A DNA stretch of 64,000 nt, taken from positions 2,542,001-2,606,000 of the forward strand of contig NC_017964.1 of NCBI RefSeq assembly GCF_000219915.2. The letters are read 5' to 3'. The position numbers and the translations under genes were made by a program. Position 1 is the first letter of the stretch; every line of letters begins with the position of its first letter. Shown here piece after piece: positions 1 to 64,000 of the stretch. The notes under the pieces are model-generated. The model had not been told where the DNA came from. It ran no database searches and saw only the letters and a program-made list of their open reading frames with translations. The stretch is from Advenella kashmirensis WT001 (GTDB lineage: Bacteria; Pseudomonadota; Gammaproteobacteria; Burkholderiales; Burkholderiaceae_B).

Positions 1-1230
1 GAGCGAGCCAAGGCGCAGCAGATCCTGCATGCCGGGTCGAAAGTGAGGAAATTTTCGAATCGTCAGACTGGCACCCCGCAAGGCAACCGGCGGGATAATG
101 GCATTGACGCGCGAGCCGTCCTTCAGGCGTGCATCGACCATGGGCGAGCTTTCGTCGATCCGACGGCCCAGGGGCGTAACAATGCGTTCGATGATCCCGA
201 GTACTGATTTTTCGCTACTGAATGTGCCTTTATAGCGGATCAATCGCCCGGCCTTTTCTATAAACAGTTCATCGTAGCGATTCACCATGATTTCAGTGAT
301 GGCCGGATCCGCCAATAAGGGCTCCAGCGGCCCAAGCCCGATTGCTTCGTCCAGTACATTCTGCTTCAGGCGCTCACGATCGATTTCCGGCGGCAACGCC
401 AGGTTTTCAGCGAGAATACGATCGAGCATAGCTGCAGCTTCAAGCCGCAACGCCGAGTCTGTCATTTGGGAAACGTCCTTGCGGCGTAAATCCAGCGCCT
501 GCAGCAGGCTGGCATGCAGCTGCAATTGCCAGCGCTGATCGCGCCCAGCATGTACCCGGTCTGCTCGATGGTTCTGATCGCATTCAGCAGGTGCCTGCCG
601 CAGGGAGACAAACGCTGACATGTCCTGCCGCCCGATTAAGTTCGGAGCCGGGACAGGACCCGGCTGCGTTGCGGCCAGACCACCTTGTGATACCTGAGGT
701 TGATCATTGTGTGCATCATAAACTGGCGTATACACCGATGTATCAAGCGAACCGTCTGATGGCTGACAGAACGAATTTGTTGATGGCTGCCGGGATTGCC
801 TCAGTTCTCCCTGATGTTGTGGCCGACGTTCTGGCGGGCCACTGCTAGCCTGTCCCGGCCCGTGTATAGTATCAATGACCTCGCTGCCACCCCCGGACGT
901 CGAATTGCCAACGACGATATCACGGATGACCATGCGACACGGACCAATCAGTATTTCATCGGCGACAGCTAAAGGCCCGTACTCGGTAATACGCAAGCCA
1001 TTGATAATCGTGCCGGCAAGCGTGCCCATATCTTCAACAAAGACCCCGGCCTGCCGATGAACCAAACGGGCATGTTGCCGGGCCACGCGCCAGCTGCGCA
1101 GGCAAATGCGGCAATCCTTTTGCCTTCCTACAATGGCTGGCAATGCAAATTGGCGACGCTCAAATGTTCCATCTTCAAAGTGCATGTCAATCTCAATCAC
1201 TGTCTCACCCTTAGAAATTTTGATCTGCAT
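1..1230 (-). CDS. cpaF: FHA domain-CpaF (TadA) pilus ATPase, C-terminal part outside window
   Basis: Cytoplasmic ATPase that powers assembly of the Flp/Tad pilus, here with an N-terminal forkhead-associated domain. Reading from an ATG at 1230, residues about 1-110 form the FHA domain (GRQKDCRICLRS, then RQHARL and IINGLRI, the usual GR...S/R-x-H...NG pattern). A low-complexity Gln/Pro/Ser linker follows to about residue 230. After that comes the conserved CpaF N-domain, including LDEAIGLGPLEPLLADP, ITEIMVNRYDELFIE, ESSPMVDARLKDGSRVNAII and SLTIRKF. The window ends before the Walker A motif. FHA domains bind phosphothreonine, so phosphorylation control of the motor is an inference. The frame is open upstream without a stop into the secretin gene. 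An in-frame ATG further upstream (about 1312) is a possible alternative start. No clear Shine-Dalgarno precedes either. Confidence 0.85.
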   Translation of the reverse strand, partial: MQIKISKGETVIEIDMHFEDGTFERRQFALPAIVGRQKDCRICLRSWRVARQHARLVHRQAGVFVEDMGTLAGTIINGLRITEYGPLAVADEILIGPCRMVIRDIVVGNSTSGGGSEVIDTIHGPGQASSGPPERRPQHQGELRQSRQPSTNSFCQPSDGSLDTSVYTPVYDAHNDQPQVSQGGLAATQPGPVPAPNLIGRQDMSAFVSLRQAPAECDQNHRADRVHAGRDQRWQLQLHASLLQALDLRRKDVSQMTDSALRLEAAAMLDRILAENLALPPEIDRERLKQNVLDEAIGLGPLEPLLADPAITEIMVNRYDELFIEKAGRLIRYKGTFSSEKSVLGIIERIVTPLGRRIDESSPMVDARLKDGSRVNAIIPPVALRGASLTIRKFPHFRPGMQDLLRLGSL

Positions 1231-2739
1231 CGGATATCTGGAGTCGTAGCATGGGCTTCCATCGGGAGTGACGCACCCGTATCGGCACACTGCGTTGGCG
1301 TCCAATGTCATTCGCGCTGCTGTGCGGCCAATGACTGGCACGGTTTGCAGGCGGCAACTTACGCGAATATTGCCACCGCTGCCTGCCGGGATCCAGATGG
1401 GGTAATGGCGTTTGACTGACGTTGCCGTCGCTTGCAATTGATCGGACCCGTCCGCGGTTACTGGCGTATTCAATATTGGTGCGCTTTTAAATGTCTCTTC
1501 AATGATGGCGCGTGAACGGGCTGCACGTTTTTGCAAATCACTGTTATCTGCGGAGACCACAACAGGCCGTACAAATATAGCCAGCTCGGTTTCATTGCGC
1601 TGGAACCGGCTTGAGCGAAACAAGGCACCCAGAATAGGCAAATCACCCATACCGGGCAACTTATCGGCATTGCGAAACTGGTCACGAGAGACAAAGCCGG
1701 CCAGCACAAGCGTCTGGCCGGACTGTACATTGAACTCTGTGGATGTACGACGCGTTTTGAGTGCGGGTCCGCCATTAAGCGCCATGGAGGCATCGACCGA
1801 GCTGACCTCAACGTCTATTTTGGATCTCACGTTGCCGTTTTTCTGTATGCGCGGCGTAATGTGCAGACTTACACCGTAGGGTTTGAATACAGTCTGGTTC
1901 TGGCCGTTTTTATCTGTCGTTACATATGGGACCTCGCCACCAGCCAGAAACTCTGCCGTCGCCCCGCTGCGCGCCATCAACTGCGGCTGGGCCAATACGA
2001 CTGCCTGACCTTCCTGAGCCAGGCTCTGCAGGGAAGCCGACAATAGCGCGTTCAGGCCAAAATAGCCAGCAGGCGAAATTGCCCTGAATGGAATATCCAT
2101 CACACTTTGCCCCGGTCTGGCCGACAGGCGCGAGGACGCGGTATCCCAAACGGCCCCCATGGACAGCCCGCCGGCATGGGTGCCCCATTTAACACCGAGC
2201 TCCTGCAGTACATTACGGGGCAGCTCCAGAATCTGTACATCGAGCAGTACCATTTGATCCCAGCCGATCTGGCTGGTCATATCCACAATTTGCGGAAAAT
2301 GCCTGACGAGCACCAGCAGGCGCTCACGATCCGCATCGCTCAGATTGTCTCCTTCGACAATGATCTTGTCACCGACCTGTGTCGTTTTAATCCGCCCTAT
2401 CGTACTGAGCATGCGCTGTATTTCATGTTGCAGTTTTTGTTCCCCGGCAGCACGGACCGCTATGTGAAACTGCTGACTTCGATTTGTTTTATCCCAGACG
2501 TTCAGCACGGTTTGCCCCGGTTCCCGGGCAAACAGCACCAGCTCGTTGTCAGCATCGCTAACCGCATTGACAATCTTTCCGTCGCCTACGGCCACACGGG
2601 CCAGATCGACAAACGGCAACACCTTGACGTCACCCACCTGCAATGTGATTTGCGAGGCAGACTGCTCGTCTGCATACGACGGCACCATCATGCCGACTTC
2701 CAGTACAACAAAAAATGAAAATGCATAAATCAACTTCAT
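1231..2739 (-). CDS. cpaC: Tad pilus outer-membrane secretin CpaC/RcpA (no stop codon before FHA-CpaF)
   Basis: Forms the outer-membrane channel for the Flp/Tad pilus. The ATG at 2739 opens a signal peptide (MKLIYAFSFFVVLEV, cleavage expected after PSYA). A pilus-secretin N-domain follows (QITLQVGDVKVLPFVDLARV ... GDGKIVNAVSD). The secretin core carries AQPQLMARSGATAEFLAGGE and the C-terminal signature SGQTLVLAGFVSRD ... LPGMGDLPILGALFRSSRF ... ETELAIFVRPVVV. The expected end of the family is shortly after that last motif, near 1500. Instead the frame stays open, and about 90 codons later it enters the FHA-CpaF reading frame without any stop; I checked every codon from 2739 to 1. An alternative frame has a TAA near 1360, which a one-base indel would bring into register. 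The end coordinate given is therefore nominal. Confidence 0.85.
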
Positions 2740-2750
2740 GGCGCTTCCTG

Positions 2751-3782
2751 CTAATTCGTGGGTACGGCTGGCGTCTGAATCTGAACGGTCTCTTTATCAC
2801 GAATATCATCAGCGTCAGCCGACACGGTGTCTTTAGTAACTACGGGTTCAACCGGCGAGGCACTGACACCGGGCAGGGAGTTGATCCAGGCGCTCACGAT
2901 GTCTTCTGTCTCGGGCAGTTCAATAAGTCCTCTGGACAACTCGGGCGTGCTCGACCTTGGCTCTGTGACAAGTGCCGGTAACCTGTGTTGCGGCTGGTTG
3001 CCATAAATAACTGCCGGTCTGGTCCGTGCAACGGATAGCGGTTTGGCAATGCCCAGCAGCGTTGCCAAATCTCCCTGGACGCCCTTGTTGCTTGCCTTGG
3101 CGTCACTCGGATGGCGCAACAGGGCCGTAATGGTGCCAGCCTGCCGTGCTGCGACCAGCCGGGCCGCCTCTTCCGGTGCGGTGTCCAGCGTAACCGTGGA
3201 AAAATCGGTGCCTTGAGTCGGTTCATTTGCAGAACCAGACTGTTGGCTGTCACTACCGGTGGCCAGCACCAATACGCCCTGTAACAGCGGCGCCGTAATC
3301 CGCTTGCGGCGGTACTCGAAAGACACATAAAGATCAATCAGGTCGCCCGGCACCAGCAAACCTGAGACTGACTTGATGGCATCCACCGGAATGGTAATGG
3401 CGCGTCTGCCGTTACGCACTTTCTGTGAGAACGCTTCGTGTCGACGGGGTGCCAGATTGGCGCGCAACAAAATATCACCTTTGCGTACTGCGGTTGTCAC
3501 CACTTTGCCTTCGATACTTTGCACCTCTTCGGGAGCAATACTGCCGCTGGGAACCCAACTGGCCGGGACCGGCATGACTGCCAGATGCAAACGTTCCAGT
3601 CGCAATCCTTCGGGCAGATCAAAATCGGCAACGATCCGGTTGACCGTTCGCACTTTGGCCTGCTCGTCGAGCGCCCGGATATGATCCTGTATATAGCGCC
3701 GCGCAAACCAGGCCGCCGCCAGACCTGCCACAATGGCAGCAAGCAATAGCCAGGTATTGCGGCTTAATCTGAAGATTTGCAT
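2751..3782 (-). CDS. cpaB: Flp pilus assembly protein CpaB/RcpC
   Basis: 343-residue periplasm-facing pilus assembly factor that works with the secretin. One N-terminal membrane anchor (about residues 12-27, WLLLAAIVAGLAAAWFA) is followed by the region that precedes the SAF domain (VPASWVPSGSIAPEEVQSIEG). The SAF/RcpC core follows (VVTTAVRKGDILLRANLA, RAITIPVDAIKSVSGLLVPG, DLIDLYVSF). The acidic/Pro-rich C-terminus has no recognised domain. It lies 11 bases upstream of the secretin gene on the same strand, the usual cpaB-cpaC order, so co-transcription is very likely. The reading frame is intact. Confidence 0.93.
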   Translation of the reverse strand: MQIFRLSRNTWLLLAAIVAGLAAAWFARRYIQDHIRALDEQAKVRTVNRIVADFDLPEGLRLERLHLAVMPVPASWVPSGSIAPEEVQSIEGKVVTTAVRKGDILLRANLAPRRHEAFSQKVRNGRRAITIPVDAIKSVSGLLVPGDLIDLYVSFEYRRKRITAPLLQGVLVLATGSDSQQSGSANEPTQGTDFSTVTLDTAPEEAARLVAARQAGTITALLRHPSDAKASNKGVQGDLATLLGIAKPLSVARTRPAVIYGNQPQHRLPALVTEPRSSTPELSRGLIELPETEDIVSAWINSLPGVSASPVEPVVTKDTVSADADDIRDKETVQIQTPAVPTN

Positions 3783-3797
3783 TGTTTTTCCTCCGCC

Positions 3798-4508
3798 CTA
3801 CCACAAGACAGCAGGCGCCGTCAGATAAAGCGCTGTATGGCCATTGACGCTGGCCAGGAAATATTGAAGCGTTCGGCCGTCGCGAACCCAGGTGGCAAGG
3901 CCAGCCGCAGTGCTTTGGGCTGTCCAGTTAGCGGCAATTAGCGTCGCCTTCAATGCACTTGCAAGCTGTTCGGTACTCAAACGCGCATAAGCATAGACTT
4001 GGTGGCAGGTGCGTTCGCGATTGGCATAACAGATATCCATGAGCAGCCTGGCACCCTCGGGCAATAGCCGCAGCAGGCGACGGCCCAGCAGGCGGATTGA
4101 GTCTGTTGCTGGACCGGTGCCGGCGGGTACCTGCATCGCACTCAACAATGCATGGGTCGATTTTGCGTTGAGCCCGTCGACTACCAACTGCAGGGTCATC
4201 TGGCCATGCAAACCGCTATAGAAAACCTGGTTGCCGACCCGAGTGAACCGCGAAAACGGCGAAGACCTGCCATGCAATCGCCGCATGAATTGTTCCGGCG
4301 ACGCCTGCTGATGGATTACCGTGAATGCGGCAGGCATGCCAAATAGCTGAAAAGATACCGGCTGCGCGTTGGCGCATAACTTCAATTGCCGGCATACATT
4401 GCGCAGCAATGCCGCGGCGGTATTTTCTACGGCATTTGCTGCCGCCACATCGCTACACCATAGCAACGATGCACATACAAAGACAATTTTGGCGAATAAA
4501 ACCTGCAT
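3798..4508 (-). CDS. Exported protein of unknown function within the tad locus
   Basis: 236 residues starting at the ATG at 4508. The frame is open further upstream, but that part overlaps the TadE-like gene and is not coding-like. The start begins a clear signal peptide (MQVLFAKIVFVCASLLWCSD, cleavage probably after VAAA). The mature part is about 210 residues, with three or four cysteines (NVCRQLKLCA, DICYANRERTC) that may form disulfides in the periplasm. I do not recognise the family. Its place between the TadE-like gene and cpaB, on the same strand with short gaps, suggests an accessory factor of pilus assembly. That role is an inference from position only. Confidence 0.75.
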   Translation of the reverse strand: MQVLFAKIVFVCASLLWCSDVAAANAVENTAAALLRNVCRQLKLCANAQPVSFQLFGMPAAFTVIHQQASPEQFMRRLHGRSSPFSRFTRVGNQVFYSGLHGQMTLQLVVDGLNAKSTHALLSAMQVPAGTGPATDSIRLLGRRLLRLLPEGARLLMDICYANRERTCHQVYAYARLSTEQLASALKATLIAANWTAQSTAAGLATWVRDGRTLQYFLASVNGHTALYLTAPAVLW

Positions 4509-4545
4509 ACAGTGGTCCAAAAATGATTCAAGCAATAATAGGGGT

Positions 4546-5256
4546 TTAAGGTGTTTTGCCAGCCCAGGGCATGAACCAGTCAAAAACCGGCGCTGCCCGC
4601 CCCCAGGGCGCGTCCAGGGGCATGGCTGTGGTTGCAATTTTCTTGCCTGCTGCATACGACGCGCGCGCGACCCGCTGCCATGCCGTATGGGAACGAGCCG
4701 CGCGCTCATGCGCAGACCGCGCATCAATGGCGTGCCCCGCATCAATCAGAATGGCGGTATGCCTGCGCAGTGTCACTGCCAGGCTGTCAATCAAATCCGA
4801 TATCCGCTCTGCACGTTCAACAGGTGTTGGCGCTTGTTCGGACAGCGTCGTCACTCGCGGACGAATGCGCAGTGACACATTGGCGATGCCGCTGTCCTGC
4901 AGTGCCCACTCCTTGCGCAACACAGTCGCGTTCCTGTCCATTGCGCCAGGCTGGCTTTGCGAAGCAAGCACGGCCTGCCTGTCGTACGTGACCTGTATGC
5001 TGTCGTCGACCACCAGCGCGCTGCCCTGTCGGTTGCGCCAGCCCGCATGTCGGCCGTGGAAGAACCGGGACAACAGTTGCGCGTTGTCGATATTGCCCGC
5101 TCTGGCAAGCTCAAACGCACCAAAACGGCTGGCATGTTGTTCATGCAGCGCCACATCCTGCAATCGTCCCAACCAGGTGGCAGCGGCAAAAAAACCCAGC
5201 ACGCATAAAAGTACAATCAAGCCTTCTGTGAGCGCCTGTCCTTGCTGGTGTCTCAT
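4546..5256 (-). CDS. TadE-like pseudopilin
   Basis: 236 residues from the ATG at 5256, which lies one base after the stop of the TadG-like gene, indicating translational coupling. The N-terminus MRHQQGQALTEGLIVLLCVL is a TadE/pseudopilin signature: basic residues, then G-Q-A-x-x-E, then a hydrophobic helix. TadE proteins are processed by the prepilin peptidase TadV/CpaA and are minor components or assembly factors of the Flp pilus. The remaining 200 residues are predicted periplasmic and are not otherwise recognised. At 236 residues it is longer than typical TadE (150-200). The frame upstream of 5256 is open but overlaps the TadG-like gene. Confidence 0.82.
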   Translation of the reverse strand: MRHQQGQALTEGLIVLLCVLGFFAAATWLGRLQDVALHEQHASRFGAFELARAGNIDNAQLLSRFFHGRHAGWRNRQGSALVVDDSIQVTYDRQAVLASQSQPGAMDRNATVLRKEWALQDSGIANVSLRIRPRVTTLSEQAPTPVERAERISDLIDSLAVTLRRHTAILIDAGHAIDARSAHERAARSHTAWQRVARASYAAGKKIATTAMPLDAPWGRAAPVFDWFMPWAGKTP

Positions 5257-5257
5257 A

Positions 5258-6670
5258 TCAGTCTTCCTTTTTGACCGGATTCGGGACAAGATGCGCTTGC
5301 CAGAACGGATGCCACATGCCCGGTTGTTCGTTGCGATACCGCCTGTTTTCACTGGCTGGCTCGAAAAACGTCTCTGCCGACGTCGATATGGCAAGCGTGG
5401 GCTGATCGGTAAAACGCTGCCTGACGGTAATCGTGAACCCCAACGGGCGACGGCGATAAGCATCGCGCACATCGTAAAAGGGCACCAAACCGCCTCCCTC
5501 CCATTGAGGTTTGCCGACAGCCGCTAGTGAATTTGCCAGCGGATTGGCGTTTCCGGAAAAGATATCCCAACTGGTAGCCTGGGTAACCCAGCGCCAAAAA
5601 TCAATATCGCCAAAGTTATCGGGTACCTTTTCCGAGTAAGGCATATCTGTGCCTGGTACTTTCGCGCGGCCGGGGATCCAGCCCCACCCCATGGGATATT
5701 CCCGGTAGTAGCAGCCGATATACTGATTGCTTCTGAGCGCATGGTAGGACTGCGTATCTGTTGATTGCCAGTTGCCGCTGCTGTTCAGTACAGTTCGGCC
5801 ACGCCGCCGCAACTCGTGGCGCAGTTGCGGACATTGATACCGCACCGCCCAGCTATTGCGTTGCACGTGGTCTCGAACATCCAGAAAATCATAAAGCGCC
5901 ACAACATCTTCAAGAAACCGCCGATAACCTGAGGTGGGCTTGTAGCGCGTGGCGTAGGTTTTTTCAAGATGATTGTGGACCTCCCATGAGACAGGCGCAA
6001 AGCGATCCGCAGGATAGCGTACGGGCACGTGCGCTGCCGCCTGACGAGCCGATCCATCCTGTGTTAACAGCGTTTTCTGCGTGACACGGCTTTGCGGAAA
6101 GTTTTGCTCAAGAACCTGGGTAATCGCCCGATCCCGGCTGCTTTGCATACTCTGATGCACGGCGTCAGAGGCCGCTAGCAGCACATGCCGAACAATCCGG
6201 TCATGTTCTGCAAATAGACGTGGCAGTTGGCCTCCTGTCCGGGCCATGTCTCGTAACCCTAACGCAGCGGCAGAGGCGGTGTACCCTGCCAGGTGCTGCG
6301 CGCCAAACATCATGCCGATCACATGGGCAGGCGGATTGAACATTGCCAACTGCTGACCCTGTGTTGCAGCAAACAGGCTCCAGGAGCCGAGCGTAACCAG
6401 ATGCGCCATCGCCACCTGATGCGCCGTCTGTGTAAGATTGATATAAGCCTGCATATTCAGCGCCCGGGCCTGTACCAGCGCACCTGAATAGGCTGCCGCA
6501 TCTGCCGCGTGGATGAGTCGCGCCTTGCGCCCGACAACCTGCCCGACACCGAACTGATAAATAAGCGCCACGGCCAACAGCATTACCAGAAAAAGCCCCA
6601 GCACCAGCGCCTGACCTCGCTGGGTGTCAAGCCGCGTGTTCTGCCAATATTTCACGTACAGCCCGTTCAT
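5258..6670 (-). CDS. TadG-like pilus assembly protein
   Basis: 470 residues. The N-terminus has the Tad pseudopilin-like segment QRGQALVLGLFLVMLLAVAL, matching TadG N-terminal domains, followed by GRKARLIHAADAAAYSGALV, the D-A-A-A-(Y/L)-A-x-A pattern of that family. The long remainder is aromatic and periplasmic, without a von Willebrand A domain (no DxSxS motif seen), so this is a TadG-like protein rather than classical TadG. It sits 11 bases downstream of the pilin gene and one base from the TadE-like gene. Some annotations call such proteins 'pilus assembly TadG family' only. Confidence 0.8.
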   Translation of the reverse strand: MNGLYVKYWQNTRLDTQRGQALVLGLFLVMLLAVALIYQFGVGQVVGRKARLIHAADAAAYSGALVQARALNMQAYINLTQTAHQVAMAHLVTLGSWSLFAATQGQQLAMFNPPAHVIGMMFGAQHLAGYTASAAALGLRDMARTGGQLPRLFAEHDRIVRHVLLAASDAVHQSMQSSRDRAITQVLEQNFPQSRVTQKTLLTQDGSARQAAAHVPVRYPADRFAPVSWEVHNHLEKTYATRYKPTSGYRRFLEDVVALYDFLDVRDHVQRNSWAVRYQCPQLRHELRRRGRTVLNSSGNWQSTDTQSYHALRSNQYIGCYYREYPMGWGWIPGRAKVPGTDMPYSEKVPDNFGDIDFWRWVTQATSWDIFSGNANPLANSLAAVGKPQWEGGGLVPFYDVRDAYRRRPLGFTITVRQRFTDQPTLAISTSAETFFEPASENRRYRNEQPGMWHPFWQAHLVPNPVKKED

Positions 6671-6681
6671 GACAAATGCAA

Positions 6682-6966
6682 TTACTGCCCCGTTGCACCG
6701 CCACCGGCAGCGTCTGCATTGCCCGTAAAGCTCTTGAGTGATTTTGCTGCAGTTTGCCCTGCTGCCTGCTCAGCCGCGTTGCGGGCAGCCTGGGATTCGG
6801 CGGAACCGTCTTCGCCGGCCAGTTCCCTGGCAATGGCTGCCGTTTGCGACCGCAGCGTCTGGCCGAACAGCTGAAATACTGCAATAGCAGAGATAGCCAC
6901 CAGAGCAACAACAATAATGTATTCGGTCATGCCTTGCCCGCGTTGCGCTTTTAAACGTTCCTGCAT
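6682..6966 (-). CDS. Flp/Tad-type prepilin
   Basis: 94 residues from the ATG at 6966, preceded by a strong ribosome binding site (GGAGGACAG, five to nine bases upstream). The sequence MQERLKAQRGQGMTEYIIVV shows the Flp prepilin cleavage region (cut after Gly, then M-T-E-Y) and a hydrophobic helix VALVAISAIAVFQLFGQTL. Flp pilins are usually 50-70 residues. This one has an extra Ala/Gly/Gln-rich tail (GEDGSAESQAARNAAEQAAG to the end), which could be surface-exposed. It is the first gene of the minus-strand tad cluster. The 274-base gap to the divergent amidohydrolase gene must hold both promoters, though I could not place them. Confidence 0.82.
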   Translation of the reverse strand: MQERLKAQRGQGMTEYIIVVALVAISAIAVFQLFGQTLRSQTAAIARELAGEDGSAESQAARNAAEQAAGQTAAKSLKSFTGNADAAGGGATGQ

Positions 6967-7240
6967 ATCTGTCCTCCGATTGATTGATGAGGCAGATAGT
7001 GTGCCGCGCAGCGAAAACGGGCGCAATTCGCAGAATCCGACAGCGACATTTTCACAAGCGGCCTCTTCCGCTATTACTGCTGGCTGCCGGGTGTATACGT
7101 TTTATGCATAACAGAATTCAGAACCGCCCCATTGCGCTTGCTGCCTCAGACTACTAACATGGGCAACAGACGAAGCAATATGCCATTTGAAATACCTCCT
7201 CTGAAATACCGCCACTGAATATCTCCAAGGAACGCGACCC

Positions 7241-8131
7241 ATGTTTGACTGTGCGCCGGCTAAAAAGCACACCGAGAAAATCAACTTCGATGTCCCGCTC
7301 AATGCCTGCGACAGCCATTGCCATGTTTTTGGTCCGGCCGAACGTTTTCCTTTTGACGTCAATCGCTCCTACACGCCGCCCGACGCCGGCTATGACGATC
7401 TGAACGCCAAACAGGCCAATCTGGGCCTGCGCCGCGCCGTACTGGTTCAGCCCAACTGTCATGGCTATGATATGGCAGCTATCACAGATGCCATAGCAAG
7501 AAGCCAGGGTCAATATCGCGGGGTGGCACTGCTGCCGGCGCACGTCACCCGGGATCAATTGCTGCAGTTGGATCAGGCCGGCATTCGAGGGGTGCGCTTC
7601 AATTTCGTTGCGCATCTGACTGGGGCAACAATCGAAGACGTGGCGGCCATGGCCGATAAGATTGCCGATTTGGGCTGGCATATCTGCATTCACGCTGATG
7701 AAATATCACTGCTGCGACTGCTGCCGGACCTCAAAAAGCTTCCCGTTCCTTTTGTGATTGATCATATGGGAAGAATAGACACGAATAACGGCTTACATGG
7801 TGAAGCCTTCGAGGCGCTGCTGCAATTGCGTCACTGCCAGCAGGCATGGATCAAGGTGTCGGGCGTGGACCGGCTCGCTGGCGGCGTCGCGCCTTATACG
7901 GCCGGCCATGCATTCATGAGAGCCATTATTGACGCTATGCCTGAACGTACCCTGTGGGGCAGCGACTGGCCGCACCCGAATGTCGCGGGCGACGTACCTG
8001 ATGACGGCCTGTTGCTCAATATCTTCGGCGCTGTCTGCGAGGATCCTGCGCTGCGCAACAAAATTCTTGTCGATAATCCACAGCTACTGTATCGATTTGA
8101 GGATAGCCAGCCAACCGGAGCCGCCAAATGA
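7241..8131 (+). CDS. Amidohydrolase family 2 (2-pyrone-4,6-dicarboxylate lactonase-like)
   Basis: 296 residues of a TIM-barrel metal-dependent hydrolase (COG3618). Motifs: NACDSHCHVFGP (the first metal-binding H-x-H), VLVQPNCHGYD, GIRGVRFNF, WHICIHADE, VPFVIDHMGRID and LWGSDWPHPN (the catalytic aspartate). The family includes LigI, which opens the lactone ring of 2-pyrone-4,6-dicarboxylate in aromatic catabolism. The exact substrate is not determined here. The stop overlaps the next start by four bases (ATGA), so the three genes 7241-9317 form an operon, probably for an aromatic or lactone compound. Confidence 0.88.
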   Translation: MFDCAPAKKHTEKINFDVPLNACDSHCHVFGPAERFPFDVNRSYTPPDAGYDDLNAKQANLGLRRAVLVQPNCHGYDMAAITDAIARSQGQYRGVALLPAHVTRDQLLQLDQAGIRGVRFNFVAHLTGATIEDVAAMADKIADLGWHICIHADEISLLRLLPDLKKLPVPFVIDHMGRIDTNNGLHGEAFEALLQLRHCQQAWIKVSGVDRLAGGVAPYTAGHAFMRAIIDAMPERTLWGSDWPHPNVAGDVPDDGLLLNIFGAVCEDPALRNKILVDNPQLLYRFEDSQPTGAAK

Positions 8132-8754
8132 CGATGTCGACTGTCATGATTATCCGCATTCCCGGTATTCGGCTAAGCCGCGAGCACTGCAATGTGCTGC
8201 TGAAAAATGTACTGGACCTCAACAACAGCCATGCTCACCTGTGCCATGCGGTAGACACCCCCGAAACTTATATCTATCTTGCAGATGTGCTCGATAGCAC
8301 CATGAAGCAGGAGCCTGCCAAAAAAGAGCAGCCGAAAGCCACAAGTGCGGTCCGGGTAATCGGTACGCTTGCAGATGCCATTGCACAACGGTATCCCGGG
8401 GCAAGCACAGACTTGCTGCAGCTCACACTGGATCTGCGTGGCCAGGCCTGGGACAAAACAGCGGTGTGCCATTACGTTGTGGAAACCGACGTTGACGGCG
8501 CCGCCGAAGGCGACTTCAATGACTGGTATACCCAAGAGCATATGCCAGGCCTGGCAGCCGTACCCGGCACCGTCAGGGCCATGCGCCTATACAGTCGTGA
8601 TGGCGCGCCCCGCTACCATGCGCTCTATTTGCTACAAACACAAGACACCTTTGGTTCACCGCCATGGCTCGCAGTCCGGGGCACCGAATGGAGCAGCCGG
8701 GTACGCCCCCACTTCAAAAACACCAAACGCACCATGTTCAACATTATCGAGTAA
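8128..8754 (+). CDS. Conserved protein with EthD/DUF4286-like C-terminal half
   Basis: 208 residues, no signal peptide and no membrane segment. The second half resembles a dimeric alpha/beta-barrel (ferredoxin-like) domain: FNDWYTQEHMPGLAAVPGTV ... AMRLYSRDGAPRYHALYLLQ. That is the 'W-Y-x-x-E-H-x-P' pattern seen in EthD and DUF4286-type proteins, which are often found beside catabolic hydrolases. The first half (about residues 1-100) may be a divergent second copy of the same fold, but it is weak. It overlaps the amidohydrolase gene by four bases and lies eight bases before the carboxymuconolactone-decarboxylase-like gene. An enzyme or accessory role in the same pathway is inferred. Confidence 0.72.
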   Translation: MTMSTVMIIRIPGIRLSREHCNVLLKNVLDLNNSHAHLCHAVDTPETYIYLADVLDSTMKQEPAKKEQPKATSAVRVIGTLADAIAQRYPGASTDLLQLTLDLRGQAWDKTAVCHYVVETDVDGAAEGDFNDWYTQEHMPGLAAVPGTVRAMRLYSRDGAPRYHALYLLQTQDTFGSPPWLAVRGTEWSSRVRPHFKNTKRTMFNIIE

Positions 8755-8762
8755 GGAACACG

Positions 8763-9317
8763 ATGACCCGCCTATCCGCGCCGGATCCGGCCACTCTGAA
8801 CGACCATCAAAAGCAGGTATATGCAGCTATCGCCGCAGGTCCACGCGGCCAGGTACGCGGACCCCTGGCCATCTGGCTGAATCGGCCGGGTCTGGCCGAA
8901 CATGCGCAGGCGCTGGGCCAATACTGCCGCTATGACTCCAGCCTTTGCACGCGACTATCGGAACTGGCTATTTTGACAATGGCGGTGTTGTGGCAATCTG
9001 AATTTGAATGGTGGGCGCACAAGCCAATCGCGCTCAAAGCGGGGGTTTCACCCGACACCATTGATGCACTGATGAATAATCGAGAGTCCATTCCGTTTGC
9101 ACAGGAAGATGAACAGGTGGTGCATGAATTTGTACATACGCTGGTTACCACGCGTCAGATACCCCAGTGGCTGTACGACAAGGCAATCAAAACACTAGGC
9201 CAGGACAATGTCGTGGATTTGGTGGGACTGGCCGGCTATTACACCCTGATCTCAATGACCCTGAATGTGTTTGAGGTGGGACTACCCGAAGGCGCGCAGG
9301 CACAGTTCACAAGATAA
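8763..9317 (+). CDS. Carboxymuconolactone decarboxylase-like (CMD/AhpD-fold) protein
   Basis: 184 residues starting at the ATG at 8763, preceded by AAGGA; the open frame extends upstream inside the previous gene. All-helical CMD fold features: GPLAIWLNRPGLAEHAQAL, LCTRLSELAILTMAVLWQSE, FEWWAHKPIALKAGVS and TIDALMNN. The redox C-x-x-C of AhpD is absent (the equivalent site reads EFEWWAH), so it is more like gamma-carboxymuconolactone decarboxylase or a related catabolic enzyme than a peroxidase partner. Third gene of the amidohydrolase operon. Confidence 0.85.
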   Translation: MTRLSAPDPATLNDHQKQVYAAIAAGPRGQVRGPLAIWLNRPGLAEHAQALGQYCRYDSSLCTRLSELAILTMAVLWQSEFEWWAHKPIALKAGVSPDTIDALMNNRESIPFAQEDEQVVHEFVHTLVTTRQIPQWLYDKAIKTLGQDNVVDLVGLAGYYTLISMTLNVFEVGLPEGAQAQFTR

Positions 9318-9439
9318 ATCCTGATTTAAACGAAGACTGGAATCTCTATGCTTACGGGACGCAGCAACCTGCTGCCAGATTGCACCGAGATACGGCAGTA
9401 TGCGATGAGACATGGCCGGTGTTCGGCGACATAAAGACG

Positions 9440-10143
9440 CTAGCCACTCTCCAGAGTTTCGTAGGCTTGCAGGCGAACCGGGTCAGGAATATAGACGTCC
9501 CTGCCCTCAACGGTGATAAGTTTGCGCGCACACAGTTCGCGCATGATGCGTGAAAAATGCTCTGGGGTAATGTTCAGCAGTGAAGCAACCAGCGCCTTGT
9601 TGGTGTTAAAGCGGAACTGCCCGCCATCCTGAAGCTGTGCATGCTCAAGAAAATAGTCAACCACGCGCTGGGTAGCCGACTTGAGCGTATAAGATTCTAT
9701 GTCTTTGAGCAAGGTGTACACCCGGCGGCTCATATTGCTGAGCATGCGCATGGCAAATGCCGGATCGCGTTCAAGCAGGGACAGCATACTGTCTTTTGAT
9801 ATATGCAATAGAAACAGGGCGCTGGTGGCCTGGGCCGACACCAGGCTTTCCATATTTTCCAAAAAGACACCCTCTTCGCCGAAGCTGTCACCCGGTCCCA
9901 GGGTACGCACGACTTTTTCGCCCCCGTTGGCGCGACAAACAATAATTTGACACTACCATTGACGACAATATGGAACCCCTTGCGGGTCGTCCCTTTTTCA
10001 ACGATGTCGTGTATTAGTGCGCCCTTATGGAACGAGCGATGCGTCACTGACAGGGCGATCGTCTTGACTGCTGCCGGTGTCAAGCCTTCGAACATAGGCA
10101 AGCGAGTCAGAAATTCACAAACAGATAGACCACCTCTAACCAT
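9440..10143 (-). CDS. Dnr-type CRP/FNR transcription regulator (one frame break)
   Basis: N-terminal cyclic-nucleotide-like sensor domain (LPMFEGLTPAAVKTIALSV, KGFHIVVNGSVKL), then GPGDSFGEEGVF, a dimer helix, and a C-terminal Crp helix-turn-helix (SLLNITPEHFSRIMRELCAR, KLITVEGRDVYIPD). The N-terminus lacks the cysteine cluster of true FNR. The HTH region resembles Dnr/NnrR nitric-oxide sensors, which is an inference. The reading frame shifts near 9935 between GSVKLL and VCRANGGEKVVRTLG, consistent with a one-base gap; with it the protein would be about 235 residues. A near-perfect FNR/Dnr box lies 60 bases upstream (10203-10216). Confidence 0.82.
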
Positions 10144-10202
10144 AGGCTTAATCCCTCCAATGAGAATAAGCGCTATTGTGAGAGCATTAATAAAAATATA
10201 TT

Positions 10203-10216
10203 TTGATACAAGTCAA
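10203..10216 (-). promoter_or_regulatory. FNR/Dnr-type box upstream of the Dnr-like regulator
   Basis: TTGATACAAGTCAA matches the FNR/Dnr consensus TTGAT-N4-ATCAA with a single mismatch. It lies about 60 bases upstream of the start of the CRP/FNR-family gene ending at 9440, within the 121-base gap after ung, a suitable place for autoregulation. The gap is AT-rich and a second half-site-like GATCAA is at about 10234. The assignment is by consensus only. Confidence 0.5.
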
Positions 10217-10264
10217 TAAAATCTCATCATTTCGATCAATTTTTGTTTAGACCTGCCATTTTTT

Positions 10265-10936
10265 TCATACCTGCCAATCGATCGGGGCCTTGCCTTGGGC
10301 CAGGAGATATTCGTTGGCCTTGGAAAAATGCCGGCAGCCAAAAAATCCACGGCTTGCCGATAGCGGAGAGGGATGAACGCCTGTTAATACCAGGTGGCGC
10401 TTTTTATCTATGAATTCGCCTTTCTTTTTGGCGTGATTGCCCCATAGCATGAACACCAGATGTTCCCGTTTTTCGTTGAGCGCACAGATCACCTGGTCAG
10501 TGAATGTCTCCCACCCCCAGGCAGCATGTGAATGGGCCATGCCAGCCTGGACCGTGAGCACCGTGTTCAGAAGCAGCACGCCCTGCTGCGCCCATTTTTC
10601 AAGATAGCCATGGTTGGGCATGGTGAATCCCGGAATATCGGTTTTGAGCTCCTTGTAAATATTCAATAGCGAAGGCGGAATGCGCACGGACGGTTTGACC
10701 GAAAATGCCAGACCGTGCGCCTGATCCGGTCCATGGTACGGATCCTGTCCCAGAATGACAACTTTGACCTGGTCCAGCGGCGTTAATCGAAAGGCGCTGA
10801 ATGTTTCATGTTCGGAAGGATATATCGTATTGCCGTTTTCCCGGGCCTGGTGGACACGCTCGCGCAGCGATATGAAATAAGGCTTTTCCTTTTCGGGCCC
10901 GATGGCATCGGCCCAGCTTTGGACGACTTCAGTCAT
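10265..10936 (-). CDS. ung: Uracil-DNA glycosylase
   Basis: 223-residue family 1 UDG that removes uracil from DNA in base excision repair. It has the water-activating loop GQDPYHG (with the catalytic Asp), [38 protein letters not shown] and the minor-groove loop [13 protein letters not shown]. The start is taken at the ATG at 10936 ([13 protein letters not shown]), which gives the usual family length. The open frame upstream to 11047 is not conserved. The frame is intact. Confidence 0.96.
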
Positions 10937-11065
10937 GTGTTTTAGCGGCACCAGGCGCCGTGTTGGTTGGTGAAAAACCGAATTGTACCAACTATTGTGA
11001 TGCCTGCCCGGCACCGAACATGGATCATCACGCACTGCCGGCGCCATTGCCCTTGTCCATCGGGG

Positions 11066-13545
<2,480 letters not shown>

Positions 13546-13922
13546 CTGTGCAGTAAGTCCTTGATAATCAGCCGCTTACCGGATATGGCGCGGCCTTAAA
13601 GAATGAGGGGAGATTGCAGCGTGAGGCGATTGTATAAGAAAAAACCGTTGCGTTTGTGTCGCTGCATTTCAATTGCCCGGCGTCGTCGTAAAAATAAGAC
13701 ACATCCTCAGGCAACCACGAGATAGCAAGCACCGATTGACCGTAAATTTAGGCATTTTTCAGGCGTTTTTAAGCCACATTATCTCAATTGTGTTTAAAGT
13801 GAGACTCCTGCGTTTCGTATCACTTGCCGACTCAACGCCGGGCAGTGATACGAAACGCGCCTCTTGGATAGCCCCGGGCAGTTGATCAGTCACCAGATGA
13901 CTCCCTTAACGAAGTTCCATTT
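13546..13922. other. 377-base intergenic region with a long inverted repeat
   Basis: Lies between the divergent PIG-L and MFS genes. No gene is seen. It contains an inverted repeat at 13810-13858, listed separately, and must hold the promoters of both genes. The rest shows no recognisable site. Confidence 0.6.
13810..13858. promoter_or_regulatory. Perfect 15-base inverted repeat upstream of the efflux gene
   Basis: Left arm GCGTTTCGTATCACT (13810-13824), right arm AGTGATACGAAACGC (13844-13858), 19-base spacer. It ends 64 bases before the MFS start. No T-run follows the right arm, so it is not a typical terminator. It could be an operator for a repressor (two half-sites about three helical turns apart) or an mRNA hairpin in the leader. 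Confidence 0.5.
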
Positions 13923-15164
13923 ATGACCACCGCGCCAGCCGCCAGCGAAAATGAAGTCCAGCAAATTGCCTGGAAACAGAATCTGTATGTCTGCCTTTTT
14001 GGCTCCTTTACCACCATCCTGGCGATGACGCTGATACTGCCGATACTACCGGTATATATCCAGAACCTGGGCGTGACTGATCCCGAGGCGGTCGTCAGTT
14101 GGTCCGGCTGGATCTTCAGTATTACCTTCCTGGCTGCGGGCCTGATGGCCCCGGTATGGGGCCGGTTTGCCGACCGCTATGGCAGAAAACTCATTCTGAT
14201 TCGCGCCAGCCTTGGCATGGCCATTGGCATTGCCCTTATCGGGTGTGCGCAAACGGTGTGGCAACTGTTCTGGCTGCGACTGCTGGTCGGACTGTTGGGC
14301 GGCTACGCCTCGGGTGCCACGATTCTGGTGGCAACCCAGACACCACGCGCCCATACCGGCTGGGCCGTGGGGATGCTGGCCTCGGGCACGCTTGCCGGCA
14401 ATCTGCTGGGCCCGCTGGTCGGCGGCATCGCGCCGGCATTACTGGGAATCCGCCTGACCTTTTTTGTTGCCGGCGGCATTATTCTGATCGCGTTTTTTTG
14501 CACCGTATTTTTGATCCGCGAGACCCACAAGCCACGCCAAGCATCGTCCGAGAACGAGATACCCTACTCGTTCTGGAAATCAGGCAGCCAGCGCAATCTG
14601 GTGTTGCTGATGCTGCTGGCCGGTACCTTGCTGATGTTTGCCAATATGTCGGTAGAGCCCATCATTACGCTTTATCTGGCATCGCTACGTACGCTGACCG
14701 ACCAGATTCCCTTGCTGGCGGGCATTGCCATGTCCGCCACCGCCTTCGGCAGCATGCTGTTCTCTTCCACGGCAGGACGCTGGGGCGACGCAAATGGGCA
14801 CCTTAAGATGTTGATAGCCAGCTTTATCGCCACGGCTGTGCTGTTACTACTGCAAGGGCTGGCCCAGACCGACTGGCAATTTATTGCCTTGCGCTTTCTG
14901 ATGGGGATGACGCTTTGCGGCATTATGCCGGCGCTGACAGCCATGATCCGGCATAATGTGCCGGCCGATGCCGCCGGCGGCGTGCTTGGATACGCAACGT
15001 CCACGCAATATGCCGGCCTGGTACTGGGACCGCTGGCCGGAGGGTTAGTTGCCAATCACGCAAGCTTTACGGCGGTGTTCGTAATGACCGGGGCGATTAT
15101 GCTTGTTGCCGCAGCACTGCTTTTTAAGCACATGCGAACAACCGAAAAGCGGGATAGCGCCTGA
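13923..15164 (+). CDS. MFS multidrug efflux transporter, MdtG-like
   Basis: 413 residues, 12 predicted membrane segments. The best resemblance is to MdtG (YceE): WKQNLYVCLFGSFTTILAM, the major-facilitator motif WGRFADRYGRKLILIRASLG after TM2, then RLLVGLLGGYASGATILVAT, QTPRAHTGWAVGMLASGT and GPLVGGIAPALLGIR. Family members export fosfomycin, deoxycholate and other drugs using the proton gradient; the substrate here is unknown. The start at 13923 is just after a purine-rich stretch (AACGAAG). Single gene with its own regulatory region containing a strong inverted repeat. Confidence 0.88.
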   Translation: MTTAPAASENEVQQIAWKQNLYVCLFGSFTTILAMTLILPILPVYIQNLGVTDPEAVVSWSGWIFSITFLAAGLMAPVWGRFADRYGRKLILIRASLGMAIGIALIGCAQTVWQLFWLRLLVGLLGGYASGATILVATQTPRAHTGWAVGMLASGTLAGNLLGPLVGGIAPALLGIRLTFFVAGGIILIAFFCTVFLIRETHKPRQASSENEIPYSFWKSGSQRNLVLLMLLAGTLLMFANMSVEPIITLYLASLRTLTDQIPLLAGIAMSATAFGSMLFSSTAGRWGDANGHLKMLIASFIATAVLLLLQGLAQTDWQFIALRFLMGMTLCGIMPALTAMIRHNVPADAAGGVLGYATSTQYAGLVLGPLAGGLVANHASFTAVFVMTGAIMLVAAALLFKHMRTTEKRDSA

Positions 15165-15210
15165 ACGCTGTGTTTCAAGGAAACAAACGCGTCAGGCAAC
15201 CATGACTGCC

Positions 15211-15371
15211 CTACTTGAATCTGCCGCCAAACACCAGCGACAAAATGGCCAGCACAATAAAGACAACAAACAGGATCTTGGCAATGGATGCGGCCCCGGC
15301 CGCAATACCCCCAAAGCCAGAACGGCGGCAATGATGGCAATAATGAAAAACACGACGGCATAGTGCAACAT
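15211..15371 (-). CDS. DUF1328 (YtjA-like) small membrane protein (one frame break)
   Basis: From the ATG at 15371 the product reads MLHYAVVFFIIAIIAAVL and then, after one missing base in a G-run near 15318 (CTGGCTTT instead of CTGGGCTTT), continues as GGIAAGAASIAKILFVVFIV and LAILSLVFGGRFK, ending at 15211. This is the typical 53-residue, two-helix DUF1328 protein of the inner membrane, found with stress-response genes in many proteobacteria. Its function is unknown. It was probably overlooked because of the frame break. Confidence 0.8.
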
Positions 15372-15517
15372 GGGCTTCTCCTGCTACCTTGCTGGTTATT
15401 GATAATCAAACAGCAGGCCCGTACAGCATTTACGGTTGAGTATTCTGATCTTTAATTCAACTGAAATCGGGCACTGCCTGTACTCACGATTTAATTAATA
15501 AAGACTGCAATTGCATA

Positions 15518-15823
15518 TTACCATACGTCGCGCGAACGATAATACCGGCGATGTGAGTCATAGCGGCGGTCCCAGCGATGACCACGGTCATACCGGCGAT
15601 GCTCACTGTAATAATGCGGCTTGTTGCGCCAGCCATGGTGGCGATAACGTGGATGATGCCTGTGATAATGACGATCGCCATAATGGCGGTGGTCAACCTG
15701 CATTGTATACGGGTGGCTGCTATATCCACGTTCGGAAGGACGCTCGTTTGCCAACGCAGACGTAGCCGCGCCCATAGACAGTGAAGCAAGAACGATAGCA
15801 AGCAGTTTTTTGATGGAGACCAT
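15518..15823 (-). CDS. Secreted His/Arg/Tyr-rich small protein
   Basis: About 101 residues from the ATG at 15823 (MVSIKKLLAIVLASLSMGAA); an ATG two codons upstream at 15829 directly abuts the AGGAG, so the inner start has the better spacing. The signal peptide cleaves near ALA. The mature 75 residues are dominated by His, Arg and Tyr (DHRHYGDRHYHRHHPRYRHH, RRYYRSRDVW), a composition that could bind metals or nucleic acids. No known domain. A paired hexamer (GTGTAT-GAA-ATACAC) lies 48 bases upstream. The DUF1328 gene sits just downstream on the same strand. Confidence 0.75.
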   Translation of the reverse strand: MVSIKKLLAIVLASLSMGAATSALANERPSERGYSSHPYTMQVDHRHYGDRHYHRHHPRYRHHGWRNKPHYYSEHRRYDRGHRWDRRYDSHRRYYRSRDVW

Positions 15824-15829
15824 AGTCAT

Positions 15830-16298
15830 ACTCCTTTCTTGACGGCATACCATTTTGGTGCCGGAACCATGTGTATGAAATACACGATTCGATAGTAATG
15901 GCCTGCCCGCGCGATTGCTATTACCAAATATGACTGGCATTTCGCAGGGTTTCTATTCGAACCCCGGCCGATTTCGATCCGTTTCAGAAACGATTATCCG
16001 CGCATGCAGATACACGCCGCCCCGCTTGGTTTACCCCCAAACAAGCATAGTCAGGGGTCGTGTCTTTCAGTATTTGCAAAGACCGCCAGATGCACCTGGG
16101 CGGTGTGGCCTGATGCTGCCAATCCAACCGACCGATTGCCCTGTTGCCTGCTGCCTAATTCAATTGATATTGATTTTTGTCAACAGCACCAAAGACCAGA
16201 ACCCGCACAATGACATATTCACAAATGCCGCGCCTCATCAATCAATATCACGGGAACCCGCAAGGCAGCTTTGTGCTCAATCCAACCAGGAAACCCGC
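15830..16298. other. 469-base intergenic region; small palindrome at 15871-15885
   Basis: Separates the His-rich protein (minus) and nitronate monooxygenase (plus). The monooxygenase frame is open upstream to 15915, but this part has no family similarity and no good start, so it is treated as non-coding. GTGTAT-GAA-ATACAC (15871-15885) is a perfect six-base inverted repeat with a three-base spacer, possibly an operator. No terminator or RNA gene recognised. Confidence 0.5.
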
Positions 16299-17474
16299 AT
16301 GCATTCCTTCTCGCCCCTAAGAATCAAAAATCATACATTATTGCCCATTGTGCAAGGCGGCATGGGCGTCGGTATTTCCGCCAGCCGCCTGTCGGCCGCG
16401 GTCGCGCGTGAAAATGCCGTGGGCACCATCGCCAGCATCGACCTGCGGCACCTGCATCCGGATTTGCTGGAACAATCCCGGGCACTGGCCAGTCAGGAAC
16501 ACTATGACAGGCTCAACCGCGTGGCCCTGGACCGGGAAGTGAAAAAGGCATTAAAACAAGCCGACGGCAGGGGGATAATCGCCGTCAATGTCATGAAGGC
16601 AGTGAGCGATTACGCCGCCCTTGTGCAGCAAGCCTGCGAATCCGGGGCCCAGGCGATTGTCATGGGAGCCGGTCTGCCGCTGGAATTGCCGGACCTGACC
16701 CGGGATCATCCCGACGTTGCACTCATTCCGATTCTGTCCGAATCGCGCGGCATACAAATTGTACTCAAGCGCTGGATGAAGAAAAACCGCTTGCCCGACG
16801 CCATTGTGATCGAGCATCCCAATCACGCGGGCGGCCATTTGGGGGCATCGACCATTGACGATCTGGGCAGTGGTCGCTTCTCTTTTGCCCGCGTGCTGGA
16901 AGAAACCGCGCAGGTGTTTCGGCAACTGGGACTGGAGGGCGAGAAAATCCCGCTCATTCTGGCCGGTGGCATGGCCAATGTTCGCAAGATCAGTACCGCA
17001 CTGCGCCAATGGGGTGCGGCTGCTGTACAAATTGGTACTGCGTTCGCCGTCACCCGCGAGGGCGACGCGCATGACAACTTCAAGCAGGTACTGGCTGGCG
17101 CCCGCGACGAAGATATTGTCGAATTCATGTCCGTCGCCGGACTGCCGGCGCGAGCTGTGATGACGCCCTATTTACAGAAATACCTGCGCAGCGAGCAAAA
17201 GCTCCAGGCATCGGCCAAGGCCGATCCGCGCCGCTGTGTACAAAGCATGAATTGCCTGCAGGTATGCGGGCTGCGCGACGGCATTTCAAAAATCGGTCAA
17301 TTCTGCATCGACCAGCGCCTGACCGATGCATTCAACGGTGATGTGCGCAAGGGTTTGTTTTTCCGAGGCAAGGATCCGCTGCCGTTTGGCCAGCAGATTC
17401 GCAGCGTATACGACACCATTCAGTATCTGCTGACCGGGAACATTCCACCCGCGATCAATCACGCTTTAGCGTAA
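16299..17474 (+). CDS. NAD(P)H-dependent flavin oxidoreductase / nitronate monooxygenase family
   Basis: 391 residues. FMN-binding TIM barrel: [20 protein letters not shown] at the N-terminus, [23 protein letters not shown] (the catalytic-site His region), [19 protein letters not shown] (phosphate loop) and [17 protein letters not shown]. The C-terminus has a cysteine cluster ([18 protein letters not shown] ... QFCIDQRL) seen in a subgroup of the family. The start at 16299 ([11 protein letters not shown]) gives family length. The last 16 bases overlap the convergent yaiI-like gene. The family oxidises nitroalkanes or acts as enoyl reductase FabK; the specific reaction is undetermined. Confidence 0.88.
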
Positions 17475-17911
17475 CGCGCCAGCAGTTTGTCAAGCTGGCC
17501 TGCAAACGCTCGCGTGTCAGCCTGATCAAAAGATCTGGGGCCGCCGGTCTCAATGCCGGCGCTGCGCAACGCTTCCATCATGTCTCGCATGGTCAGCCGC
17601 TCGCGAATGGTTTCCATTGAATACAACTCGCCGCGAGGATTCAATGCCTGAATCCCCTTTTCCAGCACTTCGGCAGCCAGCGGAATATCTGCAGTAATCA
17701 CCAGGTCCCCAGCACGGGCATGCTGGCTGATATAGGTATCGGCAACATCGAAACCCCGTGGCACCTGACGTGACTGAATATAAACGGATGGAGGCACATT
17801 GAGCATCTGATTGGCCACTAACGTTGTTTTCACCTGCCAGCGCACCGCTGCTCTGAACAGAATGTTTTTGATCACAACCGGGCACGCGTCGGCATCCACC
17901 CAAATTTCCAT
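17459..17911 (-). CDS. YaiI/YqxD family protein (DUF188, UPF0178)
   Basis: 150 residues, intact. Characteristic motifs: [18 protein letters not shown] at the N-terminus, the PIN-like acidic residues [42 protein letters not shown] and [23 protein letters not shown]-like nuclease fold is proposed for the family, but no function has been established. Tail-to-tail overlap of 16 bases with the nitronate monooxygenase gene. Confidence 0.92.
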
Positions 17912-18069
17912 TTTCTGCTCCTGACGCAGACAACCTGATTGACCGCCTGTAACCCAACTGTCGGGTGTATACGATTATTCTGTATATGCTTACGCACCAT
18001 TGCGCCGGCTGGCAAAATTATACGGCGTTTTGCCAGCCAAACCATCAAGCAGATGCAGCCGACCTGCAG

Positions 18070-19484
18070 TTACGCCAGGGTCAGGCTGACTGCGCGGGCA
18101 TCCAGCAGTTTGTCCCGATGCTTGACCAGGATCCGATAGGTATCCCGGGAAAAATCACCTTTGCCACAGTCGATCAAGTCCTGGAGCTCGGTTTCGTCCC
18201 GTGCCGTTCCCAAATAGCACCACTGATGAATGACATGCACCAGATTCCCCTCACGCAGCAGCGCTGCACCCTCGAACGGCCAGTCGCGCAGCCTTAACGC
18301 AGACAAGGCAGTCATTAGCCGGGCAGAATGGGCAATAGGCGACTCTTCGCGCCCGACACAGCGCCGGCGCAAGACTTCAATTGCCGTGCAAAACACGGGC
18401 TGGCGCTGGCTACTTTTTCCAGACCAAGCGTTGCCTTGCAGAGTTTTTCGCTTTTAATGATTGCCAGGAGCGCCTCTTTAGCATCCCGCGCAGATGAAAA
18501 CAAGCCATATAGATGCAAACCCTGCCCGATCGCAATGTCATTTCCGCCCAAAAGAATGGGAACCCACAGGCCGGGGGATCGCTCGACAAGTTGCCAGGTG
18601 AAAACATCTTTTTGTCTGCGCAACTGGCGATTCAAAGTAGGCATGCGCTCTTTGATCAGGCGCGACTCGGTCAGCAACGCATCCACCTCGCCGGCACAGC
18701 GAATATGTTCGATCCGCCGAATCTGCATGGAAATTTTCATTTCTTTAGGCGCCGTATGATCGCTGGCAAAATGCGATAGTACTCGCTGGCGCAAGCGATT
18801 GCTTTTGCCTATATATATCGGCAGCTCGTTTTCGCCATAAAACACATAAACGCCAAAGCTATTGGGCAAGGCATCAATCACCGCAGGATCAATATGCGCC
18901 GGTAGCGATGGCCGCGCTATCAGGCTCTGCACGATATCATCAACAATTTTACGGTCATGCTCCCGGCAGACGCATTGCCAAAATTGCAGCAATGCATGGG
19001 CATCATCGTAGGCACGATGTCTGTCCTGCATTCTCAGGCCATGCCGCTGAATCAGGTAATCGAGTCCGTGGCGCCGGTGCTGCGGATAGAGCCGGCGGGA
19101 AAGCTTGACGGTGCAAAGCATATTTGCCTTGAAATCCTGTCCTGCCCGCCGGAAAGCATTCTTGATAAACCCATAATCAAAGCGGGCGTTATGGGCGACA
19201 AAAATGTGTCCGGCAAGCAATTGCTGAATGTGTTCCGCCAGCTGGGCAAAGGTGGGTGCAGTGGCCACCATCTCGCTGGTAATTCCCGTCAGGCTTTCTA
19301 TATAGCCTGGAATACGACATTCCGGGTTGATCAGGCTTTGCCAGGTGGTGACGGTGTGCCCGTCATAACGCACAATGGCGATCTCGGTCAGACTATCGGT
19401 TGAGGCCGACCCGCCGGTCGTTTCGACATCGACAAAGGCAAACGGCTTGTCTGGCGTAGGAGCAGTTGGAGCGCAGTTGGGCAT
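18070..19484 (-). CDS. DnaQ-like 3'-5' exonuclease fused to GIY-YIG (UvrC/Cho-like) endonuclease (one frame break)
   Basis: N-terminal DEDDh exonuclease (residues about 15-180): FAFVDVETTGG, FVAHNARFDYGFIKNAF, HRAYDDAHALLQFW. The GIY-YIG endonuclease follows (about 215-300): NSFGVYVFYGENELPIYIGK, EVDALLTESRLIKERMPTLN. The C-terminal region ends at 18070 and is reached only after a frame break near 18350, where GAVSG should continue into REESPIAHSARL (one G missing from a G-run). With the repair the protein is about 471 residues, the normal size of this fusion in Burkholderiales. Probable role in nucleotide excision-type repair. Confidence 0.88.
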
Positions 19485-19736
19485 AGAGAATATTGATTAC
19501 TGTAAATTTATACAGTATTTATACACCATTCTGACCCGCGATGTTGTGGAGGCCTGCCCAATGTTGCAATTGCGCCCGCCCCGCCTGTATCGGCATACTA
19601 ATCGAGACCGCTCCCCTGTCCTGGTCCCGACGCATTCGAGTGATATGACCGACTTTGGCGATTAACAAGAAATCACAAGGCATAACCATAGCCCATAATA
19701 GCCAACGCTCCTGCCTTGAGTCCATCAGCGCTCAAT

Positions 19737-20507
19737 CTATTCGGCCGGACGCCGCCTGTTGGTGACCCATGCGCGCATATCGTCAAAGGCCGGTATGCTG
19801 GAGATCAATACTAGCAGGCAAGCCAGGGGCACCGTCGCAATATAGCCAATATGATTAAACCCCCAGGCCCCCATGGTGCCGCCGGAAAAAAAAGCAAGCA
19901 ATAGCGCACAGTGCAGACGCAGGCGCGCCCGATCGGCCACCACAAAATGGCTGTCCTCGCGCATGCGCCCCCGGTTCCAGTAAAACAGCTTGCCCAGCTC
20001 AATGCCGATATCGGTCACGATTCCCGTCACATGGGTGGTTCGAATAACGGAACGGGACAGTTTGGTAATCAATGCATTCTGCAAGCCCATGAGAAACGAA
20101 AGAATCATGACCGTGATCGGCACAAAAAGACCGTGCATCTGGGCAATCCGGGCGCCCAGCATGCCGAAACACAGCAGCAGCACCGCTTCCAGCAACAGCG
20201 GCAAGGCATATTCGCTGCGCATTTGACGCACTCTGGCGTAATTGACCATAACCGTGGTGCAGATGCTGCCGCACAGAAAACAGATTAATGCAGCTACACC
20301 TGCCAGAACCAGATCGTATGCGCCCAGAATCAACTGGTCAGCCATGGTCGACACAATACCGGTCATGTGCGAGGTGTATTGATGAACCGCCAGGAATCCG
20401 CCGGCATTGATTGCACCGGCCACAAAGGCCAGCAGCGTGCCGATCTGTTTATCGGCTTTCTGTGTGCGAACGGAATCTGTCAGTGCTCGGGTATATCTGA
20501 GTGGCAT
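19737..20507 (-). CDS. YoaK family membrane protein (DUF1275)
   Basis: 256 residues with six predicted membrane segments. The family pattern is seen in LLAFVAGAINAGGFLAVHQY, TSHMTGIVSTMADQ, FLMGLQNALITKLSRSVIRT and THVTGIVTDIGIELGKLFYW. Inner membrane; function unknown for the family, though a transporter role is often suggested. Stands alone between the exonuclease and TauE-like genes. Frame intact. Confidence 0.88.
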   Translation of the reverse strand: MPLRYTRALTDSVRTQKADKQIGTLLAFVAGAINAGGFLAVHQYTSHMTGIVSTMADQLILGAYDLVLAGVAALICFLCGSICTTVMVNYARVRQMRSEYALPLLLEAVLLLCFGMLGARIAQMHGLFVPITVMILSFLMGLQNALITKLSRSVIRTTHVTGIVTDIGIELGKLFYWNRGRMREDSHFVVADRARLRLHCALLLAFFSGGTMGAWGFNHIGYIATVPLACLLVLISSIPAFDDMRAWVTNRRRPAE

Positions 20508-20634
20508 ATAGGCGACGGTCTGCTTGTACAGACAAGCGTGAAAAGGGCTTCAATCGTTTTATTGTTTGCACCTATTATAGGCCGATTGCAGAACAATGGC
20601 GCGAACCAGGATCGGGCCACACGACCGGTAGTTG

Positions 20635-21423
20635 TCAGGCAGCCGCAGCGGCCACCTGATAAAGACCCAGTACGATCAGACTGCAAAAGAAAACTTGCTT
20701 GAACAGCGCCACTGACAGCCTCTGTCTTAACGACCGCCCCAGCGACATACCCACCAGTGCGGGAATTAGCATCAGCAGTGAGATTCCGGCGGCGCCTGGA
20801 CTATAGCTGTGATTGAGCCACAGCCCCAGAGCCAGCGCAATGGTTGAAACAGTAAAAGACACCCCCATCGCCTGAATCAGGCGATCGCGTGACAGTTGCA
20901 GCGCCTGCAGATAAGGCACTGCCGGCACAACGAAGACACCGGTTGCAGCGGTAATGAACCCCGTCACAAAGCCCACCAATGGTCCCATCCAGATTTGCGC
21001 AGCAGGTGAAATAACAATTGAACGCCCGGTCAGCCCCCAACATGCATAGGCCACCAGTGCCACGCCCAGGGCGACGCTGGCCGCATGACCGGCCGGCGCC
21101 CCAAACAGCCAGGCGCCGGCAATCGTGCCAGCAAATATTCCAATCTGCATCGTGCCGATACTGCGGCATAATTGAGGTACGGCATGAAAGGGGCGCATTT
21201 GCCAGATATTGGTCAACAGCGATGGGATTACCAGTAATGCCGCAGCCTGCGCCGGTGACATCAACAACGCCAGCAACGCCATGGAAATGGTTGGCAGACC
21301 GAGTCCCACAACGCCCTTGACCGCGCCGGCAAGAATGAAAACGATTGTCACCAGCGCCAGCGCACCAAACGAATAAGCCTGATTCGCGTTGAAGATAGAT
21401 AGATATTGAGTGAAAAAATCCAT
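20635..21423 (-). CDS. TauE/SafE-type membrane exporter
   Basis: About 262 residues from the ATG at 21423 (MDFFTQYLSIF); an in-frame ATG at 21438 is possible. Seven to eight hydrophobic segments and the two TauE half-repeats: LAGAVKGVVGLGLPTISMAL and GFVTGFITAATGVFVVPAVP. The family exports sulfite, sulfoacetate or other organic anions. The divergent LysR-type gene at 21677 is the obvious candidate regulator. The frame is intact. Confidence 0.88.
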   Translation of the reverse strand: MDFFTQYLSIFNANQAYSFGALALVTIVFILAGAVKGVVGLGLPTISMALLALLMSPAQAAALLVIPSLLTNIWQMRPFHAVPQLCRSIGTMQIGIFAGTIAGAWLFGAPAGHAASVALGVALVAYACWGLTGRSIVISPAAQIWMGPLVGFVTGFITAATGVFVVPAVPYLQALQLSRDRLIQAMGVSFTVSTIALALGLWLNHSYSPGAAGISLLMLIPALVGMSLGRSLRQRLSVALFKQVFFCSLIVLGLYQVAAAAA

Positions 21424-21676
21424 GGACTTGCGCGCCATAAAAAGTGTGAATGCATGCTCAATGATGAACCCGCATTAGGAAATACCTTAAAGGGACCGTG
21501 GCCGCATAGACTCACTCCCGACCCGTGTCCACAACTAATTACCTGGCGTTTTGCCCGCTACATAGGGATAAAGTTGCAACATGATCCTATTGTAGGGGCT
21601 GATCAAAAAGCTGAAAATCAGGAAATCTCGATTGCAGACTAAGGAATTTCCATAATCAGGCTGTTATACTGCGGCC

Positions 21677-22564
21677 ATGCGCTTTGACCTGACCGACCTT
21701 CGCCTGTTCCTGAGCGTGCACGAATCGGGCACCATCACCGAGGCTGCGCGCCGCTGCCACATCACCACAGCATCGGCCAGTGAGCGCATAAAGGGAATGG
21801 AAGATGTACTGGGCGTGCTGCTGCTCAATCGCAGCCACAAAGGGGTACAACTGACGCCTGCCGGGCGCACACTACTGCATCACGCCAGCGTTGTCGTACA
21901 GCAAAGGGAACGCATGCATGGCGACCTGGGGCAGTACAGCAGCGGCATCAAAGGACATGTCAGGCTGTTGGGCAATACCTCGGCCTGCAACGAACACCTA
22001 CCAGCTTTGCTGGGCAGCTTCCTGAAACGTCACCCCGATATTTCAATTGACCTGGAGGAACGCACCAGTACTGATATTGCTGACCTGATCCGCCAGGGCA
22101 TGGCCGATATCGGGCTGGTTGCCGATTCGGCTGATCTGCACGACCTTCAACGTTTCCCGGTAGGCGCGGACCAACTTGTTGTTATTACCGGGCCAGATTA
22201 TCCTGAAGCCATTGCGAATCCGACCAGCCTTGCCCAGATCAGCCATCTGGATTTTGCCGGTCTTGTGGCAGGCAGCGCCTTGCAGGAGCATATTGCCGCG
22301 CATGGTCGGCAGGCGGGCAGGCACTTGCATTATCGGGTGCGGGTGCGCAGCATTGATGCAGTCTGCAGAATGGTAGGCAATGGGGTCGGGATTGCCATTG
22401 TGCCGCTGGCTGCGGCCAAACGCCACCACCGGACACAGAAATTGAATATTATTGCCCTTTCCGACACCTGGGCTTGCCGCAATCTGATGCTATGCGTACG
22501 AGACAGCGAACAATTGCCAGCCTATGTAACGGCGCTGATGCAGCATATTCTGGCCCCTGAATAA
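21677..22564 (+). CDS. LysR family transcription regulator
   Basis: 295 residues. N-terminal winged HTH: MRFDLTDLRLFLSVHESGTI, TEAARRCHITTASASERIKG, LGVLLLNRSHKGVQLTPAGR. The C-terminal periplasmic-binding-like effector domain begins near residue 90 (GHVRLLGNTSACNEHLPALL). Divergent from the TauE-like exporter with a 238-base gap, so it probably controls that gene and itself. Its ligand is unknown. Confidence 0.92.
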   Translation: MRFDLTDLRLFLSVHESGTITEAARRCHITTASASERIKGMEDVLGVLLLNRSHKGVQLTPAGRTLLHHASVVVQQRERMHGDLGQYSSGIKGHVRLLGNTSACNEHLPALLGSFLKRHPDISIDLEERTSTDIADLIRQGMADIGLVADSADLHDLQRFPVGADQLVVITGPDYPEAIANPTSLAQISHLDFAGLVAGSALQEHIAAHGRQAGRHLHYRVRVRSIDAVCRMVGNGVGIAIVPLAAAKRHHRTQKLNIIALSDTWACRNLMLCVRDSEQLPAYVTALMQHILAPE

Positions 22565-22609
22565 GAGAAGGACGCATTCGGCTCCTTCTTGTCCAACTAG
22601 ATCGCGCGC

Positions 22610-22950
22610 ATGAAACTACGCAATACTGATTCTGCTGATACCACTGCCGAGCAACCGGACCCGCAATGGGAAATTGATGGTGCAGCCATGTACCGCGCGG
22701 CCAGCTTTGCCGTTGCGCTGCCTTCGTTCATGATCGGCACTGCGCTGTTCATGCTGGGATTTTCGCTGTCAAACCGGACAATCCTGCACATTGCCTGCAT
22801 TCTGTACAGCCTGTCCTTTGCTGGTTTTACGAGCCGCTTTATCGTGGGCAGGCGACCTGGCTCAGCGCACCACCTTACGTTGCATGCATCGCCGCAGCCG
22901 GGTTCGGTTTCTATGCGTTGGCACGATTGGGACTGCTGCTGGTTCACTGA
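22610..22950 (+). CDS. Small membrane protein of unknown function (one frame break)
   Basis: Starts at the ATG at 22610 after the LysR gene. The N-terminal half has two hydrophobic segments (FAVALPSFMIGTALFMLGF, ILHIACILYSLSFAGF). The original frame then turns into non-membrane sequence, while another frame continues as EPLYRGQATWLSAPPYVACI, AAAGFGFYALARLGLLLVH and stops at 22950. A single-base indel near 22828 (around GGTTTTACG) would join them into a protein of about 113 residues with three or four membrane helices. I do not recognise the family. Confidence 0.55.
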
Positions 22951-23267
22951 TGCTGCCGGGACAGCGCCTGCTCGAACGAGCGCTATAGAGCACGTTTTTG
23001 AATCTCTTTTGTTCGCCAATACTGCAAAAGATGCAAACTTGACATTTGTTAAATTGTGCTTTGGGAGCCGCCTGCCTATAATGGCGTTAGCTCATTGCTT
23101 TTGGGTGAACTCGCCAGCTATTGCAGCTGCTTTTTTTTTGCCCTGCGTTTATCCTCCCGTATCCATATAAGTACTTGTGGATATTAAGCAACATATAGTG
23201 GTTTTCACCGAATGCATCAACTTGTAATAAAAATGTAAAATCGGTGTATATTCACGTGGAGATGTGT
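22951..23267. other. 317-base intergenic region with a candidate promoter near its right end
   Basis: No conserved gene seen. Contains a T-run at about 23131. Toward the right end TTGTAA (23222-23227) and TATATT (23247-23252), 19 bases apart, form a plausible promoter for the small gene at 23268. Confidence 0.4.
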
Positions 23268-23420
23268 ATGAACGCAGCATACCAACAGGTCCATATCGGC
23301 CTGATCCGAAAGGCAGTAACCAAGTATAAATTGGCTCGGTCCACCGGCAACAGGAACGTGGCAAAAGGTTACATGCTCCAGGTCCGCGATTTGATTCGCG
23401 CCTTCAAGGCTAATAAATAG
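23268..23420 (+). CDS. Basic 50-residue small protein
   Basis: ATG at 23268 with GTGGAG six to ten bases upstream, stop TAG at 23418. The product (MNAAYQQVHIGLIRKAVTKY ... GNRNVAKGYMLQVRDLIRAF, ending KANK) is rich in Lys and Arg with few acidic residues. It is probably helical and possibly nucleic-acid binding. It has a ribosome binding site and a promoter-like TATATT at 23247. No family recognised. It is isolated between two non-coding stretches. Confidence 0.6.
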   Translation: MNAAYQQVHIGLIRKAVTKYKLARSTGNRNVAKGYMLQVRDLIRAFKANK

Positions 23421-23796
23421 TCAGCCTTTGGCGCTATATCGCCAGGCATCGCTGCACCGGATGCCTGTGATCTTCCTGCCGCCCTCGCCTGCGTGCTGCA
23501 TCTACTGCTTATCACAGCATCTTCAGTTCCCTACTTGCTCTCTCCATTCCCCATTGCGCCATCACTATCGTCAGTAGTACATTTTTTGCCGCCTTTGTGC
23601 CCTTCCTGCTACCTGACTCCGTCTGCCCTCTGTCCCCAACCCTCCGCCCTGAGAGCTCCCTGAACAGACGCCCATGCCAAGCGATCAACGGCATCAGTGC
23701 GCCAACGCCCCGCATTCGCACGAGCCATCGAATCCTCTCCTATAATCGGCCAGGGGAGACATTCCGTCTTGATTAATAATTCACTAATGACAAGTC
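23421..23796. other. 376-base intergenic region, strongly pyrimidine-rich on the plus strand
   Basis: From about 23460 to 23660 the plus strand is dominated by C and T (for example CTTGCTCTCTCCATTCCCC and CTGCCCTCTGTCCCC). The open frame on the minus strand across it (Arg/Gly-rich) lacks family similarity and is rejected. Nothing resembling a known RNA was identified. The last 60 bases hold the promoter and ribosome binding site of the thioesterase gene. Confidence 0.5.
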
Positions 23797-24228
23797 ATGG
23801 ACAACAACATACAGCAACGCATCACCGCCAGCTTCAACAAACAGGGGTTGATGCATACCCTGGACGCCAAATTGGCGCTGATACAGGCAGGAGAAGTACA
23901 TATCACCGTACCATTTTCGGCACATCTATCGCAGCAACACGGCTATTTACATGCCGGCGCCGTTACCAGCATTGTTGACAGCGCTTGCGGTTATGCCGCA
24001 CTGACTATGGCGCCGACCGGATATGAAGTGGTCACTGCCGAATTTAAAATCAATCTGCTGCGCCCCGCGCTTGGCCCAGCCTTTATCGCAATCGGGAAAG
24101 TTCAGAATGCGGGCAAGCTGCTAACCGTATGCACCGGGGAAGTTCGCAAGCTGGACGACAATGGCACCGTTGGCAAAACCGTTGCGTTGATTCAGGCCAC
24201 CATCGTCAACGTCGTGCACAACGGTTAA
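23797..24228 (+). CDS. PaaI-type hotdog thioesterase
   Basis: 143 residues. Hotdog-fold signature LSQQHGYLHAGAVTSIVDSA CGYAA with H-G-x-L-H-A-G, followed by VVTAEFKINLLRPA. Hydrolyses acyl-CoA thioesters, often of aromatic or medium-chain acids. Precedes the alpha/beta hydrolase by 17 bases, so the two are probably co-transcribed. Confidence 0.9.
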   Translation: MDNNIQQRITASFNKQGLMHTLDAKLALIQAGEVHITVPFSAHLSQQHGYLHAGAVTSIVDSACGYAALTMAPTGYEVVTAEFKINLLRPALGPAFIAIGKVQNAGKLLTVCTGEVRKLDDNGTVGKTVALIQATIVNVVHNG

Positions 24229-24245
24229 ACCGCAGGAGCGTCTCC

Positions 24246-25190
24246 ATGCCGCAGACCATTGAGATCATCACAACCGATGGATACCGGTTGCAAGCGAACG
24301 TATGGCACCATGCACAAACCAGTTCGCGCAGTCCTGTGGTCATCATCAATAGCGCCACATCAGTGCGCTGTCGATACTACGACAGGTTTGCCCAGGCATT
24401 GCACGCCCGGGGCTGCTCGGTGCTGACCTACGACTATCGCGGCATCGGCGATTCAAAGCATGGGACTTTGCGCGGCCTTGCCGCAGGATGGCTCGATTGG
24501 GGCCAGGCGGATTTTGAAGCGGTGCTTCAATACGTCCACGCCCAATTTTGCCATTCTCCCATCTATGTCGCAGGCCATTCGATTGGCGGATTCCTGATCG
24601 GACTGGCACCATCGGCACATTTGATCGAGCGCATTTTTACCATGGGCGCGCAATACGCCTATTGGCGCGACTATGCCCGCCGGTCACGTATCCGTATGAT
24701 CCTCCAATGGCATATCGCCATGCCGCTACTGGCAAGGGTATTCGGATTCGTGCCGGCCAAACGTCTGGGTTGGATGGAAGACACCCCCAAAGGTGTGGCT
24801 ATGGATTGGGCCGGCATGGGCTCCCGATTTGAATTGTCTATCGGTCGCAAATACGGCAAAACACTTGCCGAAATAAGCCTGCTGCCAGCGCACTTTCGGC
24901 AAGTGAAGGCAGCGGTGCTGGCGCTGGGTGTCGATGACGATCCCTTTGGTACACCAGCGGCACTGGACAGAGTGCTTGACTACTACAGCGGTTGCGAGCG
25001 ATATCATCTGCGGATATCTCCCGCCGGCACTGAACATAAGACAATCGGTCATTTCGCATTCTTTCACAGCAGCTACGCTGACTCACTATGGCCCATTGCC
25101 TTTGACTGGCTTCTTGATGGAGCCATTGAGCCAGCAAGGGGTACGATCGTTAGTCATTGGAGTAAACAAGAGGCCCACCCGAACCCCTGA
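24246..25190 (+). CDS. Alpha/beta hydrolase
   Basis: 314 residues from the ATG at 24246, preceded by GGAG. Motifs: PVVIINSATSVRCRYYDRFA, VLTYDYRGIGDSKHG, and the nucleophile elbow VAGHSIGGFLIG with Ser as nucleophile. Candidate acid and base residues lie in ALGVDDDPFG and EHKTIGHFAFF. Belongs to the YheT/serine aminopeptidase-like group often annotated as 'alpha/beta fold hydrolase'. The open frame further upstream overlaps the thioesterase gene and is not used. Confidence 0.88.
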   Translation: MPQTIEIITTDGYRLQANVWHHAQTSSRSPVVIINSATSVRCRYYDRFAQALHARGCSVLTYDYRGIGDSKHGTLRGLAAGWLDWGQADFEAVLQYVHAQFCHSPIYVAGHSIGGFLIGLAPSAHLIERIFTMGAQYAYWRDYARRSRIRMILQWHIAMPLLARVFGFVPAKRLGWMEDTPKGVAMDWAGMGSRFELSIGRKYGKTLAEISLLPAHFRQVKAAVLALGVDDDPFGTPAALDRVLDYYSGCERYHLRISPAGTEHKTIGHFAFFHSSYADSLWPIAFDWLLDGAIEPARGTIVSHWSKQEAHPNP

Positions 25191-25214
25191 CGCGCACCCA
25201 GGTCGGCACAATGA

Positions 25215-25912
25215 TTACCGCCTGGACATGGCCGTGGTTGTCGCAAGTGGCCATAAGCCGAGGCTTTTGTCACGCCACGTTCCATTGGCCTCCAGACATG
25301 ATTCGCCAATGAGCATTTGAGTTGCAACCAGCAAAATGGCGGGCAGTGTCAGGTTTAACGCACGCCAGTCGCCGTCTTCGCAATCAACATTTTCTTCAAT
25401 CATGGGAAAAGTGGTGGTAAGCAGCCATCGGGCACCCGAGGCCCGGAAGTTGGCGAGTGCAGCATCAATATGAGCGAACGACAGATGCACCAGACAATCG
25501 CGACAAAGTATCAAATCGGCTGTCGGCAAAGGGTTCACCGTGATATCTGCCACCATGAAACGATGGGCCTCATTGCCTGTCCATTGGTGGATATTTTGTT
25601 CAATAAGCGATGGTACGATATCAATCCCGGTATACACGATGCCGGTTGTTATCTCTCTTACCCAATTTGCATCACCGCAGGCGCATCCAAAATTGATTGC
25701 ACGCCCAGATGATCGAAGAGTCCGGGCAGACGGTTGCGAATTGCCTCTGTAGCCGGGCGCTCCGAGCCCAGCCCCGAAACAGAACCGCCCCCCCACATAT
25801 TGATTTGCTCAATCCGCTTGAACCGCTCTGCCAGCGAGAGGCCTTCAAAGGATTCGCGATATTGCTGAAAACGCAAATGTGCCATCACGGGTTCACGATC
25901 TTTGTATTGCAT
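25215..25912 (-). CDS. Class I SAM-dependent methyltransferase (one frame break)
   Basis: Starts at the ATG at 25912 (MQYKDREPVMAHLRFQQYRE). The glycine-rich SAM site LDAPCGDANWVREI is split by a one-base gap near 25683 (the sequence gives LDAPAVMQIG in one frame and CACGDANWV in the other). Then YTGIDIVPSLIEQN, DLILCRDCLVHLSFAHIDAA and RWLLTTTFP. About 232 residues after repair. Substrate unknown. It is convergent with the alpha/beta hydrolase gene. Confidence 0.82.
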
Positions 25913-26225
25913 CACAACTTCCTTCCGTTTGCGCCAGGAACGGCTTGCCCGACAAAGCGCGAGATTATGTGCGTGCCCGAGCTGCGTCCGCCTCAAGCTG
26001 CACTGCCATTGTGGTAACGATGCCTGCCCGCCAGTGTCAGCTGATCAATACGATAAATACTAGCAAAATATTATTGATAACGCTCAATGAAATGTATTGC
26101 AGATTTGTCCCGGCGTGCTTTCAATGCGGGACAGGACACTTCTGACTGTGGCGGCAATGCGCAATCGCGCACGTGTTGTACGCTCTTGCGTATACAGATT
26201 CAGATACCAGACGGTATTGCTGCGG
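25913..26225. other. 313-base intergenic region
   Basis: Between the methyltransferase and the SDR gene, both on the minus strand. It should contain the methyltransferase promoter. An AT-rich segment lies at 26040-26090. No gene, repeat or terminator recognised. Confidence 0.4.
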
Positions 26226-27008
26226 TCAGGCCGTAGGCACGGTGCCGCCATCAATCACGTATTCGGTGCCGGTAATCGAGCCTGCCCTGGGAGAAACCAG
26301 GAAGGCAATAAGATCGGCTACTTCCTGCGGCTTGGCTGGACGCCCTAACGGAATCCCGCCGAGCGCGTCCATGATTATTTTTTGTCCTCCCTCATAATCG
26401 GTATTGTTGCTTTGCGCCAGCCGGGTAACCAGCCGCGAGGCTGCCTCGGTTTCAATCCAGCCTGGCGATACCCGGATAACGCGCACACCTTTTGGGGACA
26501 CTTCTTTTGACAGGCTCTTGCTGTAGGTAGCCAGTGCAGCCTTTGCGGCGGCATAGGCCGTTGTCGATTCCGGCAATGGCAGTTCATGCTGAATGGACGT
26601 AACATGAATTACCACCCCCGCTCCTTGCTTGACCATGAACGGCACCAAGGATCGATCAATACGGACAGCCGGCATCAGATTCAGATTCAGCTCCTGTTGC
26701 CAATGCTGGTCATTCAACGCCACATGACCGCCAGGTGGCGCACTTGATCCGCCAACAACATGAATGAGAAAATCAACACCACCCCATTGCTCCAGTACGG
26801 CATCGCATACCGCAGCGCATCCGTCTGGCGTTGCAACATCTGCTGCAATGTAGGATATATTGTCCGGCGCACGATCGGGTACCTTGCGGGCAGTGGCAAT
26901 AATGCGCACACCCTGCTCATGCAACGCCTTGACAACCGCTGCGCCCACTCCCGCGGTGCCACCGGTCACCAACGCCCGGCACCCTTCAATATTCAGCTCA
27001 AAGCTCAT
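26226..27008 (-). CDS. Short-chain dehydrogenase/reductase
   Basis: 260 residues. NAD(P) site [29 protein letters not shown], the catalytic Ser in [14 protein letters not shown] and the YAAAK motif in [18 protein letters not shown], then [15 protein letters not shown] and [14 protein letters not shown] at the C-terminus. Oxidoreductase of unknown substrate. Overlaps the SnoaL-like gene by four bases (ATGA). The pair is divergent from an HxlR regulator that probably controls it in response to a reactive compound. Confidence 0.92.
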
Positions 27009-27331
27009 GGGGTAATCTCCAGCGAGGCGATTTTATTGTTTTCCAGTACGAAGCGATACCGGATATGAATTGGACTGCCTGGAAAATTGCCTTGCAGACG
27101 ACTGGTGACGATAATTTGCCGGTCTTGTTCGGTCACATCGAAAGGCTCAGACGTATACTCGTATTTTGCAGTCGCTTCAGCACGCCAGCGCTCAATGGCA
27201 GCGCGTCCGTTATACGTGTGCTTTTCATCTATAACGATACCTTGTTCAGTAAAGCAATCGGCTAGCGCCTTGCCGTTATCTTTGTCGGCATCGAAATAGG
27301 CCTGTATCGGTTCTGGTAAATGGATGGGCAT
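27005..27331 (-). CDS. SnoaL-like (NTF2-fold) protein
   Basis: 108 residues: [48 protein letters not shown] and the C-terminal strands. This is the compact NTF2/SnoaL fold that forms small-molecule pockets, some members being isomerases or hydrolases. First gene of the operon with the SDR; co-regulation by HxlR is inferred. Confidence 0.87.
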
Positions 27332-27404
27332 TCAAGTTCTCCGTGCAAGAGGGGTAAACAAAAATCGACAGCTTTCATTTGATTTTTGAACATACTGGCA
27401 CTAA

Positions 27405-27440
27405 ACTTACTTTTCAACAAGTACGCACTAAAAAGTAAGT
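27405..27440. promoter_or_regulatory. Candidate HxlR operator (10-base inverted repeat)
   Basis: ACTTACTTTT (27405-27414) and AAAAGTAAGT (27431-27440), perfect arms with a 16-base spacer, in the gap between the SnoaL/SDR operon and the divergent HxlR gene. The sequence GCACTAAA also occurs twice nearby (27399 and 27425). HxlR-family regulators bind such sites between themselves and their target operon. Confidence 0.6.
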
Positions 27441-27478
27441 GTTAAAAATATGCACCATTGACTCGCAGGGAAATGACC

Positions 27479-27811
27479 ATGAACCTACCCCGACCCGTAT
27501 ATACCGTTGACACCGCGGCCGATGGCGTTGAGCAGGCAATTCGCGTGCTGGAAGGACGCTGGAAGCTGCTCATTTTATTTCGCCTTTTTGGCGGAAATTT
27601 ACTGCGCTTTTCTGAACTCGAACGCACGCTACCCGGCATTTCCCAGAAGATGTTGATTCAGCAACTGCGCCAATTGGAAACCGATGGCATCGTGCGCCGC
27701 ATTGATCACCAGGAGGTGCCGCCCAAAGTGGAATATGGCCTGACCGAATGGGGCCAGGCGCTGTGCCCTGCCCTGGATTCACTGCTCAAATGGGCTGAAC
27801 AGCGTCCCTGA
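27479..27811 (+). CDS. HxlR family transcription regulator
   Basis: About 110 residues from the ATG at 27479, the best spacing to AGGGA; an ATG two codons upstream is also possible. The winged-helix core IRVLEGRWKLLILFRLFGGN, RFSELERTLPGISQKMLIQQ, LRQLETDGIVRRIDH and VEYGLTEWGQALCP is diagnostic. Only a single cysteine (in ALCPAL) is present, so quinone or electrophile sensing through a conserved N-terminal cysteine is uncertain. Confidence 0.92.
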   Translation: MNLPRPVYTVDTAADGVEQAIRVLEGRWKLLILFRLFGGNLLRFSELERTLPGISQKMLIQQLRQLETDGIVRRIDHQEVPPKVEYGLTEWGQALCPALDSLLKWAEQRP

Positions 27812-27960
27812 GCGCGGCGAATAAGCGTTCTGTCCGCGCGCCTAGAGCGTTCACCTAAAAACGATCGAGCCACGTAATTGCCCGATAGCGATACGTCGCC
27901 AATGGCCGCTGCGGCGGCCGATATGAGATAGATAGACAAGCAGATAGAGAATGAACAGGC

Positions 27961-27994
27961 AACAAAAAACCCGCAGCACACAATGCTTGCGGGT
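27961..27994 (-). terminator. Rho-independent terminator after tRNA-Val
   Basis: On the minus strand the sequence forms a hairpin with arms ACCCGCAAGCA and TGCTGCGGGT (one bulged base, six-base loop) followed by TTTTTTGTT. It lies 140 bases downstream of the tRNA-Val gene, on the same strand. Confidence 0.85.
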
Positions 27995-28058
27995 CTGATG
28001 ACATTATCTGGTTAGTGACAAAATTTAAAAGACTTGAAAAAACCCTGAAAATGTTGCC

Positions 28059-28096
28059 AGCTAATGAGCTGAAATGCGCTAGCTAATGAGCTGAAA
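28059..28096. repeat. 16-base direct repeat downstream of tRNA-Val
   Basis: AGCTAATGAGCTGAAA occurs at 28059-28074 and again at 28081-28096 (22-base period). It lies in the tRNA trailer before the terminator. There is no sign of an integrated element. Confidence 0.7.
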
Positions 28097-28133
28097 AAGC
28101 CGCAGGGCCAGATAAAGCTGTAATAAATGAAAC

Positions 28134-28210
28134 TGGTAGGCAGTACTGGATTCGAACCAGCGACCTCTACGATGTCAACGTAGCGCTCTAACCAACTGAG
28201 CTAACCGCCT
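28134..28210 (-). tRNA. tRNA-Val (anticodon GAC)
   Basis: 77 nt including encoded CCA. Acceptor AGGCGGT pairs with ACTGCCT (one G-T), D arm GCTCAGTTGGTTAGAGC, anticodon stem CTACG/CGTAG with loop TTGACAT (anticodon GAC, valine), T arm GCTGG-TTCGAAT-CCAGT. It decodes GUC and GUU. The gene runs on the minus strand, with a terminator further downstream. Confidence 0.95.
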
Positions 28211-28296
28211 TCAAGAAAGAAGAGAATTCTAACACCGTATTGCCTGGCTTGTCCACATTTTCAAGCCATAAAGGCAAACAATTTCTTCAGATTGTC

Positions 28297-28461
28297 TCAA
28301 TCACGGGATATGCTCCTGGATTGGTAACCAATACCAGAGTCTACGGTCCCATAAATCTGGACTTTGCTACCACTGCGCCCGCTATCGGCCGCGTTACTGG
28401 CGCAACCACCGAGCAGACCAACACCCAGTATAAGGGCCAGAGTGCATATCATCGCTTTCAT
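28297..28461 (-). CDS. Small lipoprotein with porin-like tail
   Basis: 54 residues from the ATG at 28461. Signal peptide II: MKAMICTLALILGVGLLGGC with the lipobox LLGGC. The mature part is only about 35 residues and includes KVQIYGTVDSGIGYQS, which resembles the first beta strand of Gram-negative trimeric porins (x-V-x-L-Y-G-x-x-D-x-G). It may be a short relic of a porin or a separate small-lipoprotein family. It lies between uvrD and tRNA-Val on the same strand. Confidence 0.65.
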   Translation of the reverse strand: MKAMICTLALILGVGLLGGCASNAADSGRSGSKVQIYGTVDSGIGYQSRSISRD

Positions 28462-28504
28462 AATAGTTCCTTTATGTGCTTCATTACCCACCGGCCCGAT
28501 CCAT

Positions 28505-30767
28505 TCAGGCGGCAATGATATCCAGTTTGGCAACAGCCAGGGCCAGCGTTTTGGCGCCGGCATCCCTAAATACAATCTCCGCCTGGGCATCTGCGCCCTG
28601 TCCGCTTAACCTGATGATTGTTCCATCACCAAAGCGCGCATGACGCACGCCCTGACCGATCCGGTATTGCTTGCCGCTGACGCTGACGCCCGAGCTTAAA
28701 CTGCGGGCGCCCGCGGTTCTATTCTGCCCGTAGACGGACGCGCATGCGCGTCAACATGCAAACGCATGCCCCAGGAAGGCTCGGCCTGCTCACGCGTACG
28801 CGGCGTCAGCCACTTCAGATGATCCTCGGGCAGTTCGTCCAGAAAGCGCGATCGCATCGAGTAGCGCGTCTGTCCATGCAGCATGCGTGCATGCGCCAGA
28901 CTGATGGTCAGGCGTTCCTTGGCACGCGTAATGGCCACATACATCAGGCGGCGCTCTTCCTGCAGTCCGTCTTCGGCCATCATACTGTTTTCATGAGGGA
29001 ACAGGCCCTCTTCCACACCGGTGATAAAGACAGAGTCAAACTCCAGTCCCTTGGCAGCATGAATGGTCATGAGTTGCACGGCATCCTGACCGGCCTGCGC
29101 CTGGTTGTCACCCGCTTCAAGTGAGGCATGGGACAAAAAAAGCGCCAGCGGTGTGGTCTGTTCCTGAGCAAATGGAGAATCCGGATCGTCTGGTGCGACC
29201 GAACGCTCAACCAGGGCCATGGCAGCTTTGCCTTCCAGATTTTCCTCGGCACAGAACGCAGTGGCCGCGTTGATAAGCTCGCCCAGGTTTTCCAGCCGCT
29301 CTGCTCCTTCGCGTTCGGCTTCGTAGTGCGTGGTCAAGCCGGAAATATCATTGACGTGCTTGATCAGTTCGGCAAGCGTCAGCGTTTGCGCGGCGTCGCG
29401 CAGTGTTTCAATCAATTTGGCAAAGGCCAGTAGCTTGCCGCCGCTGCGACCGGACACCGCCCCTACGGCGTGAATCAGATTACAACCAATCTGACGTGCC
29501 GAATCGGTGAGGTTTTCCAACGTTCTGGCGCCGATACCACGCGCCGGAAAATTCACGACGCGCATGAACGAGGTATCATCATCGCCGCTGGCTACTAATC
29601 TGAGGTAGGCCAGGACATGCTTGATTTCCTGGCGCTCGAAAAAGCGCAGACCACCGTAGACCTTGTAAGGAATGTGTGCAGAAAAAAGGGCATGTTCAAT
29701 AGGCCGCGATTGCGCGTTGCTGCGATACAAAACCGCAATTTCGCTGCGCATGCGACCCTCATTAATCTGCGCGCGAATTTCATCCACGACCACTGGGCCT
29801 CCAGCAGATCGGTAGGCTGTTCAACAACCCGAAGCAGCTCGCCTTCGCCCCTGTCGGTCCACAGATTTTTGCCAAGACGCTCGGTATTGTGCTCGATCAG
29901 CGCATTGGCGGCATCCAGAATGTGGCCAAAAGAACGGTAGTTCTGCTCCAGCCGGATAATATTGTCACCTGCATAGTCGCGCTCAAAAGTGGACATATTG
30001 CCCACGTTGGCGCCACGGAAAGCGTAAATGGACTGGTCATCGTCACCCACGGCAAACAGCGACGCATCGCCGCCGGCCAGCAGACAGAGCCACTTGTATT
30101 GCAGTGTATTGGTGTCCTGAAACTCGTCGACCAGAATATAACGAAAGCGCCGCTGATAGTGCTCGCGCACCAGAGCATTACGCGACAACAGCTCATAGGC
30201 GCGCAGCAGTAATTCGGCAAAATCGACAACGCCCTCGCGCTGGCACTGTTCCTGGTACAGCTGATAAATTTCTGCCAGACGCTTGCGATGCGCATCCCAC
30301 ACTTCAACGTGCTCGGGCCGTTCGCCGTTTTCCTTGGCATTATTGATGAAGCGCTGCACATCCCTGGGGGGAAACTTTTCGTCGTCGATATCATTGGCTT
30401 TGATCAGGCGCTTGATAGCTGCCAGTTGATCTGCGATATCGAGGATCTGGAAATTTTGTGGCAGACCGGCATCGCGATAATGCGCACGCAAAAGCCGGTT
30501 GCATAAACCGTGGAAAGTGCCCACCCACATGCCGCGGGTATCCACCGGCAACATCGCCGTCAGGCGCGTAAGCATTTCACGCGCCGCCTTATTGGTAAAG
30601 GTAACGGCGAGCACGCCGTAAGGACTGACTTTTCCATTCTGGATCAGCCAGGCCATACGGGTAGTGAGTACTTTGGTTTTACCACTACCGGCGCCAGCCA
30701 GAACAAGCGTATGTTTACTGGCTGTGGTTACCGCCGCCAGTTGCTCAGGATTTAACTGTCCGATCAT
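28505..30767 (-). CDS. uvrD: DNA helicase UvrD/Rep family (two frame breaks)
   Basis: Superfamily 1A 3'-5' helicase for repair and replication. In order: LNPEQLAAVTTASKHTLVLA, Walker A GAGSGKT, VTFTNKAAREM (Ia), VGTFHGLCNRLLR (Ib), ILVDEFQDTN (II), VGDDDQSIYAFRGA (III), LEQNYRS (IV), QLMTIHAAKGLEFDSVFI (V), RRLMYVAITRAKE (VI), then the C-terminal tail VRHARFGDGTIIRLSG ending at 28505. Two frame breaks: one near 29790 (between LLEAQW and VVDEIRAQINEG) and one near 28700 (between RIEPRAPAV and SLSSGVSVSG). About 754 residues after repair. Overlaps the desaturase gene by four bases. Both breaks look like single-base errors. Confidence 0.93.
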
Positions 30768-31966
30768 GCGGCATAGCGGCGCAGACGGAGAGCAAACTGT
30801 TCAAGGCCCTGAATGCCGCTTTGCTGCGCATGCTGGCACCACTGTTGCAGATCACCAAGTAATTGCTCGCTGCTGGCAGTGGAACTTGTCCATACGCGAT
30901 ACAATTCTTCGCGCATATGAACCAGCTTGGCCAGCATCGTGTTTTGCGACAGCATGCTGTCGAGCTCCTGTTTTTCCTGAGGATTTAAGGCCAGGTCGGC
31001 CTGTCCAAGGCGCGACTGCACTTTCTGCAGCAGCTCACGTTCCTGGTCGCTGGCGCCAGACTGGGTCAGGCGCTTGATTTCAGACTGAACGGACTGGCGC
31101 AGCATGCTGGCGTAACGCGCCATGATTTCATAGCGGTGCGTAATCACACCCTGCAGGGTTTGCTCGGTCACAGAGTCGGACTTGTCGCGGACCAGTTTGA
31201 GCTTGGGCGCAACCTTCTTGACCTGAGCCAGGCGTAGTGCCTGCAAGATCCGGATGTAGCCCCAGCCGATATCGAACTCATACCATTTGCTGGAAAACTT
31301 GGCGGACGTACCGTAGGCATGGTGATTGTTGTGCAACTCTTCGCCACCGATGATGATGCCGATAGGGAACAAATTGGTGCTGGTGTCGGGACTGGAGAAA
31401 TTGCGGTAGCCGATATAGTGACCCAGTCCGTTGACCACGCCGGCGGCCCAGAATGGGATCCATGCCATTTGCACAGCCCACACGGTCAGACCAAGCGCGC
31501 CGAACAACAGCAGGTCGATGGCCAGCATAGTGAAAATACCCAGTGTGGTGTGGCGGGAATAAACGTTGCGTTCCATCCAGTCATCGGGCGTGCCGTGACT
31601 GAAGCGCTTGATGGTCTCTTCGTTGGCGGCCTCTTCACGATAAAGCTCTGCCCCTTTCCACAAGACCCGGTCGATACCGTAGATCATGGGAGAGTGAGGA
31701 TCGCCTTCACGTTCGCATTTTGCATGGTGCTTGCGGTGGATAGCCACCCACTCGCGCGTGACCATCCCGGTAGTCAGCCAGAGCCAGAAGCGAAAGAAAT
31801 GCGAAACGACCGGATGCAGATCCAGCCCCCGGTGAGCCTGACTGCGGTGCAGATATATCGTTACCGCTGCAATGGTAATGTGCGTAAGCACCAGCGTGAC
31901 AAGAATAACTTGCCACCAGCCAAGTTGCAAAAAGCCACCGGAAATAAAATCGAGAATTGTATCCAT
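30764..31966 (-). CDS. Acyl-CoA/fatty-acid desaturase (delta-9 type)
   Basis: 400 residues, integral membrane di-iron desaturase. Histidine boxes: HRSQAHRG, REWVAIHRKHH and GEELHNNHHAYGTSAKF. Several hydrophobic segments lie in between. The C-terminal 140 residues are helical and charged (SEIKRLTQSG ... LQQWCQHAQQSGIQGLEQFA), an extension common to proteobacterial DesA-type enzymes. It introduces double bonds into membrane acyl chains. The stop overlaps the uvrD start (ATGA), an unusual but tight pairing. A TATAAT candidate -10 lies 113 bases upstream at 32079. Confidence 0.93.
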   Translation of the reverse strand: MDTILDFISGGFLQLGWWQVILVTLVLTHITIAAVTIYLHRSQAHRGLDLHPVVSHFFRFWLWLTTGMVTREWVAIHRKHHAKCEREGDPHSPMIYGIDRVLWKGAELYREEAANEETIKRFSHGTPDDWMERNVYSRHTTLGIFTMLAIDLLLFGALGLTVWAVQMAWIPFWAAGVVNGLGHYIGYRNFSSPDTSTNLFPIGIIIGGEELHNNHHAYGTSAKFSSKWYEFDIGWGYIRILQALRLAQVKKVAPKLKLVRDKSDSVTEQTLQGVITHRYEIMARYASMLRQSVQSEIKRLTQSGASDQERELLQKVQSRLGQADLALNPQEKQELDSMLSQNTMLAKLVHMREELYRVWTSSTASSEQLLGDLQQWCQHAQQSGIQGLEQFALRLRRYAA

Positions 31967-32349
31967 ATACCCTTTAAGGTCTCCTGAGATGCCCGTCGAT
32001 TGCCGGGCATTGGCCCGCTGCGGCGGGCAGTGTGCCCTTATTCGGGCAGGATGCTGAGCGATATCAAATCGCGCAGGAATTATAACACTATGATTTAACT
32101 AAGAAAAAATTAAATTGCCTTTTTTCTTGATTTTGAGCAAGTCGTGAGCAGAATGTCATTATTCTGACACAGTACTGGCTGCTTTTATTTAAATATAGCC
32201 CTATTTCCAGTCTGCAATGCGGGTTTATAGGCCGATTGTGTTGCGCAAGGTTACAAACGCACATTCACAGAGAAATTAGCGGGTTTTAAGCGCCTATTTC
32301 TCTATTTTAAGACCATTTTGACAACAAGAGGTTCCGGGCGGCAGTAAAT
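31967..32349. other. 383-base intergenic region holding the desaturase promoter
   Basis: AT-rich between rsmB and the desaturase. The minus strand contains an exact TATAAT (32079-32084), but the -35 element is weak (TTTTTC-type). The long leader could allow temperature or fatty-acid control of the desaturase, which is an inference. No gene seen. Confidence 0.45.
32079..32084 (-). promoter_or_regulatory. Candidate -10 element of the desaturase gene
   Basis: TATAAT on the minus strand in an AT-rich region 113 bases upstream of the desaturase ATG. No good TTGACA at 16-18 bases, so it is offered only as a candidate. Confidence 0.35.
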
Positions 32350-33710
32350 TTATTTGCTGCGTTCCAGTACAGCTGCAAAAAAGCCGTCAGTGCCGTGAAC
32401 ATCCGGGCGCAGCTTCAGATAAGGCGTCGTCATGCCCAGGTCAGGGCAGCGGTCTCCCAGTACCGCCTGGGCGTTAAGCAGTGTGAATTCGGGATGCGCT
32501 GCCAGAAACGCATCCACCTGCTGTTCGTTTTCCTGCGGCAGCACGCTGCAGGTGGAATACACCAGCCGACCGCCCGGTGCGACACAGCGTGCAGCACTGT
32601 TCAGAATGCGCGCCTGCAGTTCAGTCAGTTCCTGCACGCTGGCCGGAGACTGACGCCACTTGAGATCAGGATTGCGCCGCAATGTGCCGACACCGGTACA
32701 CGGCGCATCGACCAGCACCTTGTCGGCCTTGCCGGCCAGTCGTTTCACACGGGTATCATTTTCGTTCGATATGGCAATCGGCGTCACGTTCGACAGGCCG
32801 CTACGGGCGATACGGGGCTTGGCTTTGGCCAGACGCGCAGCCGATACATCCAAGGCATAAAGCGACCGGCCGAGCGCATCAATGCGCCCAGCAACAATGT
32901 TTTGCCGCCAGCGCCGGCGCAAAAATCAATCACCATATCGGTACGTTTTGGTCCGACCAGCAGCGCCAGCAACTGACTGCCTTCATCCTGCACTTCCAGC
33001 GAGCCGTTTTCGAACAGGGCCCAGCGGGAAATGGCCGGCTTGCCGTTGAGCCGAATGCCCCAGGGCGAATACGGTGTCGGCTGCGGGTCAAACTCGGCCA
33101 CCGGTGTATCCTTCATTTGGGCCAATACTGTATCCCTGTCGACCTTGAAGGGGTTCACACGCAGATCAAGCGGCGCCTTGGTATTGAGCGCTGCGATCAG
33201 GCTTTCAAATTCGTCCAGCTGGCTCATATGTTCGTACAGCCAGTCAGGCAGGCTGGCGCGTATTTCAGGAGCCAGCGAAGCCGGGTCGATGGTGTCCATG
33301 CGCAACAGCCAGCTTTTCTCTTCTTCAGAAAGCTGGCCGGCAATGGTGTCCTTGCCCACGACCGAGGCCAGTCCCAGAATGGCCAGGCGCTCCAGCGCAG
33401 GCCCTGTACCGCTTTCGGCGTATTGCCGGTAGCGACGCAAATGACGCAGCACATCGAACACCGCCTCGGCCACTTCATTGCGATCGCGTCCGCCCAGCGA
33501 TTTGTTGGCCCGGAACCAGGCAGACAACACGGCATCTGCCGGATGTTTCCACTTGAGCACTTCGTTCAGAACGTCGCGGATCTGACCCAGGCGAATGGTG
33601 TAGACGCCCCGCTGGCGCGCACCGGGCTGAGGTGCGCGCGGCGTGCGTCGGGTGAAATCGGGTTTCACAGAACGGCGTCCTGTGTCTTTTCTAGCGGATT
33701 TGATTGTCAT
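32350..33710 (-). CDS. rsmB: 16S rRNA m5C967 methyltransferase RsmB (one frame break)
   Basis: N-terminal NusB-like domain (RDVLNEVLKWKHPADAVLSA, NEVAEAVFDVLRHLRRY). The catalytic domain has ENGSLEVQDEGSQLLALLVG, FCAGAGGKTLLLGALM (SAM site), VLVDAPCTGVGTLRRNPDLK (the P-C motif) and LVYSTCSVLPQENEQQV (second catalytic Cys). A one-base gap near 32885 splits the SAM site from SLYALDVSAARLAK. About 454 residues after repair. It methylates C967 of 16S rRNA. Upstream gene in the same direction is purN. Confidence 0.92.
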
Positions 33711-33809
33711 AATTTTTGCCTGATTGAACGATATGTCAAATGGGGTATATCAATAGTGAAATATCCGGTGCCGCTGCGAACGATACCGGTAAACGATATA
33801 CGCGATATA

Positions 33810-34484
33810 TCAGCTGACATATTCCGTGTCTGCGTAAAACTGCTGTAAGGGCAGTTTTTCTGTAAAGCCTACTTTGCCTTGTTCATCCAGAAACACTGCT
33901 TTTTGCGCGAGCCAGCGCATGACCTGGGGATAGAGCTTATGCTCCATGACCAGCACCCGCTGCTCCAGGCTCTGGACGGTATCGTCAGCCATGACGGGAA
34001 CAACCGCCTGAGCGATGATGGGCCCTGGTCCAGCTCGGGAATAACAAAATGCACGCTGCAGCCATGAACACGTACCCCGGCATCCAGTGCCTGCTGGTGA
34101 GTATGCAGTCCCGGAAACAGGGCAGAAGTGAAGGATGTATATTGATCAGCCGCCCGGCGTAGTGCTGCACGAACGCATCGCTCAGAATGCGCATGAAGCC
34201 GGCGAGCAGCACCAGATCAGGCTGATAGCGATCAATGCATGCGGCCAGCGCCTGATCATACTGAACGCGGGTCTGGCCGCCTGCCGCATCATACACCAGT
34301 TGTTCGGTCTGAATACCCTGCGCCCGCGCCCAGACCAATCCTTCGCTGTTGGCACTATGCGAGATGACGGCGCTGATCTTGACATTTGCCATTTGGCTTG
34401 CGGCATGCACCAGGCTTTCATATTGGAGCCGCGCCCGGAAATAAGGATGACGACCCGGGCTGCCGCAGGATTTGTTGGTTTCAA
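33810..34484 (-). CDS. purN: Phosphoribosylglycinamide formyltransferase PurN (three frame breaks)
   Basis: Folate-dependent third step of purine synthesis. Recognisable in pieces: [13 protein letters not shown] (phosphate site; TTG start at 34484), [53 protein letters not shown] (catalytic N and H), [11 protein letters not shown] (catalytic D) and [19 protein letters not shown] to the C-terminus. The frame changes near 34425, 34115 and 34020, each fixable by one base (the last in a C-run, GGCCC before ATC). An essential-pathway gene with three breaks in 675 bases points to sequence error. Divergent from ribF. Confidence 0.88.
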
Positions 34485-34533
34485 CTGAACACTTCCGTAA
34501 TGCTTTCAAGTTTAAAATTGTAAACTGTATGGC

Positions 34534-35499
34534 GTGAAAAATCCTCTTCAAATCTCCCGTCAGGCTTTTGCCTCGGCTGCCCAAAGCGGCAGCGCCCTTA
34601 CCATTGGTAATTTCGATGGCGTCCACCTGGGTCATCAGCAGTTGCTCTCGCATGTCGTGCAAACCGCAGCCAGCAAGGCATTGGTGCCGTCAGTCATGAC
34701 ATTTGTGCCGCACCCGCGCGAATACTTCGCCTTGCGCGAACAGCGCCCCGAGCTGGCGCCTACGCGGATCTCAACCCTGCGAGACAAAGTACGCTCCCTG
34801 TCGTGTTGCGGCATCCGGCATATTCATATCCGGCGCTTTGACCAGGCATTTGCCCAACAGACGCCGGAACAGTTCATAGAGGATATCCTGGTGCGCCAGT
34901 TGGCGGTCAAGTGGCTTTATGTCGGCGAAGACTTCCGCTTCGGCAGCAAGCGACGCGGCAACATTGCCCTGCTGCGCGAAGCCGGTGCACGGTTCGACTT
35001 TGAGGTGGAGACGCTGCGCGATGTCCTGGATCCTAATGGCGTGCGCTATTCCAGCTCAGAATTGCGCCATGCGCTGGCCTACGCAGATATTGAACGGGCC
35101 AGCGAATTTCTTGGCCACCCCTATCAAATCAGCGGTCATGTGGTGCATGGTCGCAAGCTTGGTCGCACTATCGGCTTTCCGACGCTCAATGTCCGAGTCA
35201 TGCCGCGCTGCGCCTTGCGCTCGGGCATATACGTCGTCCGGGTGGAGGGACTGGAGGCCGGGCCGCTGGCAGCGATTGCCAGTCTTGGCGTGCGCCCGAC
35301 CGTCGAAGAGGACGGACAAGTCCTGCTGGAAGTGCATATTCTCGATAAAAACGTATCGGCATACGGTAAACTTATTACAATAAGCTTTTTGCACGCCGTG
35401 CGGGACGAAGAAAAATTCCCCGATTTACAAACTCTGACTGACGCCATCCGCCACGATGCGGACGTTGCTCGCAACTACTTTGCTGTCCATGGATTATAA
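34534..35499 (+). CDS. ribF: Bifunctional riboflavin kinase / FAD synthetase
   Basis: 321 residues starting at GTG 34534. N-terminal adenylyltransferase: [20 protein letters not shown] and [20 protein letters not shown] with [15 protein letters not shown]. The C-terminal kinase has [31 protein letters not shown] and [12 protein letters not shown]. It makes FMN then FAD from riboflavin. Overlaps ileS by 11 bases, opening the operon ribF-ileS-lspA-coaBC. Confidence 0.95.
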
Positions 35500-38356
35500 G
35501 AACACCCTGAATCTGCCTGAAACCCCCTTCCCGATGCGGGGAAACCTGCCAAAACGCGAACCCGGCTGGGTGCTTGAATGGGAGGAAAAGAAAGTGTACC
35601 AGGCGATTCGCAAGGCCTGCGCTGGTCGCCCTGCCTACATTTTGCACGACGGCCCGCCGTATGCGAATGGCGATATTCATATCGGTCATGCGGTCAACAA
35701 GATTCTCAAGGACATTATTCTCAAAAGCCGCACGATGGCTGGCTTTGACGCGCCTTATGTCCCGGGCTGGGACTGCCACGGCATGCCCATCGAAATCCAG
35801 ATTGAGAAAAAATACGGCAAGAACCTGCCGGTCGCTGAGGTACAGTCAAAGGCCCGCGCCTATGCCCTGGAGCAGATTGACCGCCAGCGCGCCGACTTCA
35901 AACGGCTGGGTGTGCTGGGCGACTGGGAGAATCCCTATCTGACCATGAACTACGGCAATGAAGCCAATGAATTGCGGGCACTGGCGCGCATCATGGAAAA
36001 AGGCTACGTGTTCCGCGGCCTCAAACCGGTGAACTGGTGCTTTGACTGCGGCTCGGCCCTGGCTGAAGCGGAAGTGGAATACGCCGACCGCAAGGATCCG
36101 GCCATCGACGTGGCCTTTCCCTTTGCCCAGAAAGATAAACTGGCTGCCGCTTTCGGCCGCGATAGCGTAGAGGATGGCGCCGTCGTCATCTGGACCACAA
36201 CGCCCTGGACCATTCCCTCCAACCAGGCCCTGAATGTGCACCCGGAAGTGGTCTATGCCCTGGTGCGCCTGAACGAGCCGCTGCCTACCGGCCCATTGTT
36301 GCTGCTGGCCAAGGATCGCGTGCAGGCCTGCCTGGAACACTGGCAGTTGCAGGGCTCGGTTATCGCCGAGTGTACCGGGCAGGCGCTGGACCATATTGCG
36401 TTCCGCCATCCGCTGGCCACCGCAGACGCCGGCTATGATCGCCTGTCTCCAGTCTACCTGGGTGACTATGTCACGGTGGATACCGGCACGGGTATTGTGC
36501 ACTCCGCCCCCGCCTACGGTGTAGAAGATTTCCAGTCCTGCAAGGCCAACGGCATGCCGGATGCAGATATCATCAGCCCTGTCATGGGCGATGGCAAATA
36601 CGTGCCCTCCCTGCCGTTATTCGGCGGCAAGACGATTTGGGAAGCGAACCCGGATATCGTCAAGGCAATGCAGGACGCCGGAACATTGCTGCATGTGGAA
36701 TCGCTCAAACACAGCTACATGCATTGCTGGCGTCATAAAACGCCTATCATCTATCGCGCAACCAGCCAGTGGTTTGCCGGCATGGATCGCCAGCCCAATG
36801 ATCACACCGGCACGCTACGCGAAAAAGCACTGGCAGGCATTGACGCCACCGGCTTTTATCCAGCCTGGGGACGCGCCCGCCTGCATGCAATGATCGCCAA
36901 TCGTCCAGACTGGACGCTCTCACGCCAGCGCCAGTGGGGCGTGCCCATGGCGTTTTTCGTGCACAAGGAAACCGGCCAGTTGCATCCGCGCACGGTTGAA
37001 CTGCTTGAACAGATTGCACAGCGCGTCGAAAAGCAGGGTATTGAAGCGTGGCAGGCGCTGGATCCGGCAGAACTGCTGGGCGAAGACGCCGTGCATTACG
37101 AGAAAAACCGCGACACGCTGGACGTCTGGTTCGATTCAGGTACCACCCATTTTACGGTCCTGGGCGGCAAGGACAATGCCACCACCGGTTCGCATTCCGA
37201 TACGCTGCGCTGGCCGGCCGACTTGTACCTGGAAGGATCGGATCAGCATCGTGGCTGGTTCCATTCGTCGCTGTTGACTTCCTCCATGCTGTTTGGCGAG
37301 CCACCCTACCGCAACCTGCTGACCCACGGCTTCGTCGTCGACGGTCAGGGACGCAAGATGAGCAAGTCGATGGGCAATGTGATTGCTCCGCAGAAAGTAT
37401 CCGACTCGCTGGGTGCCGAAATCATCAGACTGTGGACCGCTTCTACCGATTATTCGGGTGAATTGTCCATTTCCGACCAGATCCTCAAGCGCGTGGTCGA
37501 AGGTTACCGCCGTATCCGCAACACCGTGTGTTTCCTGCTGGGCAATCTGAATGATTTCGATGCCGCAAAAGATATGGTGGAAACCAGCCAGTTGTTCGAA
37601 GTTGACCAATATGCGCTGGCGCTGACGCTGGATATGCAAAATGAAGTGACCGCCTATTACGACGAATTCAATTTCCATCCGGCCATGGCGCGCCTGCAGA
37701 TTTTCTGTTCGGAAGATCTGGGTTCGTTCTATCTGGACACGCTCAAGGATCGCCTGTATGTCACTGATCGCAATAGCCTGGCACGGCGCTCGGCGCAAAC
37801 AGCCCTGTTGCACATCACGCTGAGCCTGCTCAAGCTGCTGGCGCCGGTGCTGTCTTTTACAGCCGAAGAGGCCTGGCAGGAACTGCAGAAATCAACGCTG
37901 AAAAACACTGACAGCGCAAGCACCGTCACGATCTTTACCGAAGTATTCCACACTCTGCCCGAAGTGGCTGATCACGCAGCATTAAGTAAAAAGTGGCAAC
38001 GCATCCTGCAGATTCGCGCCGATCTGAACAAGCAACTGGAAGACGTGCGCAGCGCCGGCCGGATCGGTTCAGCGCTGCAGGCCGAGGTTGACGTGTTCGC
38101 CGACGGACTGGATCTGGAATATCTGCAAAGCCTGAACGATGATCTGCGCTTTGTATTTATCGTGTCACGTGCAACGGTACATGCCGGCGCACCGGGCGAA
38201 GGTGTCAATTTCACAATCACGCCATCCGAGCATCGCAAGTGCGAACGGTGCTGGCATTATCGCGAAGAAGTGGGCACCATTGCCGACCATCCGGATATTT
38301 GCTCACGCTGTGACGATAATCTGCATCACGGTGGCGAGGACAGGCACTATGCATAA
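35489..38356 (+). CDS. ileS: Isoleucyl-tRNA synthetase
   Basis: 955 residues, class I synthetase. HIGH motif in [20 protein letters not shown] in [15 protein letters not shown], and editing domain threonine region [19 protein letters not shown]. The C-terminal zinc ribbon is [12 protein letters not shown] ... DICSRCDDN. The start at 35489 ([20 protein letters not shown]) matches family N-termini. Its last eight bases contain the lspA start. Intact. Confidence 0.97.
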
Positions 38357-38867
38357 GGCAGTACAGCCGGCGGCACGCGTTATACCGTATATGATGTGGA
38401 TTGCGCTGGCATTGGTGCTGCTCGCCGCAGACCAAATCAGCAAACAGTACTTTGAGCAGAATTTCGAGTATCTGCAACGCGTGAATGTGCTGCCGTTCTT
38501 CGATTTCATTCTGATCTACAATCAGGGTGCAGCCTTCAGCATGCTGGCAGACGGCGCTGGCTGGCAGCGCTGGTTTTTCATGGCGCTGGGCCTGGCCGCG
38601 TCGGCGTTCATTCTGTATCTGCTGCGCAAGCACCGCGAGCAGCCGCTTTTCTGCCTGGCGCTGGCGCTGATACTGGCCGGGGCCATCGGCAACGTCATAG
38701 ACAGAACGCTCTACGGGCATGTCATTGATTTTCTGCTGTTTTACTGGAACGACGCCTATTTCCCGGCGTTCAATCTGGCCGACACGTTTATTACCATCGG
38801 GGCCGTACTGCTGGTCCTGGATGAACTGCTGCGCTATCTGCGCAACAAAAGGGAGCAACAGACATGA
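38349..38867 (+). CDS. lspA: Lipoprotein signal peptidase II
   Basis: 172 residues with four membrane helices. The catalytic aspartate motifs are [20 protein letters not shown] and [20 protein letters not shown]; also [11 protein letters not shown] near the middle. It cleaves signal peptides of diacylglyceryl lipoproteins. The ATG at 38349 lies within the ileS stop region, and the gene overlaps coaBC by four bases, so coupling is expected. Confidence 0.95.
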
Positions 38868-40079
38868 GTCCGCTTTCCGGCAAGCGTATCCTGATCGGCG
38901 TCACCGGCGGCATCGCCTGCTACAAGGCGGCTGAACTGGTGCGCCGGCTGCAGGATCACGGCGCGACCATCACGGTTGCCATGACGCATGCGGCAACCCA
39001 GTTCGTCACACCCACAACATTCCAGGCGCTCTCCGGCAATCCGGTGTATACCGAAACGCTGGACGAGCGCATGGAAAACAGCATGGCGCACATCAATCTG
39101 AGTCGCCAGGCCGATCTGATTCTGGTCGTACCGGGCAGCGCCGATTTCATGGCCAAACTGGCTCATGGCCTGGCAGACGATTTGCTCTCGACGGTGTGTC
39201 TGGCGCGCGGGATGTGCCCGCTGGTGGTGGTGCCTGCCATGAATCGGGAAATGTGGGGCCATCCGGCAACGCAACGCAATGCGGCGCAACTGCGCAATGA
39301 CGGCGTCAGGCTCTGGGGACCGGCCAGCGGCTCGCAGGCCTGTGGCGAGGTGGGCGATGGACGCATGCTGGAACCGGAGCAGATTGTTTTTGAAACGCAC
39401 GCTTTCTTCCAGAGCAAAGCACTTGCCGGCAAAAACATTCTGGTGACCGCGGGACCGACACAGGAAGATATTGATCCGGTTCGCTTTATCAGCAACCGGT
39501 CCTCGGGAAAAATGGGTTACGCCATTGCCCGCGCTGCCTGGGAAGCCGGTGCGCGCGTGACGCTGGTCTCCGGCCCCACTGCGCTGGATGCGCCTTACGG
39601 CGTTGATCGCATCAATGTAAAAACAGCCCGGCAAATGCATGCCCACGTCATGCAACTGGCGCCGGAGCAGGACATCTTTATCTCGGTAGCGGCTGTAGCA
39701 GACTGGCGGGTCAGCAATACGCAAGCCCAGAAAGTTAAAAAAACCGGTGCCCAAAGTGGCCTGGACCTGACGCTGACCGAAAATCCGGATATTCTGCTGA
39801 AGTGGCCGCCCTGGCCCAGGCCCATGGTGTGTTGGTTTTGCCGCTGAAACCGAAAACCTGCACGACTATGCCGAAGCCAAGCGCAAACGAAAAAAAATAC
39901 CCCTGCTGGTCGGCAATCTGGCTCAGGAAACCATGGAGTCGGATCAGTCCCGCATGGTGCTGTTCGACGATCAGGGTAGCCACCCCCTGCCCGTACTGGA
40001 TAAGCTGGATGCCGCGCGGCGACTGATCGCAGAAATCGCCAACCGCACCCTCAGATCCAACACCTCCACACGCCCTTGA
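38864..40079 (+). CDS. coaBC: Bifunctional CoaBC (PPCDC / PPCS) (one frame break)
   Basis: N-terminal flavoprotein decarboxylase CoaC: ILIGVTGGIACYKAAELVRR, MTHAATQFVTPTTFQALSGN, and VVVPAMNREMWGHPATQRN with the catalytic-site pattern. C-terminal CoaB synthetase: KNILVTAGPTQEDIDPVRFI, SNRSSGKMGYAIARAAWEAG, and VAAVADWRVSN. A one-base gap near 39800 (after NPDILLKW) moves the frame. The rest continues VGFAAETENLHDYAEAKRKR ... KIPLLVGN ... DKLDAARRLIAEIA, ending at 40079. About 405 residues. Essential for CoA synthesis. Confidence 0.93.
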
Positions 40080-40112
40080 TCGCCGGCCCAGGCCGCCTCA
40101 TCCCGATCACCG

Positions 40113-40723
40113 ATGCAACCCTATATTGATCAGATTCTGGCATTTATCACCCTGCATCAACACTGGGCCGGGCCGGTAATCGGCCTGGTGTCTTTCGGAG
40201 AATCACTGCTGATCGTTGGCTTATTCGTTCCGGCGACCGTCATCTTGCCGCTGACAGGGATATTGATTGCCAATGGTACGCTCCACTTTACCGACGTACT
40301 GCTATGGGGAATCGCGGGCGCATCCTGGGTGATGCCGTTTCCTACTGGATTGGCAACGCCTACGGCCCCGCCCTGCTTAAAAGCGGCGCCCTGCGCAAAC
40401 GCCGGCGCTCGGTCGCACGGGCCCGTCTGCTGTTTTACCGATATGGCTTTCTGGCGGTATTTGCAGGTCGCTTCATGGGCGCATTCCGCTCGCTTATCCC
40501 CGGCATGGCTGGCATAATGAAGATGCCACAGGGGCGATTTCAGCTGGCCAATGTGCTTTCCGGGGCGATCTGGTTCCCATGGCTGCTGTTGCCCGGGTAT
40601 CTTGGCGTGCGTGGAGCCGATGCGCTGGGCGCAACAGGCAGCGCCGCCATCCTAGCAATACTGGCAGTGGTGTGTATCATCGCTATCGTTTCAAGGCGAA
40701 AGCGGGCTGGACGTCAGCCGTGA
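40113..40723 (+). CDS. DedA/SNARE-associated family membrane protein (one frame break)
   Basis: DedA features: LVSFGESLLIVGLFVPATVI (conserved F/V-x-E-S...P), GDAVSYWIGNAYG, FYRYGFLAVFAGRFMGAFRS (conserved G-R-F), LIPGMAGIMKMP and NVLSGAIWFPWLLLPGYLG. The frame breaks near 40325 between LLWGIAGA and ILGDAVSYW; one base restores about 203 residues with four or five membrane spans. DedA proteins act in lipid flipping and membrane homeostasis. Confidence 0.88.
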
Positions 40724-40789
40724 AAAATCCGTGACGCCGGCGCAGCAAAACGCAGCTATCCACGCAGTGACAGCCAATGGAGCGCAACA

Positions 40790-41308
40790 ATGAATATGGA
40801 CTACCGCGAACCCAGAAATGGCGACTTTGCCAGTTATGTAGAAGAACTGAGTCGCCATTTTGATATGAAGGAACAGGCAGTGAACCCGGACTTTTCCTCG
40901 GGCTTTCCCTCTCAGCTGGTTGATACAAAAGCACGGGGCAATAGCAAAGCGACGCCAGCCGGCACGCCACGCAGCACCGCCGCCGGGACGGCAACGGTTG
41001 GGAGTGGCCAGGCGGATATCGGCTTTCCCGTGCCACCTAGCGGCAAGCAGCACACCGGATTTGAAACCCGGCCGGCTGCATCTGCAAAGAAAAAGAGCTC
41101 GTCTTTTCCCTTTGCCCTGGTGGCAGGATTGATTGCCGTGGCCGTTTTTATCCTGGCCAACAACGCCGGCCCTGGTAACGGCCTGGACATGGACGGCGTG
41201 GGTGGACCGCTGATCTTCATTCTGGTCATTCTGTTTATTATTTTCAGGCGGATCCGCAATGCCGCCAAACGATTTCCCACTTCAGTCAAAACCAAGAAAC
41301 AAACATGA
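40790..41308 (+). CDS. Membrane protein of unknown function
   Basis: 172 residues. The first 100 residues are polar with low complexity ([20 protein letters not shown]). Then come two membrane segments ([20 protein letters not shown] and [20 protein letters not shown]) and a basic tail. Overlaps dut by four bases (ATGA), so it is co-transcribed with it. No family recognised. Confidence 0.75.
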
Positions 41309-41751
41309 AACTTGATGTCAAAATTTTAGATGAACGCATGCGCGACCAGTTGCCAACCTATGCCACTACCGGCTCGGCCGGACTGGATTTGCGTGCCTGC
41401 GTCGACCAGGAGCAAACCCTGGCGCCCGGCGCCTCGCTGCTGGTGCCTACGGGCATTTCCATTTATTTGCAGGATCCTGGCTATGCCGCCATGATTTTGC
41501 CGCGCTCGGGCCTGGGACATAAAAGCGGTATCGTGCTGGGTAATCTGGTCGGACTGATCGACGCCGACTATCAGGGCCCCCTGATGGTCTCCGTCTGGAA
41601 CCGCAGCCAGACGCCTTTTGTTTTAAAACCCATGGAGCGCATCGCGCAACTGGTCGTCGTACCCGTCATGCAAGTGTCGTTCAATGTCGTTGAGCAATTT
41701 ACACAAAGCGAACGCGGCACAGGCGGTTTTGGCAGTACCGGCAGCCACTGA
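41305..41751 (+). CDS. dut: Deoxyuridine triphosphatase (dUTPase)
   Basis: 148 residues with the five dUTPase motifs: [13 protein letters not shown] (1), [12 protein letters not shown] (2), [15 protein letters not shown] (3, catalytic Asp), [11 protein letters not shown] (4), and [11 protein letters not shown] (5). Trimeric enzyme that prevents uracil incorporation into DNA; ung in this window removes it afterwards. Confidence 0.97.
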
Positions 41752-41888
41752 CACGGCTGCAGCATCGGTCGGCACCGTATGATGTCCATCGCATTCCAGA
41801 GCACGGGGCCTGGCAACCGGTACCCGTAAAACAGCTGGAGCGGTTAGCTCATACGACGCCGGTCCCCTTTATTTTCCAGGAAAAAGTA

Positions 41889-42889
41889 ATGAATCAGACA
41901 AAACGAACGCTGTTAAAAAGCGCACTGGCCACCCTGATGGGTGCCGCCCTGCTGCAACCGGTCTTGGCTCAGGAAAAATCGTATCCGAGCAAGCCAATTA
42001 CCTTTGTTGTGCCCTATTCTCCCGGCGGCCCGCTCGATGGCGTGGCGCGTCTGCTGGCTGAACATGCGGGCAAGACGCTGAAACAAACCATTATTGTGGA
42101 AAATAAACCAGGCGCGGGCGGCAATATCGGTGCAAGCATGGTCGCTCGCGCCAAGCCCGATGGCTATTCCATCGTCATGGGCGCGGTCGCGACACACGCG
42201 ATCAACCCGTGGCTGTACAAAAGCCTGAATTACGATCCGGTGAAGGATTTCGAACCCGTATTGCTGGTATCCGAAGTACCCAATGTGCTGGTGGTCAGTA
42301 CGGCATTCTCGGACAAAAACAATATCAAGGATGTTGCGTCACTGCTTGAATTTGCCAAAAAAAATCCCGGCAAGCTCAATTACGCCTCGGGCGGCAACGG
42401 CAGTGCGGGCCACCTTGCCGGCGAACTACTCAAGCAGCGCACTGGCATTGATGCTGTGCATGTTCCCTATCAGGCGCCAGCCCCGCCAAACTCTCGCTGC
42501 TCTCGGACCAGACCCAGTTTATGTTCGATAACCTGGCCTCTGCCCTGCCCCTGGTCAATGACGGCAAGGTGCGCGCCCTGGCGCTGACCACCAAAGCCAC
42601 ATCAAACATCATGAAAGCTGTGCCTACCATGGAAGCCTCTGGCATCAAGGATTTTGATATCAGCACATGGTTCGGTATTTTTGCCACTGGCGGTACGCCC
42701 GATGCTGTCGTCAACACCTTGCACCAGGCCTTTGCCGCCGCCATGCAGGACGAAGCCGTCAAGAAACAACTGCTGACCATGGGCTCGGATACCAAGCCAT
42801 CCTCTCCCGAGGAGTTTGCTGCGAAGGTCAAAAGTGAAATGGCAAAATACAAGGAGATCGTTAAAATCTCCGGTGCCACCGCACAGTAA
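41889..42889 (+). CDS. Bug-type tripartite tricarboxylate transporter substrate-binding protein (one frame break)
   Basis: Signal peptide (LKSALATLMGAALLQPVLAQ). Family motifs: YPSKPITFVVPYSPGGPLDG, VARLLAEHAGKTLKQTIIVE, NKPGAGGNIGASMVARAKPD, DPVKDFEPVLLVSEVPNVLV. A one-base gap in a G-run near 42475 (GTC/GGC in 'HVPYQ(G)ASPAKLSLLSD') splits it; the second part starts QTQFMFDNLASALPLVNDG and ends at 42889. About 333 residues after repair. Binds an organic acid in the periplasm. Bug proteins are greatly expanded in Alcaligenaceae, and most lack a neighbouring transporter, as here. Confidence 0.9.
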
Positions 42890-42979
42890 TGCAAGAATGC
42901 CTGGCTTGCAAACATAAAGCGCCGCAGCTGTCACGATCGCAGCAGGCGCAATCGCAACAGGCACCACGGCAATTATCAC

Positions 42980-43017
42980 CTGGCATCACACTTGCAATTA
43001 GAGCGGTGTGATGCCAG
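42980..43017 (+). terminator. Hairpin after the Bug gene (12-base perfect stem)
   Basis: CTGGCATCACAC (42980-42991) and GTGTGATGCCAG (43006-43017) with a 14-base loop, 90 bases after the Bug stop codon. The following run is TTTGCTTTG, so the T-tract is imperfect, but the stem is strong. Confidence 0.65.
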
Positions 43018-43036
43018 TTTGCTTTGCGGCCCTGGC

Positions 43037-43076
43037 AAAAAAAGACCGCATCCTGTTTTTGCACAAAGATGCGGTC
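43037..43076 (-). terminator. Rho-independent terminator after the LivK-like gene
   Basis: On the minus strand: GACCGCATC and GATGCGGTC arms (nine bases) followed by TTTTTTT (43043-43037). Lies 67 bases downstream of the LivK-like stop, between it and the convergent Bug gene. Confidence 0.85.
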
Positions 43077-43143
43077 CCTCTCTCATACCTGTACAGGCTC
43101 AATGGCTTATGCGCGCCTTACCGCACAGCCATATCCTGCATTA

Positions 43144-44298
43144 TTATTCTGCAGCATACTGGAAGCGGCCGTCCTCGATTTTTCCCATGACACGGGCGCG
43201 GTTATCAAAGCCCTGGTGATCCTTGGCAGAAATATTCAGCACGCCATTGGGTACGGTGAGCTCTTTGGTCGATTCAATGGCGTCACGCAAGGCACTGCGA
43301 AACTGCGGTGTGCCCGGCTGGACTTTGTGCTGCAGCGCCTGCTTCACGGCATTGTCCAGTACCATATACGCCCCCCAGGCGTCGCCAGCAAACTGCGTGG
43401 CTGAATTGGCGCCGTATTTGGCTTCATATTTCTCTGTAAATTCGCTGGCCACTTTCTTGACCGGATTGGTATCGGGCAAGCCTTTGGCGACCACACCCGG
43501 ACCGGTAGGGAACAAGGTGCCTTCTACATCCTTGCCGCCCACTTGCAAGAACTCCAGCGTACCAATGCCGTGAGTCTGATAGATCACTCCTTTGTAGCCA
43601 CGTTGCTTGAGCGTTTTTCCAGGAAGCACGGCAGGCGTACCGGAACCGGCAATCAGGATAGCGTCGGGCTTGGCTGCCATCAGCTTGAGCACCTGTCCGG
43701 TAACCGACGGGTCGGTCCGCTGATACGACTCGCGAGCAACCACATCCACCTTGCCGGCTGCCAGGTTGGAAAACTCCTTCCACCAGTTTTCTCCGTAAGA
43801 GTCGGCATAACCGATAAAGGCGATTTTCTTGAAGCCTTTCCTGACCATGTCTTCGACCAGCACCTGGGCCATCAGGCTGTCATTCTGCGGCATCTTGAAG
43901 GCCCAGTGGCGACCCGGATCATCGGGCGGCGTCACAATGGCGGCTGATGCCGCCAGGGCGATCATGGGCGTCTTCGTTTCCTTCAGCACATCCAGAATTG
44001 CCAGGGCAGCCGCAGTCGTATTGGGTCCCACCAGAATATCGATTTTGTCTTCGGAGGTCAGCTTGCGGGCATTGCGCACTGCTTTGCTCACATCGGTGCC
44101 ATCATCAAGCACGATATATTTGGCGGGCTCGCCGCCCAGCGTTTTGGGCCACAGGTCAATCGCATTGCGCGACTGAATGCCAATGGCCGCCGCCGGGCCG
44201 GTGGTCGAAAGGGTAATGCCCACAGTCACATCCGCAAAAGCCAGTGGCGTAAGAGTTGCGGCAAGCAGGCCGGCACAAATGGTAGTCTTCAATTTCAT
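43144..44298 (-). CDS. Branched-chain amino-acid-type ABC substrate-binding protein (LivK-like)
   Basis: 384 residues from the ATG at 44298, with AGAGG seven to eleven bases upstream and a signal peptide (MKLKTTICAGLLAATLTPLA). Type I periplasmic-binding fold: VTVGITLSTTGPAAAIGIQS, KYIVLDDGTDVSKAVRNARK, KIAFIGYADSYGENWWKEF and ILIAGSGTPAVLPGKTLKQR. No permease genes are adjacent. The frame is open upstream without a stop into pqiC, which I regard as two genes (see findings). Confidence 0.88.
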   Translation of the reverse strand: MKLKTTICAGLLAATLTPLAFADVTVGITLSTTGPAAAIGIQSRNAIDLWPKTLGGEPAKYIVLDDGTDVSKAVRNARKLTSEDKIDILVGPNTTAAALAILDVLKETKTPMIALAASAAIVTPPDDPGRHWAFKMPQNDSLMAQVLVEDMVRKGFKKIAFIGYADSYGENWWKEFSNLAAGKVDVVARESYQRTDPSVTGQVLKLMAAKPDAILIAGSGTPAVLPGKTLKQRGYKGVIYQTHGIGTLEFLQVGGKDVEGTLFPTGPGVVAKGLPDTNPVKKVASEFTEKYEAKYGANSATQFAGDAWGAYMVLDNAVKQALQHKVQPGTPQFRSALRDAIESTKELTVPNGVLNISAKDHQGFDNRARVMGKIEDGRFQYAAE

Positions 44299-45048
44299 GG
44301 ATAAACCTCTGGAGAAACAATGTATCTTGCGCCGCCTCAGGGTTATGCAACAGCTCGCCCCCCGACAGAACACTGCAAGAAGTGGCCGCATTCTAACCCG
44401 AATGACAGCCCAGCGACTGAATCTGGCGCCATCGGTCGCTCGCACCTGGGTACGGCCATCGATGGCCCCCGCAATCACATCGGACAATAGAGCGAGCGCC
44501 TGCGACTGGCTATGCACCAATGCATCGACGCCGCTGCCGGCCTGAACCTGGATCCTGGTCTGGCAAACACGGGATCGATTGTGCCCCCATGCGCACCGGT
44601 TGATGCGCCAGGTGGCGTCAATCACCGCTGCTTTGTTCAGAATCATATCAAAGCGATGAAAAGTGGTCTGAATCAACCAGACCGGCAGCTTCTGTTCACT
44701 GCCGGTAATACCCTGAATATTGATGGCCCCAAGACGGCTCACCAGATTGGCCGATAGGGTTTTCTGGATTTCATCCTGCAATGAACCCGCCCAGCGCGAG
44801 CCATTGAGAGGAACCACGGCCGACGAATCGGTTGAACTGCGAATCATCAATTGCGGTTTATCCACGACATCGGGAATGGTCACATCATGGATGTTGACAC
44901 CGTATCGGGCCGCGCCCTGCACATTGGCCGAATCGGTGGCGGCCAGCGTGTAATATTGCGTAGGTGCAGAGGCGCAGGCGCCGAGCATGGTAGTAACGGC
45001 GATCAACGCCAATGGTCGCAGGGTTGCGGACAAATTACGCCTCATCAT
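44299..45048 (-). CDS. pqiC: PqiC family outer-membrane lipoprotein (stop codon not seen)
   Basis: Starts at 45048, overlapping pqiB by four bases. Lipobox TMLGACASAPTQYYTLAA. DUF330 features: TIPDVVDKPQLMIRSSTDSS, LNGSRWAGSLQDEIQKTLSA, WRINRCAWGHNRSRVC and VDALVHSQSQALALLSDVIA. The family normally ends near SDVIAGAI (about residue 200). Here the frame stays open for about 50 more codons and runs into the LivK-like gene. In another frame TAG occurs at about 44394, so a one-base error could hide the true stop. It docks the PqiB tube at the outer membrane. The end coordinate is nominal. Confidence 0.82.
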
Positions 45049-46891
45049 TGACTTTCCTTGAACGGGATGTTGTCTTGCGAACGACCTCGAATCAGCGAAC
45101 TGGGCTCGGCCTGCAGATAGTCGCCCAGGCTGCGAATGGACTTGGCCGCCCGCGACAGTTCCTTGATCATGCCATTGAGCTGCAGCATGACCGGGCTCTC
45201 GTCGGCCACCACGCCACGAACACTGCCGAGGGTTTTATTGACGCCATCCAGCGAACGACCCGCTTTCTGTACGGTCGTGGTCAGGGCCGGCACCATGGTG
45301 GAATCCAGGGTACGCGCCAGTTTGGATATGCTTTGCAAGGTCTCATCAAGCGAATGACCAATAGAGTCTATCGGCAGGTTTTTCAGTTTTTCAACGATGA
45401 CATTCAGCTGCTGCTGCAATTCGTCAAAGCTGCCAGGCACAGTAGCAATTTGCACCGGCTGCTTGTTGACGTCTGGAACTGGCGGCTTTTTGGCCATCTC
45501 CGGGAAATAATCCAATGCCACGTACAACTGACCGGTAAAAATATTGGCAAAACGCAATTGCGCCTGAATGCCGCTGCTGACAAACTCCTTGAGCGCCACA
45601 TCATGAAGCGCTTCGCCATTTTTGTCGCGCCGTTGCGCTTCGGGTATCGCGGCGCCTAACCGATTCTCATAGATCACACCGTCGACAATCACCGTGGTTT
45701 CTTTGGTGGCAATATCAAATTCCATGGAGATATTTTTGACTTCACCCAACAGAATACCCTTGAAATCAATGGCTGAGCCTGTCTGCAAGCCCCTGACCGA
45801 CTTGTCGAACTTCATGCGTATCGGAAAGGCAAGCCCATCAGGCCTGGCCAGGGCCTTATCTTCTGTCGGGTTCAGTACAAACCGGGTTCCGTCAGGCGCC
45901 GGTTCGGGCGGTGTCTTTTCATCGCTGGACGGTAATTGGCCGAAGGAAATCCCGCCGGCCAGAACGGAAACCAGTGACTGGGTTTTCAGATTGAGCCCCC
46001 CTGCATTCAGGGACAGGTCAACGCCGCTGGCATTCCAGAAGCGGCTGTCCTTGGTGACAAAGCGATCATAGGGCGCATCAACAAAAATCTGGACTTCAAC
46101 GCCTTTGCCATCCTTGCTGAGCGTGTAGTTGATCACCTGCCTACCTCCAGGCGGCGGTACAGGACCGGCGAGCCCAAATCAAGAGAATTCAGACTGGGAG
46201 CGGTAATGGTAAACCGTTTGCCAGGTCGGCCGCTGACTAGCTCAGGCGGCTTTTCCAGGCCGACAAATTCATTGCGATATTCTGCCTTGCTCTGATGCGA
46301 ATCATCAATGTCCACGCCGATATAGGCGCCGGACACCAGCGTGCCCAGCCCGGACACGCCACTGGCAGCCAGGCGCGGCTTGACCACCCAGAACCGGGCC
46401 CCTTCACGCATCAGAAACTCGGCGTTTTGCTTGAACGATACCTGCACCAGCACCGAATTGTGGTCGTCGGTCAGGGTAATATCAGTCACCGTGCCCACCA
46501 CGACATCCTTATAGCGCACCTGAGTCTTGTCAATTTCCAGGCCCTCTGCCGTTTTGAAAGTCACGGTCGCAATCGGCCCTTGTTGCATATAGCCACGCAC
46601 CAGCAACGATAATCCGATGATTGCAGCGATGAGAGGCACCAGCCAGATCCACGAAATATTTTTATTTTTCTTTTGCGTGATGACCGGCGTCTTGGCGATC
46701 ACCGGATTAGGCTGGTTGGAGGAAACGTTCTGTGTGCCGGCCTGTGCATGTTCCTGAGCCGAGCCGCCCTGGCCTTGTGCCGCGGCGCCTGCTGCCTGCC
46801 CGGACGCGGGTGTTTGATGATCGGCCGGCGACGCCCCGCCTTGCGACGGGCGCTCGGAAGCGTCCGATGGTGGCAGATCTTTTTCAGACAT
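45045..46891 (-). CDS. pqiB: Intermembrane transport protein PqiB (MCE domains; one frame break)
   Basis: N-terminal polar Pro/Gln/Ala-rich cytoplasmic stretch (about 80 residues), one membrane span (ISWIWLVPLIAAIIGLSLLV), then MCE domains (GPIATVTFKTAEGLEIDKTQ, VRYKDVVVGTVTDI, GVSGLGTLVSGAYIGVDI). The frame breaks near 46136 after SPVLYRRLEVG, where the next frame continues as QVINYTLSKDGKGVEVQIFV; a G missing from a G-run explains it. Later MCE repeats and a helical C-terminus follow (LQTGSAIDFKGILLGEVKNI, DSIGHSLDETLQSISKLART). About 616 residues after repair. Forms a periplasm-spanning tube for lipid transport between membranes. Confidence 0.92.
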
Positions 46892-46980
46892 ATGATGCTC
46901 CTGCCGGCAACTGGTTCAGTAAACTATGCATTCTATAGAATAAACGATGATCCGTTCCTGTTTGTTCGCCAATTAGGGGA

Positions 46981-48257
46981 CTAAGAAAAGGTGGGTGCAG
47001 TGGCTGCCGGCTGATAGCCGGGCTGTTCGATATCGTCATCGACCTCATCCCAGCCCTTTCGAATGTCGAAATTCATTGTCGCAAGCATGGTAACGACCAC
47101 AACCATACCAAAGGCAGCGGCGCCAATATCGGGCCTGACCGACATCAGTGAGCCGAAATCGACCAGCGACGTCAGCAGGATGACCACGAAGACGTCCAGC
47201 ATGGACCATTGGCCAATCAGTTCCACGGTCTGATACATGCGCGTGTACCGCATCATCGTATCACGACGGCCCTGGGGCGAACGACCGATCAAAATGCCCA
47301 GAATGACAATTTTTGTCAGCGGCACCACAAAACTGGCGATAAATACGATCAGCGCCAGATCCCAGGACCCTAGATTCCACAATTCCAGAATGCCGCCCAG
47401 AATGGTATGGGAAGCGGTGCCGCCCAATACCGTGGTGTTAATCATGACAGGATAGAGATTGGCCGGAAAGTACAGAATAATAGCGGTAAGCAAAATGGCC
47501 AGCGTACGGGTTCTGTGCTCAGGTTTGCGAAAATGCACATGATTATGGCAGCGCTGACACTGCGCCTCTGGTTCCGCGCTCATGGTAATCTGGCCGCATA
47601 TCTCGCAGTCCAGGGGGAACTGCTGCTGGTCGATGGTCACTGGTATGTTCTTGACGGCACCATCCTGTTCGGCCAGCAGCCAGATCCGTTCGGAATTGAG
47701 CTTGCTCAGACCGGTAAGCAAAAACGTGAGCGCCGCATAAGCCCACAAACCGGCCCCAGGCGTGAGCGAGGCCATATCGGCCAGTTTGACGATGGCCACG
47801 AGTGCACCCAGCATGAATACCGGAACCATGGCCCACGGTCGCACCAGATGCAGCCAGCGACTCAGCTGATTGAGCCCTGGCGCGCGCCGTCCCTTGCGCG
47901 AAAACGCCAGGAGCCAGGCCAGAATCAGGCATCCAGCAACGGCATCAGAAAGCCGGTGGCAAAGCACATGATGGCAACACTGGGATAACCGGCGCGCCAC
48001 GTCGCAGCGACCGCTTCCAGAAAAGTGGAACTGCTTTTGAGCCCGACTGCCGTGATGGTGCCCACCGGCATAAAACTGGCAATGATAAAGGCGATGAGCG
48101 AGGCCAGGACAATTGCAAGCCAGGCCGAACTGTTAAGCACGCCCTGCGACCACAAGACCGTGCCGCAACGCACGCAAGAAGCGCGCTGGCCCGAGACCAG
48201 CGCGCTTCGTTCATGCAGTTGCCCGCAATGATGGCAGGCGATGTAATTGCCCGTCAT
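46981..48257 (-). CDS. pqiA: PqiA family inner-membrane protein (one frame break)
   Basis: Two zinc-ribbon halves: IACHHCGQLHERSALVSGQR with CVRCGTVL near the N-terminus, and CEICGQ ... CQRCHNHVHFRKPE in the middle, each followed by four membrane helices (for example TLAILLTAIILYFPANLYPV). The frame breaks near 47930 between ATGFLMPLLDA and CLILAWLLAFSRKGRRAPGL. About 425 residues after repair. Partner of PqiB in paraquat-inducible lipid transport. First gene of the pqiABC operon, 89 bases upstream of pqiB. Confidence 0.92.
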
Positions 48258-48259
48258 AC

Positions 48260-50559
48260 TCAGGAGACCAGCGCTTCTTCCTCAGAATCCTTTTTTTCCT
48301 TCGGATCGGAATCATTGAAAGTGAGCGTGACTTCGTCTTTGTCATCGATATCGACATAGACTGACCCGCCATTTGCCAGGCGGCCAAACAGCAGTTCGTC
48401 TGCCAGAGCACGGCGAATCACGTCCTGGATCAGCCGTTGCATGGGCGCGCGCCCATCAGCGGATCAAAGCCTTTTTTGGCCAGATGCTGCCGCAGACCAT
48501 CGGTAAAAGTCGCCTCTACCCGTTTGGCCTGCAGCTGGTGCTCAAGCTCAATCAGGAATTTGTCCACCACGCGCATGATAATGTCTTCAGACAACGATGC
48601 AAACGGAATGATGGCATCCAGCCGGTTACGGAACTCCGGCGAGAACATCCGCTTGATTTCAGCCATCTCGTCGCCGCTCTGGCGACTGTCGGCAAAACCG
48701 ATGGAACGACGGTTGAGCAATTCAGCTCCGGCATTGGTGGTCATGATAATGACAACGTTACGGAAGTCGGACTTGCGACCGTTGTTATCGGTAAGCACGC
48801 CGTGATCCATGACCTGCAGCAGGATATTGAAAATATCCGGATGGGCCTTTTCAATCTCGTCAAGCAGCAATACGCTGTGCGGCTGCTTATTGACCGCTTC
48901 GGTCAACAAGCCACCCTGATCAAAACCGACATAGCCCGGAGGCGCACCGATCAGGCGCGATACCGCGTGGCGCTCCATATATTCGGACATATCAAAGCGA
49001 ATTAGTTCGACGCCAAGAATGAAGGCCAGCTGTTTAGCCACCTCGGTCTTGCCCACGCCCGTGGGACCGGAAAACAGGAAGGAACCAATCGGCTTATCGG
49101 GTTTGCCCAGGCCAGAGCGTGACATCTTGATCGCAGAGGCCAGTGCCGTAATGGCAGCATCCTGGCCAAAAACCACTGTTTTCAGGTCACGATCCAGCGT
49201 CGCCAGCTTATTACGGTCATCGGTGCTGACTGACTGCGGCGGAATCCGGGCCATTTTGGACACGACGTTTTCAATTTCGGCCTTGCCGATGACTTTTTTC
49301 TGCCGTGACTTAGGCAACAGCCGCTGCGCCGCGCCGCTCTCGTCCAGTACATCAATGGCTTTGTCCGGCAAATGCCGGTCATTGATATGTTTGGCAGACA
49401 GCTCTGCCGCCGCGGTAATGGCGGCCGCCGAATAACGAACGTGGTGGTGTTCTTCGAATTTGGACTTGAGACCGCGCAGGATAAGGATGGTCTGTTCAAC
49501 CGTCGGCTCGCTGACGTCGATTTTCTGAAAGCGACGCGACAGCGCGTGATCTTTTTCGAAAATACCGCGATATTCCTTGTAGGTGGTCGCCCCCATGCAA
49601 CGCAGCGCGCCCGAAGACAACGCCGGTTTAAGCAGGTTGGAAGCGTCCATGGTGCCGCCTGAGGCAGAACCGGCACCAATCAATGTGTGAATTTCGTCGA
49701 TAAACAAGACCGCATCGGGCTGGCTGGCCAGTTGTTTGAGCACGGCTTTCAGACGCTGCTCGAAGTCGCCCCGGTATTTGGTGCCGGCCAGCAATGAACC
49801 CATGTCCAGTGCATAGACGCGGGCCTTGGACAGAATGTCAGGCACATTGCCCGTTGAGATACGCAGCGCGAGGCCTTCGGCAATCGCGGTTTTGCCTACG
49901 CCCGCCTCTCCGACCAGCAGGGGGTTGTTCTTGCGGCGCCGGCACAGAATTTGCACCACCCGCTCGATTTCACTGTCCCGCCCGATCAGCGGATCAATTT
50001 TGCCAGCCTTGGCCAGCGCATTCAAATCGGAAGCATACAGTGCGAGCGGCGATTTGTTCTCTTCGGATTCGCCGGCTTGCGGCTCGGCAGGCGCAGCACT
50101 TTCGTCTGGCGATGGCGCAGCAGACTTGGTGATACCGTGGGAGATATAGTTGACCACGTCCAGGCGTGTCACGTTCTGCTCTTGCAGATAGAACACGGCA
50201 TGGGAATCTTTTTCACTGAAAATGGCAACCAGCACGTTGGCGCCGGTGGCCGGGCTTTTCGCATTGCCATTGGAGGAGACATGCATGATGGCCCGCTGGA
50301 TAACGCGCTGAAAACCCAGGGTTGGCTGCGTATCTACTTCATCGGAGCCGCCCACGATCGGCGTATTGGCGTCAATAAAGGCGCGCAGCTTGCTGCGCAA
50401 CTGTTCGATATCGGCGTCGCACGCGGCCAGTACCTCTCTGGCGGCCGCATTGTCCAGCAGTACCAGCAACAGGTGTTCGACGGTAATAAATTCGTGGCGT
50501 GCCGAACGCGCATCCACAAATGCCATATGAAGTGTCACTTCGAGTTCTTGAGAAATCAC
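48260..50559 (-). CDS. clpA: ClpA ATPase of the ClpAP protease (one frame break near the C-terminus)
   Basis: N-domain MISQELEVTLHMAFVDARSA, AAA+ module 1 with GEAGVGKTAIAEGLALRI and VLFIDEIHTLIGAGSASGG, module 2 with FLFSGPTGVGKTEVAKQLAF and VLLLDEIEKAHPDIFNILLQ, then the sensor-2 region. Near 48440 the frame breaks (DPLMGARP, then CNG-stop) but continues in another frame as MQRLIQDVIRRALADELLFG to the stop at 48260; one C missing from a C-run explains it. About 766 residues after repair. Unfolds substrates for ClpP. clpS lies 43 bases upstream. Confidence 0.95.
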
Positions 50560-50602
50560 AATTTCCTCCGTCTAAACAACTGCCCTGGAAATGCCAGGAC
50601 CA

Positions 50603-50911
50603 TTACAAATCCACGGGTTCCATCACGCACTGCAAAGGGTGCTGATGAGAACGCGCGTACTGCGCAACCGTTGCCACCTTGGTGGCGGCAATATCTCTGG
50701 TATAAACGCCACACACTCCCTTGCCATCATGATGTACTTTTAACATGATCACCGTGGCTTCTTCTTCTGTTTTCGAAAAAATCTTTTGTAAAACCGAAAC
50801 CACGAAGTCCATCGGGGTGTAATCGTCGTTTAGCAGTAACACCTGATACATGGGTGGGGGCGCCAATTTTGCCTTTTGCGCTTCAGTGACAATGCCTGAC
50901 TGCTGAGCCAT
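50603..50911 (-). CDS. clpS: ClpS adaptor of ClpAP
   Basis: 102 residues. ClpS core: [60 protein letters not shown] (substrate pocket residues) and [20 protein letters not shown]. It brings N-end-rule substrates to ClpA. Upstream of clpA with a short gap, the standard order. Confidence 0.96.
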
Positions 50912-51149
50912 ACCAAACCTGCTTAAGAAAGTCTTTATATTGATACTTTATACGATATTTCAAGTGGTGTTGTTTATGAACCCCAGAATTATCGGTAATT
51001 TCCACTATTGACTCACATAATTTTAATCCGCATCATTTATTTATACTGAAAAATAGTATCCACAAAGCTGTTTCAGTATCTTTTCGGCATATGGCGCGTC
51101 ACCGGTCATTTGCCATGGGTTGGTAAAATCTTGAGCAGAGGCTGTAAGA

Positions 51150-51398
51150 ATGTCAGAAACAACAGAAACATCAGTCCCGGAAGAAGGCGGTAACAAACAG
51201 ACCGGGACCGTGAAATGGTTTAACGACGCCAAAGGATTCGGTTTCATTACACCCGATGGCGGCGGCGAAGACCTTTTTGCCCACTTTTCTTCCATCCAAA
51301 TGAATGGATTCAAAACACTCAAAGAAGGTCAGCGCGTTACTTTCGAGATTGCACAAGGTCCAAAAGGGCAACAGGCACTTAATATAATGGCAGCATAG
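51150..51398 (+). CDS. Cold-shock-domain protein (CspA-like)
   Basis: 82 residues with an N-terminal acidic extension of about 15 residues ([17 protein letters not shown]), then the cold-shock domain [20 protein letters not shown] (RNP1), [11 protein letters not shown] (RNP2) and [20 protein letters not shown]. Binds single-stranded RNA/DNA. Divergent from clpS with a 238-base gap, followed by a DUF192 protein gene after 18 bases. Confidence 0.94.
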
Positions 51399-51416
51399 CC
51401 TGTATAATTACAGACT

Positions 51417-51962
51417 ATGTCCATATCCCTGCCCGCATCAAGGTTCTTGCGGTTAGCGCTTATTGCGGGCTGCACCATCCTGGCAGGCCTATTGCTGGCC
51501 CCACGGATTGCTGTAGCCCGCGTTTCTGTTTCCGGGTCGTCTGTTTCCGGCACCTCCTCCGCAAATATCTCATTGCAGATCAACAACAACAAGATCACCG
51601 CTGAAGTGGCCGATACCGAGCCGTTGCGTGCCAAAGGGCTGATGCATCGCAAAACGCTGGCACGTGATCACGGGATGCTTTTTGTGTTTGTTGACGATCA
51701 GCCCCGCTGTTTCTGGATGAAAAACACCCTGATCCCCCTTTCCATCGCCTTCCTGGACAGGCACGGCACCATTGTCGCCATAGACGAAATGCAGCCGCAT
51801 AGCGAAGTGCCGCATTGCTCCGGCGCAGATGCCCGCTACGCATTGGAGATGAACCGTGACTGGTTTCGTAGCCACCGCATCCGCGTCGGTGATAATATCA
51901 AGGCTGTCATACCGGACACCCTGCCCGCTGCAAAAGATGGCGTGCCGGCAACACTACAGTAA
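51417..51962 (+). CDS. DUF192 family exported protein
   Basis: 181 residues with an N-terminal signal peptide (LALIAGCTILAGLLLAPRIA). DUF192 motif: EPLRAKGLMHRKTLARDHGM, LFVFVDDQPRCFWMKNTLIP, LSIAFLDRHGTIVAIDEMQP, HCSGADARYALEMNRDWF. Probably periplasmic; function unknown. Follows the cold-shock gene closely and is followed by a small lipoprotein gene ten bases later. Confidence 0.88.
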   Translation: MSISLPASRFLRLALIAGCTILAGLLLAPRIAVARVSVSGSSVSGTSSANISLQINNNKITAEVADTEPLRAKGLMHRKTLARDHGMLFVFVDDQPRCFWMKNTLIPLSIAFLDRHGTIVAIDEMQPHSEVPHCSGADARYALEMNRDWFRSHRIRVGDNIKAVIPDTLPAAKDGVPATLQ

Positions 51963-51971
51963 AGGTTATAT

Positions 51972-52328
51972 ATGAAAGGAATCAGGATCGCCCTGCTGGG
52001 AAGCTGCATAAGCTTGCTGGCTGGCTGCGCAGGCATAACCCTGCCCGAATATCAAAAACCGGCTATTGAACGAAATTCCGATGTTCAACCCAAACAACTG
52101 GCCAATTGCATTATCAACGGCTGGAAAGGCCCCTATCCAGCGGCCCACTTGACAGAGTCCGATGCCGACTATTATTTTGGCGGCATTCCAGGACCGAATG
52201 ACCCAAAAGCAAAAATCAGCGTTACGCCACGCTCTCTTGATTCCAATGCCGGGTCGCGCGTGACCCTGCGAGTGGCTCCCGATACATCTGCAGATATCGT
52301 CACGATTGTCGAGCAATGCATGCGTTGA
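51972..52328 (+). CDS. Small lipoprotein, unknown function
   Basis: 118 residues. Lipobox in LGSCISLLAGCAGITLPEYQ. The mature part has NCIINGWKGPYPAAHLTESD, and a second Cys near the C-terminus (EQCMR) could bond to the mature cysteine CII. No family named with confidence, but similar short lipoproteins occur beside sodB in related genomes (inference). Ends just before a bidirectional terminator. Confidence 0.72.
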   Translation: MKGIRIALLGSCISLLAGCAGITLPEYQKPAIERNSDVQPKQLANCIINGWKGPYPAAHLTESDADYYFGGIPGPNDPKAKISVTPRSLDSNAGSRVTLRVAPDTSADIVTIVEQCMR

Positions 52329-52350
52329 TGCGCAATGCGCCGCAGCCCAA

Positions 52351-52388
52351 AAAAAACCGCCAGGCATACACTGCACTGGCGGTTTTTT
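52351..52388. terminator. Bidirectional rho-independent terminator
   Basis: AAAAAACCGCCAG (52351-52363) and CTGGCGGTTTTTT (52376-52388), a perfect 13-base stem with a 12-base loop, having a T-run in either direction. It terminates both the lipoprotein operon (plus) and sodB (minus), which converge here. Confidence 0.95.
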
Positions 52389-52418
52389 CATGCGGGGATA
52401 AATCCCTGCCTGGCGTTA

Positions 52419-52994
52419 TCAACCCAGATTTTTGCTGGCAAAATCCCAGTTAGCCAGTTTCCAGAAAGATTCCAGATATTTGGGGCGCGCGTTACGATAG
52501 TCAATATAGTAAGCGTGCTCCCAGACATCACAGGTCAGCAGCGGAACGTCGTCTGTGGTCAACGGTGTTTTGGCATTGCTGGTATTGACGATATCGAGCG
52601 AACCGTCGGTTTTTTTCACCAGCCAGGTCCAGCCTGAACCAAAGTTGCCTGCTGCAGCTTTGTTGAATTCTTCTTTGAATTTATCAACACTGCCCCATTT
52701 TTTGTTGATGCCTTCGAGCACGGCGCCTGCCGGTTCGCTGCCACCAGGTGTCAGGCTGTTCCAGTAGAAAGTGTGATTCCAGATCTGCGCTGCCTGATTG
52801 AACATCACGCCATCAGATTTTTTCACGATCTCTTCCAGGCTGGCGTTTTCGAATTCTGTACCAGGGATCAGTTCGTTCAGCTTGTCAACATAGGCCTTAT
52901 GATGTTTGCCATAGTGGTATTCGAGCGTTTCTTTAGAAATTGTGGGAGCAAGTGCATCCATTTCATAGGGAAGTGGAGGTAAGCTGTGTGCCAT
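52419..52994 (-). CDS. sodB: Iron superoxide dismutase
   Basis: 191 residues. Fe-SOD signatures: [20 protein letters not shown] (metal His), [20 protein letters not shown] (metal His), [20 protein letters not shown], and [20 protein letters not shown] (metal Asp and His). Removes superoxide in the cytoplasm. A good AGGAG lies upstream of its ATG. Confidence 0.97.
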
Positions 52995-53044
52995 GTAGAT
53001 CTCCTTGTCAAAGTGAAAAAGGTCCTCTGATGATACCTTAAATT

Positions 53045-54351
53045 CTAGCTGCGATTGGGAATGACCCTGACTTGCTGCGTACCTTTCTCCAGTTCCACCT
53101 TCAGGGTCTGTCCATCGTGCAGCGCGCCAGGGTCGCGCTGTACATGCCCTGCTTCATCATAGACGATGGCATAGCCACGTCCCAGCACGGCACGCGGATT
53201 TATAGTTTCAAATTGTGTATGGGTGCGCTCGAACCGGCGCTGCGTCTGGCTGATGACGCGATCTGTCGCGCGATCCAGGCGTGCCAGCAACGTTGCAACC
53301 CGGTTCCGTGCTTGCGTCACCTGGGGTGCGGTATGTTCCAGCGCCTGAGTCAGCATGGCGACCCGATTCCTTTTATGAGTCAAGCCGGTCCGCAATTGGC
53401 TATCAAGTTGCCTGACCGCATGCACAACTCGCACCCGATCGGCACGGATTTTCTGCGCCGGCGACACCAGCCGTCCCGTCAGGCGATCCAGCCGCAAACT
53501 GTAATGTTCCAGCATACGCTGCTGATGTCGCGACAGCCTGCTGGTCAATCCGGCAATATCATTCAGTATGTCCTGCCGGGGCCGGCAGACCTGCTCGGCG
53601 GCGGCCGTTGGTGTAGGTGCACGCAGGTCTGCGACAAAGTCGGCGATCGTAAAGTCGGTTTCATGCCCTACGCCCGACACGATCGGAATCCGGCTGGCCG
53701 CAATCAATCGGGCCAGCGCTTCATCGTTGAAACTCCACAGGTCTTCCATACTGCCACCCCCGCGAACCAGCAGCAAGACGTCTACTTCATTGCGCATCTG
53801 GGCCTGCGCCAGGGCACTCATGATTTCGGTGGCGGCATCCCTGCCTGTACCGTGGTCGGATAGATGACGATGCTTACATGCGGTGCCCGGCGCGTGAGCG
53901 CGCTGAGCACATCCTGCAAGGCCGCCGCTCCAAGCGAAGTAATGACGCCGACGCGACGGGCAAATGCCGGTAACGGACGTTTGCGTGACGCATCCAGCAG
54001 ACCCTCTTGCTGAAGGCGGGCACGAATGGCCAGGAATTGTTCATACAAATTGCCCTGTCCCGCCCGACGCATCGATTCGACCTGCAACTGATAATCGCCA
54101 CGAGGCTCGTACAACGTCACGCGTGCACGTACGTCAATCCGGTCCCCCGAGGCAGGGACAAAATCAAGCTGCGCGGTCTTGCCGCGAAACATCACGGCAC
54201 GTACCGAGGCGCGATCGTCCTTGAGGGTGAAATACCAGTGACCGGAGGAAGCCCGGACAAAATTGGAAATCTCGCCCGTAACCCATAACGTGGGTACGCC
54301 TTCTTCAAGCAGTCGACCGACGCGCCGGTTCAGTTGAGCGACCGATAACAT
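53045..54351 (-). CDS. xseA: Exodeoxyribonuclease VII large subunit (one frame break)
   Basis: N-terminal OB domain: [40 protein letters not shown]. Catalytic domain: [73 protein letters not shown]. Long coiled-coil C-terminus with [18 protein letters not shown]. The frame breaks near 53820 (TTVQ then [19 protein letters not shown]), consistent with one G missing from a G-run. The start is taken at 54351 (MLSVAQLN); the open frame continues upstream to 54432 with TTG starts. About 436 residues. Degrades single-stranded DNA. Confidence 0.93.
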
Positions 54352-54943
54352 TTTTTCGCTTGACAAGACGTCGTAATTTTCCTGATTTTCCAAAATTCCA
54401 ATTCCAAACTGTCCACATAATTTAAAAATCAAGTGCCTGGGCTTTTTTTCGGCGCATTACAATGGCTTCCTGACTTGATTTCTCAGAAATATCTCATATC
54501 TTGTTGAATTTAAAGAAAAATAAATATTTCAATTAAATTGCACAATGATTAAGCAAACAAGCCCGGCACTTGTGTAGATACGCCATTACAGCATCTTATT
54601 CACAGAATTATCCACAGAAAATGTGAGTAGTTACATTTGCCATTTTTGGCGCCACGACTTGACATTTATTTTGTGCATTGCATGATTTGCCCGTCGCTCT
54701 CTAAACCAGCGATTTGTGCAATCGGGCATCGGTGCAAATGCCGGCCAGCTCAAAAAACGCTGTCCCGATTTGATGCGATAATAGTCATGATATCCGGCGA
54801 TATCGATAGCGATGGGCGCGATGGGCGCGATAGGTCCGGGTGACCATCGTTGCGTCGCTGGTTCATGAAGTCCTTTTCCGGCACAAGAAACAAGTACACT
54901 GGCCGTTTCCGATTTTACCGGACGCCAGTCACCATACCCGACC
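54352..54943. other. 592-base intergenic region with AT-rich block and DnaA-box pair
   Basis: Between xseA and lpxK. The left part is AT-rich (54480-54560). Two DnaA-box-like 9-mers, TTATTCACA (54596-54604) and TTATCCACA (54608-54616), lie in direct orientation. A GATGGGCGC duplication is at about 54810-54830. No gene is seen; the minus-strand open frame across 54631-55068 lacks family similarity and is rejected. Confidence 0.55.
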
Positions 54944-56018
54944 ATGGTACAGAAAAAAAAATCCACCCTGACCGACACCCTGCTGCGCCAATGGCAAAGC
55001 GGCGGATGGCTGTCTAACATGCTGCTGCCGCTGTCGTGGGTCACGCGCCTGGCCGTAGCCATCCGCAAGGGCCTCTACAGGTACGGCCTGAAAAAACCGA
55101 AACGCCTGCCGGTCCCGGTCATCGTCGTAGGCAATATTTTTGTTGGCGGCACCGGTAAAACCCCATTTGTTCTGAGCCTGATCGCTGCGTTGCGGCAACG
55201 CGGCTGGCGCCCCGGCGTAGTCAGTCGCGGCTATGGCGTTGCCGTTGGTCCCGAGCCTCGCCATGGCCACGGCACCCAGGTCGAGGCCGCTTACCTGGGA
55301 GATGAGCCCGCCATGCTTGCACGCGTGCGCCCGTCGCGATACACCCGGACCGGGCGCGGGCTGCGCACTGCCTGTTGCAACAGTATCCGGACACCACGGT
55401 CATCATCGCCGACGATGGCCTGCAACACCTTGCCCTCGGGCGCGATATCGAAATCGCGGTGCAGGACAGCCGCGGCATCGGCAATGGCCGCCTGTTGCCT
55501 GCCGGTCCCTTGCGCGAACCGGCTACCAGACTGGCATCAGTTGATTATCTGATCATCAATACCCCTGCAGATGAGCCCGTTGCAGAGCCGGCGCCAGATA
55601 CCCCTGACCCAGGCCAGCCGCGCAAGCCGCAGCAGGTGAACATGCAATTGCACCCAACCTGCATGGTGCATTTGCGCTCCGGTCGGAGCATGCCGGCGGC
55701 GCAATGGGTGACAGAGCACCTGGGACAGCGCATTGCTGCCATTGCAGGCATCGGTCATCCGCCACGATTTTTCCGGACTCTGGCCCATGCGGGTATCGGC
55801 GCGCAGCAAACCATCGCCTTCCCCGATCATCACGCCTATTCGGTGTCCGAGATTCGCGCCATTGATGCCGACGTGATTCTGATGACAGCAAAAGACGCGG
55901 CCAAATGCCAGGCCATGCAGGACGAGCGCCTGTGGAGCATGGAAGTCGCCCTCGGTTTTCCGATGCAGTTTTTTTTGACCGAATCGCCGAACAACTCAAA
56001 TCATTACCGGTATACTGA
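54944..56018 (+). CDS. lpxK: Tetraacyldisaccharide 4'-kinase LpxK (two frame breaks)
   Basis: Lipid A pathway kinase of the inner membrane. N-terminal membrane segment region, then [20 protein letters not shown] with the P-loop GGTGKT, and [12 protein letters not shown]. The frame breaks near 55330 (ALAR, then [15 protein letters not shown] continuing in another frame). Then [63 protein letters not shown] second break is in an eight-T run near 55970 (GFPMQFF, then [13 protein letters not shown], stop at 56018). About 358 residues. Essential in most Gram-negatives. Confidence 0.93.
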
Positions 56019-56047
56019 TCCATTCAATCGATTACACCACACTTACT

Positions 56048-56356
56048 ATGGACACGCATTTTCTCAAGCTCCTCGTCTGCCCGCTGTGCAACAGCCCGCT
56101 GCGCCATGATCAGAGTGAGCAGGAACTGATCTGTCAGTACGACCAACTGGCCTACCCCATCCGAAACGGTATACCCATCATGCTCAAGGAAGAGGCCCGC
56201 GCGCTCAGTCAGAATCACGACTCATCGGCAACAGGTGCTCGTCCCCAGGACAGTCGTCCGAGCGAGTCCGCCGCAGACCCGACGCCAAAACCAACCGACA
56301 GCAAGACAACGGGATCCGGCCAATCCGGCTCCGCCACACCCGGCGCCACAGATTAA
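56048..56356 (+). CDS. Trm112 family zinc-finger protein (YcaR-like)
   Basis: 102 residues. N-terminal Trm112 domain: [40 protein letters not shown]. The second metal pair is reduced (only one Cys seen in the second half, [11 protein letters not shown]). Unusually, the last 45 residues are a low-complexity Ser/Pro/Thr/Gly tail; most family members are 60-70 residues. Genes of this family typically sit between lpxK and kdsB, as here. Confidence 0.9.
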
Positions 56357-56357
56357 T

Positions 56358-57145
56358 ATGACAGGCTTTATTGTCGTTGTGCCGGCGCGCGCCGCCTCTA
56401 CCCGGCTGCCCGGTAAAATGCTGGCCGACATCGGCGGGCTGCCCATGGTCGTGCGTACGGCCCAGCAGGCAGCACGCTCTGCGGCCAGCCAGGTTTATAT
56501 CGCCACAGATGACCCGCACATTGCCAATGTCGTGCGCCATCACGGCTTCACGCCTTTGCTCACCCGAGCCGATCACCCTTCTGGCACCGACAGGCTGGCC
56601 GAAGTCGTTGCCCAGCTGGCGCTGCCCGATGATCAGGTCATCGTTAACGTTCAGGGCGATGAACCCATGATCGAACCGGACATCATCAATCTGACAGCCG
56701 GCGATCTGCAGGCGCACAGCGCAGCCGCCATATCAACCTGCGCCTATCCGCTGGCTGACCGGCAGGATTTTTTCAATCCGAATATTGTCAAGGTCGTTTG
56801 CTCCTCTGACCAATACGCGCTGTATTTTTCCCGGGCGCCATTCCGTGGGCACGCAACCATTTTGCTGCCGGTAACGGCGATTTCGGGACCGTACCGTCAG
56901 AGCTGCCTACAGGTTTTCCCGCATTGCATCATATTGGCTTATACGCTTATCGTAGCGGGTTCCTGAAAATTTTTCCGTCCCTCAGTCAGGGGGCGCTGGA
57001 AACCTTCGAGTCACTCGAACAGCTCCGGGCACTGGAGCACGGCTTTCGCATTCATGTGCTGGTGACCGCCAGCGCACCCATGCCGGGCGTCGATACACAG
57101 GAAGATCTCGATCGAGTTCGCGGTTTTTACCGCAACTCGGTTTAA
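56358..57145 (+). CDS. kdsB: CMP-KDO synthetase KdsB (one frame break)
   Basis: FIVVVPARAASTRLPGKMLA (nucleotide-binding N-terminus), IGGLPMVVRTAQQA, RHHGFTPLLTRADHPSGTDR, VNVQGDEPMIEPDIIN and VKVVCSSDQYALYFSRAPIP. The frame breaks near 56843 (SRAPF instead of SRAPIPWARNHFAAGNGDF) and continues as GLYAYRSGFLKIFPSLSQGA, GFRIHVLVTASAPMPGVDTQ and EDLDRV. One C missing from a C-run explains it. About 262 residues. Activates KDO for lipopolysaccharide. Confidence 0.95.
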
Positions 57146-57165
57146 TTTTGCAATGCATCATATAA

Positions 57166-57870
<705 letters not shown>

Positions 57871-57888
57871 TCTCGCGAGGAAAGCAAA

Positions 57889-58645
57889 GTGGAAATCAGG
57901 GATAAAGTTTTTATCGTTACCGGTGGCGCATCGGGCCTGGGCGCTGGCACGGCCAGAATGCTGGTCGAACAGGGTGCGCGGGTAATTATTGCCGATGTTC
58001 AGGATGAGCCAGGCCAGCAGCTTGCCAGCGAACTGAACCAGCAATATGTGCATTGCGACGTGACCCGTGAAGAAGACGGCAACGCTGTCGTGAACGCCGC
58101 CACCGCTGCCGGAAAACTGGTGGGTCTGGTCAACTGCGCGGGCATCGCACCGGCCTCGCGCACGGTTGGCAAAACCGGCGCACACCCCCTTGATCTTTTC
58201 CAGAAAGTTATTGCTGTTAACCTGATCGGTTCCTTCAATATGTTACGCCTGGCCGCAAGCGCCATGAACAGCAACGAGCCGGAACCACAGGGGAACGCGG
58301 CGTCATCATCAACACGGCATCGGTGGCCGCCTATGAAGGCAGATCGGCCAGGCCGCCTATTCGGCCTCAAAAGCCGGCGTCGTCGGCATGACTTTACCCG
58401 TTGCCCGCGATCTGGCCCGCTCCGGCATCCGCTGCAACACCATCGCACCCGGTATTTTCGGCACGCCCATGATTTTTGGCATGCCTCAGGAAGTACAGGA
58501 CTCGCTGGCGGCCAACATCCCGTTCCCGTCACGCCTGGGAACACCACAGGATTACGCCAAGCTGGTCTATAGCATCATCACCAACGAAATGATCAACGGT
58601 GAGACCATTCGACTTGACGGCGCCATCCGGCTTGCGCCAAAATAA
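57889..58645 (+). CDS. SDR of the 3-hydroxyacyl-CoA dehydrogenase type (two frame breaks)
   Basis: Starts at GTG 57889 ([20 protein letters not shown]), 18 bases after adk. NAD site [33 protein letters not shown], and after two one-base breaks near 58293 and 58340 [34 protein letters not shown] (Tyr-Lys), [16 protein letters not shown]. Ends GAIRLAPK at 58645. About 252 residues, similar to HSD10-type enzymes of fatty-acid or amino-acid breakdown. A strong terminator follows. Confidence 0.87.
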
Positions 58646-58667
58646 TTTTTACTGTCATCCCGATCAC

Positions 58668-58716
58668 AGGCACGTGAGTTCGCCAAAGGCGTAATATTCA
58701 CGTGCCTTGTTTTTTT
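58668..58716 (+). terminator. Rho-independent terminator before murJ
   Basis: AGGCACGTGA (58668-58677) and TCACGTGCCT (58698-58707), perfect 10-base stem, with an inner CGCC/GGCG pairing in the 20-base loop and TGTTTTTTT after it. It closes the adk-SDR unit. It ends 11 bases before the murJ start, leaving little room for a murJ promoter upstream unless it lies within this region. Confidence 0.88.
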
Positions 58717-58727
58717 CTGACAAATCC

Positions 58728-60338
58728 ATGAGCCTTTTACGGTCTGCCGCCACCATCAGCGGCCTCACCCTGCTATCGCGCATTTCGGGCCTGGCCCGCG
58801 ATATCCTGGTTGCCAGAACGTTCGGCGCCAGCCCGCTGACCGACGCGTTCTGGGTCGCATTCCGGATTCCCAATCTGCTGCGTCGCCTGTTCGCGGAAGG
58901 CGCTTTCTCCCAGGCGTTCGTGCCGATTCTTGGCGAAGCCGCAATCGGCACGACCAGGACAAGGTCAAGGTACTGCTGGATCATGTCTTTATCGTCCTGC
59001 TTTATGCGCTGATGCTGATCACCATCCTGGGCATTATCGCTGCGCCATGGGTGGTTACCGCGATGGCTACCGGGATGTCCCACGCCTCCACGGATACCGC
59101 TTTTGAATCAGCCGTATGGATGACACGGGTAATGTTCCCGTACATCCTGTGCATGTCGCTGGTCGCCTTTGCCTCTGCTGTGCTCAACACCTGGAGCCGG
59201 TTCGCCATCCCGGCGTTCACGCCTATCCTGCTGAATCTGTCGATGATTCTGGCCTGCGTACTGTTTACGGATCTGTTTGCCACACCCGTATACGCCCTGG
59301 CTGTCGGCGTCATGCTTGGCGGTGTCGCCCAACTGGTCATGCAATGGGTGGCGCTGGCACGGCTGGGCTGATCCCCCGGTTTTCATTGAATGTCAGAAAA
59401 GCCTGGGCCGATCCGCTGGTGCGCAGGATCATCCGCCAGATGGGTCCGGCAACACTGGGGGTGTCTGTCGCCCAGATTTCCATTCTGATCAACACCAATA
59501 TCGCGACCTGGCTGCCTGCCGGCAGCGTCACATGGCTCTCATTTGCCGACCGGCTGATGGAGTTTCCCACCGCCCTGCTGGGGGTTGCGCTGGGAACAGT
59601 GCTGCTGCCCAGCCTGTCAGCCGCACATAGCAAACAAGATACGCAAGCCTATAGCCATTTGCTCGATTGGGGCCTGAAACTGGTGCTGCTGCTCGGTTTA
59701 CCGGCTGCCTGGGGCTGGCGCTAGCTTCGGACGCCCTGGTCGCCACCCTGTTCAACTACGGGGCTTTCAATGCCGCCGACGTGCAGCAAACTCGCCTGTC
59801 GGTCATGGCGTATGCGGTCGGACTGATCGGTATTCTGGCCGTCAAGATCCTGGCGCCCGGTTTCTACGCCAAACAGGACATTCGGACACCGGTAAAAATC
59901 GCCATTGGCGTCCTTATTTTTACCCAAATCATGAATCTGATTTTTGTCCCGTTCATTCACCACGCCGGCCTTGCACTGTCCATCGGGCTTGGTGCGACAG
60001 TGAACGCACTGTGTCTGCTGGTGGGACTGCGCCGCAAAAATATCTACCAGCCTCGCGCAGGATGGCTGGTGTTTTTTGCAAGACTGGCGCCTGCCGTGCT
60101 CGCATTGGCCTTGTGGATTCTGTTTTTGCAGCAGTATATGAGCTGGACCGTCCTGACCCCGGGCACCATCAACACCTGGATCAACGGCGCATTGGAGCAA
60201 CTGTTGCCGGCGCATGTAACCTTTACCCTGTCGCGCCTGCTCACATTGCTTACCCTGCTGGTTTCCTGCGGGTTGGTCTACTTTGCTGCGCTGTTTCTGG
60301 TTGGGTTTCGACCGGCCGATTTTACGCGCCGTCGCTAG
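58728..60338 (+). CDS. murJ: Lipid II flippase MurJ (three frame breaks)
   Basis: Start [20 protein letters not shown]; MurJ motifs [51 protein letters not shown]. Break 1 near 58950; then [60 protein letters not shown]. Break 2 near 59370; then [60 protein letters not shown]. Break 3 near 59710; then [20 protein letters not shown] (approximate) and [20 protein letters not shown]. About 537 residues, 14 membrane helices. Essential for peptidoglycan synthesis, so three real breaks are implausible. Confidence 0.93.
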
Positions 60339-60463
60339 CCGCAACTATGCCCGTACCTGCAACGGCACCTGGGATTACGAGGCCGCCAGTGCGGGATAGC
60401 TGTTGTCCTGAGCGCACAAATCTGTAAAAATACGGCGTAAACCGGTGTTTTTGCACAGATTTC

Positions 60464-60491
60464 TTGCATAACACGATGAATATGCTAAACT
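60464..60491 (+). promoter_or_regulatory. Candidate rpsT promoter (extended -10)
   Basis: TTGCAT (60464-60469) and TAAACT (60486-60491, preceded by TGC), 16 bases apart. The extended -10 form TGcTAAACT fits a strong promoter near a ribosomal protein gene; the -35 match is only fair. Confidence 0.4.
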
Positions 60492-60529
60492 ACCAGACTT
60501 TGCTGAATTAACTTAATTAAAGAACTACC

Positions 60530-60796
60530 ATGGCCAATACTGCACAAGCACGCAAACGTGCACGTCAATCCGTTGCTCGTAACAAACACAACTCCAGCCT
60601 GCGCTCACTGCTGCGCACGTCTGTCAAACGCGTACGTCAGGCAATTGATGCCGGCGACCAGACTGCCGCAAACGAAGTGTTTGCCAAGGCAACCAGCGTT
60701 ATTGATCGCGTAGCTGACAAAAAAATCATCCATAAAAACAAAGCTGCTCGTCACAAAAGCCGCCTGTCTGCCGCAATCCGCGCAATCAGCGCCTGA
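60530..60796 (+). CDS. rpsT: 30S ribosomal protein S20
   Basis: 88 residues: [60 protein letters not shown]. All-helical, highly basic primary 16S-binding protein. Monocistronic, with the extended -10 element upstream and a hairpin terminator about 105 bases downstream. Intact. Confidence 0.97.
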
Positions 60797-60900
60797 TCTG
60801 CATCTCTGGCAGTACCTTGCCGGGGCAGGATAAGCGATAGCGCGCACCAAGCCGCATCGCCTCAAATACCGGCAAGCTTCACGGTTTGCGTCAATGGTAA

Positions 60901-60933
60901 GCATAAAGCGTGGCTTTGAGCCGCGCTTTATGC
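60901..60933 (+). terminator. Hairpin downstream of rpsT
   Basis: GCATAAAGCG (60901-60910) pairs perfectly with CGCTTTATGC (60924-60933); inner TGGC/GCCG pairing extends the stem to 14 base pairs around a five-base loop TTTGA. The trailing TTTG is short, but the AT-flanked stem is typical of the rpsT 3' region. Confidence 0.75.
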
Positions 60934-61238
60934 TTTGTCGGCCTTTGCCGGCCGATATACCGATGTACCCCCACGCCCCTTCCAGGCAATCCCTTCCCTA
61001 TTGAGTTGAGCCGCGCTTTCTTCCCAGCAGCCGCCACGACAGCTTATCCACGCCTGCCGATAGTTGCTGGGCGCATGACTGGCCACTCCGGTAACCACAT
61101 CCCACCAACGGCGGGCTACACGCACGCAGCCACACCCGAATCGACAAAACAGGTCAAATGACAAGAACGGATTTGAAAATCGTGGCGTAAAAAGCCGCAA
61201 GTAAAAGTCCGGAAGTAAAAGGGAAAGGCCGAAAAAAA
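60934..61238. other. 305-base intergenic region between rpsT and the DUF3579 gene
   Basis: Convergent boundary. No gene or RNA recognised. A short near-direct repeat AAGTAAAAG occurs at about 61199 and 61214. Confidence 0.4.
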
Positions 61239-61523
61239 TCAGCGTGTCCGTTCGGACGTTTTGAGTTTGTTATCTTTGGCAAAGTCTGCAACAAATTTCC
61301 AGGCCAGGGGCTCAAGTTCGCGCAGACGAAAGTCAACAATCACACATTTGACGCCATCAATGATATTGGGCACAACATAGGGCGAATAGGTGATGTGATT
61401 GCCCGGGCCAACATTGCCACCGGGACGAAAATGCGACATCACGCCGGCGAGCCTTTCCGCCCAGTCGCTCGGGCGAAAGCGCTGGCCTTCTTCGGTCACT
61501 CCGTGGATAATTAATTGTTGCAC
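61239..61523 (-). CDS. DUF3579 family protein
   Basis: About 94 residues starting at a GTG at 61523 (GTG codes the start of QQLIIHGVTEEGQRFRPSD). Conserved DUF3579 pattern: RFRPSDWAERLAGVMSHFRP, YVVPNIIDGVKCVIVDFRLR, ELEPLAWKFVADFAKDN. The frame is open upstream to 61754 but that part is low-quality sequence outside the family length. The family is typical of Burkholderiales, usually next to argF/rpsT. Function unknown. Divergent from argF. Confidence 0.87.
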   Translation of the reverse strand: MQQLIIHGVTEEGQRFRPSDWAERLAGVMSHFRPGGNVGPGNHITYSPYVVPNIIDGVKCVIVDFRLRELEPLAWKFVADFAKDNKLKTSERTR

Positions 61524-61820
61524 TTCAATTATCTTCAAGAAAAAGTCTCTTGCGATAAAAACCGTCAGAGAACAAAGATATACTAAAGACAGAATTGTAT
61601 ATGATAGCGTCTGGCGACACCGGCAATTTGCCGGGTTATATGAAAGAAACAACAGATATATCCCGGTGCCGGAACACGCCCATTCCCTCTCAAGACAAGC
61701 GCCTGGCGCCTCCTCGCGGAGTGTTGCCGGAAGCTGTTTTTTTTCCGATTTCATACTGTTTTTCTGTTTCGTACTACTTACCTGTTTATTTGTTTACGTT
61801 AGCGACTGAATCATCCTGCC

Positions 61821-62771
61821 ATGACAACCTTGCAATCGACCGGCCCGATGCGGCATTTCCTGCAGATCAAAGACTTTACTTCTGACGAACTTCTCTACGT
61901 GCTCAATCGCGCGCTGATCATCAAAAGCAAATTCAAGCGATACGAGCCGCACATGCCGCTACATGACCGCACGCTGGCGATGGTTTTTGAAAAAGCCAGC
62001 ACCCGCACCCGTGTCTCGTTTGAGGCAGGCATGTACCAAATGGGCGGCTCGGTGATTCACCTGACCACCACCGATTCGCAACTGGGCCGCGCCGAACCGA
62101 TAGAAGATACTGCGCGCGTAATTTCCCGGATGGTCGACATCATCATGATCCGTACCTTTGAACAGACGCGTATCGAGCGCTTTGCCGCCCACTCGCGCGT
62201 GCCGGTCATCAATGGGCTGACCAACGAATTTCATCCCTGCCAGATCCTGGCCGATATCCTGACTTATATGGAGCATCGCGGCGCCATCAAGGGCAAAACC
62301 GTTGCCTGGATTGGTGACGCCAACAATATGGCCTATACCTGGATACAGGCGGCCCAATTGCTGGGTTTCAAGATGCATGTCTCTGCCCCCAAAGGTTACC
62401 GCCTGGAAGAGGACCGGATTGCCGGGGTATCCAGCGATGTGCTGGAACAGTTTGACGACCCGGCCGCAGCATGCCGCGGTGCCAGCCTGGTCACCACCGA
62501 TGTGTGGACCAGCATGGGTTACGAAGAAGAAAACGAAAAACGCAAACGCGCGTTCAAAAACTGGCAGGTCAACAGCCAGGTCATGCAGGCTGCGCAAGCG
62601 GACGCATTGTTTATGCATTGCCTGCCTGCGCACCGTGGCGAAGAAGTCACCGGCGAGGTGATTGACGGCCCGCAAAGTGTTGTCTGGGACGAAGCGGAAA
62701 ATCGTCTGCATGCGCAGAAGGCCTTGATGGAATTTCTGCTGCTCGGACGATTGCCCGACGTACAAGCGTAA
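61821..62771 (+). CDS. argF: Ornithine carbamoyltransferase
   Basis: 316 residues. Carbamoyl-phosphate motif FEKASTRTRVSFEAGMYQMG (S-T-R-T-R), TDSQLGRAEPIEDTARVISR, NEFHPCQILADILTYMEHRG (H-P-x-Q), and HCLPAHRGEEVTGEVIDGPQ (the H-C-L-P ornithine site). Makes citrulline. An internal ATG (MRHFLQIKD, nine codons on) is another possible start. argG follows 194 bases downstream, the order of arginine synthesis. Confidence 0.96.
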   Translation: MTTLQSTGPMRHFLQIKDFTSDELLYVLNRALIIKSKFKRYEPHMPLHDRTLAMVFEKASTRTRVSFEAGMYQMGGSVIHLTTTDSQLGRAEPIEDTARVISRMVDIIMIRTFEQTRIERFAAHSRVPVINGLTNEFHPCQILADILTYMEHRGAIKGKTVAWIGDANNMAYTWIQAAQLLGFKMHVSAPKGYRLEEDRIAGVSSDVLEQFDDPAAACRGASLVTTDVWTSMGYEEENEKRKRAFKNWQVNSQVMQAAQADALFMHCLPAHRGEEVTGEVIDGPQSVVWDEAENRLHAQKALMEFLLLGRLPDVQA

Positions 62772-62964
62772 GACTGTCAGCAATCATGAAACGCGCTAAA
62801 ATACCGTCTATGCGTCGCACCTGAACACGCGCCGCTGCAACAGTTTCATGGCCATATCTGCCACAAACCCTGATGCAGCGTCGCGCGCTGCCGGACATCC
62901 GGTGGTCCGCCTCAGCCCGACAACCCCGCTATTTCTAACAACCTGCTAAATATACGAGTTCCTA

Positions 62965-64000
62965 ATGAGCGAAGTCAAAAAAGTTGTTCTCGCCTACTCC
63001 GGCGGTCTTGATACCTCAGTCATTCTGAAGTGGCTGCAAGACACCTATCAGTGTGAAGTCATTACGTTTACCGCCGATATCGGACAGGGCGAGGAGCTCG
63101 AGCCGGCACGCCGCAAGGCTGAAAAATTCGGCATCAAGCCCGAGAACATTTTCATTGACGACTTGCGCGAAGAATTCGTGCGTGATTTCGTTTTCCCCAT
63201 GTTTCGCGCCAATGCAGTATACGAAGGCGAATATCTGCTGGGCACCTCTATTGCCCGTCCGCTGATTGCCAAGCGCCAGATTGAAATTGCCAATCAGGTG
63301 GGTGCTGATTCCGTATCACATGGCGCAACCGGCAAAGGTAACGACCAGGTTCGTTTCGAACTGGGCTATTACGCGTTGAACCCCGCCATCAAGGTTATTG
63401 CGCCATGGCGTGAATGGGACCTGCTGTCGCGCGAAAAACTGCTGTCCTACGCTGAAAAAGCAGGCATCGAAATCGATATGAAACACAAGAATGGGGGCGC
63501 ACCTTATTCCATGGATGCCAATCTGCTGCATATCAGCTTCGAAGGCCGTCACCTGGAAGACCCCAAGGCCGAAGCCGAAGAAAGCATGTGGCGCTGGACG
63601 GTCTCCCCGGAACAGGCACCCGATACTCCTGAATATGTAGATCTGGAATATGAACGTGGCGATATCGTCGGCATCAACGGCGAAAAGCTCACACCGGCCC
63701 AGGTGCTGACCAAACTGAACGAACTGGGCGGCAAACATGGCATCGGACGTCTTGACCTGGTCGAAAACCGCTATGTCGGTATGAAATCCCGCGGATGCTA
63801 CGAAACACCGGGCGGCACCATCATGCTGCGCGGACATCGCGCCATCGAATCCATTACCCTTGACCGCGAAGTTGCCCACCTGAAAGACGACCTGATGCCT
63901 CGCTATGCAGCGCTGATCTATAACGGGTACTGGTGGTCTCCGGAGCGCAAGGCGCTGCAGGTGCTGATTGATCATTCACAACAGTTCGTCAACGGCTGGG
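62965..64000 (+). CDS. argG: Argininosuccinate synthase, cut by the right edge of the window
   Basis: ATG at 62965; 345 codons seen. N-terminal ATP site [59 protein letters not shown] (citrulline/aspartate site), [20 protein letters not shown] (the Gly-rich aspartate loop), and [23 protein letters not shown]-dependent condensation of citrulline and aspartate. The C-terminal part lies outside the window. Confidence 0.96.

Follow-up and report, generated by a model that had tools for sequence, protein, structure and literature searches.

A single open frame joining the Tad secretin and FHA-CpaF ATPase genes of Advenella kashmirensis WT001 very probably results from one base missing in the assembly

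The Tad (Flp) pilus locus of Advenella kashmirensis WT001 raises the question of whether a secretin and an FHA-domain CpaF ATPase can be parts of one protein. Tad secretins are located in the outer membrane, and CpaF/TadA ATPases are located in the cytoplasm. The window analysed here is a stretch of 64,000 nucleotides of contig NC_017964.1. On its minus strand, the frame beginning with the ATG at position 2739 runs to the window edge through 913 codons without a stop (window 1..2739). The earlier note described this stop-free frame with its secretin, FHA, and CpaF domains, and the description was borne out. On the whole contig, the open frame ends at L002:9198, 804 bases past the window edge, and has a total length of 1,180 aa. 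Two explanations had been offered for it: a one-base error that hides the secretin stop, or a true fusion or coupling, which would represent a new arrangement of the Tad pilus.

A Pfam search of the fused frame revealed four domains: T2SS-T3SS_pil_N (PF13629, residues 28–95, E = 8.1e-13), the secretin core (PF00263, residues 240–395, E = 1.2e-42), FHA (PF00498, residues 536–599, E = 5.7e-13), and T2SSE ATPase (PF00437, residues 801–1077, E = 7.7e-60). The pilus N-terminal domain and the secretin core, both within the first 395 residues, identify the first part as a Tad secretin of the RcpA/CpaC type, whose gene occupies positions 1214..2739 of the minus strand and breaks its frame at approximately 1376–1393. 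The T2SSE domain preceded by the N-terminal FHA domain identifies the second part as a CpaF/TadA ATPase, and its top NCBIfam match is the TadA-family profile TIGR03819 (325.7 bits, under the cut-off of 373.15). The gene encoding RcpC/CpaB (2751..3782, minus strand, PF16976) is located upstream, and two T2SSF proteins (TadB/TadC, PF00482) are encoded downstream of the secretin–ATPase frame, as expected for a Tad pilus locus. The order of RcpC, secretin, FHA, ATPase, and two T2SSF domains is the same as in the Tad/Flp operon of Alcaligenaceae (rcpC/cpaB, secretin, FHA-CpaF, tadB, tadC); the sole difference is the absence of a stop between the secretin and FHA-CpaF.

Residues 1–474 or 1–455 of the secretin are 85–91% identical to those of the congeners G001, G006, G007, and G009. 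A MAFFT alignment with the stretches of the five closest congeners (L033–L037) indicated that the assembly is one base shorter than 5/5 of them within the G+C-rich positions 1376–1393 (minus strand). In the BLASTn comparison with three congeners, the junction gap was found at about 1382–1392, placed on slightly different bases for each congener. Ahead of the 1376–1393 stretch, the secretin frame agrees with that of the congeners; past it, the fused frame coincides with the FHA frame. The latter is interrupted by stop codons ahead of the ATPase start in all five congeners, whose secretin continues past the junction in another frame, which encodes a basic tail and stops at or just ahead of the ATPase start. 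This tail, VPIRVRHSRWKPMLRL, is also present in the studied assembly, in the other frame, and differs by one residue in G001, G006, and G007 and by more in G003 and G009. Its frame ends in the studied assembly with a TAA (1211..1213, minus strand, from the alignment and frame reading), which would be the secretin stop in the congeners' frame, is unread in the fused frame, and lies just ahead of the presumed ATPase start at 1200. The supposed one-base error is thus strongly supported, while the hidden stop is at 1213–1211 and not near 1360, where it had been placed. A TAA does exist there (1361, offset +1), outside the frame of the congeners' secretin tail; the relevant TAA belongs to the third frame.

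The pattern of substitutions in the joining sequence points in the same direction. In the gap-free block 1288–1223, 77 differences from the five congeners fall on codon positions 1, 2, and 3 of the tail frame as 18, 12, and 47, and the same differences counted in the fused frame are distributed as 12, 47, and 18; since the five comparisons share ancestry, this count is descriptive and carries no p-value. The predominance of third positions of the tail frame indicates that selection has acted on a separate secretin tail and not on a fused joining sequence. The congener starts aligned to position 1200 are three ATG and two GTG codons, and the secretin stop and the presumed ATPase start of these congeners are no more than about a dozen bases apart, with an overlap in one of the five.

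In a comparison with relatives, 61 genomes, including the studied one, were searched, and 37 stretches were fetched from 36 other genomes. Both the secretin and FHA were mapped in 36 of the 37 stretches, and a secretin stop separates them in 36/36. This stop is located either before the FHA-matched stretch or no more than 14 bases inside it, where the match precedes the FHA domain proper. The remaining stretch (L056) contains only the ATPase half, the locus being divided between contigs, and is outside this count. Thirty-five relatives show the order secretin, FHA, ATPase; in another, the contig ends after secretin and FHA. Together with four genomes read later, a stop between the secretin and FHA-CpaF was found in 40/40 other genomes read by frame, and a fusion in none of them. 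The inspection of tad loci for a normal secretin end, which the earlier note had suggested as a check, thus speaks against a true fusion and the new Tad arrangement. The relatives do not share the fusion, and in the fused frame the joining sequence is not conserved.

A family search with the secretin N-domain covered 151 genomes and gave 141 matches; among the matches listed, no secretin frame longer than 920 aa was found besides that of the studied genome. The next four longest secretin frames among these matches (775–920 aa) are separate genes. They stop short of FHA or extend at most 16 bases into the FHA-matched stretch, in a frame different from that of FHA, and the DNA fetched from these relatives has 70–74% G+C, so that long open frames are to be expected. 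Seven genomes with apparent joined frames of more than 1,000 aa (G011, G015, G023, G027, G030, G035, and G044) were considered as a possible recurrent fusion; this was rejected, because the DNA contains a stop between the two genes in 7/7 of them (L038–L044).

As for the ATPase half, FHA and ATPase share one frame in 35/35 relatives with both on one stretch (a frame match only, for window positions 1–1200, in L033–L069). Judging by these frames, a combined FHA-CpaF protein seems to be the standard form across the family. In the plasmid collection, 19 records gave only short matches, covering 2–9% of the query at the ATPase end.

A genuine functional fusion of the secretin and FHA-CpaF, processed after translation and forming a new Tad arrangement, would account for the open frame, which is the one observation in its favour. 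However, such a fusion is missing from the 40 other genomes, no other secretin frame of comparable length appears among the matches listed in the family search, and, read in the fused frame, the differences in the block 1288–1223 concentrate on second codon positions. In addition, a single chain combining an outer-membrane and a cytoplasmic part would be a topological contradiction. We consider this fusion extremely improbable. Scarcely more credible is a variant in which the strain makes the 1,180-residue chain, tolerated or processed, plus a separately initiated ATPase. Programmed ribosomal frameshifting between the secretin and ATPase genes might be suggested by the five closest congeners, in which the two genes adjoin each other in different frames, but the fusion in the studied assembly requires no frameshifting, and in 5/5 congeners stop codons interrupt the FHA frame before the ATPase start is reached. 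The RNA fold predicted at the junction is unremarkable (z = −1.44). The chance of frameshifting is put as low as that of the functional fusion. A search of the window for RNA elements (ARAGORN; Rfam at the gathering threshold) yielded one tRNA and nothing else.

Only one rival to an assembly indel deserves serious consideration: a recent, real one-base deletion in the strain. The resulting secretin would carry a foreign tail and continue in frame into FHA-CpaF, and the pilus would then probably be broken or would depend on translation starting again at the ATPase gene's start codon. The frame is indeed open throughout in the assembly, a single mutation and a single error look alike in an assembled sequence, and laboratory strains commonly lose surface appendages. 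On the other hand, no decay is visible in the tail frame, and about one in four of the syntenic genes that were compared changes frame. The genes that do so include coaBC; rpoB and valS, which are needed for life, are also affected. Frame changes on this scale imply a high prior for error, so we regard a real deletion as unlikely, and an assembly indel, i.e., one base missing through a sequencing or consensus error from otherwise ordinary Tad genes, as very probable.

The frame changes were assessed in a 74-kb region, where genes were counted only if they were at least 60% identical and at least 70% covered. The studied assembly consists of two contigs, one of 4,365,995 bases. Relative to it, 11/42 genes of G007, 11/37 of G001, and 9/37 of G006 change frame; in the reverse direction, 10/47, 8/41, and 8/42 of the assembly's frames change, whereas in six comparisons between congeners only 0–2 of 58 genes do so. 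Per aligned kb, this amounts to 0.29–0.35 frame changes for congener genes against the assembly and 0.23–0.30 in the reverse direction, versus 0–0.033 between congeners. Thirty-five length differences of one or two bases are common to the comparisons with at least two of the three congeners: 26 one-base losses, six one-base gains, and three two-base differences. The junction gap is absent from these 35, because BLASTn places it on slightly different bases in each congener. When all DNA is considered, one-base length differences are only modestly more frequent against the congeners (1.18–2.04 per kb) than between them (0.87–1.53 per kb), and against G007 alone, losses and gains are even (52 vs. 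51).

Genes required for viability are also divided in this assembly. The rpoB gene is in two pieces in different frames (G000:C1:4312569-4316643, outside the window), and valS is in four pieces over three frames (G000:C1:2332130-2334880, outside the window); both are whole in 6/6 congeners searched. The first and last valS pieces share a 954-codon open frame, and profile positions 132–549 are found only in other frames. In three further genomes, valS is whole (3/3), and rpoB is whole in two, being cut by contig ends in G038. Since no cell would be expected to survive with its rpoB and valS genes divided like this, false frame breaks are very probably present in the assembly, and the secretin gene very probably carries another break of this kind. 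The surplus of frame breaks is thus assembly-wide and includes essential genes. The rpoC and main dnaE genes are intact, and the secretin break could instead be a true mutation. A second dnaE-family gene (G000:C1:1212390-1215039, outside the window) occupies two frames, the longest of 817 aa; its counterparts in G001, G003, and G006 are single frames of 1,179–1,181 aa.

If the assembly indel is accepted, the Advenella locus would contain two ordinary, separate genes of the Tad (Flp) pilus operon: one of about 509 codons for the secretin, and one of about 667 codons for the FHA-domain CpaF/TadA ATPase. The loss of a base by error near the 3' end of the secretin gene would make them read as one frame. 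The ATPase gene would start at the GTG at 1200 and extend on the minus strand through positions 1..1200 to L002:9198 beyond the window, covering the PF00498 and PF00437 matches. Given the proximity of stop and start in the congeners, the two genes are probably translated one after the other in a coupled manner. As family biology suggests, the secretin would reach the outer membrane and the ATPase would stay in the cytoplasm. No fusion protein would be made, and with separate proteins the topological contradiction raised initially vanishes.

The case resembles assembly-indel artefacts in its one-base loss against five congeners, its conserved out-of-frame tail, and the many frame changes in the same assembly, essential genes included. 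Unlike the usual artefact, in which a gene is cut short, the shift here leaves the next gene in frame, and two genes merge. The giant secretin–ATPase frame very probably does not correspond to a real protein, and knowledge of Tad pili is unchanged. In an assembly with so many frame breaks, any gene fusion, split gene, or pseudogene needs comparison with congeners before it is trusted.

Several other genes in and around the window illustrate this. Homologues of the uvrD type (28508–30767) and the rsmB type (32353–33710), both assigned below their NCBIfam cut-offs, as well as purN (33813–34419) and coaBC (38864–40067), change frame once or twice relative to the congeners; these changes are probably assembly errors like that in the secretin gene. 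Two genes immediately beyond the window, one CoA-transferase-like (L002:2164-3350) and one acyl-CoA-dehydrogenase-like (L002:4362-6065), both named by eye from their translations, are divided between frames, and each is a single frame in the congener G001.
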